Virus record (IMG/VR): IMGVR_UViG_3300044974_000700
Coordinates: 21,554 to 85,553 of that record
Strand: one strand, 5' to 3'
DNA from: a virus
Length of the DNA stretch: 64,000 bases
The position numbers and the translations under genes were made by a program. The notes beneath the pieces are model-generated. The model did not search any database and was not told the origin of the DNA. It was given only the letters and a program-made list of their open reading frames with translations. Below, piece by piece: positions 1 to 64,000 of this stretch. The first letter of the stretch is position 1. The number at the start of each line of letters is the position of its first letter.

Positions 1-29
1 ATTATCCCTACTAACAGAAAGTAAAAAAA

Positions 30-287
30 ATGCGTAATAGATTTAGAATTGAAATCTATGATGAAAATAAGTTAAACGATTTAACTCTTTACTCAGAACA
101 AGGCGTAGATAAAGAATACTTAACTGAAATGGTGTTTTCTAATTTATCTCAATTTTCTGGTAAAGTAAAAGCATATGTCTATGATGAATTAAAAAAGAAA
201 AAGACAGTTGCTTTATTAATACCTGAAGAAACTGTAACTAAATATAAACCAAAACAATTAACTAGAATTGAGTTAGGTTTAATTTAA
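30..287 (+). CDS. hypothetical protein, 85 aa
   Basis: I do not recognise a family. It is a small charged protein with a Lys-rich middle (DELKKKK) and no membrane segment or Cys motif. AGAAAG lies 8 bases before the ATG and can serve as ribosome binding site. It is the first gene of the rightward arm and ends just before a strong terminator hairpin. Confidence 0.65.
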   Translation: MRNRFRIEIYDENKLNDLTLYSEQGVDKEYLTEMVFSNLSQFSGKVKAYVYDELKKKKTVALLIPEETVTKYKPKQLTRIELGLI

Positions 288-291
288 AATA

Positions 292-338
292 ATTGGGGCG
301 GGTTTGAACTGTGTAATCATCTAGATCCCCGCCCCAAT
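292..338 (+). terminator. intrinsic terminator after the first rightward gene
   Basis: ATTGGGGCGGG (292-302) pairs perfectly with CCCGCCCCAAT (328-338) and is followed by CAAATTTT. It separates the first gene from the promoter cassette of the next. Confidence 0.75.
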
Positions 339-376
339 CAAATTTTGCCCGCAAAGACTGTGGGGGCACAAAGCTC

Positions 377-438
377 TTTACGTCAAATTATAAAAATCCC
401 TTAAATTAATTGTAAATGTCAGTGGCACCTGTTATAAT
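377..438 (+). promoter_or_regulatory. promoter cassette P1
   Basis: Upstream bipartite element TTTACG (377-382), 10 bases, then AAAATC (393-398). Core promoter TTGTAA (410-415), 17 bases, TATAAT (433-438). TGTCAGTG (417-424) lies exactly 8 bases before the -10 box. The TGTCAGTG-N8-TATAAT arrangement recurs in P2, P3, P4 and inside the gene at 5420-5641. It drives the GP88 gene, whose RBS is GAAAGGA. Confidence 0.8.
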
Positions 439-461
439 AATGGCCTAGCGAAAGGAAAAGT

Positions 462-1178
462 ATGTTAAAACGCTCGAAAGATAGAAAGGTCGCTAATGCC
501 GTCTCCCCTAATGGAAAAACCCCAACAATTGCCAACACTTTTGGATTGCCTGCTGGAAAGAATTTCTCGTGTCCTGGTGCCACAAGTATTTGTGAAAGCG
601 TATGCTACGCAGGAAAACTTGAAAAAGTCTACAAGGGAGTAAAAGCCGTACTCTTACACAATTGGGAATTGCTACGCAATGCAGACCATGACACTATGGT
701 ATCCCTAATTGATAGCATGATTGTGGAATTCAAGGCGGAATGCGATAAGCGTTCTGCAGATAAACTATTCCGCATTCACTGGGATGGCGATTTCTTTAAT
801 GATACTTATGCATATGCGTGGAAGACAGTAATCGAAAGCCATAAGGATGTTCAATTTTGGGTATATACTCGTGTCTCTTCTGCCGCCGTCATTCTAAAAG
901 ATATTTCTAACCTATCTCTTTATTATTCTACCGATGATGAGAATAAAGATATTGCTGCAGGCCTACGCAATGAACACGGTACACGTCTTGCATATTTAGG
1001 AAAAACTTTTGCAGTCACCGAAACTACTATGAAAGAATTAACGGGTAAAGTGGGTGCAAAGTGTCCTGAAAATAATAAATCAATTCCGCTAATATCTACT
1101 AATGGTAGCGCATGTGTATCATGCGGATTGTGTGTATTTAATAAAGCAGATATTCGATTTTCTGCAAGCAAAAAATAA
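462..1178 (+). CDS. GP88-family protein (mycobacteriophage gene product 88-like)
   Basis: The 238-residue protein matches the phage 'gene product 88' family seen in actinobacteriophages. An N-terminal Cys cluster (C37, C44, C48 within CPGATSICESVCYAG) and a C-terminal CVSCGLC (C218, C221, C224) could bind a metal or Fe-S cluster. The family's biochemical role is not established. Aromatic-rich segments such as FRIHWDGDFFND lie between the clusters. It has its own promoter (P1) and RBS GAAAGGA. Family assignment rests on the Cys pattern and overall sequence and is fairly sure; function is unknown. Confidence 0.85.
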   Translation: MLKRSKDRKVANAVSPNGKTPTIANTFGLPAGKNFSCPGATSICESVCYAGKLEKVYKGVKAVLLHNWELLRNADHDTMVSLIDSMIVEFKAECDKRSADKLFRIHWDGDFFNDTYAYAWKTVIESHKDVQFWVYTRVSSAAVILKDISNLSLYYSTDDENKDIAAGLRNEHGTRLAYLGKTFAVTETTMKELTGKVGAKCPENNKSIPLISTNGSACVSCGLCVFNKADIRFSASKK

Positions 1179-1182
1179 GATC

Positions 1183-1198
1183 GGCAGCGAAAGCTGCC
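1183..1198 (+). terminator. short GNRA-capped hairpin after GP88 gene
   Basis: GGCAGC-GAAA-GCTGCC forms a six-pair hairpin with a stable GAAA tetraloop four bases after the stop. There is no T tract, so it may be an mRNA 3'-end stabiliser or a weak terminator. Confidence 0.45.
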
Positions 1199-1225
1199 CG
1201 CAAGAACTGTGGGGGCGCCGAGCTC

Positions 1226-1336
1226 TTTACGTCAAGTCCAAAACACCCCTGGATTTTGTGATAATGCTCACAGATGTCCAATTTGCCCCATCTTACATCT
1301 AATCTATTGCCAAATGTCGGTGGGGTAGTGTATAAT
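1226..1336 (+). promoter_or_regulatory. promoter cassette P2
   Basis: TTTACG (1226-1231) is followed by a diverged AAAACAC block. Core promoter: TTGCCA (1307-1312), 18 bases, TATAAT (1331-1336), with TGTCGGTG (1315-1322) 8 bases before the -10 box, one mismatch to the P1 element. The distance from TTTACG to the TGTC element is about 47 bp longer than in P1 and P3. The extra DNA contains a TGTGA-N6-TCACA palindrome. Drives the DUF932 gene. Confidence 0.75.
1257..1272 (+). promoter_or_regulatory. CRP/GlxR-type palindromic site
   Basis: TGTGA-TAATGC-TCACA is a perfect match to the TGTGA-N6-TCACA operator class bound by CRP-family regulators, including actinobacterial GlxR. It is centred about 65 bp upstream of the P2 -10 box. 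Binding is inferred. Confidence 0.45.
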
Positions 1337-1371
1337 TCAGATTCAATCTAACAATGAAAGGAAATAAATTC

Positions 1372-2382
1372 ATGGCTCACAACCTAGAAATGAATGGCAA
1401 CGATGTTGCTTTTGCCCTACGTGGCACACCTGCTTGGCATAATCTTGCCAATCGTATCTTCTCACAAGATGAAGACGTATCAACTCAACTAATGCTAGAT
1501 GAGGCTAAACTTTCCAATTGGGATGTTCGCTTATCTCCATTATCCGATTTTGTTCCTGCTGATTGGAATGAAACTTCAGATTCACAATTAGTTATTAGAA
1601 CTAATCCATTTACAAATGGAACTGATGTTTTATCTACTGTAGGCTCACGATATAAAGTGGTTCAGAATGAAGAACTATTTTCATTCGCTGATAATATCCT
1701 AGATGGCGATTCTCGCTGTGCTTGGGAATCTGCTGGTTCATTAAAGAATGGTAAAGTCGTTTTCGGCTCCCTTACTGTTCCCCGTGAAATGGTATTAGAC
1801 CCACAAGGTGCTAACGATACAACAAAATTGTATCTAATCGTTTGGACATCTCACGATGGTTCTGTCGCTGTTCAAGCAGCAATCACGCCTGTGCGTGTTG
1901 TATGCCAAAACACTTTGAATCTCGCAATGCGCTCTGCTAAGCAATCTTTCAAGATTCGCCATACTCAGACCGCTGAGGGTAAGATTCAAATCGCTCGTGA
2001 AACTCTTGGTCTAACTCTTGGATACTTTGATGCGTTCGAGAAAGAGGCTCAGGAATTGTTCAAGTCAGAAATTACTGATAAGCAATTTTCTGAACTTATC
2101 AAGACTATTTATCCTAAGCCTGCGGAAGATGCTTCCAAATTGGCTTTAACTAAGTGGGAGAATAAAGTTGTCTTGCTTGATGACCTTTATCATAATTCTC
2201 CAACGAATGCTAATATCAAGGGAACTAAGTGGGGCGCATTCAACGCTCTAACTGAACGCCTTGATTATTTCCGACCAACTCGGAAAAATAATTCAGAATC
2301 TAAGTGGGCTTCTGCTTCAGGTTTTGACCCGATTATTACTGCTGAGAAAAATAAAATTCTTCAAGTTGTAAAATCATTCTAA
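1372..2382 (+). CDS. DUF932 phage/plasmid-like protein
   Basis: A 336-residue member of the DUF932 (phage/plasmid-like TIGR03299) family, recognised from the N-terminus MAHNLEMNG followed by RGTPAWHNL and internal VVCQNTLNLAM and FKIRHTQ. No biochemical function is established for the family; it is common on phages and plasmids. An in-frame ATG lies at 1354, but the conserved RBS GAAAGGA falls inside that extension and sits correctly for the ATG at 1372, so 1372 is chosen. It is transcribed alone from P2 and followed by a strong terminator. Confidence 0.85.
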   Translation: MAHNLEMNGNDVAFALRGTPAWHNLANRIFSQDEDVSTQLMLDEAKLSNWDVRLSPLSDFVPADWNETSDSQLVIRTNPFTNGTDVLSTVGSRYKVVQNEELFSFADNILDGDSRCAWESAGSLKNGKVVFGSLTVPREMVLDPQGANDTTKLYLIVWTSHDGSVAVQAAITPVRVVCQNTLNLAMRSAKQSFKIRHTQTAEGKIQIARETLGLTLGYFDAFEKEAQELFKSEITDKQFSELIKTIYPKPAEDASKLALTKWENKVVLLDDLYHNSPTNANIKGTKWGAFNALTERLDYFRPTRKNNSESKWASASGFDPIITAEKNKILQVVKSF

Positions 2383-2387
2383 AGAAT

Positions 2388-2407
2388 GGGGCCCCGCAAG
2401 GGGCCCC
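2388..2407 (+). terminator. intrinsic terminator after DUF932 gene
   Basis: GGGGCCCC-GCAA-GGGGCCCC hairpin starting five bases after the stop, followed by TCCTCTTT. Confidence 0.7.
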
Positions 2408-2471
2408 TCCTCTTTGATCTAATTTGACAAAGCTGCAAAACGCCCGCAGAAGCTAAAGGCAGAAAATGTGT

Positions 2472-2534
2472 TTTACGTCACATTTTAAAAATCCTCTAAA
2501 ACCCTGGACTTTTGTCAGTGAGGTCCGCTATAAT
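2472..2534 (+). promoter_or_regulatory. promoter cassette P3
   Basis: TTTACG (2472-2477), exactly 10 bases, AAAATC (2488-2493), then TGTCAGTG (2513-2520), exactly 8 bases, TATAAT (2529-2534). No good -35 hexamer exists at 17 bases, which points to TGTCAGTG itself as the recognition element. Drives the gene starting at 2562, whose RBS is AACGAAAGGAAT. Confidence 0.75.
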
Positions 2535-2561
2535 ACTCCACATAACAACGAAAGGAATAAA

Positions 2562-3032
2562 ATGGAAACAGTAACAAATGATATGTATAACCCACATTCA
2601 TTGGTAACTCTTAAGAAGATTATCAATACAGAAAGCGGAGATGTACAGTTTGAACTATATAAGGTTACAGAACTAGAATCAGTTCTAGATGAAATGACTC
2701 GTCGCAATAATCTTATTTCACAACGTATCGAAGCACAAGAAAAACAAATTGGTCAGATTATAGATAACTTAACTGCACAGGGTTGGTATAACCCTAATTA
2801 TGAGAAGTCAGAAGTTTTGTCAGACCTATGTGATATTCTTGGCCATGAACCAAAGCAAGAAATTCGTATTACTGCAACCGTGCAGGTTGAAGTTGTATAT
2901 GACTGCCCACTTGATGAGGTTGAAGACTTTGACGCAAGATATTTCTTGCAAGATGTACTTACAGTTGATGCATATAATGGAGATGTCATTGTTGAGTCAT
3001 TCGATGTTGAAGATGCGGACGTGAACTGGTAA
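2562..3032 (+). CDS. hypothetical protein, 156 aa
   Basis: Unrecognised family. Residues about 25-65 are predicted to form a coiled coil (ELESVLDEMTRRNNL onward). The C-terminal half is acidic beta-strand-like sequence (VQVEVVYDCPLDEVEDF). The start at 2562 is set by RBS GAAAGGA 7 bases upstream; an upstream in-frame ATG at 2466 precedes the promoter and is rejected. It begins a tight rightward operon running to 4018, overlapping the next gene by one base (TAATG). Confidence 0.7.
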   Translation: METVTNDMYNPHSLVTLKKIINTESGDVQFELYKVTELESVLDEMTRRNNLISQRIEAQEKQIGQIIDNLTAQGWYNPNYEKSEVLSDLCDILGHEPKQEIRITATVQVEVVYDCPLDEVEDFDARYFLQDVLTVDAYNGDVIVESFDVEDADVNW

Positions 3033-3244
3033 TGTATTATCAATTACAGGCACCCACTAGCGCAGCCTGCAAGGCTGCCTATTGGGAGGCAGAGTTTTCA
3101 GGGCTTGACCCATATTGGCTTGAATCTAATGTATTTGAATTAGGAACAGGAAGCATTGAAAAAGTTTCTGCCTTGATTTCCAAATATAATCTTGATATAC
3201 TAGTTGAATCAGATTATCAACCAACTGGTTACACAAGGAGGTAG
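3032..3244 (+). CDS. hypothetical protein, 70 aa
   Basis: Starts within the stop of the preceding gene (TAATG), indicating translational coupling. No recognisable motif. The Ala-rich N-terminus (PTSAACKAAYWEAE) may be helical. Ends at the RBS of the next gene. Confidence 0.6.
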   Translation: MYYQLQAPTSAACKAAYWEAEFSGLDPYWLESNVFELGTGSIEKVSALISKYNLDILVESDYQPTGYTRR

Positions 3245-3245
3245 T

Positions 3246-3410
3246 ATGGATTACAAAGACGGTTTTGAAGACGGAGTTAAGTTTACTCGTGAAGTCATCA
3301 TTGCTAATATTCGTAAATGGGCTGAGGATTCTATTCTTGGAGAAGAAGGAGCAATTATGGATAGCATTGCAGATAAAATCGAATTTGGGACATTAGACAA
3401 TGACCTCTGA
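3246..3410 (+). CDS. hypothetical protein, 54 aa
   Basis: The start ATG at 3246 is chosen because the strong RBS AAGGAGG lies just upstream; a longer frame to 3204 lacks an RBS and overlaps the previous gene. Small acidic helical protein (MDYKDGFEDGVKF). Overlaps the following zinc-knuckle gene by 11 bases. Confidence 0.6.
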   Translation: MDYKDGFEDGVKFTREVIIANIRKWAEDSILGEEGAIMDSIADKIEFGTLDNDL

Positions 3411-3621
3411 GGATCTTACAATAGAATGGATTAAATGTGATTCTTGCTCTGCCCGTGCAGCTTGGGTTGCACGTGGTACTAGTGGTGAGCTTACATTTTG
3501 TGGACACCATTTAAATAAGAATAAGCAGGCCCTTGACAGTTGGGCCTATGAAATTATAGAATTGGGTAAAGAAGAACTACCTAAAAAACAAACTAGACGA
3601 AAGGCGGTACAAAATGGGTGA
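3400..3621 (+). CDS. DUF7455-type Cys/His zinc-knuckle protein
   Basis: 73 residues with CDSCSARAAWVARG near the N-terminus and FCGHHLNK about 16 residues later: the CxxC...CxxH pattern of the short DUF7455 family found in actinobacteria and their phages. Probably binds one zinc; role unknown. Overlaps both neighbours, so it is translated as part of the 2562-4018 operon. Confidence 0.65.
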   Translation: MTSEDLTIEWIKCDSCSARAAWVARGTSGELTFCGHHLNKNKQALDSWAYEIIELGKEELPKKQTRRKAVQNG

Positions 3622-4018
3622 CAGAGCAAACTTTGTATTTGTTCAACCAAGCGGAGAAACCATTGTTTTATACGGACACTGGGCAGGACATGGCATGTTA
3701 GAAAAATTAGGTGAGGCTGTAGCAAAAGCACAGCCACGCTGGACGGACCCTTCATATGCTACACGAATTGCTATCAGTCAAATGATTGGCGACGGATGGG
3801 GCATGGAAACTGGATGGGGCCTGCAGGTCAATGAGATATCTGATAATGAGCACAAGATTCCTGTGATTAATTGGATAGACCAAACAATGTCTCTGCATGA
3901 AGAGGATTCATTCTATAACGAATCTAATAAGGTCCGTGGAATGAAGAACGACGCTATATTTACCATGGACTTGAGAACGTTTGTAGAGAAATACACAGAC
4001 GCCAAGATTTTGGTATAA
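3614..4018 (+). CDS. conserved phage hypothetical, 134 aa
   Basis: Starts MGDRANFVFVQPSGETIVLYGHW (truncated here: MGDRANFVFV), a soluble protein rich in Trp and Gly. I recognise the opening as typical of small phage proteins of unknown function but cannot name a family. Overlaps the upstream gene by 8 bases. Its 3' end contains a TATAAT box (4014-4019) that may start the downstream structured RNA. Confidence 0.65.
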   Translation: MGDRANFVFVQPSGETIVLYGHWAGHGMLEKLGEAVAKAQPRWTDPSYATRIAISQMIGDGWGMETGWGLQVNEISDNEHKIPVINWIDQTMSLHEEDSFYNESNKVRGMKNDAIFTMDLRTFVEKYTDAKILV

Positions 4019-4019
4019 T
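4014..4019 (+). promoter_or_regulatory. -10-like box for candidate small RNA
   Basis: TATAAT overlaps the last codons and stop of the gene ending at 4018. No good -35 hexamer and no TGTCAGTG element is present, so activity is uncertain. Transcription from it would begin around 4026, exactly at the base of the predicted RNA stem. Confidence 0.35.
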
Positions 4020-4025
4020 ATTAAT

Positions 4026-4117
4026 AATGAGGTGCCGCTACTAGCGATTCCGCAAGTGGTTAACTAAAGCAGCGTTTACTTAAATTCCTTTCGTTTGGCT
4101 AGCAGCCTCATGTTAAT
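4026..4117 (+). ncRNA. candidate structured small RNA with an RBS-complementary loop
   Basis: Noncoding DNA with a long-range closing stem: ATGAGG (4027-4032) pairs with CCTCAT (4106-4111), flanked by ATTAA/TTAAT (4020-4024, 4113-4117), and inside by GCTA/TAGC (4037-4040, 4100-4103). Inner hairpins such as GCG-ATTC-CGC are possible. The apparently single-stranded ATTCCTTTCGTT (4084-4095) is the exact reverse complement of the ribosome binding region AACGAAAGGAAT at 2547-2558, and of 11 bases at 4298-4308. It is followed directly by an intrinsic terminator. Either a trans-acting translational regulator or a 3'-UTR element; folding was done by eye. Confidence 0.45.
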
Positions 4118-4150
4118 AGGGCCCCTGGAATCCAGGGGCCCTTCCTTTTG
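4118..4150 (+). terminator. strong intrinsic terminator
   Basis: AGGGCCCCTGGA (4118-4129) pairs perfectly with TCCAGGGGCCCT (4131-4142), followed by TCCTTTT. Ends the 2562-4018 operon and the candidate small RNA. Confidence 0.8.
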
Positions 4151-4179
4151 CCCGTAGTTTGTGAGGGTAGCAAAAGCTT

Positions 4180-4288
4180 GTTACGTTGTCAAGCCAAAAT
4201 CCCCTAAAATTGTGAGGTTTTGATCACAAACCTTACACTACATGTGAGGTTTATCATATAGACATTTGTCAGTGGGTGGATGTATAAT
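4180..4288 (+). promoter_or_regulatory. promoter cassette P4
   Basis: GTTACG (4180-4185), 10 bases, AAAATC (4196-4201); TGTCAGTG (4267-4274), exactly 8 bases, TATAAT (4283-4288). As in P2, about 46 bp of extra DNA separates the two halves and carries a TGTGA...TCACA inverted repeat. Drives the Api92-like gene operon starting at 4314. Confidence 0.75.
4211..4228 (+). promoter_or_regulatory. inverted repeat TGTGA-N8-TCACA
   Basis: Inverted repeat in the extra DNA of P4, at a position comparable to the TGTGA-N6-TCACA site in P2. The 8-base spacer departs from the usual CRP-family spacing. Confidence 0.35.
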
Positions 4289-4313
4289 AATGCCAATAAC
4301 GAAAGGAAATAAT

Positions 4314-5063
4314 ATGCCAAACTGGGTATATAACGGATTAACTATAGAGGGAAATCCACAATTAGTCAATACATTGGTAGCACAATTAAATAAGCCATTT
4401 GTTCAAGTTCATGATTCATGGAACATGGAAAATGGTCAAATGGAAAAAAAGCAAACTACATATCCTAATCCTGTATTTGCATTTCATAATATCTATAATC
4501 ATTTACAAGCAAGTATTACTGAATATGAATATCTTCAGCAACCCGACCATAAATTACCAATTGCAGAACAAATGAAATTTGCAACAAATGATTGGTATTC
4601 ATTTAATGTTCGTGAATGGGGAACAAAATGGGATGTTGCTGTATCTTCAGATAATGAATATCCTGATACATATATTGAAGGACCTACTCCTAATGGAGAG
4701 AATCTAGTTGTATATTATAATTTTAATACTGCTTGGTCTCCACCGTTCCCTGCCCTTGCAAAATTATCTGCACAATATCCAGCATTACTACTTACACTTA
4801 GTTATGAAGAAGAAACAGGTTGGGGTGGTGAATGTGAATTCCTACGTGGTGAAATGATATCTAATTCAGAATATGAAAGCATGTGTCGTGATTGTGAAGC
4901 AACAGATACATTAGATTATTGTGAGAATGACTGTGGCCAAATCTGTTCTAAATGTAATTGGCTTGGGGAGGCAGACCTAGAATGTGTCAAAGAATGTCAG
5001 ACCCATAAGATATACTTGGATTCCGAGCATGTCCCTGATTATAGAATGGAGCAAATCAAATGA
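4314..5063 (+). CDS. Api92-like (DUF1281-type) protein with C-terminal Cys cluster
   Basis: 249 residues opening MPNWVYNGLTIEGNPQ, the signature start of Api92/DUF1281-like proteins, which adopt a ferredoxin-like fold and whose role is unknown. The central region contains FNVREWGTKWD and FNTAWSPPFPAL, also typical. The last 60 residues add a Cys-rich segment (CRDCE, YCENDCGQICSKC, CVKEC) that probably binds zinc. The start is chosen from RBS GAAAGGA at 4301; an ATG at 4266 would lie upstream of the -10 box. First gene of the 4314-6422 operon. Confidence 0.8.
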   Translation: MPNWVYNGLTIEGNPQLVNTLVAQLNKPFVQVHDSWNMENGQMEKKQTTYPNPVFAFHNIYNHLQASITEYEYLQQPDHKLPIAEQMKFATNDWYSFNVREWGTKWDVAVSSDNEYPDTYIEGPTPNGENLVVYYNFNTAWSPPFPALAKLSAQYPALLLTLSYEEETGWGGECEFLRGEMISNSEYESMCRDCEATDTLDYCENDCGQICSKCNWLGEADLECVKECQTHKIYLDSEHVPDYRMEQIK

Positions 5064-5284
5064 GTTTCCTAGAAGAAGCCAACATTAACCAAATGGTTAT
5101 TGATTATGAGATACAAGTAATATCAGAACATCTATTTGATGAATGGATGAATTCTAATTTAGATGAAGGTTCATTTTATGCAGATTATCAATTTGCAGTA
5201 ATGTGTGATTCTAAAGAGATTAAACAAGCATTTAATCAATTCTATAATTTAAAGGAGGATGATGAACATTATGTTGGGTTATAA
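5060..5284 (+). CDS. hypothetical protein, 74 aa
   Basis: ATGA overlap with the preceding gene. Acidic, helix-rich, no recognisable motif. Its 3' end overlaps the next small gene and carries that gene's RBS (AAAGGAGG). Confidence 0.6.
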   Translation: MSFLEEANINQMVIDYEIQVISEHLFDEWMNSNLDEGSFYADYQFAVMCDSKEIKQAFNQFYNLKEDDEHYVGL

Positions 5285-5420
5285 ATTAAAAGATGTAGAA
5301 GAAATGGTTGAAGGTTTATTGAATGTACATGAATCTTTACCTGATTCTAGGAATAAAGAAGAAGTTTGGTTAGCCGCCGACTTTTTAATTGGATTAATGG
5401 AAGAGGGGCATGTTCAATAA
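5271..5420 (+). CDS. small acidic protein, 49 aa
   Basis: Begins MLGYKLKDVEEMVEGLL and ends EEGHVQ. RBS AGGAGG at 5253-5258 is 12 bases before ATG 5271; in-frame ATG 5262 is too close to it but cannot be excluded. TAATG overlap with the next gene supports expression. No family recognised. Confidence 0.6.
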   Translation: MLGYKLKDVEEMVEGLLNVHESLPDSRNKEEVWLAADFLIGLMEEGHVQ

Positions 5421-5641
5421 TGGAATCAGAATACATTCGTAGAACTGGTCAACTGAAAGAATATATAAAGCTCCATATAATTAGTTTGGAACAAGACTTA
5501 GAGGGAATTGCTGAACAAATGGAAATGCTTGACCCTGAATCTAAGGAATGTAAAGAACTAGATTTTGAATATAATCATTGGAGTGGGCAATTGCTTTCTG
5601 CCCGCCACATTTTGTCAGTGGCAGAGGATATACTAGGATGA
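5420..5641 (+). CDS. predicted coiled-coil protein, 73 aa
   Basis: Starts MESEYIRRTGQLKEYIK at the TAATG junction with the previous stop. A long amphipathic helix (SLEQDLEGIAEQMEML) suggests a coiled coil. The last codons contain an internal promoter-like TGTCAGTG-N8-TATACT. An upstream frame to 5366 is rejected because it overlaps a real gene and lacks an RBS. Confidence 0.6.
   Translation: MESEYIRRTGQLKEYIKLHIISLEQDLEGIAEQMEMLDPESKECKELDFEYNHWSGQLLSARHILSVAEDILG
5613..5634 (+). promoter_or_regulatory. internal copy of the TGTCAGTG-N8 promoter motif
   Basis: TGTCAGTG (5613-5620), exactly 8 bases, TATACT (5629-5634), located inside the end of the preceding gene. Predicted transcription start is at or next to the ATGATG of the following gene, which would give a leaderless mRNA. 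The TTTACG module is absent here. Confidence 0.5.
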
Positions 5642-5913
5642 TGTACACAACTGAACTACCAGACAATCTACAGAAACTTGTCGACATGAACATCCCTGGA
5701 ACCGATATCTTGCACGGTGAACTTAAGTGGCTAATGAAAGAGGCCGAAGAGCAACTGGAGTTGGCACAGGAGGCAGAGAACAAGACTGGCGAAGCCATGG
5801 ATTCCATGGACCGCAAATATTGGGAGGGACAGTTAGACGCTCTCTCACATGTATATGCATTAACATACCAATTAGCATTTGCAATAGACGAAAGGACAAA
5901 AGCACGTGGCTGA
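5638..5913 (+). CDS. hypothetical helical protein, 91 aa
   Basis: ATGA overlap with the previous stop; ATG 5638 or 5641 may be used. Similar in design to its upstream neighbour: a Glu-rich helix followed by YWEGQLDALSHVYAL, echoing NHWSGQLLSARHIL there, so the two may be diverged duplicates. No known family. Confidence 0.6.
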   Translation: MMYTTELPDNLQKLVDMNIPGTDILHGELKWLMKEAEEQLELAQEAENKTGEAMDSMDRKYWEGQLDALSHVYALTYQLAFAIDERTKARG

Positions 5914-6256
5914 ATTAGATCTAAATAAACTATATAACGATATGGTTGATATCAATGACAGGATTACCAAACTTCCTGTATTCCCGTCCCTTGGCTGGGT
6001 ATGGACCTTTGACATCTTAAAAGATATCTTTGATAACAATCATGAAGACGGTATGGCTGAAGGTGACATCATTGATGAGGTCGTTCCTACTGCAGTTACC
6101 TTACAACAAATCTTTAATAAGTTCTACGAAGACATCGACAAGTTGGACCTTAACATGGACCAAGGTGGCGAAATGTTGGAGGAGACAATCAGAGACTGGA
6201 TGAGAGACAACGACTTCCTCGTTGCTCTAGACGAAGACGGGTGGTTAGATGACTAG
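5906..6256 (+). CDS. hypothetical acidic protein, 116 aa
   Basis: GTG start at 5906 with RBS GAAAGGA at 5890, overlapping the previous gene by 8 bases. Very acidic (GGEMLEETIRDWMRDND). No recognised domain. Confidence 0.6.
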   Translation: MAELDLNKLYNDMVDINDRITKLPVFPSLGWVWTFDILKDIFDNNHEDGMAEGDIIDEVVPTAVTLQQIFNKFYEDIDKLDLNMDQGGEMLEETIRDWMRDNDFLVALDEDGWLDD

Positions 6257-6422
6257 AAAAGACTATAAGGTATTTGGGGACAAGTTGTCCAAGTACTATG
6301 TAACAATCAATGCCGAGTCCCCTGACATTGCGTGGGAGGCGGCGGCAGGCATGGATACACATCAATGGGAACAGGTCCCAACTGATTATATAATCGAACC
6401 ATATGCAGTAGAAGAAATATAA
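6249..6422 (+). CDS. small hypothetical protein, 57 aa
   Basis: ATG 6249 overlaps the previous gene by 8 bases. Protein MTRKDYKVFGDKLSKYYV... ends EPYAVEEI. Soluble, beta-rich. Last gene of the P4 operon. Confidence 0.55.
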   Translation: MTRKDYKVFGDKLSKYYVTINAESPDIAWEAAAGMDTHQWEQVPTDYIIEPYAVEEI

Positions 6423-6493
6423 TAGATCTATGAGCTTTGTCTTGAAATCGGACATTTCGGACAAAAGCTATGGGCAAAGGGCCCAAAAAATGC

Positions 6494-6534
6494 TTTACGC
6501 AGGTATTTACAAATTCGTGGAAATCTGCTAAAAT
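6494..6534 (+). promoter_or_regulatory. promoter P5 (variant cassette)
   Basis: TTTACG (6494-6499), 11 bases, AAATTC (6511-6516) continuing as CGTGGAAAT. Core promoter TTTACA (6506-6511), 17 bases, TAAAAT (6529-6534). Lacks TGTCAGTG, so it forms a second promoter class. Drives the Lsr2-like gene. Confidence 0.65.
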
Positions 6535-6569
6535 ATACATTAATAACTGATCATGAAAGGATCAAACAA

Positions 6570-6719
6570 ATGACTACACCAACAACTACACGTGAATATC
6601 TAAAGGCCCAGGGAATTACCGTGGGCAAGCGTGGTCGCTTCTCAGCTGCAGCAAAGAATGCAATCTCAGAGGCTTCTAAGAAGGGCGTTGTCTTCTCAGA
6701 CAAGAAGAACGTCAAGTAA
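6570..6719 (+). CDS. mini Lsr2-like DNA-binding protein, 49 aa
   Basis: The whole protein matches only the C-terminal DNA-binding domain of actinobacterial Lsr2. It has REYLKAQGITV, then R21-G22-R23, the minor-groove 'RGR' hook, then FSAAAKNAISEA. The N-terminal oligomerisation domain of Lsr2 is missing. Lsr2 is the actinobacterial H-NS analogue that silences AT-rich foreign DNA. A lone DNA-binding domain could bind the phage's own AT-rich promoters or compete with host Lsr2 as a non-bridging antagonist; this role is inferred. It has its own promoter (P5), RBS GAAAGGA and terminator. Confidence 0.7.
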   Translation: MTTPTTTREYLKAQGITVGKRGRFSAAAKNAISEASKKGVVFSDKKNVK

Positions 6720-6731
6720 CAATAGATGTGG

Positions 6732-6775
6732 TCCCCTGCAGCCTCTGGTGGGAAAACTGGGAGGGTTGCGGGGGA
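6732..6775 (+). terminator. terminator-like hairpin after Lsr2-like gene
   Basis: TCCCCTGCAGCCTC pairs imperfectly with GAGGGTTGCGGGGGA, followed by TTCACCTTTTT. The 3' arm contains the -35 hexamer of the next promoter. Confidence 0.6.
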
Positions 6776-6794
6776 TTCACCTTTTTGATATAAT
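6766..6794 (+). promoter_or_regulatory. promoter P6
   Basis: TTGCGG (6766-6771), 17 bases, TATAAT (6789-6794), upstream of the gene at 6818 with RBS GAAAGG. Overlaps the 3' arm of the preceding terminator. Confidence 0.6.
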
Positions 6795-6817
6795 GCTAAC
6801 AAAGAAAGGCGGACACA

Positions 6818-7147
6818 ATGGCAAAATCATCAGAAGAAAAACTAGCAGAGAAAATCACAGACGAACTGTCTAATCATTATTTTAATGTATCAGTTCTAGC
6901 AAATGTCCTAACTACTTATTATCCTATTTATACACAAGATAGGTTAATGGAATTAGTTAAATATATCATCAAGTATAACTCTATTCGGATGAAATCCGAA
7001 TGGGAAGCCAATGAAGTCACCAGCGACGGATTATTGTTGGCGGATGCTCTAAATGATTTAATAGAAACCCTAAGACCTGAACCTCCACTAGTAATAAATC
7101 AAAGAATAAGAGATTCCAAATATCTAATGGATTTGGATAGCTTCTAA
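6818..7147 (+). CDS. hypothetical protein, 109 aa
   Basis: MAKSSEEKLAEKITDELS start with RBS AAAGGCGG. Predominantly helical, no motif recognised. Last gene of the rightward arm, closed by a strong terminator. Confidence 0.65.
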   Translation: MAKSSEEKLAEKITDELSNHYFNVSVLANVLTTYYPIYTQDRLMELVKYIIKYNSIRMKSEWEANEVTSDGLLLADALNDLIETLRPEPPLVINQRIRDSKYLMDLDSF

Positions 7148-7172
7148 TTAAATAAATATATCTAGCCCAATT

Positions 7173-7208
7173 AGCACATATAACTTTAAATAGTTATATG
7201 TGCTTTTT
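7173..7208 (+). terminator. strong intrinsic terminator ending the rightward arm
   Basis: AGCACATATAACT (7173-7185) pairs perfectly with AGTTATATGTGCT (7192-7204), followed by TTTTT. Confidence 0.85.
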
Positions 7209-7222
7209 GTTGTGCAAAATTA

Positions 7223-7278
7223 TGGGCCAAATATTCTTTTTACGACAATTGATCAAAATCGTGGAAATTTCATATCAT
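7223..7278 (+). repeat. degenerate P5-type cassette, copy A
   Basis: TGGGCCAA, TTTACG (7239-7244), exactly 10 bases, AAAATC (7255-7260), then CGTGGAAAT and a -10-like TATCAT (7273-7278). Same order and spacing as P5, but no gene follows on this strand. Confidence 0.55.
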
Positions 7279-7346
7279 ATCGATCAAAATCTGTCAATAA
7301 TATAACAGAATGTTATATAAATGTGACAAAATTGATCAAAATCATG

Positions 7347-7403
7347 TGGGCCAATTTGATCATTTACGAACAATTTTCAAAAATCGTGGAAATTTTATAT
7401 GAA
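7347..7403 (+). repeat. degenerate P5-type cassette, copy B
   Basis: TGGGCCAA, TTTACG (7363-7368), 11 bases, AAAATC (7380-7385), CGTGGAAAT, then TATATGAA. Direct repeat of copy A, 124 bp downstream. Confidence 0.55.
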
Positions 7404-7556
7404 ATCTATTGACAAATATTGATCAATATGCCACATTTGACATTACGGCGTATGAAATGATATGCTCAATTACTCATATATCTTTTTGTTATAAATATGA
7501 TAGTAATTGCTAGATAATTAATAGCATAATTCTCCACTTTGCTCCACAATTCTCCA

Positions 7557-7581
7557 TTTTAAAATAGCCAGAATGGCCTAT
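7557..7581 (-). terminator. possible weak terminator of the leftward operon
   Basis: Read on the minus strand: ATAGGCC-ATTCT-GGCTAT, followed by TTTT. Six pairs with one bulge; located 50-70 bp past the last leftward stop. Confidence 0.35.
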
Positions 7582-7627
7582 AACAGGAGATAAATTGGAG
7601 GGGGATGATAGGAGGTCTACTTTGGAT

Positions 7628-7906
7628 TTATTTGCCTAGAATCTGCTTTATAAGCTCTATTGGCGTAGTTGGATCTTCATCTGGTAGTGAACCATATTTA
7701 TGTAATAATTTAAGTAATATGCCAGCTATGAATACATCATCTGAATATGCCATCCATGGGAATAATATATCAAATAAGTCTATAGGTACTAATATGTATC
7801 CTACACACGCCACCGCCACAATTTTGACCCATATTGGAGATCTATTAAATTGATCTTTATAGGGTCTAATTATTTGGCGAAATGGGGTTCTATTTTTGCG
7901 TTTCAC
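7628..7906 (-). CDS. DUF1232 (YkvA-like) small membrane protein
   Basis: 92 residues with one or two membrane segments and the DUF1232 signature region VPIDLFDILFPWMAYSDD (compare 'SPIDLIPDFIP...DDL' of the family). The cytoplasmic N-terminus is basic (MKRKNRTP). Function of the family is unknown. A GTG start directly follows the stop of the upstream gene; the start lies in a 21-bp sequence repeated at two other gene junctions. Confidence 0.7.
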   Translation of the reverse strand: MKRKNRTPFRQIIRPYKDQFNRSPIWVKIVAVACVGYILVPIDLFDILFPWMAYSDDVFIAGILLKLLHKYGSLPDEDPTTPIELIKQILGK

Positions 7907-7908
7907 TT
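7888..7908 (-). repeat. junction repeat, copy 1
   Basis: Minus-strand AAGTGAAACGCAAAAATAGAA, 19 of 21 bases identical to the copy at 9347-9367. Contains the GTG start of the DUF1232 gene. Confidence 0.55.
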
Positions 7909-8068
7909 AATCCCATAAATTATATGCATATTCAGGACTATTTAAACTAATCATTCTAGACTTGTTACATGGACATGGTGGAGCTTTATGTATCTTATCT
8001 TCTGGTAATTCAGTCTCTATTGTTAATAATGTCTTACATTCCTTACATTTAAACATATATTTAGTCAT
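7907..8068 (-). CDS. small zinc-ribbon-like protein, 53 aa
   Basis: MTKYMFKCKECKTLLTIE...PPCPCNKSRM: CxxC near the N-terminus and CPC about 20 residues later make a likely single-zinc ribbon. Ends EYAYNLWD. The start overlaps the previous gene's end by 8 bases, as is usual in this operon. Function unknown. Confidence 0.6.
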   Translation of the reverse strand: MTKYMFKCKECKTLLTIETELPEDKIHKAPPCPCNKSRMISLNSPEYAYNLWD

Positions 8069-8639
8069 TGTTATGTCCTTTGTTAAATAATCTATCTCTA
8101 AATTGGTTGACTGATTTAAAGATTTTATCCTCTACTACATAATCTAAATGCGAGTAATCAGATGGCTTTTTCTTATTATTCATTCTAAAAAATATCATTT
8201 TTACATATTCCCCGTCTTTAAAATTTTTAATTGGTCTCCAATGTATATTTTCATTGGCATTAAATACTATGGCTGAGTTATCCTCTAGTGGGTATACTTC
8301 TGTTCCCACCCCTAAATCCCAAGAAGTATTTGCTTCCCATTGATAATCAAAAACTAGATCCTTATCGTCATGATCAAAGTGTGCTGGTAAATTTGGTTGA
8401 CCAAATTTATTGTTATATTCTACATATGTAGCATTAGCAAAATCTAAATTTTTATTAAATAAATTTACTGAAAGCATGGATATTTTATTTTCTATACTTG
8501 GTGGCAAGTTATTTAATTCTATTTTTAATCGACCAAGATTTGGGTCTTCCCCTGCTTGATCTGAATCTATAATACATTGACGAATAATTTCAATATCTTC
8601 TAAATTAAATAGATTTTGAATTTTTTCAATCTGTGTCAT
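8061..8639 (-). CDS. 2OG-Fe(II) oxygenase-like protein
   Basis: 192 residues with a double-stranded beta-helix-like core: PAHFDHDDKD provides an H-x-D pair and IHWRPIKNF a later His, with FFR as possible 2-oxoglutarate contact. The match to prolyl-hydroxylase-like phage oxygenases is weaker than for the neighbouring family members. Starts: ATG 8639 overlaps the upstream stop closely; ATG 8660 is an alternative. Substrate unknown. Confidence 0.55.
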   Translation of the reverse strand: MTQIEKIQNLFNLEDIEIIRQCIIDSDQAGEDPNLGRLKIELNNLPPSIENKISMLSVNLFNKNLDFANATYVEYNNKFGQPNLPAHFDHDDKDLVFDYQWEANTSWDLGVGTEVYPLEDNSAIVFNANENIHWRPIKNFKDGEYVKMIFFRMNNKKKPSDYSHLDYVVEDKIFKSVNQFRDRLFNKGHNND

Positions 8640-9105
8640 CTTTTTTATTAAGCCATCCACCTATATTGGGATCTTTTAAACCTGGTTCTATTCCATTAGG
8701 GTATTTACTATAGAATACTCCATCAGCTTCCCGCCCCGCTTGTTCTACAACAAATCCATTTTCACGATCAAACATAACATAATCTAGTTCTTGTACATCA
8801 AAGTATTGCTTGAATATTCTTAGTGCCTTATGAAGGTCAAGTGTTCCGCATGTATAAAGATCAAATTGAACCAGTCCTGGGTCTATTTCATCCCAGATAT
8901 GAAATGCAATATGGCTTGTTTCAATCATAACGACTGCGGTTAAGCCTTTATTGCCATCTGCATCTACGTAAGAAGCAAATGGGCCCTTAATTATTTTCAT
9001 ATCAATCTGATTGACTAGGAATTTAAGAAATTCAATACCCTGTTCTTCGGTATTCATTGGGTTCTTTACTTTAGCGTTAACGAGTAAATGCTTATGGTAT
9101 ATCAT
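8626..9105 (-). CDS. speD: S-adenosylmethionine decarboxylase proenzyme homologue
   Basis: 159 residues aligning end to end with the prokaryotic AdoMetDC alpha/beta proenzyme: KHLLVNA at the N-terminus, TAVVMIETSHIAFHIW and VQFDLYTCG. The family makes its pyruvoyl cofactor by self-cleavage before a Ser, here S64; H69 and C86 sit where the catalytic His and Cys are found. The residue before the Ser is Thr instead of the usual Glu. The enzyme decarboxylates AdoMet for spermidine synthesis. Start ATG 9105 has RBS AAGGAA; a TTG at 9126 is rejected. Confidence 0.8.
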   Translation of the reverse strand: MIYHKHLLVNAKVKNPMNTEEQGIEFLKFLVNQIDMKIIKGPFASYVDADGNKGLTAVVMIETSHIAFHIWDEIDPGLVQFDLYTCGTLDLHKALRIFKQYFDVQELDYVMFDRENGFVVEQAGREADGVFYSKYPNGIEPGLKDPNIGGWLNKKDDTD

Positions 9106-9271
9106 TAAGATGTTCCTTACATACAAATATTATTCGATACCCGTCCGAATTGATCCCAACGGATGCCTTCTTGCAAAAATTGCAGACAGATGCTATTCTA
9201 ACATTTCTGTTTCTCAAATGCTGCACATATGCAGCTTGGAATGGATCTTTTGGAATCGGATATCCGCTCAT
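9092..9271 (-). CDS. small Cys/His zinc-knuckle protein, 59 aa
   Basis: MSGYPIPKDPFQAAYVQHL... with VCNFCKKASVG and FVCKEHLNDI: CxxC...CxxH knuckle like those at 3400 and 14794. Overlaps the SpeD start by 14 bases and the upstream membrane peptide by 4, so it is part of the operon. Confidence 0.65.
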   Translation of the reverse strand: MSGYPIPKDPFQAAYVQHLRNRNVRIASVCNFCKKASVGINSDGYRIIFVCKEHLNDIP

Positions 9272-9345
9272 GTTCTACCCTGTAACCATGCCATATAATT
9301 TAAAATGGCGAATATCGCCAGCATGAGAAAAATTGCATATTTCAT
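9268..9345 (-). CDS. 25-residue membrane peptide
   Basis: MKYAIFLMLAIFAILNYMAW followed by LQGRT: a single transmembrane helix. ATGA overlap with the following gene and a start just after the junction repeat support translation, though no strong RBS is visible. Confidence 0.5.
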   Translation of the reverse strand: MKYAIFLMLAIFAILNYMAWLQGRT

Positions 9346-9346
9346 G

Positions 9347-9367
9347 TTCTACTTTTGCGCTTCACTT
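9347..9367 (-). repeat. junction repeat, copy 2
   Basis: Minus-strand AAGTGAAGCGCAAAAGTAGAA, spanning the end of the nuclease gene and the 5' side of the membrane peptide gene. Confidence 0.55.
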
Positions 9368-9807
9368 TCGTCGATTTTAAATAATACTAATTCATCAGTA
9401 TTTTGTGTTCTATCTATTATATATCTAACTTCATCTATTATTTTATGACAAAGGGCAGTATGTATCATTTGATCAGAGTAGCTGCCAGTTAGTGGCTTTG
9501 CTGAAAAATAAACTACATAATATATATCTGGATACATGGCTTTTATTAAAGCTCCATTTGCGATAGCTTTCTTTACATTATCTGTTCTTTGGGCTCCAGG
9601 TCGCTTCTTGTCGTCATCCCGCCCTCCTTTTGCCTCTACATGCTCTAGCGGCCACTGATTGCCATATGCAACAAAATCTACTTCACATCCAGTCCCAGGC
9701 ATGTAAACATTTTTCTTAATTAAAAAGAATCCACGTTCTTTAAGATCATTTAAAACCTTGTCTTCAAATTCATCTCCTGAACGTTTTGAATCAGATTGAA
9801 AATTCAT
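9349..9807 (-). CDS. PD-(D/E)XK nuclease-like protein
   Basis: 152 residues. N-terminal helix SGDEFEDKVLNDLKERGF supplies the conserved Glu (E15). GCEVDFVAY supplies D44 and EHVEAKGG supplies E58-x-K60: the D-x(13)-E-x-K core of the restriction-endonuclease-like fold. Likely a DNA endonuclease; alternatives are a Vsr- or Holliday-resolvase-like enzyme. ATG 9807 lies immediately after the third copy of the junction repeat. Confidence 0.7.
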   Translation of the reverse strand: MNFQSDSKRSGDEFEDKVLNDLKERGFFLIKKNVYMPGTGCEVDFVAYGNQWPLEHVEAKGGRDDDKKRPGAQRTDNVKKAIANGALIKAMYPDIYYVVYFSAKPLTGSYSDQMIHTALCHKIIDEVRYIIDRTQNTDELVLFKIDESEAQK

Positions 9808-9828
9808 TTCTACTTTTCCGCTTCACTT
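9808..9828 (-). repeat. junction repeat, copy 3
   Basis: Minus-strand AAGTGAAGCGGAAAAGTAGAA, one mismatch to copy 2, between the luciferase-like gene and the nuclease start codon. Confidence 0.55.
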
Positions 9829-10565
9829 TTTTGAACTTTGTATTCTTTAATACATTGAGATATTGTGCTATATTCTGAATCTGGTATAGACTCTTGTAAT
9901 AAAATTCCTTCTACATTATTTTCATTACAGTCATCAAGAAATTTAAAAAAATCATTTTTTGTAAAAGCAGCAGCGTCTTGATTATCTGGTATTACTTTTA
10001 ATTCATCAGATATAATTGGCGCAACTGAAACTATATATTTTTGATTAGTCGTATTAAACTTATTTGTTTTATAGTATGAGTATGGTATTATCATTGGGAA
10101 AGAGTTGGCTTTAGATAAATCAAATATAGTTTCATTAGTAGTAGATATATAAAATTCATTTTTAGATATCTTTTTAAATTCTTTTGCATATTCAATCATA
10201 TAGTTTGAACGATCTATATTAGTAGAATTATCATTGACTTCAGACAATATCCCGCCAAAAAATTTTTCATTATCATATATCCAACCAGTTAAGAAATTAA
10301 TTGCAACTCTTCCGTGTGATATTTGATTCAATGAAGAACATATCATATGCAGATATTGTGGAGAAATTACATATGGCCTAATTGCAACTATATATTTAAA
10401 CTTACTAGATTTATCTATATTGCGAGCTATTCTTGTAAAATAGTCATTAATAAAAATGCCATAAGGGTACATGGTAGCAGTAAATCCGTTTTTTTCTAAC
10501 TCTACAGACCTGCTCGATATACCGCCTGGTACTGGAAAATTACGCTCAAACCAAATTATTTGCAT
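9810..10565 (-). CDS. luciferase-like (flavin/F420-type) monooxygenase homologue
   Basis: 251 residues resembling the TIM-barrel luciferase-like monooxygenase family: VELEKNGFTATMYPYG, NDYFTRIARNI, IRPYVISPQYLHMICSSLNQ and SHGRVAINFLTGW match the conserved core around the flavin site. Shorter than typical members (300-400 aa), so the C-terminal part may be reduced. In bacteria these enzymes oxidise alkanesulfonates or similar compounds with FMNH2 or F420. Overlaps the following oxygenase by 20 bases. Family call is moderately sure, activity unknown. Confidence 0.6.
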   Translation of the reverse strand: MQIIWFERNFPVPGGISSRSVELEKNGFTATMYPYGIFINDYFTRIARNIDKSSKFKYIVAIRPYVISPQYLHMICSSLNQISHGRVAINFLTGWIYDNEKFFGGILSEVNDNSTNIDRSNYMIEYAKEFKKISKNEFYISTTNETIFDLSKANSFPMIIPYSYYKTNKFNTTNQKYIVSVAPIISDELKVIPDNQDAAAFTKNDFFKFLDDCNENNVEGILLQESIPDSEYSTISQCIKEYKVQKSEAEK

Positions 10566-11391
10566 CTATCAGCTTATTTAGTTCTTGATATGGTTCCCCA
10601 AGTGCGGTAACAATATTTCTTTCTGTATGCATAAATAAAAATATATAAGTTTTTGTTCCAGACAAAACTGGCTTTACGCTATGTACAAGTAAACATGGAA
10701 GTATAACTACGCTTCCTGCTTTGGGCTGAATACAATATCCATAATCATTTACAACCAATTCTCCGCCCGTATAGTCATCATTTAAATAAATTAAAGCAGT
10801 CCAATCCATTGTGTTTAATGGGTTCTCTATGTTTCTGTCAATATGTACGCCAAGATCCCCACCAGTTCTGTACTGTCTTATGCAATAGTTTCTTGTTACC
10901 CAAATAGGTTTTTGGCTACCAGTTTTTTCTTGCCATATTTCAAGAACTTTATTTAAATCTGGCTCAATTAAATTATAAATAGGATCGGCAAGTTTATGTG
11001 CATTAGAATATTCAGAAGTAACTTCTTTGCGTGGCCACATACTGTTTCGATTATTTATTGTCTCATCCCAGTCTAGGTTTTTACATAAGCCTCTGTGGGC
11101 ATGCTCATTATCTGGAAAAACATGATCCCATTTAGTGTCATCATTTGGATCAAGCCTAACTGGGTATCCGTCTACCCATTTTAGCCATGGGGGTATTACT
11201 GAATGCAGTTCTTTATTGTTATTTTCTTTTTCAATTGTATCTAAAAATTTCTCAGCATTTGGAAATGCGTTTTCTATGTATAGAACACCGCCTGGCAATT
11301 CGTAGACCTTTAGATCATTTGAATAATTTGGAGCAACCCAATTTTCTCCACGATTTATTTTTAATAATCTTTCCCATTCTTTATTTTCCAC
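10546..11391 (-). CDS. 2OG-Fe(II) oxygenase (prolyl-4-hydroxylase-like)
   Basis: 281 residues with the full C-terminal P4H-type core: GVHIDRN gives H-x-D, YLNDDYTGGELVV is the characteristic beta-strand region, LVHSVKPV gives the distal His, and K in GTKTYIF may hold 2-oxoglutarate. The GTG at 11391 is preferred because GGAGG lies 5 bases upstream; a TTG at 11403 is the alternative. Substrate unknown. Confidence 0.8.
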   Translation of the reverse strand: MENKEWERLLKINRGENWVAPNYSNDLKVYELPGGVLYIENAFPNAEKFLDTIEKENNNKELHSVIPPWLKWVDGYPVRLDPNDDTKWDHVFPDNEHAHRGLCKNLDWDETINNRNSMWPRKEVTSEYSNAHKLADPIYNLIEPDLNKVLEIWQEKTGSQKPIWVTRNYCIRQYRTGGDLGVHIDRNIENPLNTMDWTALIYLNDDYTGGELVVNDYGYCIQPKAGSVVILPCLLVHSVKPVLSGTKTYIFLFMHTERNIVTALGEPYQELNKLIDANNLV

Positions 11392-11420
11392 TATTACCTC
11401 CAATATGCCAAATAATTATA

Positions 11421-11585
11421 TCATTTCTTTGAATTTATTATTTCCAATAATAAAATTTTAAATCCTAATGCATTTACTTGTGACGGGCCGTCTACATCAA
11501 TGGATTCTATTGCTTCTAAAATTCTCTTTTGTTCTTGCTTTACAGCTTTTTTACAGCCACTACATGGGCATACCCAATCAGACAC
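11421..11585 (-). CDS. small Cys-containing helical protein, 54 aa
   Basis: MSDWVCPCSGCKKAVKQEQ, then a helix rich in Ile and Leu ending NSKK. C6, C8 and C11 are closely spaced. GTG start overlaps the upstream gene by 8 bases. Function unknown. Confidence 0.6.
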   Translation of the reverse strand: MSDWVCPCSGCKKAVKQEQKRILEAIESIDVDGPSQVNALGFKILLLEIINSKK

Positions 11586-11940
11586 GCTTAATCATCCTAA
11601 ATGCATCCCCGTTATCATCTTCGTAGTCCCATGTGCTTCTATGCTCACAATAATCTGGATCTACGCATCCAGTTTTTTCCCAATACGGCACACCTTCCTC
11701 ATCATAATCATTCCACCCATCTCCATTCATATCAAAACTAAATTCATACATTGTGCCAAATCTATAATATACTGGCCAAGTAATTTTCCAAATAAATGAA
11801 TGTAATTTATATCTCCATCCAAAATCTTCTAACTCGTCTTGATAGGAAATATGCATAATTGCCCATCCTGCAATTGATCCACACATATTAGCAAACCAAC
11901 GTAAGGGAAGAACTTTGGTTTTATTTATCTTAATACTCAT
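11578..11940 (-). CDS. hypothetical protein with an EF-hand-like DxNGDG loop
   Basis: 120 residues; FDMNGDGWNDYDEEG resembles a calcium-binding EF-hand or dockerin loop. The N-terminal half is aromatic-rich (WKITWPVYYRFG). Strong RBS GGAGGAGG precedes ATG 11940. No family recognised. Confidence 0.6.
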   Translation of the reverse strand: MSIKINKTKVLPLRWFANMCGSIAGWAIMHISYQDELEDFGWRYKLHSFIWKITWPVYYRFGTMYEFSFDMNGDGWNDYDEEGVPYWEKTGCVDPDYCEHRSTWDYEDDNGDAFRMIKRV

Positions 11941-12064
11941 TATCTACATCCTCCTCCCAATCCATTTCCCACGACTCCATTGATTTAGATAAATCATTAA
12001 ATGCTCTGTATGCAGTAAAAGCCGCAGCAAAAGCAGCAAATGCTAATAGGCTAATTTTTTTCAT
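11930..12064 (-). CDS. small exported or membrane protein, 44 aa
   Basis: MKKISLLAFAAFAAAFTAYR is a short signal or anchor segment, followed by an acidic tail (WEMDWEEDVDNEY). The start codon is 6 nt after a TATAAT box, predicting a leaderless mRNA. Overlaps the next gene by 11 bases. Confidence 0.6.
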   Translation of the reverse strand: MKKISLLAFAAFAAAFTAYRAFNDLSKSMESWEMDWEEDVDNEY

Positions 12065-12099
12065 ATATATATTATATAATTTTATGCAAATTTCGTCAA
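12065..12099 (-). promoter_or_regulatory. leaderless-type promoter for the 12064 gene
   Basis: Minus strand: TTGACG (12099-12094), 17 bases, TATAAT (12076-12071), 6 bases, ATG at 12064. Confidence 0.65.
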
Positions 12100-12103
12100 T
12101 AGT

Positions 12104-12763
12104 TTATTTATGAACAAAATCAGAGTCAAAACCTTTAAATTTATTTTCTTCTTCTGCCACTATCCAAAATATAACGGCATACCTATTGCCTGAAGTTATT
12201 TTCTCGCCGCCGTGTAATTGGTCAGCCTTAAACAATACAGCTCCTCCAGATTTAGGAGTTACCTTTAATGAATCCATCCATTCTTTAGGTAATGGGAAGT
12301 GCTGCATCTCTTGATCACGAACTAAATCTATTTCATTATCGACAAAAACCATTTCTCCGCCTTCATAATCGTCATTTAGTACTGCAACACAGCTATATGT
12401 TAAATTAGAATAAGTGTTATGTATATCTTTATGTATTCTAAGCTGTATACCCTCAGTTAATTTTGTAATAGAAACACCATAGAAAAAGGGATTTTCTATT
12501 TCGTAATTTTCTTTTACTAATTTTTTAAATTTTTCAGAATATTTATTTGTCCAAATTTCTAAATCTTTAAAAAGCGTTGCTGGTTTTTCGTCTGGGAAAA
12601 CAGCTCTGTATGCAGCTCCTTCTCCATGTGCGACGCCAATTCTTTTTCTAAACAAATTTTCATTTTCAAAATTATTATCTATCCATTTTATTAAAAAATC
12701 ACAATCATCTTTTTCAATAAAATCATATTCTTCTGTAAATAGCTTTATCTGATCATTATTCAT
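12104..12763 (-). CDS. 2OG-Fe(II) oxygenase
   Basis: 219 residues with LRIHKDIHN (H-x-D), VLNDDYEGGEMVFV, and QLHGGEKITSGNRYAVIFW (distal His and 2OG-binding Arg). Full-length P4H-like core; likely an active hydroxylase with unknown substrate. RBS AAAGGAG upstream; ATGA-type overlap with the bidomain oxygenase gene. Confidence 0.8.
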   Translation of the reverse strand: MNNDQIKLFTEEYDFIEKDDCDFLIKWIDNNFENENLFRKRIGVAHGEGAAYRAVFPDEKPATLFKDLEIWTNKYSEKFKKLVKENYEIENPFFYGVSITKLTEGIQLRIHKDIHNTYSNLTYSCVAVLNDDYEGGEMVFVDNEIDLVRDQEMQHFPLPKEWMDSLKVTPKSGGAVLFKADQLHGGEKITSGNRYAVIFWIVAEEENKFKGFDSDFVHK

Positions 12764-14001
12764 TTTTTATTCTCCTTTATTGCAAAATGCCAATCCTTAT
12801 TAGATTTAACAGGATGATTATCATTATCAAATAAATTATATTTTGCACCCTTTGATGCCCACATGGGCAAGGCGTACCTTGCCCCCCTTTTTATATTAGT
12901 GACTCTATGCTCAATTGTTGATTCAAACATTATTAAACTAAATTTTTTAGGTTTAAGAGTTAAATTATTATTTATAAATTCTAAATAGCCACCATCGAAA
13001 TCGTCACTTAAATACAAAACTGCACTTTTATATAGATGTTCAGCTTCTATATGGTTATCCCTATGTGCGTTTATTTTAGTATCTTTGCCTAATAAAACCA
13101 TCCAGAATGCAGAAATATACAGATCATCTTCTTTAAAAAAATTTTTAAACTCTGTCAAAGTTTTATCAGAGTACTTTTTAATTAAATCTAAAATTTCAGA
13201 ATGTTCTGACAATGAAACACTTTCTGGTATATTTGCCTGAATGCTAAGTCTTCCAAACTCAAACTCACCTCTGGTTAAAGGAAATTTTTCTTTATTATTT
13301 TGATTTAGATTTATGTATTCAATAAATTTATTTGCATCTTCATTTGATATAAAATCTTCTATTATTTTTATTTTAATAGGGTTTTCAGTATTAGACATAA
13401 TAGAATCTAGGGTTTCAAAGTAACATTTTGGCATTATATCTATTAATAAATGTATTCTATCTTCTAAGCCACCATTTACAACAGAGTGTGGTTTAAAATT
13501 ATTTATTTCCCAGCATTCTCCCTCTTTCATATGTATTTTTTCTTCATTTACAATGTAAAAAACTTCATCATTTGTTATTAAAGGTATATGATATCTTCTT
13601 ACAGTAGACAAATAATCTCCGCCGTCGGTATGCGTAGAAACATCACTTTTTGCATTTAATTTAATTAATAAAATTCTAGCTGCACGTCCAACAACTTCTT
13701 CTTCCAGTGGCCTTATTATAGATTCTTCTATAATTTTATATATTTTTTCATCTTTGAGAATAGGATTTGCCATGGAGCCAAATTTCCAGAATAGGTCGTG
13801 ATCTTGAACTATATAGGTATTTGTAAAAAGATGTGGATTTCTTCGATCTTCATAAACCTGACTTTGTCTTGAAGTGTCTATATTCCACTCATCGTTAAAT
13901 TTTTTAACAACATTTATTAAAGAATTAACATCAAATTTTTTAAAAAAATTAAAATTAAAAGTTTCTAATTCCTTTTTAGGAGTATTTTCACCTCTAAGCA
14001 T
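12760..14001 (-). CDS. two-domain oxygenase: AspH-like plus P4H-like
   Basis: 413 residues carrying two separate non-haem iron cores. Residues about 1-200 resemble aspartyl/asparaginyl beta-hydroxylases (STHTDGGDYLSTVRRYHIPL, then FKPHSVVNGGLEDRIHLLID). Residues about 210-413 are a P4H-like domain (AHRDNHIEAEHLYKSAVLYL, then EHRVTNIKRGARYALPMW). Both retain His, Asp, His and Arg. Such a fusion suggests two hydroxylations on one target, by inference. Overlaps the sulfotransferase gene by 8 bases. Confidence 0.75.
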   Translation of the reverse strand: MLRGENTPKKELETFNFNFFKKFDVNSLINVVKKFNDEWNIDTSRQSQVYEDRRNPHLFTNTYIVQDHDLFWKFGSMANPILKDEKIYKIIEESIIRPLEEEVVGRAARILLIKLNAKSDVSTHTDGGDYLSTVRRYHIPLITNDEVFYIVNEEKIHMKEGECWEINNFKPHSVVNGGLEDRIHLLIDIMPKCYFETLDSIMSNTENPIKIKIIEDFISNEDANKFIEYINLNQNNKEKFPLTRGEFEFGRLSIQANIPESVSLSEHSEILDLIKKYSDKTLTEFKNFFKEDDLYISAFWMVLLGKDTKINAHRDNHIEAEHLYKSAVLYLSDDFDGGYLEFINNNLTLKPKKFSLIMFESTIEHRVTNIKRGARYALPMWASKGAKYNLFDNDNHPVKSNKDWHFAIKENKK

Positions 14002-14794
14002 TTTCTATATCCTTAATTAATTTATAAAGATTATAATCTATTTGGTTATTTTCTATAATTTGAGCAATATCATCATTTGATAACAAACTCATTAAATCCT
14101 GAGTTTTATATAGCTTGCCGTCTCCATAGTCACATACACTTTCATTTGTTTTAATATTTTTTTCAAAGTTTATTTCTATTTTATAATTTTCCATAAACCA
14201 TTTGTTAATATTATTTTCAAATTTTTCAAAACTATCTAACGTGTTTTTAATTTTAAATTTAGTAATTTGCTGAACTGCAAATGAATATGAAGTTTTTTCA
14301 TTTTCAACAAACCAAGTAAATGCTTTACCTTCATTAAACTCTTTTAACATTTCAAATCCATGTTCTTTATAAAATTGAGGAACGTCAAAAGATCTTTCAT
14401 CAGCAGGATTACAAATAAATCTTGCTTGGTAGTTATTGTGTAAAGAATAATTCTTATCTTCAAATAGATAATAACTTAACTTATCTTTAACATTTTTTAT
14501 TGATGAATATTCTTCTCTATCAACCAAATACATGTTATATATAAAATTAAAATAACTTAATCGTGCCTCAACTGGATTTCTTATTATAGTTGCTACATCC
14601 ATATTTGGATTCTTTAAGATTGGATATGTCCCAGCATGTATAGAAACATAAACCTTGTCTTCAAAATTATTATAGTTTGGGAAATGTGTACTTATATAAT
14701 ATTTTAAATTATTTTCATCTAAAGATTTTTTAATACATTTACTGACATGTTTACCTGCAGTTTTAGGTATATGTAAAAAATATAACTGTTTCAT
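13994..14794 (-). CDS. PAPS-dependent sulfotransferase family protein
   Basis: 266 residues opening MKQLYFLHIPKTAGKHV, the 5'-phosphosulfate-binding loop, with VATIIRNPVEARLSYFNF as the 3'-phosphate-binding motif. These define the sulfotransferase superfamily, which moves sulfate from PAPS to hydroxyl groups of carbohydrates, proteins or small molecules. An APS-kinase-like gene at 38061 could supply PAPS. Its position directly upstream of hydroxylases is suggestive. Substrate unknown. Confidence 0.75.
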   Translation of the reverse strand: MKQLYFLHIPKTAGKHVSKCIKKSLDENNLKYYISTHFPNYNNFEDKVYVSIHAGTYPILKNPNMDVATIIRNPVEARLSYFNFIYNMYLVDREEYSSIKNVKDKLSYYLFEDKNYSLHNNYQARFICNPADERSFDVPQFYKEHGFEMLKEFNEGKAFTWFVENEKTSYSFAVQQITKFKIKNTLDSFEKFENNINKWFMENYKIEINFEKNIKTNESVCDYGDGKLYKTQDLMSLLSNDDIAQIIENNQIDYNLYKLIKDIENA

Positions 14795-14934
14795 TAAGAA
14801 CTTGCTTCTAAAAATCCTTTGAAATGATATTTACACACTTCAACAACCTGATATTCGTTATTTTTTTCTACAAGTTCTCCAGTGTATTCTGCTGGACATT
14901 CACAAAAAAAGCATGGTGGCAAATTATTTTCCAT
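14794..14934 (-). CDS. small Cys/His zinc-knuckle protein, 46 aa
   Basis: MENNLPPCFFCECPAEYTGE...VCKYHFKGF: CxxCxC and CxxH. Same architecture as the knuckles at 9092 and 3400. TAATG overlap with the sulfotransferase start. Confidence 0.6.
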   Translation of the reverse strand: MENNLPPCFFCECPAEYTGELVEKNNEYQVVEVCKYHFKGFLEASS

Positions 14935-15766
14935 ATACCCCTCCATTTAATTCTGAATCTGAATTATTAATTAATTGTCCTCTTTCAAATCCAACCCTTT
15001 TTCTTTTTTCTTTAAGATATAATTCCCACTCATCTTCTTTTTCATATTTTGCTTTTTCTTCCCAGTAAGATGGTGCTCCTTCGTCTTCATATCTCCAATA
15101 TAATCTTAAAATATATTTTTTAGCATCTTCACACTTTCTTGTGGCATGGTATATGGGATGTTTAGCTGGGAATATAACTATGTCACCTGCAGATGGCTTA
15201 TAGCTACCTCTCCAAACTACTTCTTGTAAATCATCTGATAACTCTTTAAATATTATTTCTCCGCCAGAATACTCGTCATTTAAATAAAACAAACATGTAA
15301 AACCAAATTTAACCCCTGGCTCATCATGTCTTTCATGTTGAAAATCGGTATGGTATGGCATACCGTGATCTATGCCAGCACCAGCTCCTGGCGTGTAAGA
15401 AGCTATATCAAAAGCCTCCCACTTCCAGTTTGGCAAATTTATATTTTGATCTTCTGCATATATTTTTGTAGAATAATAATATAAATCTAAAACTTCTTTA
15501 ATCAAAAAGTTTTTATGTGCTTCATTTTCTATTCCATCAAAAACTTTATCAAAAGATTCTTTAGAAGGAAAAGATTCCCACGTCGGCCCTGGGGTAAATA
15601 TCCTTCTATGATCTCCAAAAGCATACCACCCTTCCCAGTTTTCGGCTTCATTCTCAAATGGTGGCAATGACTCATAATAATTGATTAACTCTTTACCATA
15701 TTTATAAGCTTTTTTGAAAACCCATATGGAATCATGAATTTTTTCAACTTCAAAATTAACTGTCAT
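14924..15766 (-). CDS. 2OG-Fe(II) oxygenase
   Basis: 280 residues: MPYHTDFQHE (H-x-D), FYLNDEYSGGEIIFKEL, then PIYHATRKCEDAKKYILRLYW (distal His, Lys/Arg). GDIVIFPAKH is the strand before the distal His. Charged C-terminal extension of about 55 residues. RBS GGGGAAG upstream. Substrate unknown. Confidence 0.8.
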   Translation of the reverse strand: MTVNFEVEKIHDSIWVFKKAYKYGKELINYYESLPPFENEAENWEGWYAFGDHRRIFTPGPTWESFPSKESFDKVFDGIENEAHKNFLIKEVLDLYYYSTKIYAEDQNINLPNWKWEAFDIASYTPGAGAGIDHGMPYHTDFQHERHDEPGVKFGFTCLFYLNDEYSGGEIIFKELSDDLQEVVWRGSYKPSAGDIVIFPAKHPIYHATRKCEDAKKYILRLYWRYEDEGAPSYWEEKAKYEKEDEWELYLKEKRKRVGFERGQLINNSDSELNGGVYGK

Positions 15767-15995
15767 TTTTTAGCTTCCCCTTTATTTTGATCCATGTACC
15801 TATTTTACCAGAATGGACTTTTCCCCTCAATATCTCAGAAAAGGTTGGATGTGGATTCTCATTTCCAATATACTCTTGGCCAGTTTCCATATCTATAATT
15901 TTCCATTTTGCAGGAGCTTTAGTATGTATGACTAAATCAACGGGATGATCAAAATCTTCTACCGTTGATCCATCTAAAAGTTTTCTAAGTTTAAT
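15756..15995 (-). CDS. hypothetical protein, 79 aa, possible ATT start or +1 frameshift product
   Basis: Open frame encoding FSIKLRKLLDGSTVEDFDHP... to KLKNDS, conserved-looking and ending inside the next start. No ATG, GTG or TTG precedes residue 36 (ATG 15890). An ATT lies one base after the stop of the upstream 31-codon frame, with AGG 8 bases before it. Alternatively ribosomes slip +1 at the ATT-TAG of that frame. It could also simply start at 15890. Confidence 0.4.
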   Translation of the reverse strand: MKLRKLLDGSTVEDFDHPVDLVIHTKAPAKWKIIDMETGQEYIGNENPHPTFSEILRGKVHSGKIGTWIKIKGKLKNDS

Positions 15996-15996
15996 G

Positions 15997-16092
15997 CTAA
16001 ATACCTAAATCTTCTACAAAATCTATTTGATCATCAATAGAATTAATTATATCTAGCTCAAGATCTGATGAGCTATTTTTTGTTTGACACAT
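15997..16092 (-). CDS. tiny acidic ORF, 31 aa
   Basis: MCQTKNSSSDLELDIINSID... ends VEDLGI. RBS AAGAAAG, overlapping the upstream gene. May be the 5' part of the 79-residue frame if frameshifting or a sequence error joins them. Confidence 0.4.
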   Translation of the reverse strand: MCQTKNSSSDLELDIINSIDDQIDFVEDLGI

Positions 16093-16228
16093 CTTTCTTA
16101 GGATGGTTAGGCTTATAATCATCAATAACAGCTTTTACTGTTCCGTCTTTTCTAAGCCTAACTATCTTTCCATCTTTAATTTGTGTTTTATTAAAAGGAA
16201 AACTTCCTCTTCGTTGACCAGAAGACAT
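16073..16228 (-). CDS. small basic protein, 51 aa
   Basis: MSSGQRRGSFPFNKTQIKDG then KIVRLRKDGTVKAVIDDY: very basic, possibly nucleic-acid-binding. TAATG overlap with upstream gene. Confidence 0.55.
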   Translation of the reverse strand: MSSGQRRGSFPFNKTQIKDGKIVRLRKDGTVKAVIDDYKPNHPKKDVSNKK

Positions 16229-16383
16229 TATACTTTCTTCCTGCCAACTTTTTTAGGCTGCAATACAGTTTCTCTTCTTATGCCGTGCTTGTTTCTATCT
16301 ATTTTAATAGCAGGCTTAAATTTACCCTGATGTGGGTGTTTCCTTGTAGCGCTACCTGTTGTTACTGTATTATTTTCTGACAT
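16228..16383 (-). CDS. small basic protein, 51 aa
   Basis: MSENNTVTTGSATRKHPHQG then a Lys/Arg-rich tail ending VGRKKV. TAATG overlap on both sides. RBS AAGGAAG. No family recognised. Confidence 0.55.
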   Translation of the reverse strand: MSENNTVTTGSATRKHPHQGKFKPAIKIDRNKHGIRRETVLQPKKVGRKKV

Positions 16384-16481
16384 TATCTTCCTTTTACGGA
16401 GTCAGAAGTAACTACATTGCGATCAGAAGCGGATTCGTATTGAATATCTTCTGTATTTTCGCAACCACATTCTTTACACAT
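16383..16481 (-). CDS. MCKECGC small Cys protein, 32 aa
   Basis: Opens MCKECGCENTEDIQYES; the CxxCxC head is shared with the adjacent upstream gene (MCVECGC), so the two are probably duplicates. Possibly metal binding. TAATG junctions. Confidence 0.55.
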   Translation of the reverse strand: MCKECGCENTEDIQYESASDRNVVTSDSVKGR

Positions 16482-16672
16482 TAGTCTGGGTCCTCTATAC
16501 CTTCTCGCATTTCATGAACAGGATCTTCTTCAATAAATTCTTCTCTCTGTTCACGTGTTGCTGTCATGCCAAGTGTCAATCCTGCATTGCCTTGACTTGT
16601 CATATCTTTTAAAGATACTGGAGTTACGCCTACTGGGCTGCCAACATTATTGCAACCGCACTCAACGCACAT
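16481..16672 (-). CDS. MCVECGC small Cys protein, 63 aa
   Basis: Opens MCVECGCNNVGSPVGVTPVS and ends in an acidic tail (EGIEDPD). Paralogue of the 32-residue gene that follows. No known function. Confidence 0.6.
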   Translation of the reverse strand: MCVECGCNNVGSPVGVTPVSLKDMTSQGNAGLTLGMTATREQREEFIEEDPVHEMREGIEDPD

Positions 16673-16674
16673 TA

Positions 16675-16833
16675 TTACTTACCACCTTGTCCAAGTCCAG
16701 ATCCGTCTTGTGTAGACTTATCTGATGCTGCTGGCATAGATCCAGTTGCTGGAGACTGCGATGCAGCATTCCATGGTGTTGTTCCTGCTGGCTTAGTGTT
16801 ATTAAAGCCATCTAAATTTAATCCGTCTGACAT
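16675..16833 (-). CDS. small Ser/Gly/Pro-rich protein, 52 aa
   Basis: MSDGLNLDGFNNTKPAGTTP... ends GSGLGQGGK: low complexity and probably disordered. RBS AGGAG. First gene after a hairpin at 16857-16880. Confidence 0.5.
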   Translation of the reverse strand: MSDGLNLDGFNNTKPAGTTPWNAASQSPATGSMPAASDKSTQDGSGLGQGGK

Positions 16834-16856
16834 TTTATTACTCCTATAGGTTTATT

Positions 16857-16880
16857 TAAGCGGGTCTAGAAGTCCGCTTA
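16857..16880 (-). terminator. possible terminator hairpin
   Basis: Minus strand: AAGCGG-N10-CCGCTT with AT-rich flanks, 14 bases downstream of the gene ending at 16894. No clear T run. Confidence 0.4.
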
Positions 16881-16893
16881 TTCTTCAATTATA

Positions 16894-17016
16894 TCATTTT
16901 TTGTATTTTTTACTGTAACAGTCCCTACATACCTGAATTATCTTAGTTTCTGTAGATGTTATTCGTTCTGCTGGACTAGTACATCCGTCTATCTCACAAA
17001 TATCTAATATATCCAT
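16894..17016 (-). CDS. small zinc-finger-like protein, 40 aa
   Basis: MDILDICEIDGCTSPAERIT...VCRDCYSKKYKK: two Cys pairs about 20 residues apart, basic tail. One-base TAATG overlap with the DUF2061 gene. Confidence 0.55.
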   Translation of the reverse strand: MDILDICEIDGCTSPAERITSTETKIIQVCRDCYSKKYKK

Positions 17017-17234
17017 TAATTTATTTTATTGCCAAACTTGGCCCAAACTCTTTCATGTAGATAATAGCCTAAAGCTTCCCATGCTATATAGCCGAGGGCT
17101 CCAAGAGTTGCATATTCATATTCAATCTTTCCAGTTAGCATCCAGCTAACAACAGCAATAATTCCAGCTACGCCTACAAGGTGAAAAGTTTCCCAGCTTA
17201 GAGTTTTTAATAAGCTTTTTTTATTTGATTCCAT
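17016..17234 (-). CDS. DUF2061 small membrane protein
   Basis: 72 residues: KKSLLKTLSWETFHLVGVAG, second hydrophobic segment, then YYLHERVWAKFG, the C-terminal signature of DUF2061. Two membrane helices. A second member of the same family is at 37812-38024. Function unknown. Confidence 0.75.
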   Translation of the reverse strand: MESNKKSLLKTLSWETFHLVGVAGIIAVVSWMLTGKIEYEYATLGALGYIAWEALGYYLHERVWAKFGNKIN

Positions 17235-17473
17235 TACGCAACCTGATTTGTTTTTCCGCCACCGACTACCTTTTTGGCTGGTGCCTTCTTGGCTGGTGCC
17301 TTCTTGGCTGGTGCCTTCTTGGCTGGTGCCTTCTTGGCTGGTGCCTTCTTGGCTGGTGCCTTCTTTTCTGTCATTTCTAACTCCTTAATTTTTTCTTTTA
17401 TTATTTTTTCAACTTCTTTTTGGTATTCTGTTGCCAATGGGAAGCCAAACCATTTTTTTAGATTTCTTAACAT
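17234..17473 (-). CDS. Lys/Ala/Pro-repeat protein
   Basis: 79 residues: an N-terminal helical segment (MLRNLKKWFGFPLATEYQKE) followed by six KKAPA repeats and GGGKTNQVA. Histone-H1-like or AlgP-like repeats of this type bind nucleic acid in other bacteria; here DNA compaction or a scaffold role is inferred only. Confidence 0.65.
   Translation of the reverse strand: MLRNLKKWFGFPLATEYQKEVEKIIKEKIKELEMTEKKAPAKKAPAKKAPAKKAPAKKAPAKKAPAKKVVGGGKTNQVA
17274..17365 (-). repeat. 15-bp tandem repeat, six copies
   Basis: Plus-strand unit GGCTGGTGCCTTCTT repeated six times without variation, encoding KKAPA. The identity suggests recent slippage expansion. Confidence 0.8.
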
Positions 17474-17637
17474 GCTTTTTCCTTATCTTCTAACTTTCTG
17501 ATTATAAGTCTGAAAACGTCTTTTGGTTTCCAGTCTGGAGGGTACTCAAGCCCCTCTAATTCTATTATTAATTCACGTAAAACTTTTTTCTTTATTGTAT
17601 TAAAATGATCCCATTCCATATTATCTAATTTTATCAT
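17467..17637 (-). CDS. hypothetical protein, 56 aa
   Basis: MIKLDNMEWDHFNTIKKKVL...PPDWKPKDVFRLIIRKLEDK: charged helical protein. Overlaps the next start by 7 bases. ATG 17619 is an alternative start. Confidence 0.55.
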   Translation of the reverse strand: MIKLDNMEWDHFNTIKKKVLRELIIELEGLEYPPDWKPKDVFRLIIRKLEDKEKAC

Positions 17638-17639
17638 AA

Positions 17640-18272
17640 TTAATAAGAATAATCAACATCTTTTTCTGAAGATGAATACAAAAGAAGTCCCATTCTTGGT
17701 CCATCAGACCAAACTTCGTGGCTAGTTTCTTTAGGGAATAATAAAATGTCCCCTTCTTCAAGTTTATACTCTACAGAATCATATCCAGTTATTTTCCAAT
17801 AAGAATTGCCTTTTATTTGAAAATAACATGCGTCCCAGGGATCGCTGTGGGTTCCTACAAATTTATTAGATAAAGAAATTTTAATTCCTTCTGAGTGCCA
17901 AATAGAATTGCAATCACAACTTCTGGTATCCCAATGTTTATAAGAGTTACAATTTTTAAAATTTTCTGAATTTTCAAAATCTGAATTTAATTTTTCTAAA
18001 AATAATTTTATTTCTGGAAAATTATTTTCATCCCAAACCATTCCAGTTTGAGGAGCCATCCATAATGGCCTTTGTAACAACACATTTCCAAAAACATCTA
18101 CTCCGCTTGCCAAATCTCTATCTTTTTCAATTAATTTTATATTATCAATTAAAGATTGATTGTATAAAAACCATAATATTCTTTCCCAATTTATTTCTGT
18201 TGGAAAATATTTTTTTAAAAAAATAGCTCTTTTTTCTTTTTTTGCTATTTTAAAATCTTCAACTAAACTCAT
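17640..18272 (-). CDS. JmjC/cupin-like oxygenase
   Basis: 210 residues. The C-terminal half has the cupin_8/JmjC pattern: GTHSDPWDACYFQIKGNSYW (H-x-D and the K/Y strand) and LEEGDILLFPKETSHEVWSD (distal His). Such proteins are Fe(II)/2OG protein hydroxylases, but cupin_8 members can be inactive. The -10-like TAGAAT is 6 bases before the ATG, predicting a leaderless transcript. Confidence 0.7.
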   Translation of the reverse strand: MSLVEDFKIAKKEKRAIFLKKYFPTEINWERILWFLYNQSLIDNIKLIEKDRDLASGVDVFGNVLLQRPLWMAPQTGMVWDENNFPEIKLFLEKLNSDFENSENFKNCNSYKHWDTRSCDCNSIWHSEGIKISLSNKFVGTHSDPWDACYFQIKGNSYWKITGYDSVEYKLEEGDILLFPKETSHEVWSDGPRMGLLLYSSSEKDVDYSY

Positions 18273-18284
18273 ATTTTTATTCTA
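18273..18284 (-). promoter_or_regulatory. leaderless-type -10 box
   Basis: Minus strand: TAGAAT (18284-18279), 6 bases, ATG 18272. The -35 region falls in a terminator stem and is not TTGACA-like. Confidence 0.45.
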
Positions 18285-18295
18285 TCATATTTATT

Positions 18296-18327
18296 AAAAT
18301 AGGGCGGTATTTCTACCGCCCTATTTT
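18296..18327. terminator. bidirectional intrinsic terminator
   Basis: AAAATAGGGCGGTA (18296-18309), loop, TACCGCCCTATTTT (18314-18327): 14-pair stem with A and T tracts on both sides. Ends the secreted-protein gene at 18336. Confidence 0.85.
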
Positions 18328-18335
18328 TAATAAAA

Positions 18336-19484
18336 TTACTTTACTAAAGTAACTTTAGCCTTTGGATTCTTTGCATTCCATTGGCGAGCCAATTTATTAA
18401 AAGCATCCTTTAGGGATTTAATTGCTGCTGCATTATCTGCAGTTAGCTTAGCAATTTGTGCATCTTTAGCGGCGATGGTATCTGCAGCGACCTTAGCGGC
18501 AGCAGCGGCTTTATCAACCTCTGCCTTTACAGCAGCAGCCTTATCAGCATCTGCGGCGGCCTTAGCGGCAGCAGCATCTGCGGCGGCCTTAGCGGCAGCA
18601 GTAGCAGCATCTGATACTGCCTTAGAAAGGGCTGCATCTACGGCAGCCTTAGCGGCAACTGCAGCGTCCTTGGCAGCCTTTTCAGCAGCGAGTTCGCCAA
18701 GCAAATCACGCACTGTAATTGTCTTTACTACGCTTGAAGTTACAGTATTGAAACCTGTTACAACAGTTGCAACATCAGATGAATTTGTAACAGATACAAC
18801 AAGAGTCGAAGAACCAGTTGCTGGAAGAGTTACCTTGAAATCTGCCTGACCAAAATTAGTTAGAGTAGATCCTGTAGTTGCAGTTGTTGTATCAAGAGTT
18901 CCTCCAACAACAAGTGCTGTTAGTCCTTTGCTTGAAACCTTATTTCCAAATACGTCGGTTGCGGTTACTGTTGCAGTAACAACACTTGATGTTGTTCCAG
19001 CATCAGCAGCAGAGAGGGAAAGAGTATTAATCTTACCTGCTACGCCCTGTACATAATATGTTAATGTTGTTCCTTGGTTAGTAATTACTACTGAACCAAT
19101 TGCTGTCGTTTTAGTATATACATAAAACGTTGCTGTTGTTCCTGTACCTGTAGCAATTGTCAAAGATGAAGATCCTGACGATGCTGATACTGGAGCAGCA
19201 GATGTATGTAGTGCAGAAACAATTGTTGCGTTGGTTGCTACAATAGAAACTGATGTTCCCGTATCAACTGTTGCGACAAATTTTAATGCATCTGTTGCAT
19301 CTACTGTGTTATCAGCAGGCACTGGCAATGCAGCGGGTGTAGCAATAGCGGATGCTGTTGTATTAGCGGTTCCGTTAAGGTCTACAGCGACTGTCATTAC
19401 AGCAGCACTTGCAGGTGTTGCTACGATTGTTGCGGTAGTCATGGCTGCAACCATGGCTAGAGCGATTTTCTTAAATGATTTCAT
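18336..19484 (-). CDS. secreted Ala/Thr-rich surface protein with C-terminal coiled coil
   Basis: 382 residues. Sec signal peptide: MKSFKKIALAMVAAMTTATI then ATPASAA. Residues about 30-260 are Thr/Ser/Val-rich Ig-like strands (ASAADAGTTSS, TATDVFGNKVSSKG). Residues about 265-350 form a long Ala-rich helix with repeated KAAADAAAAKAAADA. The basic tail is ARQWNAKNPKAKVTLVK. G+C is visibly higher than in neighbouring genes, suggesting acquisition from a host surface-protein gene. RBS AAGGAG. Probably exported from the infected cell or displayed on its surface. Confidence 0.7.
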   Translation of the reverse strand: MKSFKKIALAMVAAMTTATIVATPASAAVMTVAVDLNGTANTTASAIATPAALPVPADNTVDATDALKFVATVDTGTSVSIVATNATIVSALHTSAAPVSASSGSSSLTIATGTGTTATFYVYTKTTAIGSVVITNQGTTLTYYVQGVAGKINTLSLSAADAGTTSSVVTATVTATDVFGNKVSSKGLTALVVGGTLDTTTATTGSTLTNFGQADFKVTLPATGSSTLVVSVTNSSDVATVVTGFNTVTSSVVKTITVRDLLGELAAEKAAKDAAVAAKAAVDAALSKAVSDAATAAAKAAADAAAAKAAADADKAAAVKAEVDKAAAAAKVAADTIAAKDAQIAKLTADNAAAIKSLKDAFNKLARQWNAKNPKAKVTLVK

Positions 19485-19534
19485 TTAATTTATTTCTCCT
19501 TATATACTCTGATTCTAAATTGTGAATCAGAATT

Positions 19535-19705
19535 CTATTCTAATTCCCATATTCTTACGTGAAAAGAACATGGGTCTCCGCCTTGATCCCATTCTTGGGA
19601 CTCTTGATCTGTTAATGGTGGTCCATCATGAGTATTACAAAATACATCTGATATCCATCCATTATCATAACCAAACTTTATCCAGTTATCGAAATCTAAA
19701 TCCAT
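19535..19705 (-). CDS. conserved actinophage hypothetical, 56 aa
   Basis: MDLDFDNWIKFGYDNGWISD, then FCNTHDGPPLTDQE and GGDPCSFHVRIWE: the CxTHDG...DPC pattern is familiar from small actinophage proteins of unknown role. Overlaps the thioredoxin end by 10 bases. Confidence 0.65.
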   Translation of the reverse strand: MDLDFDNWIKFGYDNGWISDVFCNTHDGPPLTDQESQEWDQGGDPCSFHVRIWELE

Positions 19706-19998
19706 TCTTTGACTTCTTCCATCATTATATGTTTTGGTTTTGCCCCGACAATTCTTTTAACGGGATTACCGTCTTTAAAAAGTATAGTAGTTGGAATACT
19801 TGTTACTTCATATTCCACAGGTTTTACTATTTCATTGTCAACATTTATTTTGCCTAACCATATACCAGTTTCTTGTGAAACTTCTTCTATGATTGGACTA
19901 AACATTTTACATGGCCTACACCACTCCGCCCAAAAGTCTATCATTATGAGCTTATGAGCTTTGACAACTTCTTCAAAATTATCATCAGTTACTATCAT
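19696..19998 (-). CDS. thioredoxin-like protein
   Basis: 100 residues with a complete thioredoxin fold: MIDFWAEWCRPCKMFSPI contains active-site C27-R-P-C30 (Arg instead of the usual Gly) and SIPTTILFKDG the cis-proline loop. It should reduce disulfides in the cytoplasm and may support a phage reductase or polymerase, as T7 uses host thioredoxin. ATGA overlap with the upstream gene sets the start at 19998. Confidence 0.9.
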   Translation of the reverse strand: MIVTDDNFEEVVKAHKLIMIDFWAEWCRPCKMFSPIIEEVSQETGIWLGKINVDNEIVKPVEYEVTSIPTTILFKDGNPVKRIVGAKPKHIMMEEVKEWI

Positions 19999-20468
19999 AC
20001 AGACTCCACGTGGGTTGGCCAGTAATAATTGCAAGAACCGCAGCAAGTATACCCTAGCTGCTTATAGTCTGCAAACTCTGAATAAAAATAATACCTATCA
20101 GGGTCTTTTTCATATAGCCGACCTTTATGTGAATAATGTAGGCTTTCATTGCCTAGCCACCAGGGTGTGTCTGATTCTAATCCCATAAAATTATTTTGAT
20201 ATATTTCATCAAACTGTACGTGGGTAGTATTTTTATAACCACGCAATAGTATCTCTTTTACTATAGATTCGTTATAAAGAAAAAGGAAGTCTTCGTGGCC
20301 TTTCCACATTTTAACTGCTGGATGATTACGCCAAGCACCAGTTTCTCCATATAATCCCGCCAGAGATTTAAGTATTTGTAAGTTTTCTACACTTTGCTTT
20401 ATCAAACGCTTTCGATCAAGATGCTTAGCTGTTTTTGCAAAGTCACGATGTGGTAAAAAAGTTTGCAT
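19995..20468 (-). CDS. pyrimidine-dimer DNA glycosylase/endonuclease V-like protein
   Basis: 157 residues opening MQTFLPHRDFAKTAKHLDRK, followed by LIKQSVENLQILKSL and WRNHPAVKMWKGHEDFL, the core of the Pyr_excise family, which starts base-excision repair of UV dimers. The C-terminus adds GYTCCGSCNYYW, possibly metal binding. Predicted leaderless start (TAGAAT 6 bases before ATG). Confidence 0.65.
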   Translation of the reverse strand: MQTFLPHRDFAKTAKHLDRKRLIKQSVENLQILKSLAGLYGETGAWRNHPAVKMWKGHEDFLFLYNESIVKEILLRGYKNTTHVQFDEIYQNNFMGLESDTPWWLGNESLHYSHKGRLYEKDPDRYYFYSEFADYKQLGYTCCGSCNYYWPTHVESV

Positions 20469-20503
20469 GTGTCTATTCTACTAAATAGCAGGGGGTTGGT
20501 CAA
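20469..20503 (-). promoter_or_regulatory. leaderless-type promoter overlapping a terminator
   Basis: Minus strand: TTGACC (20503-20498), 17 bases, TAGAAT (20480-20475), 6 bases, ATG 20468. The -35 hexamer and spacer lie in the hairpin that terminates the protease gene. Confidence 0.65.
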
Positions 20504-20512
20504 CCCCCTGCT
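20487..20512 (-). terminator. intrinsic terminator after the S8 protease gene
   Basis: AGCAGGGGGTTG and CAACCCCCTGCT form a 12-pair hairpin just after the stop at 20521. Confidence 0.75.
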
Positions 20513-20520
20513 TTAATTAA

Positions 20521-21495
20521 CTAGTTAGTTATTGCTTTATCCGAATTCAAAAGAATGCCATTTATCTTTAAAATTGGGTTAGTTATTGGAGTTGATGTTT
20601 TCTTAATTAAATCAAGTAGTTGAGATTGAGTTAATCCTGTTTTATAACTTGAAATTGCAAGCCACTTAGCTGCTGCAATTTGTGTAGAAATAGAAGTTCC
20701 AAATCCATTACCTTCAGATCCGCCAGGAAAGTTGATTCTTGAAGAAATAGGAGCCCAAAAATCTATTAGATTCTTGTCGTAGTTACTTGTTGAAGAAACA
20801 TAAAATCCTGATGATCCAAAATCTTCTGCACCGCCAACTGCAATTGATGAAGGTATACATGCAGGCCAATCGATTCTACTGTAATCTCTTCCGTTTCCTG
20901 CTGGGAAAAATACAGCAATATTTGATTTAACAAGCCAATCAACCCAATAATCTGTTTGTGTTACTGGACAATAGTTTGTTGAATTTAACAAATTATGATG
21001 TCCCTGTGACATTGAAACTGCTTTAATGTTGTATTTTGCTTGGTTGTCATAAATCCATTTTAAAGCATTTGGTACAGTATTTATAGTTGTGCTTTGTCTT
21101 GTTCCATTAGGATTGTGCCCAATAATTCGAATAAATAAAATATTCATGTTTGGATTATTTCTTATTGCAGCAGAAACCATTTGAGTACCGTGACTAAAAT
21201 CACGATTACTAAGTATTGTCATTGGCAAAACTGAAGCGCCTGGCCCCTCCATAAATAAAGAACTATTTGGACAAGAAGGCTTTTCTCCACGACGAATTTG
21301 AGATTGAGATAAGTCTAAAATGCAAACTTCTCCAATCAACTTTTCTTTAATTGATGGGATTGATGTATCTAGAGCTGTATCTAGTACCGCCAGCGTAGGC
21401 AGTGTTAATGTTTTATTTTTTAGACCTGCTGAATTTGCAGGTGATATTGTGATTAGTAGTAGTGTGGCCACTATAGCCGTTATTAGTTTTTTCAT
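20521..21495 (-). CDS. secreted subtilisin-like (S8) serine protease
   Basis: 324 residues with signal peptide (MKKLITAIVATLLLITISPA, cleavage after NSA) and the S8 triad: LAVLDTALD (D39), FSHGTQMVSAA (His about 102) and GFGTSISTQIAAAKW (Ser about 269; the family consensus is GTSMAxP). FFPAGNGRD supplies the oxyanion-hole Asn. No propeptide is obvious. It should act outside the host membrane, on surface or lytic targets; alternatively it processes exported phage proteins. Consensus promoter with leaderless start. Confidence 0.85.
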   Translation of the reverse strand: MKKLITAIVATLLLITISPANSAGLKNKTLTLPTLAVLDTALDTSIPSIKEKLIGEVCILDLSQSQIRRGEKPSCPNSSLFMEGPGASVLPMTILSNRDFSHGTQMVSAAIRNNPNMNILFIRIIGHNPNGTRQSTTINTVPNALKWIYDNQAKYNIKAVSMSQGHHNLLNSTNYCPVTQTDYWVDWLVKSNIAVFFPAGNGRDYSRIDWPACIPSSIAVGGAEDFGSSGFYVSSTSNYDKNLIDFWAPISSRINFPGGSEGNGFGTSISTQIAAAKWLAISSYKTGLTQSQLLDLIKKTSTPITNPILKINGILLNSDKAITN

Positions 21496-21530
21496 ATGTG
21501 TATTCTACTAAATTAGTACGGCAATGTCAA
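21496..21530 (-). promoter_or_regulatory. consensus leaderless-type promoter for the protease
   Basis: Minus strand: TTGACA (21530-21525), 17 bases, TAGAAT (21507-21502), 6 bases, ATG 21495. Best match to consensus of the leaderless set. Confidence 0.75.
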
Positions 21531-21533
21531 TAG

Positions 21534-21701
21534 TTATTGTTGTGGTGGCAATCTTCTTGGGTACCATTTACCAGAATCCATGTTTTGCTGGGACTTGTTT
21601 TCCGATAAAATACCACTTAAAATTTCATGGATTAAATCTAATTCAATTCTAAGCTTGTATAATTCTAATTCAAGCATATTAATTTTTTGCGACTTTCTCA
21701 T
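21534..21701 (-). CDS. small coiled-coil protein, 55 aa
   Basis: MRKSQKINMLELELYKLRIE then a helix and a basic PRRLPPQQ tail. ATGA overlap with the upstream gene. No family recognised. Confidence 0.55.
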   Translation of the reverse strand: MRKSQKINMLELELYKLRIELDLIHEILSGILSENKSQQNMDSGKWYPRRLPPQQ

Positions 21702-21922
21702 TCCGATCCATCTCTATCTAAAGGCGTTGGAGCCGTTGCTAGTGTGCCACAATTGGCACACTCCATATCTAAAAAATAACTTGCAATTTCAAAGTTATAA
21801 AAAATTACTTTTAAGTTAAAAATGTCACATCCACAAGGACAAACATGAGTTGGTACACCACGAAGATCCATAGCCTTTGTATAATCAGGCCTTAAATCGT
21901 TTATATCACGTGGCTCTTCCAT
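21698..21922 (-). CDS. zinc-ribbon phage protein, 74 aa
   Basis: THVCPCGCDIF and DMECANCGTLATAPTPLD: two Cys clusters about 27 residues apart, a layout familiar from small actinophage proteins. Probably one zinc; role unknown. Confidence 0.65.
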   Translation of the reverse strand: MEEPRDINDLRPDYTKAMDLRGVPTHVCPCGCDIFNLKVIFYNFEIASYFLDMECANCGTLATAPTPLDRDGSE

Positions 21923-21936
21923 TAATTAATTATATC

Positions 21937-22503
21937 CTATACCTCTATAATTGTAAAGGGGCCTCTTACACTCATTATAAACTTAGATGCCGCTTCTAGA
22001 GCCATTCTAACACGTTTGCGAGGAGTTTTAATTGTAGTTGTAGAGGCCAGAGATCCAAGCGCTACCTGCTGCCCACTTCCTTCTGCATAATAATCTGTAT
22101 TTAATTCAGAAACATGGTAATCGACATCCATAGTAAATATTCTTCCAGTATTCTGTACTGCTATTATTATGATACCGCCTTCATCACCATCTTCTGTATT
22201 GTTTCCAAATCTTCCAAACCCATGTTCTTGATACACTTCTTTAATAGACTCTACAAACTTAGTACGCATAAACTTATCTAAGTTTTTAAAGCCTGCAGTT
22301 GGCTTATATATTGGCGGAGTCCAGTTGTATTGTAGTATCTGACCCATTCTAAAACTTTCTACAAACCCTATCCCAAACTGACCAACTTTAAAAACTTTTG
22401 GATCAGTTGTTTGAAGTATTAATCCACTTTTTTCTTCCGATGCTGCGGAGTCTCCTCCAAGCACTACTTTATTCCCAACAGATAGGGCAACTATACAGGT
22501 CAT
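21937..22503 (-). CDS. proteasome-like Ntn hydrolase
   Basis: 188 residues starting MTCIVALSVGNKVVLGGDSA. Removal of Met would expose Thr as N-terminal nucleophile. D17 in GGDSA and K35 in DPKVFKV correspond to the D17/K33 positions of proteasome beta/HslV subunits, and EGSGQQVALGSL resembles the 'G-SG' strand region. No propeptide. ATG 22503 is chosen over an upstream frame to 22557 because it gives the canonical N-terminus. Possible self-assembling protease or amidase; activity unproven. Confidence 0.7.
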   Translation of the reverse strand: MTCIVALSVGNKVVLGGDSAASEEKSGLILQTTDPKVFKVGQFGIGFVESFRMGQILQYNWTPPIYKPTAGFKNLDKFMRTKFVESIKEVYQEHGFGRFGNNTEDGDEGGIIIIAVQNTGRIFTMDVDYHVSELNTDYYAEGSGQQVALGSLASTTTIKTPRKRVRMALEAASKFIMSVRGPFTIIEV

Positions 22504-22516
22504 ATAACCTATTGTA

Positions 22517-22840
22517 CTATTTATAAAATTCGGAGTCCATGTCCTCATGCATTTCAATATGGCTGAGCTGGCTTAAAGCATTTTCTAATTCGGCTTTAAG
22601 CCCAATTAATTCCTGAATGGCATTATAATATTTGTCTTTCCATTCGGTTAATTCCTTTTCTAATTTATATAGGTCTATTTTTAGGTCTTTTATCTCTAAT
22701 TTAAGATGGTCTTTTTCCCGTTCTTCCCGCCTAATTTTTTCTTTTTTAGAGTCCCTGAAGCCAGCTACTATGGCTGTACCCATACCGCTAAGAATTGCTG
22801 CCAAAAGAGACAGTACCAATGTCACATAATTGATTTCCAT
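22517..22840 (-). CDS. membrane-anchored coiled-coil protein, 107 aa
   Basis: N-terminal transmembrane helix (YVTLVLSLLAAILSGMG) followed by a basic stretch and a coiled coil of about 60 residues (LEIKDLKIDLYKLEKELTE). Layout resembles small lysis or tape-type accessory proteins, but no family is recognised. Confidence 0.6.
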   Translation of the reverse strand: MEINYVTLVLSLLAAILSGMGTAIVAGFRDSKKEKIRREEREKDHLKLEIKDLKIDLYKLEKELTEWKDKYYNAIQELIGLKAELENALSQLSHIEMHEDMDSEFYK

Positions 22841-22870
22841 TATATAGACAATTATACAGCAAAATTACAT

Positions 22871-23107
22871 TTAAACTAATAGTTCTGATGCGGTTATTTC
22901 TTGACCAATATATCTTTTCTTTTGAATTACTTCTTTTACGAATTCATGACCGCTTGATCTGCCAGCCAAAATTATAACCCAGCGTGGTTCGTATTTTGAG
23001 TCTATGCAGGTCTGACACATAAATAAATTAATTGGCATTAAGGTTGATTGCTTAACAGATAATTTATTTTTTGTTTTATTGCATGAATAGCAAAGTATTT
23101 TTTCCAT
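22871..23107 (-). CDS. two-CxxC zinc-finger protein, 78 aa
   Basis: ILCYSCNKTKNK and FMCQTCIDSKYEPRW: a four-Cys zinc ribbon at the N-terminus, then a basic helix. Common type of small actinophage protein with unknown role. Confidence 0.65.
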   Translation of the reverse strand: MEKILCYSCNKTKNKLSVKQSTLMPINLFMCQTCIDSKYEPRWVIILAGRSSGHEFVKEVIQKKRYIGQEITASELLV

Positions 23108-23247
23108 TATTCCTCTTCTATGAAGGTGAGATCTTCATTTTCAATATCTTCATATTGAATTTTACCATCTTTAAAATATCTAACTTTTGACATAAATAAA
23201 CCTATGGAGATGGCTTCTCCATAAAGATTTTCAGAATGTATTAACAC
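23107..23247 (-). CDS. small hypothetical protein, 46 aa
   Basis: GTG start; MLIHSENLYGEAISIGLF then KVRYFKDGKIQYED and an acidic end. The start is just after the stop of the previous gene. ATG 23190 would give 27 residues. Confidence 0.5.
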   Translation of the reverse strand: MLIHSENLYGEAISIGLFMSKVRYFKDGKIQYEDIENEDLTFIEEE

Positions 23248-23248
23248 T

Positions 23249-23566
23249 CTAACCGATTCCTTTTGCACTTGGTACCCCTTCAAGTTCGCATCTTACTCCG
23301 TAGGACTCTATCATCTTTTTTACTCTTGTAACATAATCTATAACTTGTTCTTTTTTACTTCCAGTAAACTGTATAAAGTTATCTTCATATAATCTTAAAG
23401 CTAGGAATTCTGGATATTTAACAACATCCATTTCCAAAAGAAGCGGCTTGTTCATTTCCCTAAGCCTTTTTCTCATCTCTTCGTTGTAAAACACTGGCTT
23501 GTTAGGTTCACCAGTCCAAAGATTAACGCCATGCTTAAAATGGTTTTTATCGTTATTAGATACCAT
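23249..23566 (-). CDS. hypothetical protein, 105 aa
   Basis: Basic-acidic soluble protein with MNKPLLLEMDVVKYPEFLAL. No motif recognised. Overlaps the WhiB gene by 11 bases, suggesting co-translation. Confidence 0.6.
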   Translation of the reverse strand: MVSNNDKNHFKHGVNLWTGEPNKPVFYNEEMRKRLREMNKPLLLEMDVVKYPEFLALRLYEDNFIQFTGSKKEQVIDYVTRVKKMIESYGVRCELEGVPSAKGIG

Positions 23567-23867
23567 TTTTTTTGTTAATCTGCTTCCAAATTTCTTTTGT
23601 TTTATGAGTATTTCTCATTTTATCTACTCCGCCTGCATTTAAATAAATACCGCCCCATACTCCGTATTCATTGTTTTCTATTCCAGACTGATAACACATA
23701 TCTATTACTGGGCAAGACAAACAACACTGATCTATATTGGCTGCTATTTTGGGATCAAGTTCGTACTTATCAAAAAATAAATTTGTATCCATTCCTTGAC
23801 ATGCTGCTAGATGCCACCAATTGAGATTGTCTTCGTCTGTGTTTAAATCATTTAAAATATTTGACAT
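23556..23867 (-). CDS. WhiB-family Fe-S transcriptional regulator
   Basis: 103 residues. The four cluster-binding cysteines are C23 (LAACQGMD), C49, C52 and C58 (CLSCPVIDMC), followed by the GVWGG turn and a short basic tail (KEIWKQINKKNG). WhiB-like proteins occur in Actinobacteria and their phages; phage versions such as WhiBTM4 can interfere with host WhiB2 and superinfection. Here a regulatory role is inferred. Strong evidence for an actinobacterial host. Confidence 0.9.
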   Translation of the reverse strand: MSNILNDLNTDEDNLNWWHLAACQGMDTNLFFDKYELDPKIAANIDQCCLSCPVIDMCYQSGIENNEYGVWGGIYLNAGGVDKMRNTHKTKEIWKQINKKNGI

Positions 23868-24081
23868 ATTTTGGCGGAAGTATCCAAGTTCCTTTAAAGC
23901 TAATGGGAATTTTGTTTGCTATTCCCCAGCTATTATTTCTAAATACACCATTTGTATTTGAATACCCGCCTATATTTTTTTTCCATATAATAAATGTATA
24001 GTTGTCCCAATAGGTTTCTATATCTTTATTAGATATTTTTTTTCTGAGTATTTCTACTCCATGTTCATTTAAGTGTAACAT
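23848..24081 (-). CDS. hypothetical protein, 77 aa
   Basis: Aromatic-rich soluble protein (WDNYTFIIWKKNIGGYS). A consensus promoter lies 33 bases upstream. Overlaps the WhiB gene by 20 bases. No family recognised. Confidence 0.55.
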   Translation of the reverse strand: MLHLNEHGVEILRKKISNKDIETYWDNYTFIIWKKNIGGYSNTNGVFRNNSWGIANKIPISFKGTWILPPKYVKYFK

Positions 24082-24114
24082 TAGTCCAATTTGTACTTTT
24101 TGAACCTATATAAT

Positions 24115-24144
24115 ATTATACAGGAAATTGACAGGTGTTGTCAA
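24115..24144 (-). promoter_or_regulatory. promoter for the WhiB operon
   Basis: Minus strand: TTGACA (24144-24139), 18 bases, TATAAT (24120-24115). Overlaps the 3' end of the upstream oxygenase gene. Confidence 0.7.
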
Positions 24145-24770
24145 CCATTTGGAGGAAGAATCATTTGCCAGTGGTGGGTTATAAGCATTTTTCTGCCTTT
24201 TGTAACTTCCATAGATTGGTGAGTATATGGCAATGCAGAAGGGTACATTATTATACTTCCAGCCTCTGGCTTTATTTTAATATCTAGGTCATTAAAATAA
24301 AGTTCTCCACCCTCATAATCATCATTTAAATAAACTACAATCGTATATGCTAGGTAGTAATTGTCTTCGTTAAAATCTACATGTGCTCCCATAAATGCTT
24401 TTTCGTCATATTTATTTATGCCCATAGTTGTTCTTGGATCAGTCAATAATGATACAGCATAATATAAAGCTTTTCTGTCTATATTAAATATGTCTGCATA
24501 TTTAATCATACATTCAGACATTTTATTAGTTAAATTATTTATTGCATATGAAGTTTTAGCTCTATCTTCATCAGAATTTATATAAACAATTTTATCTCTT
24601 TTAACATGTTTTATTTCGCCATATCTAGAGCTGCTGCCATGTCCATTCCAAGGCTCCCAATCACTCATTGCATCATTAGATATAGATTCTATAATATCAA
24701 TTATTTCTTGATAATTATTTATAGCACCCTTAAAATAAATTATTTTTTCTTCTGGTTGTTCAAAATACAA
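24141..24770 (-). CDS. 2OG-Fe(II) oxygenase
   Basis: 209 residues with AHVDFNEDNYYLAY (H-x-D), VVYLNDDYEGGELYFNDL and YTHQSMEVTKGRKMLITHHW (distal His, Arg/Lys). TTG start at 24770 with RBS AAGGAAA. Complete P4H-like domain; substrate unknown. Member of the expanded family in this region though 6 kb from the others. Confidence 0.8.
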   Translation of the reverse strand: MYFEQPEEKIIYFKGAINNYQEIIDIIESISNDAMSDWEPWNGHGSSSRYGEIKHVKRDKIVYINSDEDRAKTSYAINNLTNKMSECMIKYADIFNIDRKALYYAVSLLTDPRTTMGINKYDEKAFMGAHVDFNEDNYYLAYTIVVYLNDDYEGGELYFNDLDIKIKPEAGSIIMYPSALPYTHQSMEVTKGRKMLITHHWQMILPPNG

Positions 24771-24914
24771 TTATTTTTCCTTAACATTAATTATCTTGAC
24801 TAATTTTATTTCTTCGTCAATACCAAATATATCTGATATATATTCTCTTGCATCCTCTTCATTAAATGCTTCAACTTCTGCACTTATTTCTAACTTGATG
24901 CTGTACTTATTCAT
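24771..24914 (-). CDS. hypothetical protein, 47 aa
   Basis: MNKYSIKLEISAEVEAFNEE then DAREYISDIFGIDEE: beta-alpha pattern. One-base overlap with the endolysin stop (TAATG). No function known. Confidence 0.55.
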   Translation of the reverse strand: MNKYSIKLEISAEVEAFNEEDAREYISDIFGIDEEIKLVKIINVKEK

Positions 24915-25456
24915 TATGCTTTAAATTTGGGACGACCAAATCCTACTATAGAAATCATTACGCCTTTTTTATTCTTTTTAAAGGCACGAAGTTGCTTACA
25001 TGCTTCTCCGCCATTTCTCTGGCTACCCTTTTTATTTGAAGAAGTATTTCCCTCAATACACCATACAGTTCCGTCTTCATTGTCTTCAATAACAATCCCT
25101 ACGTGAGAAATTCTATCAACGCCATCTGATGGGAAATCAAAATAAGCTATATCTCCTGGCTCTGGGTCTGCCAAATCTCCATCAATCCATGCGCCCTTCT
25201 TTTTAAATGCCGCAGCTCCTGCTGGAGTATAAACTGTATTTGGAACTTTTACTCCTGCTTCATTAGCGCACCACATTACAAAAGATCCACACCATGGCTG
25301 GAAATTAGATTTTGTAAAAGCACCATACTTTGTTTCATTATCTTTTGGACCTTCAATATAACCAACTTGAGATTTTGCTACCTGAATTAAACGTTTTGCG
25401 CTTCCTACAGGAGCCTTATCTGTTACTGGTGGAACTGAAAATTCGTTATTAGACAT
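24914..25456 (-). CDS. endolysin with CHAP domain
   Basis: 180 residues with a CHAP amidase/peptidase core: QPWCGSFVMWCANEAG (catalytic C56), PEPGDIAYFDFP, RISHVGIVIEDN (catalytic His) and IEGNTSS (Asn/Glu). CHAP domains cut peptidoglycan amide bonds. There is no signal peptide and no separate wall-binding domain, so release probably depends on a holin. Four small membrane proteins are encoded just upstream in the same operon. Confidence 0.85.
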   Translation of the reverse strand: MSNNEFSVPPVTDKAPVGSAKRLIQVAKSQVGYIEGPKDNETKYGAFTKSNFQPWCGSFVMWCANEAGVKVPNTVYTPAGAAAFKKKGAWIDGDLADPEPGDIAYFDFPSDGVDRISHVGIVIEDNEDGTVWCIEGNTSSNKKGSQRNGGEACKQLRAFKKNKKGVMISIVGFGRPKFKA

Positions 25457-25458
25457 TG

Positions 25459-25719
25459 TTATCTCCCAAATACTCTAAATATTTTTTTGACTTTAGGAAC
25501 ACAATTAGGAACTTTTTTTCCACCTTTATTCTTCCAGCCAATTTGCTCATAGCCATCCCAACATGGGTTGGCTTTGTTAACTTCACTTGCGTATAAAGCT
25601 CTAAGTTGTGCTTTCGCTTTAGTTTCACTATCGTGGCATCCAACTAACTCATTAGTGCCTTCTTTTACTACTGCATATCCTCTGCAGCCAGAAGCTCCCT
25701 GTTTAATTTGCCAAGGCAT
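25459..25719 (-). CDS. small conserved phage protein, 86 aa
   Basis: MPWQIKQGASGCRGYAVVKE then SETKAKAQLRALYASE, and NPCWDGYEQIGWKNKGGKKV. The 'SGC..wAVVk...AkaqlrALyas' block and 'cW.GYeqiGmK...vPnCvP' segment are familiar as accessory segments of phage head or protease proteins. As a stand-alone protein its role is unclear. Confidence 0.6.
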   Translation of the reverse strand: MPWQIKQGASGCRGYAVVKEGTNELVGCHDSETKAKAQLRALYASEVNKANPCWDGYEQIGWKNKGGKKVPNCVPKVKKIFRVFGR

Positions 25720-26165
25720 TAGTCTTTATCCCAATCTTCATCTACTGAATGTTCTGCTGGCACTTGTCCATCTGGCTTAGCTGCAAGACGAGCTCTTACT
25801 GCATCTAGTTCAGCATCAAGTTTATCTTCTGCCATTTTAATTTCAGATTCAAGTTTTTTATCTGCCTGTGTATTTTTAGCATCTATCTCTTTGTTGTCCA
25901 TCTGTGCCTTCATAATATCTTTAGCACCTGATTGTCCAATTAACAAACCAGCAAGGGTTCCTGTAATAAATGTAGCTACGCTACCAAGAACGTTAAAAAA
26001 CATTTTGTCATTTTCAGATTGTGCACCAATTGGCTGGGACACAAATAATAATCCATAAAGGATTCCAACTGATGTGAGTAATAAAATTGTTCCAAGGGTT
26101 AGACCAAGAATAAATTTTAATCTTGCATCTAAGTCTGCTGGAGTTAGTCTTTCTCTTTTAGCCAT
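25719..26165 (-). CDS. membrane protein with two helices and coiled coil, 148 aa
   Basis: Helices LGLTLGTILLLTSVGILYGL and LGSVATFITGTLAGLLIG, then a charged coiled coil (DKKLESEIKMAEDKLDAEL). Candidate holin or lysis accessory by position near the endolysin; not a recognised holin family. Confidence 0.6.
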   Translation of the reverse strand: MAKRERLTPADLDARLKFILGLTLGTILLLTSVGILYGLLFVSQPIGAQSENDKMFFNVLGSVATFITGTLAGLLIGQSGAKDIMKAQMDNKEIDAKNTQADKKLESEIKMAEDKLDAELDAVRARLAAKPDGQVPAEHSVDEDWDKD

Positions 26166-26379
26166 TCTTTACCTTATTCTTTTCATATTCAGCCCAAATT
26201 TCTTCGCCAACTATGTCTTTTGAACATGTTCCTGTAGCGTCACAGACTGGAGGATTGCACTCTGCATTTCCCCAATTTTCTGGATCTTGACAAGGATAAC
26301 GGTAACTACCTTGATACCCACAAGAGGTAATAGTTACTGCCAGCATAACGCTTGCCAATGAGGCTTTTAATTTTCTCAT
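26158..26379 (-). CDS. small lipoprotein, 73 aa
   Basis: Signal MRKLKASLASVMLAVTITSC with lipobox ITSC, then four more Cys (YPCQDPENW, AECNPPVC, GTCSKD). Expected to be lipid-anchored outside the membrane. Candidate superinfection-exclusion or lysis-accessory lipoprotein, inferred. Leaderless-type promoter. Confidence 0.7.
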   Translation of the reverse strand: MRKLKASLASVMLAVTITSCGYQGSYRYPCQDPENWGNAECNPPVCDATGTCSKDIVGEEIWAEYEKNKVKNG

Positions 26380-26414
26380 GCCTCAATTATAGCATTTTAC
26401 TCTTCTTTTCTTAA
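26380..26414 (-). promoter_or_regulatory. leaderless-type promoter for the lipoprotein operon
   Basis: Minus strand: TTAAGA (26414-26409), 17 bases, TATAAT (26391-26386), 6 bases, ATG 26379. Would also transcribe the endolysin. Confidence 0.6.
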
Positions 26415-26591
26415 AGGGATAGTGGCAAGCCAAATAACTGTAGCAATTAATGTTGCAATTCCTACCACCTGTTGGGCCGTGCCAGTAAGGGTTAGCCAGG
26501 CAATAAAAAAGCCAAGAAGGGTGAATATTTGAGCTATGCTCTCTTTAATAACTTCCCAGGCATAATTAAATATAGCTTTTATTATTTTCAT
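26397..26591 (-). CDS. small two-helix membrane protein, holin candidate
   Basis: 64 residues: IAQIFTLLGFFIAWLTLTG and VGIATLIATVIWLATIPL are membrane helices, ending in charged RKEE. Size, two helices, charged tail and place in the lysis block fit a holin. RBS AGGAGG. Confidence 0.6.
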   Translation of the reverse strand: MKIIKAIFNYAWEVIKESIAQIFTLLGFFIAWLTLTGTAQQVVGIATLIATVIWLATIPLRKEE

Positions 26592-28669
26592 TATATCCTC
26601 CTAATCATGGCTGCTGCCACGATATTACTTGCAATAATTACTGGCACAATTACTTCTTGTGCCTTTTCTCTTTGGTCATCTGTCATATCTTTACCCCACT
26701 CTGAAGGGCTTAGAACTTTACTTAAATCTATATCTAATACTGCCCCTATTGGATCCTCTAAAAATGCTTCTGTTTGAACCTCAGTTGTAGCATCAGCTAA
26801 AGTATAGGGCATTGTTGCATTTTCTGCTGCCGCCTCTCTATCTTTAAATTCTACAAATGCTGTTGCTAATTCTGGATTAGATTTCATAGCCTCAGCAATT
26901 ACCGCAACTTCTGATGCTTTAATTCCTAAACCTTGTGCTACTTCTACTTTTGCTTCTTGAGTTAACGCAACAAGAGTTTGGCTGACTGCAGCAATTTGTT
27001 CTGTAGACAATACAACTAGTTTATTATCTTTGCTTGTTAAATTAGCTATAACCCCAGAGAGATCTTCTGCAGTACCTGTCCCTTTTTCTGGAATTAATTC
27101 TTTTAATTCTTCATCAATTATGATATTATTATCTTGTGATTCTTCAAAAGGTTCAGTCGGAGTTGGCTTTGGTTCAGGAGTTGGCTCTGGATCTATATCC
27201 GTTGGCTGAGGTGAAGGCTCTAATGAGGGCTCAGGAGTGGGCTCAGGGTCAACAGTTGGTTCTGGCTTCGGTTCATCTGTGGTTTCAGGCGTTGGCTCAG
27301 GAGTGGGACCAACTGGTTCTGTTTGCTCAGGAGATGGCTCAGGACTAGGACTAGGTTCTGGTGATGGCTCTGGTTCTGGACTAGGTTCTGGTGATGGCTC
27401 TGGTTCTGGACTTGCAGCAGGTGTTGGTTGATTTGCTGCAGCGGCAGCAGCTTGTGCTAAGGCAATAGCAATTTCCCTAGCCATTTGCTCTTCATAATAT
27501 AACCATGCATTATCTATTGCATCATTTAAATCAATAATTGATTGATCATAGGCTTCAATATAATTATTTTTATCAATTAAAGCATTTGCTGTATTTGTTA
27601 CAGCAGTATCATATGCAGTAATCTTATTTGTTAATGTTTGATTATATGTAGTTAATGTAGAGTTTTCTGTATTGTATATGGAAAGCTTGTTATTATACTC
27701 TGTTTGTGCCGCCGATTGTGCGGTTACTGCTGCATTGTATGCATCAATTTGTGACTGTGTTGCACCTACACCATAAGAAAATGTATTTAAATTACAACTA
27801 AATCCTACACCCCAGCCTCCAGTATAGTCACATCCTGCTCCAGTCCACCCACCAGGGATTGCCCATCCAAGATGAAAGTAGCCTGGTCCTCCGCCGTTAT
27901 ACCACCAAATTTCTACATCTAATGTTTTGTCTTGGCTTACGTTATAAACTGGAGAATATTCACTCCATGATGATCCTTTTTCTACCCATTCATCAATTGC
28001 AAGTTGTCCGTCTATATACATTCTAAATCCATCATCTGTATACCCAGCAAAGTAGGTGGTGGTCCAATGAGAAGGGACCGTAATCTTTCCAGTAAATTTA
28101 ACTATAAAGTCTTCATATCTACCGCATACTGGTGGCTGCATTGAATTTGAATTCCAGACTCCAGTACATAGAACACCGCTTGGAATTGCAACTCCGCCAA
28201 ACCCTCTTGTAAGATAATATACTGTATATTGTAACCCAGAATTACCAGCATTTTGAACTGTTAATTGAGTTGTTTGAACATTAAGATTTGCTATATCTAA
28301 CGCATCTTGTGCGTCATTTTTATTTTCTAGTGCCGTAGCAACTGTAACAGTATGTCCATCTACCGCTGATTGAGCTAAATTCTTTTCTTCTAATGCTGTT
28401 GCCTCTGCTGCTACCGCCACATCATATGCATCATAGGCATCATCTCTAGCCTCTTTTGCAGCTACTGCATCATCATATTTGTCTTCTGCAATATCTATTA
28501 ATGATATAAATTCGTCCTTATAATTTAAATCAGATACGCTTTCGTTTAATTTTTGTATTTCTTGGGCGGCTAAACTTAATGGGTCATCACTATAAGCAGG
28601 TGTTAAGAACAGCCAACCAAAGCCTAAAATGGCGGCTAATGATAATCTCCATAATTTAGTCCTAGTCAA
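26591..28669 (-). CDS. large secreted protein with PA14 domain, coiled coils and PEP-rich stalk
   Basis: 692 residues. Signal peptide ([25 protein letters not shown]). Coiled coil about residues 30-130. PA14-type carbohydrate-binding domain about 145-300 ([34 protein letters not shown]). Second coiled coil 300-400. Pro/Glu/Ser/Thr stalk 410-520 ([13 protein letters not shown]). Helical domain, and a C-terminal hydrophobic helix ([19 protein letters not shown]) as anchor. Looks like a surface adhesin displayed on the host or a receptor-modifying factor. TTG start with RBS AAGGAG. Confidence 0.7.
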
Positions 28670-28680
28670 CTAGATAACTC

Positions 28681-28705
28681 CTTGTTATAACTTTTATAAC
28701 AAGTT
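28681..28705 (-). promoter_or_regulatory. hairpin abutting the RBS of the PA14 protein gene
   Basis: Minus strand: CTTGTTATAA-AAG-TTATAACAAG, a 10-pair stem whose 3' arm runs directly into GGAG. Could control translation by partly hiding the RBS. A TATAAT box lies just upstream. Confidence 0.45.
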
Positions 28706-28720
28706 AATTATACCATTGAG

Positions 28721-28903
28721 CTATTTACGATTATCTGTACTGTAGAATCCTGAACCTTTTAGATTGATACCAAATGTTCCAAAAACTTTATTCATTCTGC
28801 TACCACACTTTTCACAAATCTCTAGCGAGTCAGCTTGATCAAATGTTTTTGTTACTTCTATATTGAAATCACATTCAATACATGCGTATTCATATCTTGG
28901 CAT
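28721..28903 (-). CDS. FmdB-family zinc ribbon protein
   Basis: 60 residues: MPRYEYACIECDFNIEVTKT, then CEKCGSRMNKVFG and KGSGFYSTDNR, the full FmdB/CxxC_CxxC regulatory signature. Start ATG 28903 has RBS AGGAGAAG; a longer frame to 28960 is rejected. Function of the family is unclear. Confidence 0.8.
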   Translation of the reverse strand: MPRYEYACIECDFNIEVTKTFDQADSLEICEKCGSRMNKVFGTFGINLKGSGFYSTDNRK

Positions 28904-28965
28904 TTCTTCTCCTAATTTTAATGAGCAGTTTACAAGGTCATGCTCAGGACCATAAATCAAATTAT

Positions 28966-29382
28966 TTATTTGATCTTGATGGTTTTTGGCTTCTTCTCTT
29001 CGGGAATGTTGCGTTCCACAAAGATGTCAAGAATACCGTCTGCCATTTCAGCACGATCCACCTCCATATACTCTCCAAGAGCAAAGGTGCGTGTGAACTT
29101 TCTGGTTGCGATACCCTTATGAAGAATCTGATTTTCTGACTCTTCGGTTTTCTCACCCTTAACAATTAAACTTCCATTGTCTACAGAAACACTTACTTCG
29201 TCCTTGCTGAAACCAGCAATGGCAAGTGATAACTGATAGGTATCCTCGTCAATCTTTACCAAATTATATGGCGGATAAGATTGATGATTAGCCTCACGAT
29301 AGACATTAGAAAGACGGGTTAGATTATCAAACCCGATAAAAAAAGGATCTCTAAAAAGATCCATGGCAAATTGAGTTACCAT
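28966..29382 (-). CDS. Hsp20/alpha-crystallin small heat-shock protein
   Basis: 138 residues with alpha-crystallin domain: DEDTYQLSLAIAGFSKDEVS, GSLIVKGEK, and GILDIFVERNIPEE. IbpA-type chaperones hold unfolding proteins; they occur in several large phages. RBS AAGGAGG, preceded by a hairpin and a TATAAT box. Confidence 0.85.
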   Translation of the reverse strand: MVTQFAMDLFRDPFFIGFDNLTRLSNVYREANHQSYPPYNLVKIDEDTYQLSLAIAGFSKDEVSVSVDNGSLIVKGEKTEESENQILHKGIATRKFTRTFALGEYMEVDRAEMADGILDIFVERNIPEEKKPKTIKIK

Positions 29383-29408
29383 TATTCCTCCTTTAAGCGA
29401 ATAAGTTA

Positions 29409-29433
29409 TTAGAGCCCCATTTGGCGGCTCTAA
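29409..29433 (-). terminator. hairpin between carbamoyltransferase and Hsp20 genes
   Basis: TTAGAGCC (29409-29416) and GGCTCTAA (29426-29433) form an 8-pair stem at the 3' end of the carbamoyltransferase C-terminal frame and in the Hsp20 leader. Terminator or attenuator; no long T run. Confidence 0.45.
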
Positions 29434-29705
29434 GATATTATATCAAATTTATATAAGTTTTGCCAGTCACTTATATCTTTTTTATCATTTAATAAAGGCT
29501 GTCCTTTTATATTTAAACTAGTATTTAATAATATTGGAACTCCAGTTAGGGAATTCCAATTGTTTAAAACTTCATATAGTCCTGGATGTTGTTTTTTATT
29601 AACAGTTTGTACTCTTGATGTTCCGTCTGCGTGAACAACAGAAGGAATTTCGTTTGGCCTTAAGCATTTAACTGTATATTGCATATATGGAGAAGGAAAA
29701 TCCAT
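29430..29705 (-). CDS. carbamoyltransferase, C-terminal part
   Basis: 91 residues matching the YrdC-adjacent C-terminal lobe of NodU/TobZ carbamoyltransferases (SPYMQYTVKCLRPNEIPSVV, HADGTSRVQTV, NWNSLTGVPILLNTSLNIKG). In the same reading frame as the upstream 374-residue piece, separated by one TAG and seven sense codons. Not an independent gene in origin. Truncated at its end compared with the family. Confidence 0.65.
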   Translation of the reverse strand: MDFPSPYMQYTVKCLRPNEIPSVVHADGTSRVQTVNKKQHPGLYEVLNNWNSLTGVPILLNTSLNIKGQPLLNDKKDISDWQNLYKFDIIS

Positions 29706-29726
29706 GTCAAACCATTTGGAGGCATG

Positions 29727-30851
29727 CTATTCCATAATTACTGGGGCAAATGGTCTAAATAATTCTCTTTGTTTAATTAAATTAACTTTGTCTTTTATAT
29801 TTGGATCACGTGGATCTGCAAAAATACTTCTATTGCCCAAAGCCCTGGGACCGTACTCTGCTCTGCCAGTTGCTACTGCAACTATTTTATTACTTATTAG
29901 TCCTGTAACAATTTCTGAAACTGGATAAGTTCCTCCTAAATCATATCCAATGTATGGAGTTTCCCAATTTAAATGTTTACCATACAATGCAGCTGCTGCG
30001 CCTAAAGAACTTCCAGCGTCTCCAGGATTGGGCATTATCCAAATATTATCAAAAATTTTCCATAGGTAGGTATTTGCTGATGAGTTTAGGGCACATCCAC
30101 CCATAAAAACTAAATTGTTTTTACCTGTTATAGCTTTAGCGCTATGCATAAACTCCATGAGGTTACTCTGATAAACTACTTGAACTGCTGCTGCAATATC
30201 AAATTTATCTTGTTCAGAAATCTTCATGCCCCAATCGTTAATCCCTGTATGAAAATTATATTTTTGTTTATTAGGAGATGGGAAATATTCAAGAACTTCT
30301 TTTAAATATCTATTTGGATCTCCATACGCTGCCATACCCATCATAATATATTCTTCTTGATTCGGCACCAATCCAATTAATTTAGTAAAAGCTGAGTAAA
30401 AAAGTCCAAAACTAACTGGGTAATTTTGCTTATATTTTAATTTAATTTTTTCGCCTTCACCAACCCATATAGTAGAAGTGTTATACTCTCCTATCGCATC
30501 TAATATTACAATCACAGCATCTGTAAAATTGCTTGTGTAATAGCCAGCTGCTGCATGCGAATAATGATGTTTAAAATAATGTACTGGTAAATCCAAAGGT
30601 ATATTTGGTTTCCAATCGCCAGCCCCGCCTTTCAAAATTATTCTAGACCTCTTAAGCTGCGGCTTTTCATAATAAGCTATGTGTGTAGGGTACCCATAGC
30701 TTAATGCATCTGCAAGAATTTCATCATTGTTATACCAATCGTTTTTTTGTTTGCTATACCTTTCGGAATGGGCAGCAAATAGTATTTCCCCATCTTTTAT
30801 TAAAGACATGGATGCATCATGTGATGTTTCATTAATCCCTAGTATGATCAT
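29727..30851 (-). CDS. NodU/TobZ-type carbamoyltransferase, N-terminal part (interrupted by TAG)
   Basis: 374 residues: MIILGINETSHDASMSLI, HHYSHAAAGYYTS (metal-binding His), VFMGGCALNSSANT and RAEYGPRALGNRSI are hallmarks. The family transfers carbamoyl from carbamoyl phosphate, through carbamoyl-adenylate, to hydroxyl groups of sugars or antibiotics. The frame stops at TAG (29729-29727) right after FRPFAPVIME, then resumes in frame as HASKWFD. GAG or CAG to TAG would explain it. No amber-suppressor tRNA is found in the window. Possibly a pseudogene, read-through gene or sequencing error. Confidence 0.75.
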   Translation of the reverse strand: MIILGINETSHDASMSLIKDGEILFAAHSERYSKQKNDWYNNDEILADALSYGYPTHIAYYEKPQLKRSRIILKGGAGDWKPNIPLDLPVHYFKHHYSHAAAGYYTSNFTDAVIVILDAIGEYNTSTIWVGEGEKIKLKYKQNYPVSFGLFYSAFTKLIGLVPNQEEYIMMGMAAYGDPNRYLKEVLEYFPSPNKQKYNFHTGINDWGMKISEQDKFDIAAAVQVVYQSNLMEFMHSAKAITGKNNLVFMGGCALNSSANTYLWKIFDNIWIMPNPGDAGSSLGAAAALYGKHLNWETPYIGYDLGGTYPVSEIVTGLISNKIVAVATGRAEYGPRALGNRSIFADPRDPNIKDKVNLIKQRELFRPFAPVIME

Positions 30852-30926
30852 CAGTATGTAAAATCTTTTTTATTTTTTTTATTTATTTTTAATATCTTAA
30901 TTAATTTATAAAGATAATATTGTATT

Positions 30927-31880
30927 TTAATTTTCATTATATCCCGCTTCCTCTTTATATTTTTTATAAATAAAATCTGCCCAAAACGCATGTGGAGCAA
31001 TTCCTAAATGACTTCCATCCCTTGAGATTTGCAAAAATTGTTTATTTTTGCCCTGATAATTTTTTATAAAATCTTCACAAAATTTTATAAGATTTTCTTT
31101 TTCCCAAACATGAAATGTTTTAAATTGTTTTATTTTTGAAAAATCAAAAAATAAAGATTTTTCATCAATCTCTTTTTTCATTGCTTGCCAAGTAAATGAA
31201 TATATTTTTATATTGTTTGTTTTGCAATAAGAATATACTTGATAGTATGCTATATAATTAGCTAATTCATTTAGGTCTATGTGGTAGGAGGGATGTTTCT
31301 TTTTTGTTACTTCTGTATACATTTCATTAATAGCTGAATCTATGTTTCCATTTCTTGAACTGCTTTTTGGCATTTGTATTAAATCATTTGATGCAAAATT
31401 TGAATAGCCTCGACTGGTTGGTGGCATCAACCAAAAAAGAATTTCTGGGTGTCCAAATTTTTCAAAATATTTTAAAATCATAAATGATTGTTCATGTATA
31501 GATGTATTAGGAAATCCTATATTAAAAAATCCTGAAATTTTTTCTTCTTCACAAATTTTTTTATAAACATTGTATGCCCATATTTCCTCTAGTGTCATAC
31601 CAGAGCCGTGTGTATAAGAGCATCCTGCAAATAATATATGTTTAGAATCATGTTGTTTTTTAAATGGATCAGATGTAAAACCATAGCTGTTTATACACGG
31701 GTTATTTATGCAACAACACTGATCTATATAATTGACAGCCTTTTTAGTTTTAGGATCTGGATTTTTAAGATTGCATCCATTTTTGTTTTCCTTGCATGCG
31801 CCTTGATGATAACATTTTTCAACAAATGTAATATTTTCTTTTTCATTAAATAACATTTCTAAAATAAATGGGTTTGTCAT
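30927..31880 (-). CDS. SGNH-hydrolase-like protein with N-terminal Cys region
   Basis: 317 residues. HILFAGCSYTHGSGMTLEE contains the nucleophile-block I of SGNH/GDSL-like hydrolases (G-C-S-Y instead of G-D-S). SRDGSHLGIAPHAFW near the C-terminus fits block V (D-x-x-H). Ten cysteines in the first 60 residues (CYHQGACKENKNGC, QCCCINNPC) suggest a metal site. These hydrolases de-esterify glycans or lipids. RBS GAGGAA. Confidence 0.6.
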   Translation of the reverse strand: MTNPFILEMLFNEKENITFVEKCYHQGACKENKNGCNLKNPDPKTKKAVNYIDQCCCINNPCINSYGFTSDPFKKQHDSKHILFAGCSYTHGSGMTLEEIWAYNVYKKICEEEKISGFFNIGFPNTSIHEQSFMILKYFEKFGHPEILFWLMPPTSRGYSNFASNDLIQMPKSSSRNGNIDSAINEMYTEVTKKKHPSYHIDLNELANYIAYYQVYSYCKTNNIKIYSFTWQAMKKEIDEKSLFFDFSKIKQFKTFHVWEKENLIKFCEDFIKNYQGKNKQFLQISRDGSHLGIAPHAFWADFIYKKYKEEAGYNEN

Positions 31881-31884
31881 TTTA

Positions 31885-32685
31885 CTATTCCTCTTTTATG
31901 TATTGCTCTATAGAATCTGATATATGTATATGGTCATGATAAGACCAATGCCCTGGCCTGTCTTTATTTTCATAATCAGCAGCACAATTAAAATATTTTT
32001 TATCAGAAAATTCAATATGACAATTTTTTCTTACAATTTCTATAGGGAAATAACTTTTAGAATGTCTCATCATAATATCTTTTAAAGGATATTCATTATA
32101 TTCTTTATGCCAAATATTATACAAAAATTTTATATTATTTGAAATACAATACTGTTCTAAAATATTTATAAAAGTATGTGTATAAAACGTGGCCATTTCT
32201 TTTAACATTATGTCTTCTATTTTATACGGAGCTTTTGATATTTTTTCAAAATTTTCATTTACATCAATCATTGCAACTTTTGTTGTAGAAGTGTTTTCAT
32301 CCCCGTGAGACCAAAACTTTTCTACTATTGGAAATTCAATTCTATAAGCTGGAAAAACACCTATTACAATTTTAGGATTTCCATATCTCTTAAAATATTC
32401 AAAAGCTTTTGTTACCTGACCCTGTGCACTATCTCCTGGCAATGATATATTTGTTACAGAAATATTATTGTTTTTAGCAAAAATTTCTGGCCAAGTTTGA
32501 TCTATGTTTACGCCCCATCCAAAAGTTTGCGAACATCCTAAAGCCAAAAGATCTTCGTTGTTTTTAAAATTTTTTGTTCTATATCCATCTTCATTTAAAC
32601 TATAATCAATATTATGATTATTAGGTATTAGATTTTGATAAGACATTTGTTTTAATGTTCTTCTAAGAAACAAACTATTAATCAT
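31885..32685 (-). CDS. SGNH-hydrolase-like protein
   Basis: 266 residues, distant relative of its downstream neighbour: LLALGCSQTFGWGVNIDQTW (block I) and GHWSYHDHIHISDSIEQYI (block V). ISLPGDSAQGQV fits block II. Probably an acyl- or acetyl-esterase of glycans; could instead be a non-catalytic relative. Four bases from the next gene. Confidence 0.6.
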   Translation of the reverse strand: MINSLFLRRTLKQMSYQNLIPNNHNIDYSLNEDGYRTKNFKNNEDLLALGCSQTFGWGVNIDQTWPEIFAKNNNISVTNISLPGDSAQGQVTKAFEYFKRYGNPKIVIGVFPAYRIEFPIVEKFWSHGDENTSTTKVAMIDVNENFEKISKAPYKIEDIMLKEMATFYTHTFINILEQYCISNNIKFLYNIWHKEYNEYPLKDIMMRHSKSYFPIEIVRKNCHIEFSDKKYFNCAADYENKDRPGHWSYHDHIHISDSIEQYIKEE

Positions 32686-32803
32686 AATAATCTTTCTAAT
32701 AAATAAAATCTTTTTTATTATTTAAAGATTTATAAATTTTTTTATATTTAATTTTAAAATATATTTTTTTTATTAATTTAATCATAATACATTATATCAT
32801 TTG

Positions 32804-32876
32804 TGCCCCTGGTTGGATTCGAACCAACGCTTTTACGATTTTAAGTCGTATGCCTCTGCCACTGGGCTACAAGGGC
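32804..32876 (-). tRNA. tRNA with anticodon TAA (Leu codon), short variable loop
   Basis: Cloverleaf: acceptor GCCCTTG/CAGGGGC, anticodon arm TACGA-CTTAAAA-TCGTA, T arm GTTGG-TTCGAAT-CCAAC, discriminator A. The variable loop has only 5 bases, whereas bacterial tRNA-Leu normally has a long arm. One base from the next tRNA. Confidence 0.8.
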
Positions 32877-32877
32877 G

Positions 32878-32950
32878 TGTCCCCAGTAGGTATCGAACCT
32901 ACGACCCACAGATTAAAAGTCTGTTGCTCTACCAACTGAGCTATAGGGAC
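32878..32950 (-). tRNA. tRNA-Lys(TTT)
   Basis: Acceptor GTCCCTA/TGGGGAC, anticodon arm ACAGA-CTTTTAA-TCTGT, canonical T arm. 73 bases, no encoded CCA. Confidence 0.95.
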
Positions 32951-32955
32951 TTGTG

Positions 32956-33028
32956 AGCCCCCCAACAGAATCGAACTGTCAACCTACGCATTACAAGTGC
33001 GTTGCTCTACCTATTGAGCTAAGGAGGC
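32956..33028 (-). tRNA. tRNA-Thr(TGT)
   Basis: Acceptor GCCTCCT/GGGGGGC, anticodon arm ACGCA-CTTGTAA-TGCGT. 73 bases. Confidence 0.95.
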
Positions 33029-33032
33029 TAAG

Positions 33033-33106
33033 CGATCCATAACGGACTTGAACCGTCGACCTCTACCGTGACAGGGTAGCGCTCTAACCAACTGAGCTAA
33101 TGGACC
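33033..33106 (-). tRNA. tRNA-Asp(GTC)
   Basis: Acceptor GGTCCAT/ATGGATC with one G-T pair, anticodon arm CTACC-CTGTCAC-GGTAG. 74 bases. Confidence 0.95.
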
Positions 33107-33112
33107 ACTTGA

Positions 33113-33625
33113 CTAAGAATTTAAAATTTTAGCCAATGCGTTCACTGTAGCAGCAATTCTTCCAATGTCTCTTAATTGCTCTACTGTAAACCCTTCTTGC
33201 TTTAATGTCTCATAATGTGCTTTTACACAAAAATGACATTTACCAATAATTGAGGATGCTAGTGAGTAAGCTTCAAAGTTGGCTTTTGTTGTTCCTCCGT
33301 GTGACGTTATGGCATTCATTCTTAACTGTGCAGGCAAACCCTTTAAATTAGAATCGTCTGCCATTTCAATGTATGGATACCACACATTGTTTTGTGCCAT
33401 GATAGCACCAGCTGTCATTGCGGCATTTTTTTCTACTTCATTTGTAGAGCTTGCAGCAATAAAAGCAATAAGTTTTCCATTGCCAGTAGCAAAGGAAGCT
33501 GCCAGAGCTAGGTGGGTTGCTAGCTCTGGGTCAACTGTACTGCGATTAATGACAGCATCAAGATTTAATTTTATATCTTTTGCATACTCTGGTAAAGATT
33601 CCTTTAGCTGCTCAACCCAAGACAT
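33113..33625 (-). CDS. ahpD: AhpD-type alkylhydroperoxidase
   Basis: 170 residues matching AhpD of the AhpC-AhpD system: CHFCVKAHYET contains the redox pair C-x-x-C and downstream His, with GRIAATVNALAKIL at the C-terminus. In mycobacteria AhpD passes electrons from lipoamide to AhpC. TAATG overlap with ahpC and RBS GGAGGAGAAA indicate coupled translation. Only six bases separate its end from tRNA-Asp. Confidence 0.9.
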   Translation of the reverse strand: MSWVEQLKESLPEYAKDIKLNLDAVINRSTVDPELATHLALAASFATGNGKLIAFIAASSTNEVEKNAAMTAGAIMAQNNVWYPYIEMADDSNLKGLPAQLRMNAITSHGGTTKANFEAYSLASSIIGKCHFCVKAHYETLKQEGFTVEQLRDIGRIAATVNALAKILNS

Positions 33626-34161
33626 TATAGAGTTTCTCCTCCGAGAGGCCTATTGCATGCACAAAGTTCTCCCGTTTGAAGAGCATCAAGAACACGTAGT
33701 GCTTCATCTGCATTTCTACCGACATCTAAATTATTACATGTAACATGCTGAATAATATTATCTGGGTCAACAATAAATGTTGCACGGTAAGTAACACCAG
33801 AGGAATGATGTATGCCAAGATCACTTGCCAATTGATGTGCAGTATCTGCAAACGACCAAGAATTTGTTTTCTTAAGATCCTCATGAGCATTTCTCCATGC
33901 TATCTTACAGAATTCGTTATCTACAGACCCAGTCATTAGAACTGCATCCCTATCATTAAAATCATTAACCAAAGCATCGTATGCGACAATTTCTGTCGGG
34001 CATACAAATGTAAAATCTTTTGGATAAAATGCAATAACTTTCCATTTACCTGGAAAAGAATCTTGCGTAATTACTTCAAATGAGGAATCGTCATAAGACA
34101 AAGCCCCAGGCTTAACTCCAGTAACAGCAAAGTTACCAAGTTTTTCTCCTACAGTTTTCAT
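33625..34161 (-). CDS. ahpC: AhpC-type peroxiredoxin
   Basis: 178 residues: IAFYPKDFTFVCPTEIVAYD holds the peroxidatic Cys (V-C-P). SGVTYRATFIVDPD holds the conserved Arg, and LQTGELCACNRPLGGE the C-terminal cysteines found in mycobacterial AhpC. It reduces peroxides and peroxynitrite in the cytoplasm. Mycobacterial-like layout with ahpD immediately downstream. RBS AAGGAG. Flanked on both sides by tRNA genes. Confidence 0.9.
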   Translation of the reverse strand: MKTVGEKLGNFAVTGVKPGALSYDDSSFEVITQDSFPGKWKVIAFYPKDFTFVCPTEIVAYDALVNDFNDRDAVLMTGSVDNEFCKIAWRNAHEDLKKTNSWSFADTAHQLASDLGIHHSSGVTYRATFIVDPDNIIQHVTCNNLDVGRNADEALRVLDALQTGELCACNRPLGGETL

Positions 34162-34194
34162 ATTTCTCCTTATATATAAGTGGGTTTATTCCCG

Positions 34195-34267
34195 CTGGAC
34201 CACCAGGGCTCGAACCTGGGACATCAGAGTTAACAGCTCTGCGCTCTGCCGACTGAGCTATGGTCCA
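34195..34267 (-). tRNA. tRNA-Asn(GTT)
   Basis: Acceptor TGGACCA/TGGTCCA, anticodon arm CAGAG-CTGTTAA-CTCTG. 73 bases. Confidence 0.95.
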
Positions 34268-34278
34268 AAATTACAATG

Positions 34279-34351
34279 CGCCCCTGAAAGGAATCGAACC
34301 TCTGACGCAGGCCTTAGAAGAGCCTCGCTCTATCCGCTGAGCTACAAGGGC
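34279..34351 (-). tRNA. tRNA-Arg(TCT)
   Basis: Acceptor GCCCTTG/CAGGGGC, anticodon arm AGGCT-CTTCTAA-GGCCT. Reads AGA, a codon frequent in this AT-rich genome. 5' end touches the stop of the upstream ORF. Confidence 0.9.
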
Positions 34352-34662
34352 TAAAATTCTTGGTCTTCTAAAGGTATTATTCCTTTTTCTACTGCTATAT
34401 CGTATCCTTCTTTTGAAAAATGCATTGTTGCTTGAAGATTTTCATCATACTCTACATTCATCAAACCATCTTCAAATAACTCTGCTAAATTACTGTCAAC
34501 ATATTCCATATGGGATTCCCATAATTCTGGAGCAAGTTCTTTTGTTATATCTTCTCTTAATTCAAATACAGCTTCGCCCTCATCATTATAGCCAGCTAAT
34601 CTTATTGCACCAATATCTATGTAGTATTGTATTTTTTTTAGAGCTTCTTCTTCTTCCACCAT
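34351..34662 (-). CDS. hypothetical acidic protein, 103 aa
   Basis: Highly acidic (MVEEEEALKKIQYYID...), no motif recognised. RBS AAGGAGT lies right at the 3' end of tRNA-Met, so tRNA processing would leave a very short leader. Confidence 0.65.
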   Translation of the reverse strand: MVEEEEALKKIQYYIDIGAIRLAGYNDEGEAVFELREDITKELAPELWESHMEYVDSNLAELFEDGLMNVEYDENLQATMHFSKEGYDIAVEKGIIPLEDQEF

Positions 34663-34671
34663 ACTCCTTTG

Positions 34672-34745
34672 TGCACCAGGTAGGACTTGAACCTACGACT
34701 ACCCGATTATGAGTCGGGGGCTCTAACCAACTAAGCTACTGGTGC
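34672..34745 (-). tRNA. tRNA-Met(CAT), elongator type
   Basis: Acceptor GCACCAG/CTGGTGC fully paired (an initiator would have a 1-72 mismatch), anticodon arm CCCGA-CTCATAA-TCGGG. Could alternatively be a lysidine-modified tRNA-Ile. 74 bases. Confidence 0.9.
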
Positions 34746-34756
34746 CTAGTTGATTA

Positions 34757-34786
34757 ATTATATATTTTCTATATCTTTTTTGTCAA
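34757..34786 (-). promoter_or_regulatory. promoter of the tRNA-ahpCD operon
   Basis: Minus strand: TTGACA (34786-34781), 18 bases, TATAAT (34762-34757), 11 bases before tRNA-Met. Overlaps the end of the gene at 34758. Confidence 0.75.
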
Positions 34787-35006
34787 TAGACTGTTCAACT
34801 ATTTGTTGAACGTAATCTGAAAAATGTTTTCTTATATTTCCTGGGGGCCTATAACCTATCTCATTCCATATTCTTTTATATTCTGATATATTATCAAATG
34901 TAGTGGGGCAAACTTTTATTCCATTAAATTCTTTTAATCTAACTGGAAGAGGTACGTGCTTTCCACAACATTTGCATTCTTTAGCTTTATCTTGATATAT
35001 GCTCAT
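34758..35006 (-). CDS. small zinc-binding phage protein, 82 aa
   Basis: ECKCCGKHVPLPVRLKEFNG and IKVCPTTFDNI: CxxCG knuckle plus a further Cys. ATGA overlap with the terminase stop, so probably expressed with it. Role unknown; an HNH-like or packaging helper is possible. Confidence 0.65.
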   Translation of the reverse strand: MSIYQDKAKECKCCGKHVPLPVRLKEFNGIKVCPTTFDNISEYKRIWNEIGYRPPGNIRKHFSDYVQQIVEQSIDKKDIENI

Positions 35007-36793
35007 ATAATTTCCATTCCGTCTAAAACATCAGCCAACCTTTTTGGTATTGGGGCCCTGATAACATTTCTATCATCTTCAACAAGTGTTTCTTTAACCC
35101 TATCTCTAGAGCGTAAAGATGAGTATGTATGTACTTCTACATTTCCAAAATCAGGCCTTGTCAAACTAATTGCATTAAATATAGATCCGCATACCGCATC
35201 AGCTAAATCTTTAGATCCTTTTCTTGGGTGATCGACTTTATCTTTCATGATCCTAAGCTCAAGCAACTCATCGATTAAAAGCTTTATGTGTGGCCCGCTT
35301 AATCTTTCTTCTAAAACAACCATTGCCATATCATCATAATGTTTTTTTGCTACAGATAGAGTTTCAGTATTAATACCATACTGCCTTAGCTGCTGCATCA
35401 TGTCATGAGAGTTCCATCTATCGAATGTACAAATTCTAATATTAAATCCACGTGATCTTAATGACAAAATATAATCTCTAACTTCTGTAAAGTCTACGGA
35501 TTTATCAGAAGTTGGTGTCCAATATCTAACAGCATCGACTTCTACAATCGGAGCTGGCTGAGAGTAATTATCTGTTACTTTAACATTAACCCATTTATTA
35601 ATATGTGACATTGCAACAGCACAGTGGTCATGTTTTTGTGCTAAGTCTACATGTATAAAGTACTCTTTGTCTTGTTGTGGAACAAACCACTCTTCAAATC
35701 TGCCGAAATTATCTACCGCTAAAGACATATTATTGAATGCTTTCTCTACCTTTTCTCTTGATTTAAAGAAAGCATCTATAGCTTCTGGTGGCATGCATGC
35801 AAATCTACCTAGAGCATCTATTGGGTCTCTATAAAATGGAACCTTAAAATCATCTATGCTTCTAGTGGGGTTAATCTCCCATGTAGGCCTTTTTATTGCA
35901 TATATCTTTGGCAATTTATATGAAACTATATGATCTTCTTCCCAGGAAACTTCGAACTGATTGCCTGGAGTATTTTCTGGTAAATCTGGATCAATATCAA
36001 ATGTATGAGTTCTAATTATAGTTTCTTTTTCTGCAACAACTTCTGCATATCTTTGCTGAATGTAATCATTTTTAAATCTTGGAAATGAAAGTAAAATTAC
36101 TTTACCGTAATCTGGAAAACGTGAATCAACAGATCCTCTATACATTTCATAAATGGCGCTGGCTGTTTTTGCCTGGTCATGTCCACTTGTACTTTCAAGA
36201 GCAAATCCAGATATCTCGTCAAGAACCGCTACTAGAACGTTATAACCTTCAAAAGCTTCTCTTTCTGAGTGTCCAGAATAAACCGTTACATTTTTATTAA
36301 ATTTAATTTCAGAGGCCTTGGCTTCATATTTTCCAATAAACCACGGACTTCTTTCAATTCTAGTCTTAAAACCTTTAAAGAAAACATTGTTAGCCTGCTG
36401 TGCGTTAATAGCAATATTAATGATGTCTATAGTATCACCAGGTGGTTTGCCATAATAAGTTGCTGGATCTTTAAGTGATAATAGCAAATAAACTATATAG
36501 GCTACAGATATGGTTGAGCAATAGTCTTTACCACTACCTTTACCTAATTGTGCTATTACCTCATTACAAGTTTGTTTATATCTAGTTCTACCCTCTGATT
36601 CTCCAAAAAGTTTGACTAGGGTAGACTCTTTATAGATTTGGCTACTCTTCTCAATGAGTGTATACTGGTACTCCGAAAGCGGAGGTAAGCCGAGATAATC
36701 TGGGCTTGTAACAAATGTTCGTAAGTCGACTGGTCTTTCATCAAATTCCTCTCCGTCTAGGATATCAATGAGATCATTAAAATTAAGATCCAC
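35003..36793 (-). CDS. terL: terminase large subunit
   Basis: 596 residues. ATPase domain: QLGKGSGKDYCST (Walker A) and LVAVLDEISGFAL (Walker B with catalytic Glu). Nuclease domain (RNase H-like): FIHVDLAQKHDHCAVAMS, RICTFDRWNSHD and DLADAVCGSIFNA provide the acidic residues. It pumps and cuts DNA into the procapsid. GTG start with RBS GAGGAG. The probable small subunit lies just upstream, overlapping by 11 bases. Confidence 0.9.
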   Translation of the reverse strand: MDLNFNDLIDILDGEEFDERPVDLRTFVTSPDYLGLPPLSEYQYTLIEKSSQIYKESTLVKLFGESEGRTRYKQTCNEVIAQLGKGSGKDYCSTISVAYIVYLLLSLKDPATYYGKPPGDTIDIINIAINAQQANNVFFKGFKTRIERSPWFIGKYEAKASEIKFNKNVTVYSGHSEREAFEGYNVLVAVLDEISGFALESTSGHDQAKTASAIYEMYRGSVDSRFPDYGKVILLSFPRFKNDYIQQRYAEVVAEKETIIRTHTFDIDPDLPENTPGNQFEVSWEEDHIVSYKLPKIYAIKRPTWEINPTRSIDDFKVPFYRDPIDALGRFACMPPEAIDAFFKSREKVEKAFNNMSLAVDNFGRFEEWFVPQQDKEYFIHVDLAQKHDHCAVAMSHINKWVNVKVTDNYSQPAPIVEVDAVRYWTPTSDKSVDFTEVRDYILSLRSRGFNIRICTFDRWNSHDMMQQLRQYGINTETLSVAKKHYDDMAMVVLEERLSGPHIKLLIDELLELRIMKDKVDHPRKGSKDLADAVCGSIFNAISLTRPDFGNVEVHTYSSLRSRDRVKETLVEDDRNVIRAPIPKRLADVLDGMEII

Positions 36794-37319
36794 TTAACTC
36801 CTCGTTTATAACTACTGGCTCAACAATCCCAGTTATCTGAGAAAGTCTTTTTGCTACCTCTAATTTACATTTAGGACATGTAGCAGTAACTTCTTTTAAA
36901 ATATTAACAAGTATTTCTTGTTTTCTTTCAGTGTCAGCAATTTGTGTAGCAAGTTCAGCATTATCTAAAAGGCCAACCTCTTGCAACATTCCAATTCTTT
37001 TACCCTCTATATCTGCAATTAATTTTAAAGAAGTTGCCTTTACATTTAGCTGCCCAGATTGATCTGCATCCTCTACGGTTTTCCATGCTTCTTTAATGAG
37101 CATAGCGTAATGTTGGTCAGCTCCAGAGATGGCCTCCTTTGCCCTTTCACGGGCCCCAGAATCGCTTCTGACGACCCCTTTCCACTCGTCTATATACTCT
37201 ATAACCTCTGATCGCTTAAACCCTGTTAGGGTGGCAATCTGGGTAGGGTTATTTCCTTTTAATAATTCTTCTACAACCCTGTTCATACGATCAAAATGAT
37301 CAGATAATTCAATTTCCAT
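36783..37319 (-). CDS. putative terminase small subunit
   Basis: 178 residues. N-terminal helix-turn-helix (NPTQIATLTGFKRSEVIEYI) followed by helices and a CPKC segment near the C-terminus. Position directly before terL and the HTH support a DNA-recognising small subunit; there is no specific family match. A TATAAT box lies 8 bases before the ATG. Confidence 0.6.
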   Translation of the reverse strand: MEIELSDHFDRMNRVVEELLKGNNPTQIATLTGFKRSEVIEYIDEWKGVVRSDSGARERAKEAISGADQHYAMLIKEAWKTVEDADQSGQLNVKATSLKLIADIEGKRIGMLQEVGLLDNAELATQIADTERKQEILVNILKEVTATCPKCKLEVAKRLSQITGIVEPVVINEELSGS

Positions 37320-37348
37320 ATAAATTTATTATACCATATCCTGGTTGA

Positions 37349-37678
37349 CTAGGATTGAGATTTGGCTATTTTTAACAATACTAAATATCCAATCAGATCA
37401 TCAATATCATTATCACCTGGATAATCTGTGCCCTTCATAAGCCTATTTAATTTATCATCAATTCTGACATGAAGTTGCTCTCTTGGTCCCGCCTTTGAAA
37501 ATATACGCACAGGGTCTAAGGCTGAGTTGCCGTAGGCAATATTTTTCTTTACTAGCATATGTGCAATTTCGTGGCAGGTCTCTAATATCTCTTTTCCTGC
37601 CTCTGTTCCAACTGTTAGCAAATATAAATCATCACACTGAAATTGACCTGAATCTGGAAATACTGGCTGAAGACTCAT
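37349..37678 (-). CDS. DUF6378-like phage protein, 109 aa
   Basis: KKNIAYGNSALDPVRIFSKA, EQLHVRIDDKLNRLMKG and DDLIGYLVLLKIAK form a pattern widely seen in phage proteins annotated DUF6378 or nucleotide-metabolism associated. Its function is unknown. Confidence 0.6.
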   Translation of the reverse strand: MSLQPVFPDSGQFQCDDLYLLTVGTEAGKEILETCHEIAHMLVKKNIAYGNSALDPVRIFSKAGPREQLHVRIDDKLNRLMKGTDYPGDNDIDDLIGYLVLLKIAKSQS

Positions 37679-37815
37679 TTAATTAATCCATTCTCTTTTA
37701 ATGCTCTATATATGGTCATAACAGTTACGCCACATTCTTTTGCTATATCTTCCATAGTTTTCTTTTGAACTACATATCTACGATATAGCCAATCTTTACT
37801 TTTATATAATTTCAT
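37675..37815 (-). CDS. small helix-turn-helix protein, 46 aa
   Basis: MKLYKSKDWLYRRYVVQKKT then MEDIAKECGVTVMTIYRALK, a resolvase-type HTH covering most of the protein. ATGA overlap with the next gene. Likely a DNA-binding regulator or the stub of a homing-nuclease-type HTH. Confidence 0.65.
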   Translation of the reverse strand: MKLYKSKDWLYRRYVVQKKTMEDIAKECGVTVMTIYRALKENGLIK

Positions 37816-38024
37816 TTTCTACCCCACTGTATTTTATTCCATCCTCGCTCATGAAAATAATAAAGAACAGTTTTAGTAATAATCTCCATGCTGGCAATTG
37901 CTCCAGCAGTAACTGGCTCTTTAGTTATCAAAAATGATATTAAAAATGTATCAAGTGTACCTATAACTCTCCATGTTACAGCTTTTATAGCAGATCTAGA
38001 TTTACTTACATTCATGATGGCCAT
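37812..38024 (-). CDS. DUF2061 small membrane protein (second copy)
   Basis: 70 residues: SRSAIKAVTWRVIGTLDTFL, then EIITKTVLYYFHERGWNKIQ, the DUF2061 signature. Paralogue of the gene at 17016. Start may be ATG 38024 or 38015. Confidence 0.75.
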   Translation of the reverse strand: MAIMNVSKSRSAIKAVTWRVIGTLDTFLISFLITKEPVTAGAIASMEIITKTVLYYFHERGWNKIQWGRK

Positions 38025-38060
38025 TCCATATTGTTTGGCTTAGTAATCCAATTCCAAACT

Positions 38061-38822
38061 TTAGATGCCCATTTCTTTACGCTTCTGCGTAGCCGATATA
38101 GCATGAATCTCTGCCCCCAAATCTACTTGTTCAATCTTGTACCCAACATCACGACCATATACAATATTAGTAATATTAGGCAATCTTAATACCATTGCTC
38201 TATCCATAAATTCATCTTTAGATATATACTCTTTTACTTGATCAAATGTTAGAGGATCTTTTGGACTTGTATTATATGTATTTCTAACACCCAAAAGTAC
38301 CTGATCTGTTCTTTTGCCCGCCTCAACATACAAAGCATGATGCCCCTCATGCCATGGTTGATATCTGCCAAGCATTAATGTTGTAGGTTCTGACCAATCA
38401 TGCAGCTTAAAAATCTTACATATATCTTTTGCTCTTGAGCTTACGTCATCTACAAAATCAATATATGAAATATTAAAATCTTCTGGATCTTGCCATAATT
38501 TATTTGTATCTTCAAATCTTCCCTCTGGTATAGTGTTCATCCAAATTAAAATGTCTGGCTTGCCAAAAGCTGATCTTGTTGCATTTGTTGGACATACAAA
38601 GTCAACAATAACTGGCGCAACATTTTGTTTAGCAATTAACCTTGCCATTTCTCCCATACGACGTGCCTGTTCAACTCTATCATCAGGACTAAATCCTAAA
38701 TCTGAATTAACAGTTGATCGAACCTCGTCTGCATTTAAATGGATTGCATTAATTCTTTCCTTCAAAGCTTTTGCTAACTCTGTCTTTCCAGAGCCAGGAA
38801 GTCCTATAATCTGTATAATCAT
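38061..38822 (-). CDS. APS-kinase-like / nucleotidyltransferase fusion
   Basis: 253 residues. N-terminal P-loop kinase: GLPGSGKTELAKAL, then NADEVRSTVNSDLGFSPDDR and VDFVCPTNATRSAF, closely following adenylylsulfate kinase. C-terminal Rossmann nucleotidyltransferase: LMLGRYQPWHEGHHALYVEA (HxGH) and AISATQKRKEM. If the kinase is genuine it makes PAPS from APS, the donor for the sulfotransferase at 13994. The second domain resembles NMN- or phosphopantetheine-type adenylyltransferases; ATP-sulfurylase-like activity is conceivable but unproven. Confidence 0.7.
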   Translation of the reverse strand: MIIQIIGLPGSGKTELAKALKERINAIHLNADEVRSTVNSDLGFSPDDRVEQARRMGEMARLIAKQNVAPVIVDFVCPTNATRSAFGKPDILIWMNTIPEGRFEDTNKLWQDPEDFNISYIDFVDDVSSRAKDICKIFKLHDWSEPTTLMLGRYQPWHEGHHALYVEAGKRTDQVLLGVRNTYNTSPKDPLTFDQVKEYISKDEFMDRAMVLRLPNITNIVYGRDVGYKIEQVDLGAEIHAISATQKRKEMGI

Positions 38823-39385
38823 CTTTTAGTTAACACTTCATTAGCATAGTAGGCAATTCCGAATGAATCTGCCACATCAAAATCTTCTAGGCTTAAATTA
38901 TATTTTTTATTAAAATAATCTACTGTTCTTTGCTTTCTAATTTCCCGCATTTTATTCTTATACCAAGAATCTGCGTACCCAGGATTTTCTGATCTTAGTT
39001 TGTCTTTTTCCCACTTCGTTGGGTTTTTATTGCCGATATGTGCCTGCCAAGAACTAGGGGATACAGTAATAACGGAAGAGCCAGTAGACATAAGTTCAGC
39101 AATAACAACACCGTAGACATAAGATAATTTTATCACAGCATCAGCAGATTTGACAAGTATTGCCCCTTCAATTGCAATATAGTCTGACTTTAATTCATCT
39201 ATCATTGCAAACGTTTTGCATTTAGCATCATATATTTTTTCATATATGTCATTTCCTGTTAAATTAATTTTACCCCATTTAATTGGCTTGTTATTTTCAA
39301 GCAGACAAAAAGCAATTGAATTTGTGGATGCATCAATTCCCAAAACTCTATTTGCTTTAGTTTTAATCAGGCTGGCTAATGTCAT
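38819..39385 (-). CDS. RuvC-like Holliday junction resolvase
   Basis: 188 residues with RNase H-fold acidic residues: VLGIDASTNSIAFCL, YIAIEGAILV and DFDVADSFGIAYYA, plus SWQAHIG. Resolves branched DNA before packaging. ATGA overlap downstream. Confidence 0.75.
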   Translation of the reverse strand: MTLASLIKTKANRVLGIDASTNSIAFCLLENNKPIKWGKINLTGNDIYEKIYDAKCKTFAMIDELKSDYIAIEGAILVKSADAVIKLSYVYGVVIAELMSTGSSVITVSPSSWQAHIGNKNPTKWEKDKLRSENPGYADSWYKNKMREIRKQRTVDYFNKKYNLSLEDFDVADSFGIAYYANEVLTKR

Positions 39386-39650
39386 TTAACATCCTTTTAA
39401 TTTGATTTCTATGTTTTGATACGTTTCCCTTTTCGCATTTAGAACAAATTAAAGACTGGTTGTACCTACTTAAACGAGATTTACAATACTTACATTCTCT
39501 TTTAACTCCAGACCTGATTGCTTTTTTTTCATAATATTTTTCCATTATTTTTTTATTTGTTGCAATTCTGCAGCATTCATCACAACAATATTTTTGATTA
39601 TGAGTTTTAGGATTGAAATCCTTAGCGCATTCTTTATTACCGCATATCAT
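39363..39650 (-). CDS. multi-zinc-finger protein, 95 aa
   Basis: ICGNKECAKDFNPKTHNQKY then CCDECC, a second CKYCKSRL and a third CSKCEKG: three Cys modules. The first resembles zinc fingers often joined to phage HTH or HNH proteins. Probably DNA or RNA binding. Overlaps the RuvC-like gene by 23 bases. Confidence 0.65.
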   Translation of the reverse strand: MICGNKECAKDFNPKTHNQKYCCDECCRIATNKKIMEKYYEKKAIRSGVKRECKYCKSRLSRYNQSLICSKCEKGNVSKHRNQIKRMLNDISQPD

Positions 39651-40423
39651 ATTTTAATTGGCTCATACGGAGCTATTTCTACTAGCCCCTCCTCTATAGA
39701 CCAGCATTCTTTTTTTACTGGACAGTTTTTACATTGAGATGCAGATTTTTTAAATGGACGAATTGGAAGGTCTCCATCATTAAAGTTATCATAAACAGAG
39801 CAAAGCCATTCAAATAATTCTTCAATAATTTTTTTATTTCTATCATTCATTTGAATAGGAATAATCAAAACCTGCTGAGTATTTTTATTTTCATATAAAA
39901 AGAAACCCTCTTTGACATTTCTTAATTTCATATATGTCAATAATTGCAATAAATGATTTGGAGCAGGACTCATTTTACCCTGATACGTATCCCAGCTTTC
40001 TTGCTTTGCAGTCTTTATTTCTCCAATAACCTCTTCGTTATTCCAGTCCAGTATCACATCGATGAATCCCCTTATTGGTGGATATTCATTTATAATTTCG
40101 TACTCTTCATGTTTCATAACACCCATTTTTGTAATCATTTTTTGTATTCTTTCATGAGCCTGGGTGCCTTGAGACATATTTGCAATAGCTACAGAATCAT
40201 TTTCATCTATAAACATTGCACCAGAGAATGCTAAATACCAATATCTTGGACAATTACCGTGTCCATACCCTAAAGAACTTGGACTAAAACTAGTCTTTGT
40301 TGTTTTTTGATTAGGTTTTTTTGTTGACAAATAAGCATCATTTAACATTTTAGAAAATGAAGATGGGTCAAAGTTACCTGTATTTTTTTTAAATTTTAAA
40401 TTGTTTACTATTTCTCTAGCCAT
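39647..40423 (-). CDS. Cas4/RecB-like PD-(D/E)XK exonuclease
   Basis: 258 residues. GHGNCPRYWYLAF gives the first Fe-S Cys and CKNCPVKKEC the last three, the Cas4/AddB-type four-Cys cluster. RGFIDVILDW and VIGEIKTAKQ supply the D and E-x-K nuclease residues. Likely a recombination exonuclease working with RecA and SSB encoded nearby. No CRISPR array or cas1 is present. Confidence 0.8.
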   Translation of the reverse strand: MAREIVNNLKFKKNTGNFDPSSFSKMLNDAYLSTKKPNQKTTKTSFSPSSLGYGHGNCPRYWYLAFSGAMFIDENDSVAIANMSQGTQAHERIQKMITKMGVMKHEEYEIINEYPPIRGFIDVILDWNNEEVIGEIKTAKQESWDTYQGKMSPAPNHLLQLLTYMKLRNVKEGFFLYENKNTQQVLIIPIQMNDRNKKIIEELFEWLCSVYDNFNDGDLPIRPFKKSASQCKNCPVKKECWSIEEGLVEIAPYEPIKI

Positions 40424-40751
40424 TATATCTTACGACATACTTGAGGGCATCCACAAGTTTATCTATTGACTCCTTTGCTGAATAATATATGTTCTTCTTA
40501 TTGTTATTTGCAGTGCCCGCTTTATCTTTTGCAATTGTAGAATACACCGCAGCCATCATAGAGAATTTTGTAGACATAGCCTGCAACTCAATAATTAACT
40601 GCGGTGCTTTAGCAGCGGGAACATCTGGATTCATTAAAAGCTTAACAACAATTGATAAAGCTTTATCTAACTGTTCGTCTTTCATATACTCATGAAGGTC
40701 ATTAAATTCAGTTATTTTATTAATTAATTCCAAGGTGTTCACGTCTGACAT
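40416..40751 (-). CDS. hypothetical helical protein, 111 aa
   Basis: Long helical protein (KALSIVVKLLMNPDVPAAKA), located between SSB and the Cas4-like gene as in several actinophages. ATG 40751 preferred over TTG 40760. Function unknown. Confidence 0.6.
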   Translation of the reverse strand: MSDVNTLELINKITEFNDLHEYMKDEQLDKALSIVVKLLMNPDVPAAKAPQLIIELQAMSTKFSMMAAVYSTIAKDKAGTANNNKKNIYYSAKESIDKLVDALKYVVRYNG

Positions 40752-40752
40752 G

Positions 40753-40914
40753 CTATCCAACCATAATTCTTGTAACTAATGCATAGCCGATCCACAATCC
40801 AACTATTCCCATAAGTCCAGCAAAAACTGGAGGAGCTGGAATTGGCAACTTAAATGCACTAAAAATTCCACCAACGACGGTACCGACTAATGTTGTTAAA
40901 AATATTTCTTTCAT
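40753..40914 (-). CDS. XapX/DUF1427-like small membrane protein
   Basis: 53 residues: TLVGTVVGGIFSAFKLPIPA then PPVFAGLMGIVGLWIGYAL, matching the XapX motif (lPiPAPP...GivG...Gy). Two membrane helices. Function unknown. TAATG overlap with the SSB stop. Confidence 0.75.
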   Translation of the reverse strand: MKEIFLTTLVGTVVGGIFSAFKLPIPAPPVFAGLMGIVGLWIGYALVTRIMVG

Positions 40915-41315
40915 TAAAATGGTACCTCTACTTCATCAAAAAATTTATCTGATGCACGATCTTTCTGAAGACTATAAGAAGTTACTGCTATGCAGTGTCC
41001 CTCCATCTGCTTATATACCTTAACCTCGTGCTCACTTCTGTTATTCCCAGATTTATCGGTCCAAGTAGATTCGTATATGGTGCCAGTGAGGGTTATCTCT
41101 TGACCCTTTTTAATAGTATGTCTTGCCTGTTCAGCAAATCTGCCCCAAAGTTTTACAGTCCACCATGAGGTTGCGGAATCTTCATACTTTCCTGTCTCTT
41201 CATTTTTTACTCTATCATGTGTAACCACACGCAGCCTAAGACCTGTATCTCCAATTGGAGCTGGGTCTTGGCCAAGCCTACCTACTAATGTAATAGTTGG
41301 ATTTGGCATCTTCAT
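40914..41315 (-). CDS. ssb: single-stranded DNA-binding protein (OB-fold SSB)
   Basis: 133 residues: NPTITLVGRLGQDPAP, SWWTVKLWGRFAEQA, TLTGTIYEST and a short acidic tail ending DEVEVPF. Standard SSB fold with a shortened C-terminal tail. A second, gp32-like SSB is encoded at 46686. ATG 41309 is an alternative start. Confidence 0.85.
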   Translation of the reverse strand: MKMPNPTITLVGRLGQDPAPIGDTGLRLRVVTHDRVKNEETGKYEDSATSWWTVKLWGRFAEQARHTIKKGQEITLTGTIYESTWTDKSGNNRSEHEVKVYKQMEGHCIAVTSYSLQKDRASDKFFDEVEVPF

Positions 41316-41644
41316 TCTCCCTTTTCTGAAGCCTCTACTATTTTATCAAGTAAAGACCAAGCTTCTACTAGATCCTCTAGCATAGCCCATTCAATTACGG
41401 CAAGTCTTACTTTTTTCTTTTCGCCTATAATTAACTTTAATGCTGGATACTTTTCTCTACTAACCTTAAAAGTATCCGTGCAGATCTTAGACCAAACATC
41501 TTGATTTAATGTAAAAGATGATTTTGATTCTTTATAATCTACAACAAACTGATTCCACTGGGCGTCGCCTTTTTGGTATTGGCCACGTCCAGAATTTTTT
41601 TGCGCCTTTGCCCCATCTCTTTTAGCTTCGCCACGTTCTGTCAT
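41312..41644 (-). CDS. resolvase/nuclease-like (PD-(D/E)XK-type) phage protein
   Basis: 110 residues: AQKNSGRGQYQKGDAQWNQF then VVDYKESKSSF: S-G-R, G-D and D-Y-K are arranged as in Hjc-type PD-(D/E)XK resolvases. Typical neighbour of phage recombination genes. Activity inferred. Confidence 0.6.
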   Translation of the reverse strand: MTERGEAKRDGAKAQKNSGRGQYQKGDAQWNQFVVDYKESKSSFTLNQDVWSKICTDTFKVSREKYPALKLIIGEKKKVRLAVIEWAMLEDLVEAWSLLDKIVEASEKGE

Positions 41645-41835
41645 TGATTAACCGATACATTATTTTCATGACCATTACTACATGTCCATGTCATAATAAA
41701 CTTAATTGGGTCCCAATAATACTCTTTAACATCTAACTCACATTTAAAACAAGGTTTAGATCCAATTACTTTTTCTAAAGTACTGATATTTTCTTGTGTT
41801 GGTTTTGGTCCAATAAACTCATTAATATCTGGCAT
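41641..41835 (-). CDS. small zinc-ribbon-like protein, 64 aa
   Basis: MPDINEFIGPKPTQENISTL...KPCFKCELDVKEYYW and WTCSNGHENN: CxxC plus CxxxH. ATG 41835 overlaps the RecA stop by 14 bases. Role unknown. Confidence 0.6.
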   Translation of the reverse strand: MPDINEFIGPKPTQENISTLEKVIGSKPCFKCELDVKEYYWDPIKFIMTWTCSNGHENNVSVNQ

Positions 41836-42826
41836 CAATTTCTTCTTTCAAATTATCAACTACATCAGGATTATCTTTAAGATATTGAACTGCTTTTGCT
41901 CTTCCCTGTAATCTTTCTCCATTTACTGTATACCATGCTCCGCCTTTTTCCACGATACCGCACATTTCTGCAACATCTAAAGTTTCTCCAACTCCATCTA
42001 CTCCTAAAGTTTCTCCTTGGAAGTAGAAATCATATTGTCCAGATAGATTTGGGGGCCCAAGTTTGTTGTAATCAATAATCCAATTAACTGGTCTTCCGAC
42101 TCTTTGTTCAATAATTTTATCGCCAACCTTAATGCCAGATTTGATAGCATTAGCCTCAGCCTCGGAAGACCAAAGCTTAATGACTGTGGAGGAAAAGAAT
42201 TTGACTGCCATTCCTCCCGTAGGTATGTGGCTGGCATGCATAGAGCCAAATTGATTTCTTTGTTGGGAAATGAGAACAAGTAATGTATTTTTGTTTGCAT
42301 AATTTAACATTTTGACCGCATGGGTCATATCCTTTGCTTCTGCGCCTATTTGTTTTGTGTCCTCAAGTTTTTTGAGTTCATCTGAATCTTTTTCAAAATA
42401 TATTGCAGGAAGAAGCGCAGATATAGAATCAACTACAATTATATCTACTTCAGCTTCCATAAGTTGTGTAGCAACGTCAACCATATCATTTATAGTTTTT
42501 GCAGAAGAATACACAAGTTTTTCTGAATCTACTCCAAGCTTCGATGCCCATAATGGATCATAAGAATGCTCAGCATCTATCCAAGCACAAACTTTTCCTT
42601 CTTTTTGTGCTTGTGCAATCATTTGTAAACAAAATGACGATTTACCTGCTGACTTGTTTCCCCAAACTAAAACTTGTCTACCAAAGCCAAGTCCACCTTT
42701 TAGTGCAAGGTTTAGCCCAATGCTAGGAGTCTTTTGCTTTTCAACCTTAACATCAATTGCAGATTGAACTCTGTTTCTAGTTTTTGTATCTAGCTTTGCT
42801 AGTATATCGTCTATTTGTAGTGTCAT
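41822..42826 (-). CDS. recA: RecA-family recombinase
   Basis: 334 residues: VWGNKSAGKSSFCLQ (Walker A), IIVVDSISALLP (Walker B), SQQRNQFGSMH (L1/L2 region) and IPTGGMAVKFFSS. Slightly shorter than bacterial RecA and without its C-terminal domain. Strand exchange for recombination-dependent replication, with SSB and the Cas4-like nuclease. RBS GAAAGAAA. Confidence 0.9.
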   Translation of the reverse strand: MTLQIDDILAKLDTKTRNRVQSAIDVKVEKQKTPSIGLNLALKGGLGFGRQVLVWGNKSAGKSSFCLQMIAQAQKEGKVCAWIDAEHSYDPLWASKLGVDSEKLVYSSAKTINDMVDVATQLMEAEVDIIVVDSISALLPAIYFEKDSDELKKLEDTKQIGAEAKDMTHAVKMLNYANKNTLLVLISQQRNQFGSMHASHIPTGGMAVKFFSSTVIKLWSSEAEANAIKSGIKVGDKIIEQRVGRPVNWIIDYNKLGPPNLSGQYDFYFQGETLGVDGVGETLDVAEMCGIVEKGGAWYTVNGERLQGRAKAVQYLKDNPDVVDNLKEEIDARY

Positions 42827-42854
42827 TATTTTCTTTCTTTAGTATAGTATATCA

Positions 42855-43196
42855 TTAAAAACGGTTCCCGTGAAGAGCTGGCCTAGTTTTATTTTTATCC
42901 ATTTTATTTTGCAGCACTTCATCTAAACTATGAGTAACAAACTCTTCATTACGCATAGCAGCATATAAATCTAGCAATCTAATAATTGTATCTGCTATCT
43001 CTTCTACAACCTTTTCAGACCCCTGATCTTTACGTATAGCTTCCAAAACCTCAGTAACTTCCGAATGTACAAGAGCAAGTTTGTTGCCAATTTTGTCATA
43101 TGAATATTCTCCATTCCAAAACCCTTTGTCTCTTGCTGTTTCATGTAATAAAGCAGATAGAGCGTCTAAACCGTAATCAGTCGGCAACGAGTTCAT
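42855..43196 (-). CDS. MazG-like nucleotide pyrophosphohydrolase
   Basis: 113 residues from ATG 43196 (RBS AAGGAG). GNKLALVHSEVTEVLEAIRK and KVVEEIADTIIRLLDLY give the E-x-x-E...E-x-x-D metal site of the MazG/dUTPase-like all-alpha family. Hydrolyses (d)NTPs or alarmones; in phages proposed to shape nucleotide pools. Confidence 0.75.
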   Translation of the reverse strand: MNSLPTDYGLDALSALLHETARDKGFWNGEYSYDKIGNKLALVHSEVTEVLEAIRKDQGSEKVVEEIADTIIRLLDLYAAMRNEEFVTHSLDEVLQNKMDKNKTRPALHGNRF

Positions 43197-43401
43197 AATC
43201 TCCTTGGCTTTCTTCTTCACGTAATTTAAATTCAAACGATAAATTTTCATCATTGTATGTTACTGAAAGTTGTTTGTCTTGATTATTTGCATCCATAAAT
43301 AGCTGTGTAGGAATTTCAACAGAACCTAATTTGGTTAAAATTGCTACTAATATTCTTGATGCATTCATGGCTTGAAATACCTCTTCTGGTGTTTGTGTCA
43401 T
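43177..43401 (-). CDS. hypothetical protein, 74 aa
   Basis: MTQTPEEVFQAMNASRILVA... ending DYELVAD. RBS GGAGATAAA, overlaps the DnaE stop (ATGA). No recognised domain. Confidence 0.6.
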   Translation of the reverse strand: MTQTPEEVFQAMNASRILVAILTKLGSVEIPTQLFMDANNQDKQLSVTYNDENLSFEFKLREEESQGDYELVAD

Positions 43402-46400
43402 TTTATCTCCTTTACCATTAATGTGCCGTCGTCCAATGGCTTTGTTATTGGCCTACATGTCATGCCATCTCGCATTTTTGCTAACGCTATTGGGTACATG
43501 CTTGAAAAAACGATAGCTCTTTTTAGGTTTTTATATTTATCAGACATAACTATGTGTGCCATAGTTTGCCCCTTTTTTGTTTTATAAGGAGTAAAGTTTA
43601 CCACAATCTGTTCGTCTTCGGCAAGATCATACTCTCTCCTATAAAGATAATCAATAAATAAATCATTAGACTTTGGATCTATATCTTTTACATTTATGTA
43701 TCTAACTATTCTATTGTCACCAACTAATATAAAATACATTTGATTTGTTTCTATCTGGGTTTGTTCGGTATGAAATAATCCTATACTGCCAGTTTCATCA
43801 ACTATTTCTACTCGTGCCCATCCATTTCCTCTTTTTATGTTTTTAACCATACCAAATATAACAAAAGAACCTAGCGGATCAAAATCTTCTATCGGCCTTG
43901 CCTGGGCTTTAATACGTGGAGGTAAGTCTAGATTGAAAGTTGGAATCCCTAAAAATTCATAATAAGACTCAGATTCTTTTCCATTTCTAGGATTATCTTC
44001 AAACGCTGCACCGCCGATAGCATTTAATGAAGCAATTGCTCTTGAATTTATTCCACTTCCTTTTTTGCCAGCCTTAGACTTAAAATCTTCATAATTTTTA
44101 TAAGGTCTATTATCTATAATTTTGTTTGCTATGCTATCTGAAATAAATTTAACCTCTGCAAGACCAAATCTAATTGAATCTTCTTGTAATGAGAAATTAA
44201 CTTCTGATTCATTTACATGCGGAAGTTTTACCTTAAGGCCTAATCTCTTTGCTTCAATCAAATATTCTGTTCTTGCGTCTTTATCTCCTTCGTTTTTAAG
44301 GAGCGAGAATAAAAATTCCAAAGGATAATGAAGCTTAAGCCAAGCGGTATAATAAGAAAGCATAGAATAAGCAACAGCATGACTACGATTGAACGAGTAT
44401 CCAGCATGTGCTTCAAATGTTTTCCAAAGCTGTTCTGCCTCTTGCTTGCTGATATGTAACGAAGCGCCCTGAATAAATTTATCTTGGAACTGATCGAATT
44501 CTTTTGCATCTTTTTTCTTTCCAATAATCTTTCTAACCTTGTCAGCTTCTGACCAAGTCATACCACCAAGGTGTACGCAAGCCTGCATAACCTGTTCTTG
44601 ATATATAATAACTCCAAACGTGTTCTCTGTGAAAGGCTTCATGATCGGATGAACAAACCTAACTGCTTCCTCACCGTGCTTTCTTTTAATATAAGAAGGG
44701 CCAACTGTATCCATAGCACCTGGTCTAACAAGAGCATTAGATGCAGCTAAATCTTCAAACGTGCTTACTCCCATTTTCATTAATAGGTTTGTATATGGAG
44801 TTGCTTCAGCCTGAAATACGCCTTTTGTATATCCCTCGCTTAATACTTTATAAACCTCTTCATCATTTAAATCTAATGACGATAGGTCTATATCTTTATT
44901 ATATCTTTTCTTTATTGATTTTAGTGTATCAGATATTACTGATAATGTTTTTAGACCAAGAGCATCTAGTTTAATAAGACCTATATCAGCAACAGTGTCC
45001 ATATCATATGCAACTACTGGAATTCTTCCAGATACCTTATCCTGTGCATCTTCACGAGATTCTACTGGAGCGTACTTTCTAATATCATCTTTTGCTACTA
45101 CAACACCAGCAGCATGTACTCCTACGCTTCTAATTTTTCCACGTAGTCTCTCTGCAAGCCAAGTAACCTCTGGATACTTTGTTCTAAATTCTTTTGTATT
45201 TGGAGAATCTAGGTAGTCTTCAAATGTATCAACGGACTTCAATGCTTTATTAACATCACCTAATGGGACCATAAATACACGTGCAGCATCTCTAATTACT
45301 CCCTTATCTTTAAAATAAGTATATGTTGATATTGATGCTACGTGCTTAAATTTCCTTTTAAGATATTCTTTTACTTCTTTTCTACGACGATCCTCAAAAT
45401 CAGTATCAATATCGGGAAAATCATTACGCTCTGGATTAATAAAGCGAAAAAACAAAAGATCATATTTAATTGGATCAACATCTGTAATACCGATTGTGTA
45501 ACACACAAGTGATCCAGCAGCAGATCCACGTCCAGGCCCAACAAGCATGTCCTGAGATTTTGCCCAGTTAATCATGTCTGCAACAACTAAAAAGTAGGAA
45601 GCAAACTTTTTTTGCTTAATTATAGACAACTCTTCATTTAGCCTATCTATATATGCCTGATTATTATCTAGGCCTAACTTTTTTAATCCAGTAAATGACA
45701 TGTCTGCTAATTTATCATCTGCATTAGTTTTAGGAACTGGAAGCAAATCTAAATTTTGATAAAAATCATATGACTGTATTTTATCTGCTATTTCTAATGT
45801 GTTTTCAAATATATCAACTCTATTTATACCAGTCTTTTTAAAATCTACTTCTATTTCTTCACGAGTTTGTATAAATAGATTATAGTCTTGAAATGATATT
45901 CTTCTGTCTGGATATAAGTAGTTAAATCTATCTAGCATATCCTTCATTTTACGTGATTCATCGAAATCTGCTTCTTTATCCATTTTAGGATTTGTAGATA
46001 ATATAAGCATTGCTTCTTCTAATACTTTATCTTCACCCTTAGCAAAATGAGCATCTCCTGTTGCTACCGCCTTAATTTTTAATTCATCTGCCAATTCTAG
46101 AAGCTTGTCATTTACTTCTTTTGGGTTGTGCGACTGAACCTCAATATAAAAGTCTTCACCAAAAGTTTGTTTAAAATCTTTGAGTATAAGTTTGGCTTCT
46201 GAGAACTCCTGGCGTTCAATAGCTTTACTAATAAGGCCATTAAGGCATCCGCTAAGAACAATAATACCTTCCGCATATTCTTTTAATACCTCTCTATCAA
46301 TACGTGGCTTATGATAAAAGCCTTCGTTCCATGCAATCTCTTGCAAGGTATTTATATTTTCTAAACCTTTTTTATTTTTTGCTAACAGTATTATATGGTT

Positions 46401-46664
46401 ATAAGCTTGAATTGATTTGTCTGTTTTAGAAGATCTATCAAATCTATCTGTAGGAGAAATATAAGCCTCTACACCTAATATTGGCTTTATATGATTTTCT
46501 TTACATGCTATTTGAAAATCTCTATGAGATGATAATGTTCCATGATCTGTTATAGCAATTGATTTCTGTCCAGCATTTTTTGCTGCCAAAACTAATTCGG
46601 CAGGAGAGTTAAGGCCATCCATCAATGAATAATGAGAATGCACATGAAGATGCACAAATGACAT
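43398..46664 (-). CDS. dnaE: DNA polymerase III alpha subunit (DnaE-type)
   Basis: 1088 residues. PHP domain at the N-terminus (FVHLHVHSHYSLMDGL, SIAITDHGTLS). Polymerase active site GPGRGSAAGSLV and DFPDIDTDFEDRRRKEV with catalytic Asp residues. Helix-hairpin-helix region (IASLNAIGGAAF) and a C-terminal OB domain. Slightly shorter than bacterial DnaE. ATG 46664 is preferred over TTG 46682 because GCGGAG lies just upstream. Replicates the phage genome with the DnaB-like helicase and primase encoded upstream. Confidence 0.9.
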   Translation of the reverse strand: MSFVHLHVHSHYSLMDGLNSPAELVLAAKNAGQKSIAITDHGTLSSHRDFQIACKENHIKPILGVEAYISPTDRFDRSSKTDKSIQAYNHIILLAKNKKGLENINTLQEIAWNEGFYHKPRIDREVLKEYAEGIIVLSGCLNGLISKAIERQEFSEAKLILKDFKQTFGEDFYIEVQSHNPKEVNDKLLELADELKIKAVATGDAHFAKGEDKVLEEAMLILSTNPKMDKEADFDESRKMKDMLDRFNYLYPDRRISFQDYNLFIQTREEIEVDFKKTGINRVDIFENTLEIADKIQSYDFYQNLDLLPVPKTNADDKLADMSFTGLKKLGLDNNQAYIDRLNEELSIIKQKKFASYFLVVADMINWAKSQDMLVGPGRGSAAGSLVCYTIGITDVDPIKYDLLFFRFINPERNDFPDIDTDFEDRRRKEVKEYLKRKFKHVASISTYTYFKDKGVIRDAARVFMVPLGDVNKALKSVDTFEDYLDSPNTKEFRTKYPEVTWLAERLRGKIRSVGVHAAGVVVAKDDIRKYAPVESREDAQDKVSGRIPVVAYDMDTVADIGLIKLDALGLKTLSVISDTLKSIKKRYNKDIDLSSLDLNDEEVYKVLSEGYTKGVFQAEATPYTNLLMKMGVSTFEDLAASNALVRPGAMDTVGPSYIKRKHGEEAVRFVHPIMKPFTENTFGVIIYQEQVMQACVHLGGMTWSEADKVRKIIGKKKDAKEFDQFQDKFIQGASLHISKQEAEQLWKTFEAHAGYSFNRSHAVAYSMLSYYTAWLKLHYPLEFLFSLLKNEGDKDARTEYLIEAKRLGLKVKLPHVNESEVNFSLQEDSIRFGLAEVKFISDSIANKIIDNRPYKNYEDFKSKAGKKGSGINSRAIASLNAIGGAAFEDNPRNGKESESYYEFLGIPTFNLDLPPRIKAQARPIEDFDPLGSFVIFGMVKNIKRGNGWARVEIVDETGSIGLFHTEQTQIETNQMYFILVGDNRIVRYINVKDIDPKSNDLFIDYLYRREYDLAEDEQIVVNFTPYKTKKGQTMAHIVMSDKYKNLKRAIVFSSMYPIALAKMRDGMTCRPITKPLDDGTLMVKEIK

Positions 46665-46685
46665 TAACTCTCCGCCTTTCAACTA

Positions 46686-47357
46686 CTACCAAGTTACATC
46701 GCTAGATGTAGATGGTTCCTCTTCTTCATGTCCGCCTTCTCCATTAAAGAAAGCTTCTTGATTCGCATAAGGTAGGTCACGAATCGCAGTTTCTTCCAAC
46801 TTATGTAATTCAAGTCCAGATACATCAAACTTGGACTCATCCTTAGCAAGTGGAATAATTGTATAGCTAGTATCTGTTTTTGTTCCAGACCTTTTAATTC
46901 TCCACATTAGGTTTGTAATAGATCCCATTTCTCCAGCATATTCGATTAGCGTTGGAGTAACTGTTTTACCGCTTGAACCTTGTGAAAGAATAGCCACATA
47001 AGGCTCTTCCTTGCCGTCATCAACTAATACATTTATGTATAATCTTGAACGGCCTTTCCAGCCTGCCTTATAATCTTTTCTGTGTTGCTCGCAACCCCAG
47101 CACTTGCCCTGATCTTCCATTGTGCAAAGAGCTTTACGACGATAATCTTTTGGATTTGTGTGTTCTACTGCAATAAATCCGAGACCCAATTTATCATTAT
47201 AGTCTGGTGAATCTGGATCTAGTTCTTGAAGAAATCTAATCTTTACGCTTTCTCCATCTTCTAGCTTAACCCAACGTCCTTTGTTTTCTGAGCCACCTGT
47301 TGGCTGTGGCTTATCTAATGCTTTGTTTAAGTCTTTAAGACCTTTAACGATACCCAT
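46686..47357 (-). CDS. gp32-like single-stranded DNA-binding protein
   Basis: 223 residues: SVKIRFLQELDPDSPDY, zinc-site-like CTMEDQGKCWGCEQHRKDY and a strongly acidic tail (GEGGHEEEEPSTSSDVTW), as in phage replicative SSBs of the T4 gp32 type. Preceded by RBS AAGGAG. Likely coats the replication fork, while the OB-fold SSB at 40914 may serve recombination. Confidence 0.75.
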   Translation of the reverse strand: MGIVKGLKDLNKALDKPQPTGGSENKGRWVKLEDGESVKIRFLQELDPDSPDYNDKLGLGFIAVEHTNPKDYRRKALCTMEDQGKCWGCEQHRKDYKAGWKGRSRLYINVLVDDGKEEPYVAILSQGSSGKTVTPTLIEYAGEMGSITNLMWRIKRSGTKTDTSYTIIPLAKDESKFDVSGLELHKLEETAIRDLPYANQEAFFNGEGGHEEEEPSTSSDVTW

Positions 47358-47409
47358 ATATATTCTCCTTTATAGTTGACGGTATATATCCGTCTGTCTG
47401 TCTATTATA

Positions 47410-48405
47410 TCACGTTGCCCAAGATCGATATTCGAAATCGGATACCGCATTATTAATACATAGCTTTATTTCGTCATCTGTCATATCGCCAGCATCTTTT
47501 GCATCGTGTGGATATATCTTACCATAACTATGAGAAGCCCACAAGAGGTTTTTATTTTTTAATTTGCTAGCAATGCTTATTCCTAAATTTCTTCCTGCTT
47601 CGTCACTATCTGTCATTATTATTACTTTGTTAAAATATCTATTTAATAATTTAATATTATCTACAGAGATGTGGCCTCCAAGCGTTGCAACTACATTTGG
47701 AAATCCTGCTTGATGAACACGTATTGCATCAAAACTAGACTCAACAACTATAACGTTGTCACCAATTCTTTTTGCCCTATGAATATTGAATAGTGTTTTG
47801 CTTTTAGGCAAATTAGTACTATTTTTAAATCTTTTATCAGATATTGATCTTCCAACCAGACCAACTGGTGTACCGTCTGGACTATGGACAGGAACAATAA
47901 CCATGTCTTGGTTTGAAGAATATCCAAGCTTAAAGTAATGCATAGATTCTTCATTTATACCTCTAGATATAAAATAATCTTGTGCTTTTTTATTTAAACC
48001 TAATTCATTATACAAATTGTCTAAAGTCTGTTGTGAGAATTCTACAAAATCTGGCTTATCTTCCAATAAAGAATTTAATTCTTCTTCAAATACTTCTTCA
48101 TGGCTTGAAGCTTTGGATGATATAAACCTAAGCGCTTGAAAATCATTTTTATCTAAAACTTTTTTAACAAGATCTACTAAATTACCAGATTGTCCACAGG
48201 AAGGATTAAAGCATAGCCACGCACCAGTTATAGTGCTTATGCTAAAACTAAATGTGTGTACATTATTATGAAATGGGCAAAACATTGATATATTATCATT
48301 TGATTCCGATAATATGTCTAACCCAAGAGCTTTTATTACACCCCTAATTTGGGACGGAGTGTACGTGGAATTAATTTCCCTTGTGCCATTCCCTCTGAAT
48401 CCCAT
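47410..48405 (-). CDS. DnaG-type primase
   Basis: 331 residues. N-terminal zinc finger MFCPFHNNVHTFSFS...CFNPSCGQSG (CHC2). TOPRIM domain VIVVESSFDAIRVHQAGF, LGGHIS and IIMTDSDEAG. Lacks the helicase-binding C-terminal domain. ATG 48405 is used; the overlap with the upstream gene is then 70 bases, so the true start may be a rarer codon closer to 48380. Confidence 0.85.
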   Translation of the reverse strand: MGFRGNGTREINSTYTPSQIRGVIKALGLDILSESNDNISMFCPFHNNVHTFSFSISTITGAWLCFNPSCGQSGNLVDLVKKVLDKNDFQALRFISSKASSHEEVFEEELNSLLEDKPDFVEFSQQTLDNLYNELGLNKKAQDYFISRGINEESMHYFKLGYSSNQDMVIVPVHSPDGTPVGLVGRSISDKRFKNSTNLPKSKTLFNIHRAKRIGDNVIVVESSFDAIRVHQAGFPNVVATLGGHISVDNIKLLNRYFNKVIIMTDSDEAGRNLGISIASKLKNKNLLWASHSYGKIYPHDAKDAGDMTDDEIKLCINNAVSDFEYRSWAT

Positions 48406-48632
48406 GCCCGTTTCTTTCCAACAAATACACCTTGGATAGTCATTAGGAACTTCCAAGTCTCACCATTGAATTCTACAGAAAATGCAGGGTCTATGTCAAG
48501 TACCCTAACATATCCTTTATCTCTCATATCATGAATCAGTAGATTTTCATATTGATGTTTTATTCTTATGATATCGGAATCATCTAAGAATTCTACATTA
48601 ATTTGAAATCGCTTTATTCTTTTGTGAGTCAT
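48336..48632 (-). CDS. hypothetical protein, 98 aa
   Basis: Between helicase and primase genes, overlapping both. Beta-rich: RVLDIDPAFSVEFNGETWKF then TIQGVFVGKKRAWD. Commonly found at this position in actinophages; role unknown, perhaps a primase-helicase adaptor. Confidence 0.65.
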   Translation of the reverse strand: MTHKRIKRFQINVEFLDDSDIIRIKHQYENLLIHDMRDKGYVRVLDIDPAFSVEFNGETWKFLMTIQGVFVGKKRAWDSEGMAQGKLIPRTLRPKLGV

Positions 48633-49863
48633 TATTTAATTCTGGCAAATTCTCATAAATTGGAGTGATGATACCACGATTAATATCCCACTCTAAAAAG
48701 AACCTAAAGTCTTGTCCATGACGATTCTTTCTTGAAACCACCTCAACCAAATCAGTATTTGCATGTCTATGAATTGCCATTGCCATATCGGCATCATATT
48801 CGATTGCCTTTGACCACGCAACTTGACTCATCATTGGAGGTTCTTTTTGATCAGATATATCATCAGCAGTTGCTGCAGTAATATCAATGATTGGAATATT
48901 ATTTGATACTGCCAACAACTTAAAGTCTCTTGATATATTTCTATTACGCTCTACTTCAGAATTACTTCTCTTGTTGTCATTAAATAGTTGATGATAATCA
49001 AGAATAACTAAATCTGGTTTATGCTGATCAATTTTTCCTTGTATTGTTGCAGGAGTGACTTCCGCAGTACCTTCGTTAGAAATAAGGATAAAGCTGTTTT
49101 TACCCGACGTTTTTTTCTTTCCCCATGATTTGAAGTCATCTAAATTTATATCTCCTTTTGATAAATCGCTTGCACGGAATAACCCTGAACCAAGCATTGT
49201 ATAAATTCTATCTCTCATATTTTCTGGAGCCATCTCTAGAGAAACAATCATAGGCTTAAAGCCTTGTTCCCAAGCTTTACAAGCTAGGTAGGACGTAAAC
49301 CATGTCTTTCCCTTTCCTGGCCAGCCTATAGCTACTATAAGGTGCCCTGGGGCCATTCCAGTTGGGTATGCCTTATCTATTGCATCTATGCCAGTTAGAA
49401 TACCTGGGCTACCTCCCATTGCAGCGGATCTCTCTTTAACGGACTGGTAATGTCTTTCTGCAGCATCAATATCAATAACATCAACGTCTCTAACATTATT
49501 AGTAAATCTACTTAAAGTTGCTAGCTGAGATTGCATGTTGCCAAGCACTCTAGAGGCAGCATCTTCTTTTAATGCAGAGCCAGCCTGAAGCATGATTGTC
49601 TTGAGTCTTCCAGATACAAACTCATTTTTTAATTTGTCAAGATAATATCCCGTCTCTGCAGTAGTCTTAACTGGCTCAAAATCTTTGTGGCGCTCCATCA
49701 ATACGCCAGCCTCTGGCACGGCTTTAAATTTATAATAATATGACTTTAGACTATCCCAAATATCTCTATGAGATGAAAAAAGCTCATCTGCATTATCTGC
49801 AAGAAGGGTGCTTATATCTTTATTTTTGCATACTGCAGATATTAGTTCTGCTTCTGTATTCAC
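48598..49863 (-). CDS. DnaB-like replicative helicase
   Basis: 421 residues. C-terminal RecA-like domain: VAIGWPGKGKTWFTSYLA (Walker A), PMIVSLEMAPENMRDRIY, DLVILDYHQLFND (Walker B), ISRDFKLLAVSNNIPI, and arginine-finger region SRKNRHGQDF. The N-terminal about 90 residues resemble the DnaB N domain (EAELISAVCKNKDISTLLAD). Unwinds DNA 5'-3' at the fork. GTG start, overlapping the upstream gene by 4. Confidence 0.9.
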   Translation of the reverse strand: MNTEAELISAVCKNKDISTLLADNADELFSSHRDIWDSLKSYYYKFKAVPEAGVLMERHKDFEPVKTTAETGYYLDKLKNEFVSGRLKTIMLQAGSALKEDAASRVLGNMQSQLATLSRFTNNVRDVDVIDIDAAERHYQSVKERSAAMGGSPGILTGIDAIDKAYPTGMAPGHLIVAIGWPGKGKTWFTSYLACKAWEQGFKPMIVSLEMAPENMRDRIYTMLGSGLFRASDLSKGDINLDDFKSWGKKKTSGKNSFILISNEGTAEVTPATIQGKIDQHKPDLVILDYHQLFNDNKRSNSEVERNRNISRDFKLLAVSNNIPIIDITAATADDISDQKEPPMMSQVAWSKAIEYDADMAMAIHRHANTDLVEVVSRKNRHGQDFRFFLEWDINRGIITPIYENLPELNNDSQKNKAISN

Positions 49864-50174
49864 TCTTCACCCTCTACTAACCTTTTTGTTTTCTCAAGAA
49901 GTATGTTTCTGAGAACCTTGTCTTCTTCAATTTGAAGCATCATATCTTCCAGTCTGTCAAAATTAAAATAAAAAAACTGCAATGGATGCTTATCTTTTCC
50001 TGTTTGAAAATAATATTCAAGAACCTTTTTTGCACGATCATATCCTATGCTGTCTATTACATCTTGCATAGCCCACTTTTCTTTATATTTATTTAATGAT
50101 GGGCTTTTCCCATATTTATCTTTATATAAGTTTTGATATAAAGATAATAGGATATAAGGCTCTTTACTTGCCAC
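49860..50174 (-). CDS. hypothetical, possible helicase-loader-like protein, 104 aa
   Basis: SLYQNLYKDKYGKSPSLNKY, KVLEYYFQTGKDKHPLQFFY: helical protein directly upstream of the helicase gene with ATGA-type overlap. The 'F.YF...d' region is typical of phage proteins next to DnaB. Loader function is inferred from position only. GTG start. Confidence 0.6.
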   Translation of the reverse strand: MASKEPYILLSLYQNLYKDKYGKSPSLNKYKEKWAMQDVIDSIGYDRAKKVLEYYFQTGKDKHPLQFFYFNFDRLEDMMLQIEEDKVLRNILLEKTKRLVEGEE

Positions 50175-50370
50175 TATTTAATTCTTCTTCCACCTCTTGG
50201 GTTTTTTCAATAAGCTTTGACTCAACAAACTTATAAACACGTTCGGTAGCCATATCTACATTTTCTTCTGGACGAACAAAATCTTCTACACCAATACCAA
50301 TCTTTATGCTTTCAAAATTTCCTAAGTTTCTTGTAAAAGATAAGTCAATTTTAACTTTTGTCTCAGACAT
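50164..50370 (-). CDS. hypothetical protein, 68 aa
   Basis: MSETKVKIDLSFTRNLGNFE then KIGIGVEDFVRPEE: beta-strand start and helical tail. Resembles small phage proteins of unknown role. Overlaps neighbours on both sides. Confidence 0.6.
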   Translation of the reverse strand: MSETKVKIDLSFTRNLGNFESIKIGIGVEDFVRPEENVDMATERVYKFVESKLIEKTQEVEEELNSGK

Positions 50371-50483
50371 TATTTATGTTCCGCCTTTCTGTGCCTATTT
50401 AAAGTATCGTGAGCGAATATGCCCCAACGCACTTCTATTTCTTTTTTACAAATATCGCATATAACGACTTTGCCTTTTTCCAC
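50370..50483 (-). CDS. C2H2-type zinc-finger microprotein, 37 aa
   Basis: MEKGKVVICDICKKEIEVRW then GIFAHDTLNRHRKAEHK: C-x2-C-x18-H-x4-H, almost a classical C2H2 finger. GTG start overlapping the previous stop; TAATG overlap with the next gene. Likely nucleic-acid binding. Confidence 0.6.
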   Translation of the reverse strand: MEKGKVVICDICKKEIEVRWGIFAHDTLNRHRKAEHK

Positions 50484-50962
50484 TAATCCGCCTTCCAGAC
50501 TGGAACAAACCCAGTATCTGTCTTAGTATACAATATTAAATTGTGTTTGAGAAGGGCCCTTAATTCATTTTTTGAAGGCATGTTTTTAGAATAGCCTGAT
50601 TCTAAAATAAACTGATGTATATCCATTATGTCTGATTCGCTATACATAAATTTATACCAATCACTTTCAGGATTTCCAATCGGATATACTTTCTGGGGGT
50701 ACTTAATTTTACCCTCAAGAATGTAATCTTCAATAGTAATCTTATGCTTATTTAATATCTGAGCAACCTGCTTAGTTGAATAAGCATTTTCCATGTTTTT
50801 TGTTACTTGTAAATAAGAATAAAGAACACGTTTTTTATCTGGATAGCACCAAGCAATTAGCTCATCTTTAGCTCGTGAATAATTTAATACTTTATGTATT
50901 TTATTATTTAAGAAGAAATAGCTAAATCTTTTAGTTTGTTTTTTTCTACTTTTTCCAGCCAT
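50483..50962 (-). CDS. DNA-binding HTH protein, 159 aa
   Basis: Basic N-terminus (MAGKSRKKQTKRFSYFF) and a MerR/excisionase-like helix-turn-helix (YSTKQVAQILNKHKITIEDY, then EGKIKYPQKVYPIG and KFMYSESDIMDI). Possibly a replication-region regulator or origin-binding protein. Ends at the start of the C2H2 microprotein. Confidence 0.6.
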   Translation of the reverse strand: MAGKSRKKQTKRFSYFFLNNKIHKVLNYSRAKDELIAWCYPDKKRVLYSYLQVTKNMENAYSTKQVAQILNKHKITIEDYILEGKIKYPQKVYPIGNPESDWYKFMYSESDIMDIHQFILESGYSKNMPSKNELRALLKHNLILYTKTDTGFVPVWKAD

Positions 50963-51096
50963 CGTCCCAATGCACTCGTATCCTTATTTATCATCCAACG
51001 TTTTCCGCATAGTATGCAAAACAATTCTATATGTAGCTTTTGTGAAAATACACGATCAACAAAAACTCTTCCTTGACATCTGCTGCACTTCATCAT
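50908..51096 (-). CDS. zinc-ribbon protein, 62 aa
   Basis: MMKCSRCQGRVFVDRVFSQK and FCILCGKRWMIN: four-Cys ribbon, then a Lys-rich helix. ATGA overlap with the phosphoesterase stop fixes the start near 51096. Overlaps the HTH gene by 55 bases. Confidence 0.65.
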   Translation of the reverse strand: MMKCSRCQGRVFVDRVFSQKLHIELFCILCGKRWMINKDTSALGRWLEKVEKNKLKDLAISS

Positions 51097-51893
51097 AGCG
51101 TAAACACCTTGCCGTCCACAACACAAGAATAGTCTGGAGCAATATGAATCATTTGAATATGAGGATAGTCATTTACAATATGAGCAATAGCAAATCCTTT
51201 TTGCCAATCGTGGTGCTGCATATACTTCATTCCTGGACCCTTTTCATCACACATATGTCCAATTTCATAACCACGAATAGTTTCACCTTCGCCATTATTT
51301 CTTAATTCATATGTCTGTAGGTGTGAAGCAATTCTATGAGAATGCCCTCTAATTAGAGAAATTTGAAGATCGTTCATGTCTTTTCTAACTGCGCCAGTGT
51401 CTGCTATAGATAATCCGTGATGAACATGTATGTCTCCAAAACGACGTTTAGGTAATTCATTATAATGTATATACTCATACCCCAAAGAGTCTAAACTCCA
51501 CAATGCTTCTGGTGTTACCTCATTAATGTAATCTGGCAATTTTGCATCTATGTAATTAAAAACTCTTATGTCATGATTACCTAAAGCTGAAAATAATTGA
51601 GCGTCTGGCAACATTTCTCTTGTTTTAGCATAAAAATCACGGGCACCCTTTGCCTCATGTCTCATCATTGGAACAATTAAATCTTTACTATCTGTCTTAT
51701 GAAAATTTAGGAATTCTGCAGATCTTCCCTCTGTATATTTACTATAACATGCTTGGTCATCTGTATCTCCAAGATAATCGACAACATCTGGCTTGAACCA
51801 TTTCATTACCTTAAACCAAAGGGATATGGCCTTGTCATCCTGATACGGGAATTGCTGATCAGATGACAACATCCATTTTAAATCATTTGTCAT
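51093..51893 (-). CDS. metallophosphoesterase
   Basis: 266 residues with the calcineurin-like motif set: LSSDQQFPY (D), VDYLGDTDD (GD), ALGNHDIR (GNHD), IHVHHGLS and RGHSHRIAS (GHxH). Acts on phosphomonoesters, phosphodiesters or nucleic acid; related phage enzymes sit next to replication genes. First gene of the replication operon with its own promoter. Confidence 0.8.
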   Translation of the reverse strand: MTNDLKWMLSSDQQFPYQDDKAISLWFKVMKWFKPDVVDYLGDTDDQACYSKYTEGRSAEFLNFHKTDSKDLIVPMMRHEAKGARDFYAKTREMLPDAQLFSALGNHDIRVFNYIDAKLPDYINEVTPEALWSLDSLGYEYIHYNELPKRRFGDIHVHHGLSIADTGAVRKDMNDLQISLIRGHSHRIASHLQTYELRNNGEGETIRGYEIGHMCDEKGPGMKYMQHHDWQKGFAIAHIVNDYPHIQMIHIAPDYSCVVDGKVFTL

Positions 51894-51940
51894 TTGTTTC
51901 CTAAAATATATTACATCAATAATGCATTAATGTGTAGTAA

Positions 51941-51968
51941 ATTGTAACATAAAAAATGTGTATGTCAA
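51941..51968 (-). promoter_or_regulatory. promoter of the replication operon
   Basis: Minus strand: TTGACA (51968-51963), 16 bases, TACAAT (51946-51941), about 48 bases before ATG 51893. Likely drives 51893 down through dnaE. Confidence 0.65.
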
Positions 51969-51973
51969 GAGTA

Positions 51974-52399
51974 TTATTCTGTAACTAATTTTCTTGCAAC
52001 ACTTACCCAGTGTACGTTTAGAGTTTCTAATTTATTTGCTGACGGAGCATTATAATAAACCACCATTGTTGGCTGTCTAGAGTCTCCAGTAAATGTGACT
52101 CTTATATCTAATTTTGGATTTTTTAATCTTGGTGTTGCTACTGTATAAACCTGGTCATATTCTGAGCCCCAAGCTAATTCAATTTGACCAGTTTTTGGCT
52201 CAGCAGATCCAGTAACATTGCTGAAAGACTCTACCCCCGCCTGAGTGTGATATACATATTGCTGTGAGCCAGATTCTACGTTTCTAGAACTGAGACTAAA
52301 GGCTTGATTTGCTTTTAACTCTATGGCTAATATTTGATCTTGTAATTTTTGTAACTTAATTGGATCAACTGGTTCGCCATCTGCAAAAACTTCAGCCAC
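51974..52399 (-). CDS. hypothetical protein, 141 aa, probably structural
   Basis: N-terminal coiled coil (LQKLQDQILAIELKANQAF) and C-terminal beta-rich region (RVTFTGDSRQPTMVVYYNAP). In the tail module end, so a minor virion or fibre-associated protein is plausible. GTG start. Confidence 0.55.
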   Translation of the reverse strand: MAEVFADGEPVDPIKLQKLQDQILAIELKANQAFSLSSRNVESGSQQYVYHTQAGVESFSNVTGSAEPKTGQIELAWGSEYDQVYTVATPRLKNPKLDIRVTFTGDSRQPTMVVYYNAPSANKLETLNVHWVSVARKLVTE

Positions 52400-52574
52400 T
52401 TATATTCTCCATTTTTTCATCTAACATCTTTGAATAACTTTCTTTTTCTATTTCTTTATTTTGCTGAACAGTTAATTCTGCTCTTAGCAAAGCAATTTGT
52501 GTTTCATAATTAGCAACCATGTCACCAATTCTTTGCTGTAATGCAGTTATAACTAATTCTAGTTTATCAGACAT
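52392..52574 (-). CDS. small coiled-coil protein, 60 aa
   Basis: MSDKLELVITALQQRIGDMV and a continuous heptad-like helix. Overlaps the next gene by 8 bases. Role unknown. Confidence 0.55.
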   Translation of the reverse strand: MSDKLELVITALQQRIGDMVANYETQIALLRAELTVQQNKEIEKESYSKMLDEKMENISG

Positions 52575-52580
52575 GTTTAC

Positions 52581-52796
52581 CTATTCTTGTAATGTATTTT
52601 TTTCTTCATTTAGAAGAGATAGCTTTGCATCAATGTCGGTCATTTTTGCATTTAATGTATTTAAATTTTCTTGATCTGGTGTGCTAGAAGCATTTTCAAG
52701 AGCAATATCTAGCTGGGTACCGTATTTTTGATAGTCCAAATTCTTTATCTTTTGATCAACGATAAGAACTTTATCACTATTAGAAAGCGTTGTCAT
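52581..52796 (-). CDS. small coiled-coil protein, 71 aa
   Basis: MTTLSNSDKVLIVDQKIKNL, then two helices (LNTLNAKMTDIDAKLSLLNE). RBS AAAGGAG and a promoter upstream. Role unknown. Confidence 0.55.
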   Translation of the reverse strand: MTTLSNSDKVLIVDQKIKNLDYQKYGTQLDIALENASSTPDQENLNTLNAKMTDIDAKLSLLNEEKNTLQE

Positions 52797-52833
52797 TTTT
52801 TTCTCCTTTTTAAATCCTATGGATTCAAATTAT

Positions 52834-52862
52834 ATTTTAGCATATTATATATAATTAGCCAA
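52834..52862 (-). promoter_or_regulatory. promoter for the coiled-coil genes
   Basis: Minus strand: TTGGCT (52862-52857), 17 bases, TAAAAT (52839-52834); a small AATCC-ATA-GGATT hairpin lies in the leader before the RBS. Confidence 0.55.
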
Positions 52863-52863
52863 T

Positions 52864-53097
52864 TTACCATTTTGACATTGGGCAAGAGGCCTGCTTTAGC
52901 TTAGTTTTTAGTTCCATAAAGCATCCACATTCTAGGCACCTTTTTGTCATTTTGCTAAACTTAGGACAACCTTCACATATTGAAAATCTACTTTTTGCCT
53001 CTTCTTCGGTGGCATATTCAGTAGATGGATTTAATAAATCCCAGGGCTTTACATCTCCAGAGCTTATCATCTTTTTTAATTGATTCCATTTATTTGT
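52864..53097 (-). CDS. Cys-rich phage protein, about 77 aa
   Basis: KPWDLLNPSTEYATEEEAKS, then ICEGCPKF, CLECGCFMELK and ASCPMSKW: Cys-rich module typical of small proteins near phage tail genes. TTG 53097 has RBS AAAGGG and fits the upstream stop; ATG 53130 would overlap by 41 bases. Confidence 0.6.
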   Translation of the reverse strand, partial: TNKWNQLKKMISSGDVKPWDLLNPSTEYATEEEAKSRFSICEGCPKFSKMTKRCLECGCFMELKTKLKQASCPMSKW

Positions 53098-53326
53098 CAA
53101 CGATGTCCCTTTTCTCAAAAGATTTTCCATTCCAATAATAATCTGAAGCTGGGTCTGGTAAATCAGATAAATCTAATTCTATATCTTTCATATCTATTAT
53201 TGTTGGATTACTTGACATAGCAGCTCTTAATATCTCTGTATGCCCGCCAGAAATATTAAGCCAGCCAGCATACTCTCCATTTACCAAAACAATATATGTG
53301 CTGCCAGACAATGTATATTTTTCCAT
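53090..53326 (-). CDS. hypothetical protein, 78 aa
   Basis: MEKYTLSGSTYIVLVNGEYA, ... YYWNGKSFEKRDIVDK. Beta-rich with 'W.G..f.k' typical of tail-assembly-associated small proteins. RBS AGGAG and a consensus promoter upstream. Confidence 0.6.
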   Translation of the reverse strand: MEKYTLSGSTYIVLVNGEYAGWLNISGGHTEILRAAMSSNPTIIDMKDIELDLSDLPDPASDYYWNGKSFEKRDIVDK

Positions 53327-53341
53327 TTTTTCTCCTAATAA

Positions 53342-53369
53342 ATTATAACATTTTAAAAAACTATGTCAA
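53342..53369 (-). promoter_or_regulatory. consensus promoter between tail fibre and accessory genes
   Basis: Minus strand: TTGACA (53369-53364), 16 bases, TATAAT (53347-53342), 15 bases before ATG 53326. Confidence 0.75.
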
Positions 53370-53373
53370 TAGT

Positions 53374-56300
53374 TTAGTAGAATGTTTGTCCTCCAAATCC
53401 TGGGAAGAATGGTGGGAAGAACGGTGGGAAGAATGGTGGGAAGAATGGTGGGAAGAACGGTGGGAAGAATGGGAAGAACGGTGGGAAGAATGGGAAGAAC
53501 GGTGGGAAGAATGGGAAGAACGGTGGGAAGAATGGTGGGAAGAATGGTGGGAAGAATGGTCCCGAGCAAACTACACAAGAAGCATTTGCCGCAGCAGACA
53601 ATGCGTCAGAATAGGTTGATCTATAAACTGTTTTAACTCTAGCATTAGATGTTCCCGTCAGTGTGTCTGCTGGCATTGAGCCAGTTGTTGAGTATGGTCC
53701 ATCAGCAGAAGGTGCAGAGCTATAGCAACCAGAAAGAACATTACAGGTTGAACTTCCTATATAATAAGTAGTTGTAACAACAAAACTTGGGAAGAATGGT
53801 GGGAAGAACGGTGGGAAGAACGGTGGGAAGAACGGTGGGAAGAACGGTGGGAAGAACGGTGGGAAGAACGGCGTTGGGGCACAAACTATACAGGAAGCAT
53901 TTGCCGCTGCAGATAATGCATCAGCATATGTTGATCTATAAACTGTTTTAATTCTAGCGGTGGATGCTCCTTCTAGTGTGTCTGCTGGCATTGAGCCAGT
54001 TCCCTGGAATGGACCACTTGCGGTTGGTGAAGTAGAATAGCAACCAGAGAGAACGTTGCATGTTGATGTTCCAACATAATAGGTAAATGTTTGCTGAGAC
54101 CATCTTGCATAAAATGTTATATTAGATGTTGGAGTAAAACTTCCTCCGTCAGAAACTTGATATGTATGATCTATGTCTGGTGTATCTCTCCAGTAAAGGA
54201 ATGTATATCCAGATCGAACTCCTGGAGAAGGAGCAGTATGAGAAATTCCAGAATTAAATGGCCCAGTTGTTCCGCCACCAGATCCACCATTAGCATTCCA
54301 ATTTATTGTGTACTGAACCGTAGACCACTGTGCATATATGGTTGCGTTGCCATTAATTGTATAGTTAGTTCCTGGGTTTCCTAAGAATGTACCACCAGAG
54401 GAGGCGGTATACCATCCGTTAAGATTGTATCCACTTCTTGAGGTACTTGGTAACTGTATGACAGTGCCAGCGGTTCCAGTTGCATTACTTACAGCGCTTC
54501 CACCTTGCTCCTCATATGTTATTGTATACTGAGCCGCTTGCCACACTGCTGTAAAAGTCAAACTACCATTTATGGTCCAACTACTTCCAGCATTTATGTT
54601 ATAAAGCATGTCGCCAGTGGCTGGGTTTCTCCAGTAAACAAAAGTGTATCCAGACCTTGTTGGTGTTGGGGCTGTTACAACATCTCCCAATATTCCTGTT
54701 GAAGAAGTAGGTGAAACTGTACCGCCATTAGCATTCCAAGTTACTGTGTAAGTTATTTGAGACCACTGTGCATATATGGTTGCGTTGCCATTAATTGTAT
54801 AGTTAGTTCCTGGGTTTCCTAAGAATGTACCACCAGAGGAGGCGGTATACCATCCGTTAAGATTGTATCCACTTCTACTTGCAGTCGGCAATGTAATTGA
54901 AGATCCTGCATTTACAATATCTGAAGACCTGGATGGACTTCCGCCATTACCATTATATGTAATAGTATATTGTTTAATTAGCCACCTTGCATAGAATGTA
55001 ATTCCGTCAAACGGTGGAGTAAAACTTCCTCCGTCAGAAACTTGATATGAAAATTCTCCAGATACACTATCTTTCCAATGCAAAAAATTATATCCAGTTC
55101 TTGTTCCTGGTGACGGAGCTGTATGTGCTGTTCCAGCATTAAATGGGCCAGTTGTTCCTCCGCCTGTACCTCCATTAGCGTTCCATGTAATAGTACGTTG
55201 TTTAATTGTATAACTTGCGTATAATGTTATATTTGAAGTAGGGTAATACTGTGTCGGAGTTGGGCCAGAGCCACCCACAAATGTTCCTGTCCCGTTTTCT
55301 CCTGTGTACCAACCATTAAATATGTAATCTGGTGAAGAATCTGGTGTTGGTAATGTTACAGACCCTGGATACTGAACTGATCTAGATGCTGGAGATCCAG
55401 TTCCCGTACCATAATTAAAATTAACCGTATATGTTTTTGCAACCCATTGTGCATAAAATTGAAAAGAATAAGTTACTAACCAGGAATCTCCAGCATTTAA
55501 AAATATTGGGTCTCCTCCAGTTTGTGGGTTTCTCCACTTGGTAAAATCATAATGCTCTCTGGATGAAGGAGTTGGTGCATATATAGTGGTTCCACTAACT
55601 ACAGTATCAGAAGTAAAATCTGAAGTTCCATCATTTCTATTCCAAGTTACTGTGTATTCTATTCCAGTCCAGTCTGCGTATAAAATTATGTTATCTTCTG
55701 GTGTGTATGGAGTTGGAGTTGGTCCTCCTCCTCCAACATACGTTCCTGCCCCCAATGGTTCCGTATACCATCCATTAAATATGTATCCTGTTCTTGAAGT
55801 TGTTGGCAAGTAAACTGTATCTCCAGCATCTACTATATCATCAGAAACTAAAGTGCCCCCAAGTTCTTCATAAGTTATTGTATATTGAAGCTGTGTTATT
55901 GGACCTATTGTATTAGAGTAAGCTGGAAAACTGTCTGCTCCATTATATGCAACAACTGCACCACTTACGGATGATGTAGTTGGATTTATAAACGTGTAAT
56001 CAAAATATAAATCTGACGTATAACTATTCCCTGAAGGATAATACGCTAAAACAGTTCCTTGCTGGTCGTTTAATTCTATCTGATATCTATATTCTGTTGG
56101 ATCATTGGTCCATGTTCCGCTGGATAATCTATATGTTGATCCAGTTTTATTCTCTTCTCCATCTTGTAATTCTAAAGTAGGGGGTGTTAAATTTTCTGGT
56201 TCGTCTACTATTGTAATTAAATCTACATATGCATAATCGTATGTCGGTTCTGCAGTTTCTGAATGGCCATCCTTGCCAATTACTTCTAGCTCTACTACAT

Positions 56301-57168
56301 AGGTAGTATTTGGTTCTAGTAGTGGGCTAGAAAGATTATAAATTGTAGTGCCTACTGGAATTGTTTGAGAAAGTATTAGAGTTTCTTCAAACTCATCATA
56401 AACATTTATTTTTTGAGAAAAAATATCTAGCGAATCGTTTACGGTATTCCCTGGAGCAATTGCTGCATATGTCCACAAAAAGCTGGCACCATCTGAAACT
56501 TCGTCATAAACAGAAAAATCTGCCGTATAAAAATCCATTCTAGGCATTAAAGGATCTGTATAAAATGAATTTTCTAATGCAGTTCCAGTATCTGGATCTA
56601 TTCCTGCTTTAACATTTACTATTAATCTAAACTTATATCCTTCTCTTGTTTGTGCCTTAGATATTGTTGGTCTTTGAGAACTATTTGAATTAGAAGGAAA
56701 TCTATCATAAGAATCTGTTTCTAAATATTCTGTATAAGTTTTTGTGTAATCAAATAATGTTGACCAGTCGCTCAAAGGATCTTTTCCTTGAATTCTAATT
56801 CTAAATTCTGTAGGATCCTCTGTCCAAGAACCTCTGGTTCCAAACATTTTTGATCCATTTATTGGAGCGTCTATAGTTTCAAATCCATCTGGCCAAACAA
56901 AATATAAATCTGGATATGGGATTTGTGGAGTAGGTAAATCCGATCCAGCAAATATTTTAACCCAAGTATAAAGTCCAGAAACTATTGAATTTAATCTCCA
57001 AGCACTTTTAATTTTTAGCCAGCCGTCTACTACCCATGGATTTTGACTTGCCTCTGAGTTAGCTGCATCTTGCTCTGATGTTTTTCTCCAAATGCTTTTT
57101 ATTTGAACCCAATCATCAATGTTATGTGCGCCAGTATCAGTCGGGCTAGTTTTTCTCCACCAACTCAT
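53374..57168 (-). CDS. giant tail/adhesion protein with eight InlB-type repeats and PFF tracts
   Basis: 1264 residues. N-terminus has repeated W-rich segments (WVQIKSIWRKTS, WLKIKSAWRLNS). Ig/Fn3-like strands cover about 80-420. Eight InlB/Listeria-Bacteroides-type beta-grasp repeats of 70-75 residues cover about 430-1030 (YTVTWNANGGTVSPTSS, SRSGYTFVYW, TFTAVW). Two C-terminal modules (YYVGTSTCNVLSGCYS; ALSAAANASCIVC) are each followed by PPFF tracts. Probably a host-binding fibre; no signal peptide. Confidence 0.75.
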   Translation of the reverse strand: MSWWRKTSPTDTGAHNIDDWVQIKSIWRKTSEQDAANSEASQNPWVVDGWLKIKSAWRLNSIVSGLYTWVKIFAGSDLPTPQIPYPDLYFVWPDGFETIDAPINGSKMFGTRGSWTEDPTEFRIRIQGKDPLSDWSTLFDYTKTYTEYLETDSYDRFPSNSNSSQRPTISKAQTREGYKFRLIVNVKAGIDPDTGTALENSFYTDPLMPRMDFYTADFSVYDEVSDGASFLWTYAAIAPGNTVNDSLDIFSQKINVYDEFEETLILSQTIPVGTTIYNLSSPLLEPNTTYVVELEVIGKDGHSETAEPTYDYAYVDLITIVDEPENLTPPTLELQDGEENKTGSTYRLSSGTWTNDPTEYRYQIELNDQQGTVLAYYPSGNSYTSDLYFDYTFINPTTSSVSGAVVAYNGADSFPAYSNTIGPITQLQYTITYEELGGTLVSDDIVDAGDTVYLPTTSRTGYIFNGWYTEPLGAGTYVGGGGPTPTPYTPEDNIILYADWTGIEYTVTWNRNDGTSDFTSDTVVSGTTIYAPTPSSREHYDFTKWRNPQTGGDPIFLNAGDSWLVTYSFQFYAQWVAKTYTVNFNYGTGTGSPASRSVQYPGSVTLPTPDSSPDYIFNGWYTGENGTGTFVGGSGPTPTQYYPTSNITLYASYTIKQRTITWNANGGTGGGTTGPFNAGTAHTAPSPGTRTGYNFLHWKDSVSGEFSYQVSDGGSFTPPFDGITFYARWLIKQYTITYNGNGGSPSRSSDIVNAGSSITLPTASRSGYNLNGWYTASSGGTFLGNPGTNYTINGNATIYAQWSQITYTVTWNANGGTVSPTSSTGILGDVVTAPTPTRSGYTFVYWRNPATGDMLYNINAGSSWTINGSLTFTAVWQAAQYTITYEEQGGSAVSNATGTAGTVIQLPSTSRSGYNLNGWYTASSGGTFLGNPGTNYTINGNATIYAQWSTVQYTINWNANGGSGGGTTGPFNSGISHTAPSPGVRSGYTFLYWRDTPDIDHTYQVSDGGSFTPTSNITFYARWSQQTFTYYVGTSTCNVLSGCYSTSPTASGPFQGTGSMPADTLEGASTARIKTVYRSTYADALSAAANASCIVCAPTPFFPPFFPPFFPPFFPPFFPPFFPPFFPSFVVTTTYYIGSSTCNVLSGCYSSAPSADGPYSTTGSMPADTLTGTSNARVKTVYRSTYSDALSAAANASCVVCSGPFFPPFFPPFFPPFFPFFPPFFPFFPPFFPFFPPFFPPFFPPFFPPFFPPFFPGFGGQTFY
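53398..53560 (-). repeat. 12-bp Pro-Phe-Phe coding tract, terminal
   Basis: Units GGGAAGAANGGT repeat about 14 times with occasional 9-bp units, encoding alternating PPFF and PFF. Purely hydrophobic Pro/Phe tract near the C-terminus. Confidence 0.85.
53788..53871 (-). repeat. 12-bp Pro-Phe-Phe coding tract, internal
   Basis: Seven near-identical 12-bp units encoding PPFF, between the two duplicated C-terminal modules. Confidence 0.85.
54322..54438 (-). repeat. 117-bp direct repeat, copy 1
   Basis: Identical base for base to 54760-54876. Encodes the SGYNLNGWYTASSGG portion of the seventh InlB-type repeat. Confidence 0.9.
54760..54876 (-). repeat. 117-bp direct repeat, copy 2
   Basis: Identical to 54322-54438, 438 bp away, in the fifth InlB-type repeat of the same gene. 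Confidence 0.9.
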
Positions 57169-57169
57169 A

Positions 57170-60100
57170 TTAGGCCTTTCTACTTAACCATACATCTCCA
57201 ACGACAAAGGGTCTTCCGCCTTGCGCTGTACTTCTTGAGGTTGCACCATTAGGATAATTATTGCCGCCGTAATAAAATGCTCTTCCTGTAGTCAGATAAC
57301 CGTTAGCATCTTGTACTAAAGTTGAATCTCCGAATGTTCCGTCTTCGTTACTTGTAACGTTTAATCTAATTTTAAAATTGCTAAAAGTTTTACCAGTGGG
57401 GTTTATTTCAAAAACATCTGTAGAAGAGTTGTAAACAATATCCCCGCCACCCAAGCTAAAACTACCAGCATTTTTAGTTACATTTCCTATTGTAGCATTT
57501 GCTCCTAATAAATAGTCGCCATCAAATGTTTTTGTAGCGCCAAGAAATACATTTGATGCAACTAAATCTGTTTTAACCTTAAAATCATTTCCATCGTATG
57601 TTAAATTACCATCTGCTAATCTAAAATTACCTGTTGATGAAATATAATCTACCCCTCCAGGATTTCCACTTCCACTGCCTGGGTTAGCAGTATACCAATC
57701 ATCTGGGTCCATAAAAAATACATTTGATCCAACAATATTTCCACCAGCAATTGTGCCCTGCAGCCCATCTAATTTTACTTTAACGTCACTAAATGCGCTT
57801 GAAAATGATTGAAGGAATTTTCCATTAATTTTCCAACCATCTGTTATTGTTTTAGTTGTTGCATTATATGTTCCAAAATATCCTTCTCTTGCTTCAATAG
57901 AACCTTTTATTGTTGCTTCATTTGCAGTTAATGCTCCTGAATATGTTACTGAAAAATTAGGACCTGGATTTCCAAGCCTGGATGTTCCTGCCCAAATCAT
58001 TATATCGTTTGCCTGTGGATTATCTGGAGCATATAATCCAACATTACCTGATTTATTTATTGAATTGCTATCTATGGTCCAACCAGCAATCGTTCCTTTA
58101 TTTGCAATAATTCCATTTACTGGATCTAGCTGGACATATTTTTGATTTGAGCCTGTTATTTGAATTCCTGAAAATCCAATTTGTGGGTTTTTAATATCAC
58201 CACTTGTGTATTTTCCTATTTCTACCTTAGAGCCTTCTCCTGAATTAATTAACATTTGTCCGTTATATGCTATGCCATTTATTGTTCCGCCTATTTCAAC
58301 ATTTCCAATAATTCCAGAAGCAGCTTTTATCTCTCCAGATAAATCTACTTCTTTTGCAATTATTTTTCCTTCAGTATCAATTGTAACATTGCTACCAATT
58401 TGTAGTTCGCCGCCGAGAATTTTTATATTACGAGCTATTACGTTACCAGAATGTGTAACAGAAAATTTAGCGTCGTCATTTATATCTAAAGAATATCCAC
58501 CAGCTGCACCTGCGCCTGCCCAAAAGGCATAAGTTCCATTAGGAGATATTCCAGTATAAGTTTTTGTTGATGATGTTAAAACATTTTCAAATTTATTTTC
58601 TGATATTATCCAGTTAGCAATTTTAGCTTTTTTAGTAATAAATGTAGCTGGAGCAAGTGAATTTTGACTATCCCATTTTCCAATGATTTGTGTTGTTGGG
58701 CCTATTCCATTTTCATCATTATCATCATATAAAAATAATCCTCTTTTATTTATAACCATTCTTGCTTGAGCTAATACTGGTTCGTCATTTGCATCAAGTG
58801 TTCCAGCAAATATGGAACCATCTGTTTTTATTTTAACTGGATTTTCAATTAATGATAATGCGCCAACATCTAATATCTCGACTTCTTGTGAAGCAGACAT
58901 CTCTGCATCTCCATCTTCACATGTCCATTTAGCTTTTACCCAAACAGAATTTCCAGCGTTGTCCTCGTCATAAACAATAACTGGACTAGATATTGATGAA
59001 GCAACTAGTGTGTATGTGCCGTTTTGTAAACTACTTTGATAAACATCAATGCCTGTAGCTTTAGGATGAAAGTTAGAAGAAACAATATATCCGTTTGCAG
59101 TAGAAGAAACATTTATTGTTGTTAATATTCCACTTAATGGGTTTGGCCTTACGGCAGTTGCAAGATTAGCAATATTTACTTGGGTAGTATTTTCATTTCT
59201 ATATATGTCTAGATCTGTTACGTATCCTGAAGTAAATGAAGTTGGATTTGCCCCAAAGCCATCTATTATTTCATTTCTTGTTATTTTTACAGACGTAAGT
59301 GCATTTGCTGTTGTAGAATTGACTGTCTTTTCAAAATATTCTGTTTCGCCATTGTAAGTTAAATGTACCTTAACATAAGAAGGAAGTTTTTTAGAATCTG
59401 CTGGCATAGTAAACGAAACAATTAAATCTCTATTTAAATCCCAGGCAGCAGATGGATTTATAACTGGATCTGGTGGAGTATTGTCAAATTCTATAGTATC
59501 AAATGCTTTACCTGTTTTAACGGAAGAATCTAAAGACAAACAATTACTATCTGATAAATGATTTAATTTTACATAAACATCAGCAAATGTATCTAAGGTT
59601 ATAGACGCTGGTCCAAATCCAGTGTATCTGAGCACCCAATTATATGGACTATTTGTTTCAGAAACATAAACTCTTGTTTCTCTGTATGTAGCTGCTTTTG
59701 TTAAATCGTCATTCCATGAAACTAAAATTCCACTATCTATCGATATTACAGACCATTTATTGTCAGCAATTGAGCCTGTACAAACTGGATCAACATATGT
59801 TGGAATAGTAAATAAGCAATCGTCTGAAGACCCATCTCCATATATACTTGTTATTTTTCCAACAATAGTTCCTTGAAATGCCCCTCCAAAATTTGCCATG
59901 TTATTTTGTTGAGAAAGGGTATAAGAATAATTGTTAACATCAGACTTTACTGCAATAGGAATAAATATATCTAAACCGTTTGCAGTTAAAGTAAGTTGAA
60001 ATAGCTTTATTCTATTATCTCTAGTTATTCCGTCTGTTAAAAATGGCTTTTCCCAAACAACCTTTAAGTCTGCCGTAGATTGATCCCAAGTAGCTTCAAC

Positions 60101-60304
60101 ATTTATTGGACATGTTCTTACTGGAGCTGGAGTTGTAAATTCAAAAAAGTCAGAATAAGGACTATTACCCTTAGCTTTATCAGAATACACCCATGCAAAT
60201 TGAACTGCATAATCTGTATTAGCATCAAGATCTGGAACTACAATATCCCAGTAGTCTCCGTCTTGCTTTTGCGTAATACCTAAATCTGCATATGGCTCTG
60301 CCAT
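57170..60304 (-). CDS. minor tail/fibre protein with Fn3-like domains
   Basis: 1044 residues. Fn3-like modules in the first 400 residues (DLDANTDYAVQFAWVYSDK, DLKVVWEKPFLTDG). C-terminal half consists of repeated beta-rich segments with GNVEIGGTINGIAYNG and ATIGNVTKNAGSFSLGGG, as in beta-helical or prism-type fibre stems. Ends in a short VVGDVWLSRK motif. ATG 60304 has GGAG upstream; the longer frame to 60316 is rejected. Likely part of the baseplate or fibre. Confidence 0.7.
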   Translation of the reverse strand: MAEPYADLGITQKQDGDYWDIVVPDLDANTDYAVQFAWVYSDKAKGNSPYSDFFEFTTPAPVRTCPINVEATWDQSTADLKVVWEKPFLTDGITRDNRIKLFQLTLTANGLDIFIPIAVKSDVNNYSYTLSQQNNMANFGGAFQGTIVGKITSIYGDGSSDDCLFTIPTYVDPVCTGSIADNKWSVISIDSGILVSWNDDLTKAATYRETRVYVSETNSPYNWVLRYTGFGPASITLDTFADVYVKLNHLSDSNCLSLDSSVKTGKAFDTIEFDNTPPDPVINPSAAWDLNRDLIVSFTMPADSKKLPSYVKVHLTYNGETEYFEKTVNSTTANALTSVKITRNEIIDGFGANPTSFTSGYVTDLDIYRNENTTQVNIANLATAVRPNPLSGILTTINVSSTANGYIVSSNFHPKATGIDVYQSSLQNGTYTLVASSISSPVIVYDEDNAGNSVWVKAKWTCEDGDAEMSASQEVEILDVGALSLIENPVKIKTDGSIFAGTLDANDEPVLAQARMVINKRGLFLYDDNDENGIGPTTQIIGKWDSQNSLAPATFITKKAKIANWIISENKFENVLTSSTKTYTGISPNGTYAFWAGAGAAGGYSLDINDDAKFSVTHSGNVIARNIKILGGELQIGSNVTIDTEGKIIAKEVDLSGEIKAASGIIGNVEIGGTINGIAYNGQMLINSGEGSKVEIGKYTSGDIKNPQIGFSGIQITGSNQKYVQLDPVNGIIANKGTIAGWTIDSNSINKSGNVGLYAPDNPQANDIMIWAGTSRLGNPGPNFSVTYSGALTANEATIKGSIEAREGYFGTYNATTKTITDGWKINGKFLQSFSSAFSDVKVKLDGLQGTIAGGNIVGSNVFFMDPDDWYTANPGSGSGNPGGVDYISSTGNFRLADGNLTYDGNDFKVKTDLVASNVFLGATKTFDGDYLLGANATIGNVTKNAGSFSLGGGDIVYNSSTDVFEINPTGKTFSNFKIRLNVTSNEDGTFGDSTLVQDANGYLTTGRAFYYGGNNYPNGATSRSTAQGGRPFVVGDVWLSRKA

Positions 60305-60305
60305 G

Positions 60306-61166
60306 TCAATCTCCAAATGCTACATCTAGCTTAAACTCTATGAACATCTCTCTTCCAAAAACTTTTTCAATTTCTGAATCTAGAATGGACCTAGCTATTA
60401 ATCCATAAGAGGGGTCAAACGTATCTTCATCGTTTATTCTTAATCCGTCTAAAGAAACGGAAGATTGGCTTTCGCTTGGAACAACAGTAATTCCTAAAGT
60501 ATTTATATTAGCCTTATCTGGTGAGCCAAAAGTTGTCATTTCAGATAAATTAATACTCTGTATATGATATCCCTGTGAATTATCATCAAATATAAATTCA
60601 AAATAATCAGATGATGTGCTGTAAAATCTTACTTTTATTGAATTAAGGTTTGAATCATTAACCTTATAGGATAAAGATAAACTATCTAAGTTGCTATATC
60701 CTACTAAATCAAATCCACTTATTGTAGATTTATACTCTTTTGAAGAAGCGCCATTAGAAATAAAAGTCAAAGAACTGTCTCCAACTCTATAATTAGTTTG
60801 ATCTAAATTTGGTGTATCTGACCAATCATAAGGTAATTCAAAATCTGATATGAATCTGCTATCGTAGTTATTCTTTGAAGTTCTATTACTTGGATATATT
60901 CCCAACTCATTAATTTTTCCTGACATATTTGGTGGCAATGTAGCAGAAAATATTGCTGTATATTTTGCTGGAGATACAGAAGTGTCAATATCTATACCGC
61001 CAAATTTAATTGGTAATCTATAAAATTCAAAACCAAGCCTGCTATTAGATGTGCTCAAAGGGTACTCAATACTATTTGCTATTCCAATGGCAAGATCTTT
61101 ATTTGCAAAAGATACATTACCAGCTACAAAATCTGTTAAAAATCTTTTTCCAAATTTTGTTATCAT
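60306..61166 (-). CDS. tail-associated protein, 286 aa
   Basis: MITKFGKRFLTDFVAGNVSF, INELGIYPSN and SGFDLVGYSNLDSLSLSYKV: beta-rich tail protein of the kind found next to phage baseplate genes ('GkrfLt.yvAGn' opening). RBS AGGAGGAAG. Probably a baseplate/fibre adaptor. Confidence 0.65.
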   Translation of the reverse strand: MITKFGKRFLTDFVAGNVSFANKDLAIGIANSIEYPLSTSNSRLGFEFYRLPIKFGGIDIDTSVSPAKYTAIFSATLPPNMSGKINELGIYPSNRTSKNNYDSRFISDFELPYDWSDTPNLDQTNYRVGDSSLTFISNGASSKEYKSTISGFDLVGYSNLDSLSLSYKVNDSNLNSIKVRFYSTSSDYFEFIFDDNSQGYHIQSINLSEMTTFGSPDKANINTLGITVVPSESQSSVSLDGLRINDEDTFDPSYGLIARSILDSEIEKVFGREMFIEFKLDVAFGD

Positions 61167-61519
61167 GATCTTCCTCCTTGCGTATCAGATAGTGTTAGAG
61201 CCACATCAAATTTATCAATTGATTCTCCACTAGAGTTATAGACTCTAAACTTAGCTTTAAACCTAGTTAATCCAGATACATCTTCGTATGACTCAAAACC
61301 TATTAAAGTTATATCCGTTAAAGATGGGCGTTTACCAGTTGGAGGCTCTTCTCCGCCTCCGCCAGTTCCTCCACCTCCAGAAGCACCTCTTCCAGCTCCA
61401 GTAAAAGCCCCTGAGCGGATAAATCCTCCGCCTTGCGGTTTTACTTTCCAGGGTTCCGCTAGCTCTACCTCATCTGTTACTATGGGTCGCTTTCCTGGAA
61501 TTTGTGGGTTAGATGCCAT
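61163..61519 (-). CDS. Gly-rich tail protein, 118 aa
   Basis: MASNPQIPGKRPIVTDEVEL, a Gly-rich hinge (GAGRGASGGGGTGGGG) and a C-terminal Ig-like region. ATG 61519 follows a TATAAT box by 6 bases; a longer frame to 61546 overlaps that box. Confidence 0.6.
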   Translation of the reverse strand: MASNPQIPGKRPIVTDEVELAEPWKVKPQGGGFIRSGAFTGAGRGASGGGGTGGGGEEPPTGKRPSLTDITLIGFESYEDVSGLTRFKAKFRVYNSSGESIDKFDVALTLSDTQGGRS

Positions 61520-61531
61520 ATTTTTATTATA
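61520..61531 (-). promoter_or_regulatory. leaderless-type -10 box
   Basis: Minus strand: TATAAT (61531-61526), 6 bases AAAAAT, ATG 61519. The -35 region is poor. Confidence 0.45.
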
Positions 61532-61542
61532 CCATTTAGAAA

Positions 61543-64000
61543 TCAAATAGCCCTACAGCTAATTGACGTACTAAATCCCTCCTGATAAGTATGGTTTACT
61601 TTAGTTATAATATATTTACCATTTTGTTTTGTCATAGACTGTAGCGGATAATTAATTGTTATAATATCGCCAGGAGATAGCAATGGGTTTCCAAAGATTT
61701 CCATATCTATGAATCTACCCTTATTAAGTATTGTAGATTTAATCCAATCGGCTAATTTTTTTGCATCTGATTCAAATTGAATCCAATTTGATTGAAAAAT
61801 TATAGGCTCTTTATTGTCAGACTCAGATACGTTAGATATGTCATAAGTATAATATTCAAGCGGACTTGATTTCTGTATAGAGTCTCCTAGCACATAAAAA
61901 CTAGAGTAGTTTGCGTCATCTAAGGGTATGAATGTTGATGTATTATTTAATACATACGCTTCACCCGTGAAAGGTTGAACTCTATAGTCTAACATTGTTG
62001 CATATCTATTATTTGCAGTAGAAAAACGAATTGGCTTTCCTGGCCTATCCGTATATCTTACTTTTGCTTTTTTTATTTCTCTTGCAACAGAACCAAATTC
62101 AAATAAAGCTCCATTAGTAGATTTTGAAGTTTCTCCTAAATTATATATTAAATTTCCATACATTAAAGAAATTGTGTCGTCAGAATAAACTCCATTATAA
62201 ATGTATGACATTTTATTAACAAGATTTTTATATTCAGATTCTTCTATATTTTTTGCATAAGCATATTCAAAATAAACTATTCCTTGTCCACAAAGCAATC
62301 CTAAATTTTTTGTAGGAGCATTTGGAAATATGTCGTTTTCTCCACTTTCAAATGTAACATCATATGCTGTTATCTTATATCCATTAATAAATATAGTTAT
62401 AGTATTTTTTCCTGTTTCTTTTTTTAATAACACATCAACGCTATATGATTGTCCAGCATATATTCCAGCTAGTGTATTAAGGTGACTTGTTTGGCTATCC
62501 TTTAAAACTTTTACTTTGTAGTTTGATCCTACCTTATATCTTTTTACAATTATAATATCTTTTGCCATACCTGCTGCCGCTGTAGATCTAATTATCAAAT
62601 GATAAGATTCTGTTCCATTTGAATTTGAAAAAAATGAAATTCCTGCTATTTGTGCGGGGCTTTCAAATTGACTATCAAAAAACATTTTGGTTCCGAAAGA
62701 AAAATAAGATTTAGTCGTATCTACAGAATCAAAAGATCTTACAGCAATATCAAAAGTAGTTTTATTTTGGTCCAGGTTGCTAAGGCTTAAAAATGATTTT
62801 TGTATAGAAGCAGATGTTCTGTTTGCTGGAGGCTTATATGTGCCAGTCCCTGGTTTTTCTTGTGCATCAGCAGATGTAGCAATATTTAAAGTATATCTAT
62901 TAAATTTATTTGGATCAGATTCTCCAGATGCATTTATAAAAGATACTGGGCTTGCTGGATGAGTTGCCTTTTTAGTGTTCAAAGCTTCTCTGTTTTTAAT
63001 TTTATATCTACCCGTTGGTCTAAAATGTGCTGAGTTTGGATCGTATATGCTTGAGTACCCTGCTTTAGACAAAGACCTATATTTATAAATATCAGACTGT
63101 GACTTAATATCAACTGGTATTGGACTGCCGCCTTCTAATGGGGTGTACTGATATTCAACTCCATCGTATTCAATAATTTCATTATTAAGTAAAACATATC
63201 CGTTAAAATTATATAATGCTTGTTGATTTTGTGCCGTATCTATGCTTGTATTATTAAGCTTAAAATAACTAGTGTCGTTTTCATTTAACTGTTCCGCTAG
63301 TGTGCCCGCCCCCAAGTATGTCTCTTCTGATTGCCATAATGGTGAAGATCCTCCATCATACTGTGATGTAAATGGAACTTGATATAATATTTTAACTTCA
63401 TTTCCAGCTGCAGATTCTCTTGAATTTAAATTTACAATATTTGGCAACAAAGTTTTAGAACCCTCTATTACTGATTCACTGGTTAAATCCCAAGAGGCAT
63501 CTTTTAGATTATCATATATATAATCTCTACTGTAAAAGTTAAGCATATTGTTTTCATCGACAAAAGCATTCATTTGAATATCTCTGCATAGCTCTTGTAA
63601 ACATTCCCATACTGTTTTTTCCTGGTCTGACCACCAATATCTTACAGATGGAATTGATTCATCTATGATCTTATCGTCTTCATCTTTTTTAACATATATA
63701 TAATAATTTGAAAATCCTGACGCATCTAGCAATCTTTTAATTACAGAAGTTATAGGAGCATCTTCTATTAAAATTTCTGGAGAGAGTGTTTCTTGTAAAA
63801 CTTTTGCGGCATCAAGAGCCACAATTTGTGCGCTACCAAATTCTGAAATATCCCATGAGTGCATATAAAATGTTCCCTGATATATCTTATTGTCAGTATT
63901 TTCATCTTTAATATTTACATATGGATAAATTATGGCATTTTTATATAAATATATTTTATTATTATCTATTTCAGAATCTCTATTGTATTCAAATATATTT
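61543..64000 (-). CDS. tail/baseplate protein with LamG-like domain (5' end outside window)
   Basis: At least 818 residues; the reading frame stays open from 63864 to the right edge, so the start lies outside. Contains an actinophage minor-tail region (VWECLQELCRDIQMNAFVDE, NNMLNFYSRDYIYDN) and a concanavalin/LamG-like domain (SFGTKMFFDSQFESPAQIAG, TIFINGYKITAYDV). C-terminal SPGDIITINYPLQSMTKQNG and TKVNHTYQEGFSTSI resemble tail hub proteins. Likely a baseplate hub that binds host glycans. Confidence 0.75.
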   Translation of the reverse strand, partial: NIFEYNRDSEIDNNKIYLYKNAIIYPYVNIKDENTDNKIYQGTFYMHSWDISEFGSAQIVALDAAKVLQETLSPEILIEDAPITSVIKRLLDASGFSNYYIYVKKDEDDKIIDESIPSVRYWWSDQEKTVWECLQELCRDIQMNAFVDENNMLNFYSRDYIYDNLKDASWDLTSESVIEGSKTLLPNIVNLNSRESAAGNEVKILYQVPFTSQYDGGSSPLWQSEETYLGAGTLAEQLNENDTSYFKLNNTSIDTAQNQQALYNFNGYVLLNNEIIEYDGVEYQYTPLEGGSPIPVDIKSQSDIYKYRSLSKAGYSSIYDPNSAHFRPTGRYKIKNREALNTKKATHPASPVSFINASGESDPNKFNRYTLNIATSADAQEKPGTGTYKPPANRTSASIQKSFLSLSNLDQNKTTFDIAVRSFDSVDTTKSYFSFGTKMFFDSQFESPAQIAGISFFSNSNGTESYHLIIRSTAAAGMAKDIIIVKRYKVGSNYKVKVLKDSQTSHLNTLAGIYAGQSYSVDVLLKKETGKNTITIFINGYKITAYDVTFESGENDIFPNAPTKNLGLLCGQGIVYFEYAYAKNIEESEYKNLVNKMSYIYNGVYSDDTISLMYGNLIYNLGETSKSTNGALFEFGSVAREIKKAKVRYTDRPGKPIRFSTANNRYATMLDYRVQPFTGEAYVLNNTSTFIPLDDANYSSFYVLGDSIQKSSPLEYYTYDISNVSESDNKEPIIFQSNWIQFESDAKKLADWIKSTILNKGRFIDMEIFGNPLLSPGDIITINYPLQSMTKQNGKYIITKVNHTYQEGFSTSISCRAI

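What the first reader, a model, noticed from the sequence alone, without database searches (positions are those of the whole stretch)
4014..4150. Candidate small RNA whose loop is antisense to the phage's own ribosome binding sites
A terminator-ended noncoding segment folds with a long-range stem (ATGAGG/CCTCAT plus GCTA/TAGC). It exposes ATTCCTTTCGTT (4084-4095). This is perfectly complementary to AACGAAAGGAAT at 2547-2558 (12 bases), to 11 bases at 4298-4308, and to 7-9 bases of the conserved GAAAGGA RBS of most rightward genes. It could act as a phage anti-Shine-Dalgarno RNA that turns down early translation, or sequester ribosome binding sites in cis on the upstream operon mRNA. Part of the match (CCTTTC) also mimics the 16S rRNA 3' end.
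Basis: partly seen in the sequence, partly recalled or inferred. Interest (0 to 1): 0.75.

Follow-up and report, generated by a model that had tools for sequence, protein, structure and literature searches.

The report
Phage RNA antisense to gene starts
A family of phages makes a small folded RNA whose exposed loop is the exact complement of a start signal shared by a block of the phages' own genes, so it may work as an off switch for that whole block at once.

Summary
The segment encodes a real structured RNA (window 4024-4114). It recurs behind the same gene in 56 of 56 relatives that are not cut off. In 83 distinct copies it forms a three-way junction; two P2 pairs hold in 83 of 83 through 4-5 pair types. 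Rfam has no match at gathering scores.

The P3 loop CUUUCGUU is nearly invariant. Its complement AACGAAAG is the commonest of 63,242 8-mers in the surrounding DNA. In ten phage records all 80 same-strand AACGAAAGG sites share the RNA's strand, nearly all in one block around it; 6 of 8 opposite-strand copies are the loop itself.

Best reading: a trans-acting antisense RNA that masks a start-associated Shine-Dalgarno tag across a gene block.

Against: Streptomyces phage homologues keep the scaffold but carry an unrelated loop; phage DSL-LC01 has similar leaders and no detected RNA; coevolution evidence is moderate, with one counterexample; nothing on expression.

A parallel: 3 of 8 cluster K mycobacteriophages examined have an unrelated hairpin with a loop antisense to their start-associated sequence.

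The parts
4011..4019 (+). extended -10 like sequence TGGTATAAT, overlapping the stop codon (4016-4018) of the upstream gene
   Evidence: read directly; exact TATAAT within 86 nt upstream of 50 of 75 distinct RNAs against 294 of 2960 random windows
4024..4114 (+). structured RNA, extent of the covariance model; three-way junction
   Evidence: R1 match 80.8 bits, E 1.5e-16 (the window is among the sequences the model was built from); 83 distinct copies
4027..4032 (+). P1, 5' strand (pairs with 4106-4111)
   Evidence: pairs 1, 3 and 4 beyond GG/CC: 77 of 83, 61 of 83 and 67 of 82 standard against 54.9, 37.5 and 34.6 in shuffles
4034..4060 (+). P2 hairpin (4034-4039 with 4055-4060)
   Evidence: two variable pairs standard in 83 of 83 with 4 and 5 pair types, including G-U
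4060..4070 (+). junction J2/3, consensus NUAANUAANGC (its first base pairs in P2, the last GC in P3)
   Evidence: this motif was also used to collect the 83 copies
4069..4103 (+). P3 hairpin (4069-4073 with 4098-4103, A4101 bulged)
   Evidence: pair 5: 76 of 83 standard against 33.7 in shuffles; inner pairs 6 and 7 not supported
4088..4095 (+). antisense loop core CUUUCGUU
   Evidence: present in 56 of 56 protein-anchored loci, 54 of 55 and 52 of 53 pattern matches that did not require it; mostly unpaired in the window fold
4106..4111 (+). P1, 3' strand
4119..4149 (+). intrinsic terminator, hairpin 4119-4141 and TTCCTTTT
2547..2558 (+). target: AACGAAAGGAAT leader of the gene at 2562-3032
   Evidence: 12 of 12 complementary; duplex -16.0 kcal/mol
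4298..4308 (+). target: AACGAAAGGAA leader of the gene at 4314-5063 (DUF1281_C match)
   Evidence: 11 of 11; -16.4 kcal/mol
3597..3604 (+). weaker target: ACGAAAGG leader of the gene at 3614-4018, directly upstream of the RNA
   Evidence: -16.1 kcal/mol
449..455 (+). weaker target: CGAAAGG leader of the gene at 462-1178 (GP88 match)
   Evidence: -17.8 kcal/mol with an extended alignment
5888..5895 (+). weaker target: ACGAAAGG leader of the GTG-started ORF at 5906
   Evidence: -15.7 kcal/mol

Best explanation
A phage-encoded trans-acting antisense RNA. It is transcribed from its own promoter as an RNA of roughly 120 nt, folds into a three-way junction and presents CUUUCGUU in the P3 loop. The loop pairs with AACGAAAG(G) in the short leaders of a block of the phage's own genes. 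This tag overlaps the Shine-Dalgarno sequence, so pairing keeps the 30S subunit off and shuts down translation of the block together. Shown by computation: the structured RNA, its conservation, the loop, the shared leader motif, its confinement to one block on the RNA's strand, and the different promoter class. Inferred: that the two RNAs meet, that pairing represses translation, and that it happens late in or after the early phase.
For: Structure with compensatory changes. Loop present in 56 of 56 protein-anchored relatives, 39 of them distinct. Its complement AACGAAAG is rank 1 of 63,242 8-mers with the RNA masked, 369 occurrences against a mean of 46 for 168 8-mers of the same composition; the same procedure on the Streptomyces loop gives rank 4,232 or lower, so the method does not always give rank 1. 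In ten phage records 80 same-strand sites, all on the RNA's strand, and 8 opposite-strand sites of which 6 are the loop itself; the reversed pattern occurs 11 times. Base -1 of the leaders is C in 53 to 80% of distinct contexts in lineages A, B and C, where pairing with the 16S tail would call for A (recalled). Within gene families, base +6 is A in 36 of 49 (A) and 22 of 32 (C), whose loops can pair on, but 18 of 55 in B, whose loop has A opposite the second SD G (p 3.7e-5 and 0.0017). Own-lineage loops fit own leaders better than expected from main effects in all three lineage pairs (p 0.011, 0.03, 0.0018). Mean duplex -13.8 to -19.3 kcal/mol for own loops against -9.1 to -9.8 for the 16S tail. 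Target sites have TGTCAG upstream in 239 of 335, 10 nt from TATAAT in 135 of 135 joint matches; the RNA has TGTCAG in 3 of 75.
Against: Streptomyces phage homologues have the loop A[AU]GGUCGG (14 of 14 aligned), with no leader motif to match, so the scaffold has some role that does not need leader pairing. DSL-LC01 has 22 CGAAAGG sites in its 24-43 kb block, yet no RNA by R1 or R2, so the leader motif does not depend on this RNA. L206 has loop CUUUCGAU while 3 of its 4 CGAAAGG leaders still read AACGAAAGG. Lineage contrasts rest on three lineages, the +6 contrast was found in the data before it was tested, and with a stricter clustering of leader sequences the -4 and -5 differences mostly vanish (+6A B against A still p 0.00024, B against C p 0.1). 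In lineage B exact TATAAT is found in only 12 of 34. No RNA-seq, no binding or translation data.
Confidence: 0.6

Rival explanations
1. The scaffold RNA acts on a host factor or host RNA, and the loop of this clade matches the leaders because both follow the same ribosomal logic (16S-like mimic or decoy for an initiation component).
For: UCCUUUC is shared with the 16S 3' end in lineages A and C; the scaffold is kept in Streptomyces phages with another loop.
Against: Lineage B has ACUUUC; the invariant loop contains CGUU, which the 16S tail lacks (recalled), and the leaders contain the matching AACG.
Confidence: 0.15
2. The pairing is real but positive or protective: the RNA stabilises or delivers tagged mRNAs, or the mRNAs act as a sponge that titrates the RNA away from another target.
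For: Nothing in sequence fixes the sign; many leaders could titrate one RNA; the tag lies close behind the TATAAT of the target promoters, so near the predicted 5' end.
Against: The tag contains the SD itself, so pairing would be expected to compete with the ribosome.
Confidence: 0.15
3. Leader motif and loop are unrelated: the motif is inherited with a duplicated promoter-leader cassette, and the loop matches by coincidence.
For: The leader motif also occurs in DSL-LC01 without a detected RNA; the promoter part of the cassette (TGTCAG) repeats too; L206.
Against: An invariant 8-nt loop that is the complement of the most frequent 8-mer of the region; reverse copies are almost confined to the loop; lineage interactions.
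Confidence: 0.08
4. Cis element: the structure regulates or terminates the upstream transcript (3' UTR element), and the loop pairs within the same operon mRNA.
For: In lineage B the upstream promoter is often degenerate (12 of 34 with exact TATAAT), so there the RNA may be a 3' UTR product; the gene just upstream (3614-4018) has an ACGAAAGG leader in the window.
Against: Own TATAAT in 22 of 23 lineage A, 9 of 10 lineage C and 7 of 8 other RNAs; targets spread over many separately promoted genes.
Confidence: 0.05

Closest known systems
Start Associated Sequences (SAS) of cluster K mycobacteriophages (PMC3203893) and cluster EF Microbacterium phages (PMC7302621)
   Same: Repeated motif in the ribosome-binding position of a block of phage genes, with conserved bases that do not pair with 16S rRNA; the 2011 authors left open whether a host or phage RNA or protein binds it (passages).
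   Different: Different sequence (GGGATAGGAGCCC, GGGAAAGGACCCC); no RNA partner is proposed in the passages I saw. In 3 of 8 cluster K phages examined here a hairpin loop is antisense to it.
c4 RNA of phages P1/P7
   Same: Phage antisense RNA with complementary stretches, probably in loops, that blocks the ribosome binding site of a phage mRNA (passage in PMC12197685).
   Different: One target (ant) in the passage; here a shared tag on a block of genes, another fold and other phages.
Bacterial sRNAs with C-rich loops that mask Shine-Dalgarno sequences of several mRNAs (such as staphylococcal RNAIII; recalled)
   Same: Loop seed against the SD, many targets.
   Different: Host-encoded, other fold, targets not marked by a dedicated tag.
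T4 RegA and RegB (recalled)
   Same: Phage factors that shut off translation of many early phage mRNAs at the ribosome binding site.
   Different: Proteins, not RNA.

Membership tests
Known Rfam RNA family | covariance model match at the gathering score | tested here: not met
   whole window: only tRNAs; window 3980-4330: best E 0.14, far below gathering scores; Streptomyces copy L196: nothing up to E 5
Trans-acting antisense sRNA that masks ribosome binding sites | complementarity of an exposed loop to ribosome binding sites beyond chance | tested here: met
Trans-acting antisense sRNA that masks ribosome binding sites | separate transcript | tested here: inconclusive
   TATAAT upstream in 50 of 75 against 9.9% of random windows, terminator in the window; no transcript data
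Trans-acting antisense sRNA that masks ribosome binding sites | changes expression of its targets | not testable with these tools
   needs experiment
SAS-type leader motif | repeated, at ribosome-binding position, conserved beyond the SD, one orientation, confined to one gene block | tested here: met
SAS-type leader motif | cluster K consensus GGGATAGGAGCCC | tested here: not met
   motif here is AACGAAAGG
c4 RNA | linked to and acting on an ant antirepressor gene | not tested
   no search for ant was made; Pfam matches in five of six neighbouring genes tested show none named so: four had a match (GP88, DUF932, DUF1281_C and a sub-threshold Lsr2), two had none
RNA family of Stanwilliamsviridae Streptomyces phages described here | same P1/P2/J2-3 scaffold | tested here: met
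   R1 finds both terminal-repeat copies in Elmer, E 7.2e-4; alignment of 14
RNA family of Stanwilliamsviridae Streptomyces phages described here | P3 loop CUUUCGUU | tested here: not met
   14 of 14 have A[AU]GGUCGG

The most novel reading that the evidence does not exclude
Actinobacterial phages tag a block of their genes with a start-associated sequence and, in several unrelated groups, have turned a loop of a pre-existing phage RNA into an antisense key to that tag: one RNA then closes the whole block, for instance at the switch from early to late genes. It arose at least twice, in the phages studied here and in some cluster K mycobacteriophages, where the hairpin lies in the gap in which late transcription is reported to start.
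Probability: 0.33. Interest if true: 0.9.

Novelty: new variant of a known kind. Interest (0 to 1): 0.78.

Why it matters
It offers a testable answer to a question open since 2011: what the start-associated sequences of actinobacterial phages are for, and whether an RNA binds them. A one-to-many antisense RNA with a dedicated address tag would be an RNA counterpart of protein regulators such as T4 RegA. The RNA scaffold is also present, apparently unannotated, in 83 records of cultured Streptomyces phages, so part of it can be studied in the laboratory now.

Tried and rejected
GCTA/TAGC as a stem: replaced by P2 and P3. Pairing UAAGUAAA with UUUACUUA inside type A RNAs: judged by eye from the listing not to be kept in other types. 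16S mimicry as the conserved property: lineage B breaks it. Pfam for the neighbouring 134-aa gene: nothing. MAFFT alignment A1 misplaces the loop between types, so RNAalifold on it gave a weak consensus; I used a segment-anchored alignment of my own instead, anchored on GGTGC, the junction, CTTTCGTT and GCNGCC, so invariance at those anchors is by construction in the 83 copies; the counts are free of that for the loop. CC at -5,-4 in lineage B looked strong with related sequences counted (21 of 264 against 3 of 273) and vanished after removing relatives (3 of 55 against 2 of 49). Rows dropped: L126 (pattern hit without the fold) from the 83; L226 judged by eye not to be this RNA; L039 and L058 are cut off before the RNA and are not among the 56. 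A terminator scan over relatives was too lenient and had no control; not used. A scan of genome contigs gave one hit, in Parahaliea mediterranea, not examined. Streptomyces leaders were searched for the complement of their loop: nothing recurrent seen, not enriched. AnnaSerena, held from 8000 to its end, has 9 SAS with at most 2 mismatches; its antisense appears only with 3 mismatches (4 places, not pursued). DSL-LC01: complement of its leader with 2 mismatches in 12 places, none better, not pursued. R1 matches near E 0.2-0.4 in two records and at window 26356 (E 0.36) were taken as chance. No comparison with leaders of the host was made; the host is unknown.

Full report
What was checked. The window lies at 21554-85553 of an 85,553-base virus record, GC 0.349, without near matches in the phage collection (megablast of 3000-6000). 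A DUF932 protein of the window is about 50% identical to proteins of Streptomyces phages such as Karimac. The host is unknown; an actinobacterium is inferred from these relatives.

It is a real RNA. The 134-aa gene just upstream has relatives in 58 viral loci. Two loci are cut off before the RNA. In the other 56 (39 distinct downstream sequences) the same RNA follows. They fold as a three-way junction: P1; P2 next to it; a junction NUAANUAANGC; P3 with the loop. Two P2 pairs are standard in 83 of 83 sequences with 4 and 5 pair types (37.0 and 41.9 expected from shuffles). One P3 pair holds in 76 of 83 (33.7), three P1 pairs in 77 of 83, 61 of 83 and 67 of 82 (54.9, 37.5, 34.6). One more P1 pair is weak (62 of 83 against 56.4), and one outer P1 pair and two inner P3 pairs are not supported. 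Frequent G-U pairs in P2 favour the + strand. Each of 14 virus records searched whole has one strong match to the model (E 2.1e-11 or better). Rfam has nothing at gathering scores, and only weak matches without a threshold.

The loop. CUUUCGUU is present in 56 of 56 protein-anchored loci and, in two pattern scans that did not ask for it, in 54 of 55 and 52 of 53; the first exception (L206) is a true RNA with CUUUCGAU, the second (L226) did not look like this RNA. Its flanks differ: lineage A UUC-CUUUCGUU-U, lineage B UUA-CUUUCGUU-GG, lineage C UUC-CUUUCGUU-GAGG. In the window fold the first part of the loop is mostly unpaired (0.78-0.97) and the last bases less so (0.19-0.49).

The targets. 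With the RNA masked, AACGAAAG is rank 1 of 63,242 8-mers in the surrounding loci, 369 occurrences against a mean of 46 for 168 8-mers of the same composition; 24-mer contexts were counted once, so relatives still weigh. In ten records of 85-120 kb, AACGAAAGG occurs 80 times on the RNA's strand and 8 times on the other; 6 of the 8 are the loop itself, two are elsewhere; the reversed pattern occurs 11 times. The sites of each record form one block of about 6-12 kb that includes the RNA; in one record the block runs over both ends. After removal of relatives by their proteins, 49, 55 and 32 gene families of lineages A, B and C carry the motif. In the leaders base -1 is C in 53, 64 and 80% of distinct contexts; pairing with the 16S tail would call for A there (recalled). 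So loop and leader depart from the 16S logic in the same way.

Coevolution, for and against. Lineage B loops have A opposite the second SD G, so the helix should stop there: base +6 is A in 18 of 55 B families against 36 of 49 (A) and 22 of 32 (C) (p 3.7e-5, 0.0017), A and C do not differ (p 0.8). Base -5 is T, the partner of the C loop, in 12 of 32 C families against 6 of 49 and 7 of 55 (p 0.013, 0.014). -4 C in B is only a trend (p 0.061) and CC gives nothing. Duplex energies show own-lineage preference in all three lineage pairs (one-sided p 0.011, 0.03, 0.0018). With another clustering, by leader sequence, which also removes true motif sites, only +6 stays clear against A (p 0.00024) and not against C (p 0.1). 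I saw the +6 contrast before testing it; only three lineages are compared; and L206, with a changed loop, keeps AACGAAAGG in 3 of its 4 CGAAAGG leaders. I call this moderate evidence.

Promoters. Exact TATAAT lies upstream of 50 of 75 distinct RNAs against 294 of 2960 random windows, but in only 12 of 34 of lineage B. Of 335 distinct AACGAAAGG sites 239 have TGTCAG within 75 nt upstream, and where TGTCAG and TATAAT occur together the spacing is 10 nt in 135 of 135. The RNA has TGTCAG upstream in 3 of 75, random windows in 261 of 2960. So RNA and targets seem to be read from promoters of different classes, which would allow different timing. The spacing does not fit a classical -35 box (recalled); a phage or host activator is a guess.

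Wider family. The model found two copies, in the terminal repeats, of Streptomyces phage Elmer (E 7.2e-4). By blastn the RNA is in 83 Streptomyces phage records, with no annotated feature under it in 56 of the 60 listed (three overlap a hypothetical gene, one record has no annotation). The 14 I aligned have the same P1, P2 and junction, a TTGACA promoter upstream in the listing, a P3 that covaries, and the loop A[AU]GGUCGG in 14 of 14. The complement of that loop is not enriched (rank 4,232 and 18,283 of 51,860). So the scaffold is older or wider than the leader-matching loop and must have some use without it. Phage DSL-LC01, with a homologue of the upstream gene, has 22 CGAAAGG sites in its 24-43 kb block but no match to either model. 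So the leaders can exist without this RNA.

A parallel found on the way. Cluster K mycobacteriophages have a Start Associated Sequence, GGGATAGGAGCCC, in the ribosome-binding position of many non-structural genes; the authors asked whether an RNA or a protein binds it and noted in four phages one copy in the opposite orientation, not obviously tied to a gene start (passages of PMC3203893). In Adephagia and Anaya I find that copy, with one mismatch, in the 10-nt loop of a strong hairpin in a gene-free gap. Of six further cluster K phages picked for divergence, Amelie has it with two mismatches in the loop and compensating stem changes; the other five keep 7-11 SAS matches and hairpins at that place with other loops. 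In Adephagia late transcription is reported to start between genes 92 and 93 (passage of PMC11373665), which is this gap, so the hairpin could sit in the late leader; I have not seen the reads. Microbacterium phage AnnaSerena has nine SAS and no antisense copy with up to two mismatches in the part I held.

Mechanism and odds. I put 0.6 on a trans-acting antisense RNA that represses the tagged block. Structure, loop, tag and block are shown by computation; contact, sign and timing are inferred. Mean duplexes of own loops and leaders (-13.8 to -19.3 kcal/mol) exceed those of the leaders with the 16S tail (-9.1 to -9.8), which allows competition with the ribosome but proves nothing.

Literature. 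Nine searches of the open library gave no listing that describes this RNA or an RNA partner of a start-associated sequence; most subscription papers are not held, among them probably the ZoeJ paper cited for SAS. Papers were seen as passages only: PMC12197685 (and its outline), PMC10986025, PMC3203893, PMC12699233, PMC7302621, PMC11373665. The closest known phage RNA I saw is c4 of P1/P7, which blocks one ribosome binding site.

Noticed in passing
L262:33683 (Adephagia record 58682), L263:34871 (Anaya), L265:12135 (Amelie): Cluster K mycobacteriophages: a hairpin loop antisense to the phages' own Start Associated Sequence, in the gap where late transcription is reported to start in Adephagia; present in 3 of 8 phages examined.
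   Followed up: partly
upstream of AACGAAAGG sites in the freshwater-type loci; in the window for example 2515-2540 and 4266-4290: Promoter-like pair TGTCAG-N10-TATAAT with fixed spacing (135 of 135 joint matches); AATGTCAG is also among the most frequent 8-mers.
   Followed up: partly
window 346-400, 1190-1230, 2440-2470, 4150-4195: Recurrent element of the type GCCCGCA..GAGGGTA..TTTACG before the promoters of several rightward genes, also in relatives; function unknown.
   Followed up: no
Streptomyces phages, e.g. L196:9022-9100: Directly behind P1 a conserved tail CUUUCA in the Streptomyces form of the RNA; no matching leader motif was seen in the leaders listed.
   Followed up: partly
L184:3418-3697 (Streptomyces phage Elmer): An annotated tmRNA gene follows the homologue of the gene that in the window precedes the RNA.
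   Followed up: no
L271:3322-3345 (AnnaSerena): GTCCTT..AAGGAC could hide the Shine-Dalgarno sequence of the next gene in a hairpin.
   Followed up: no
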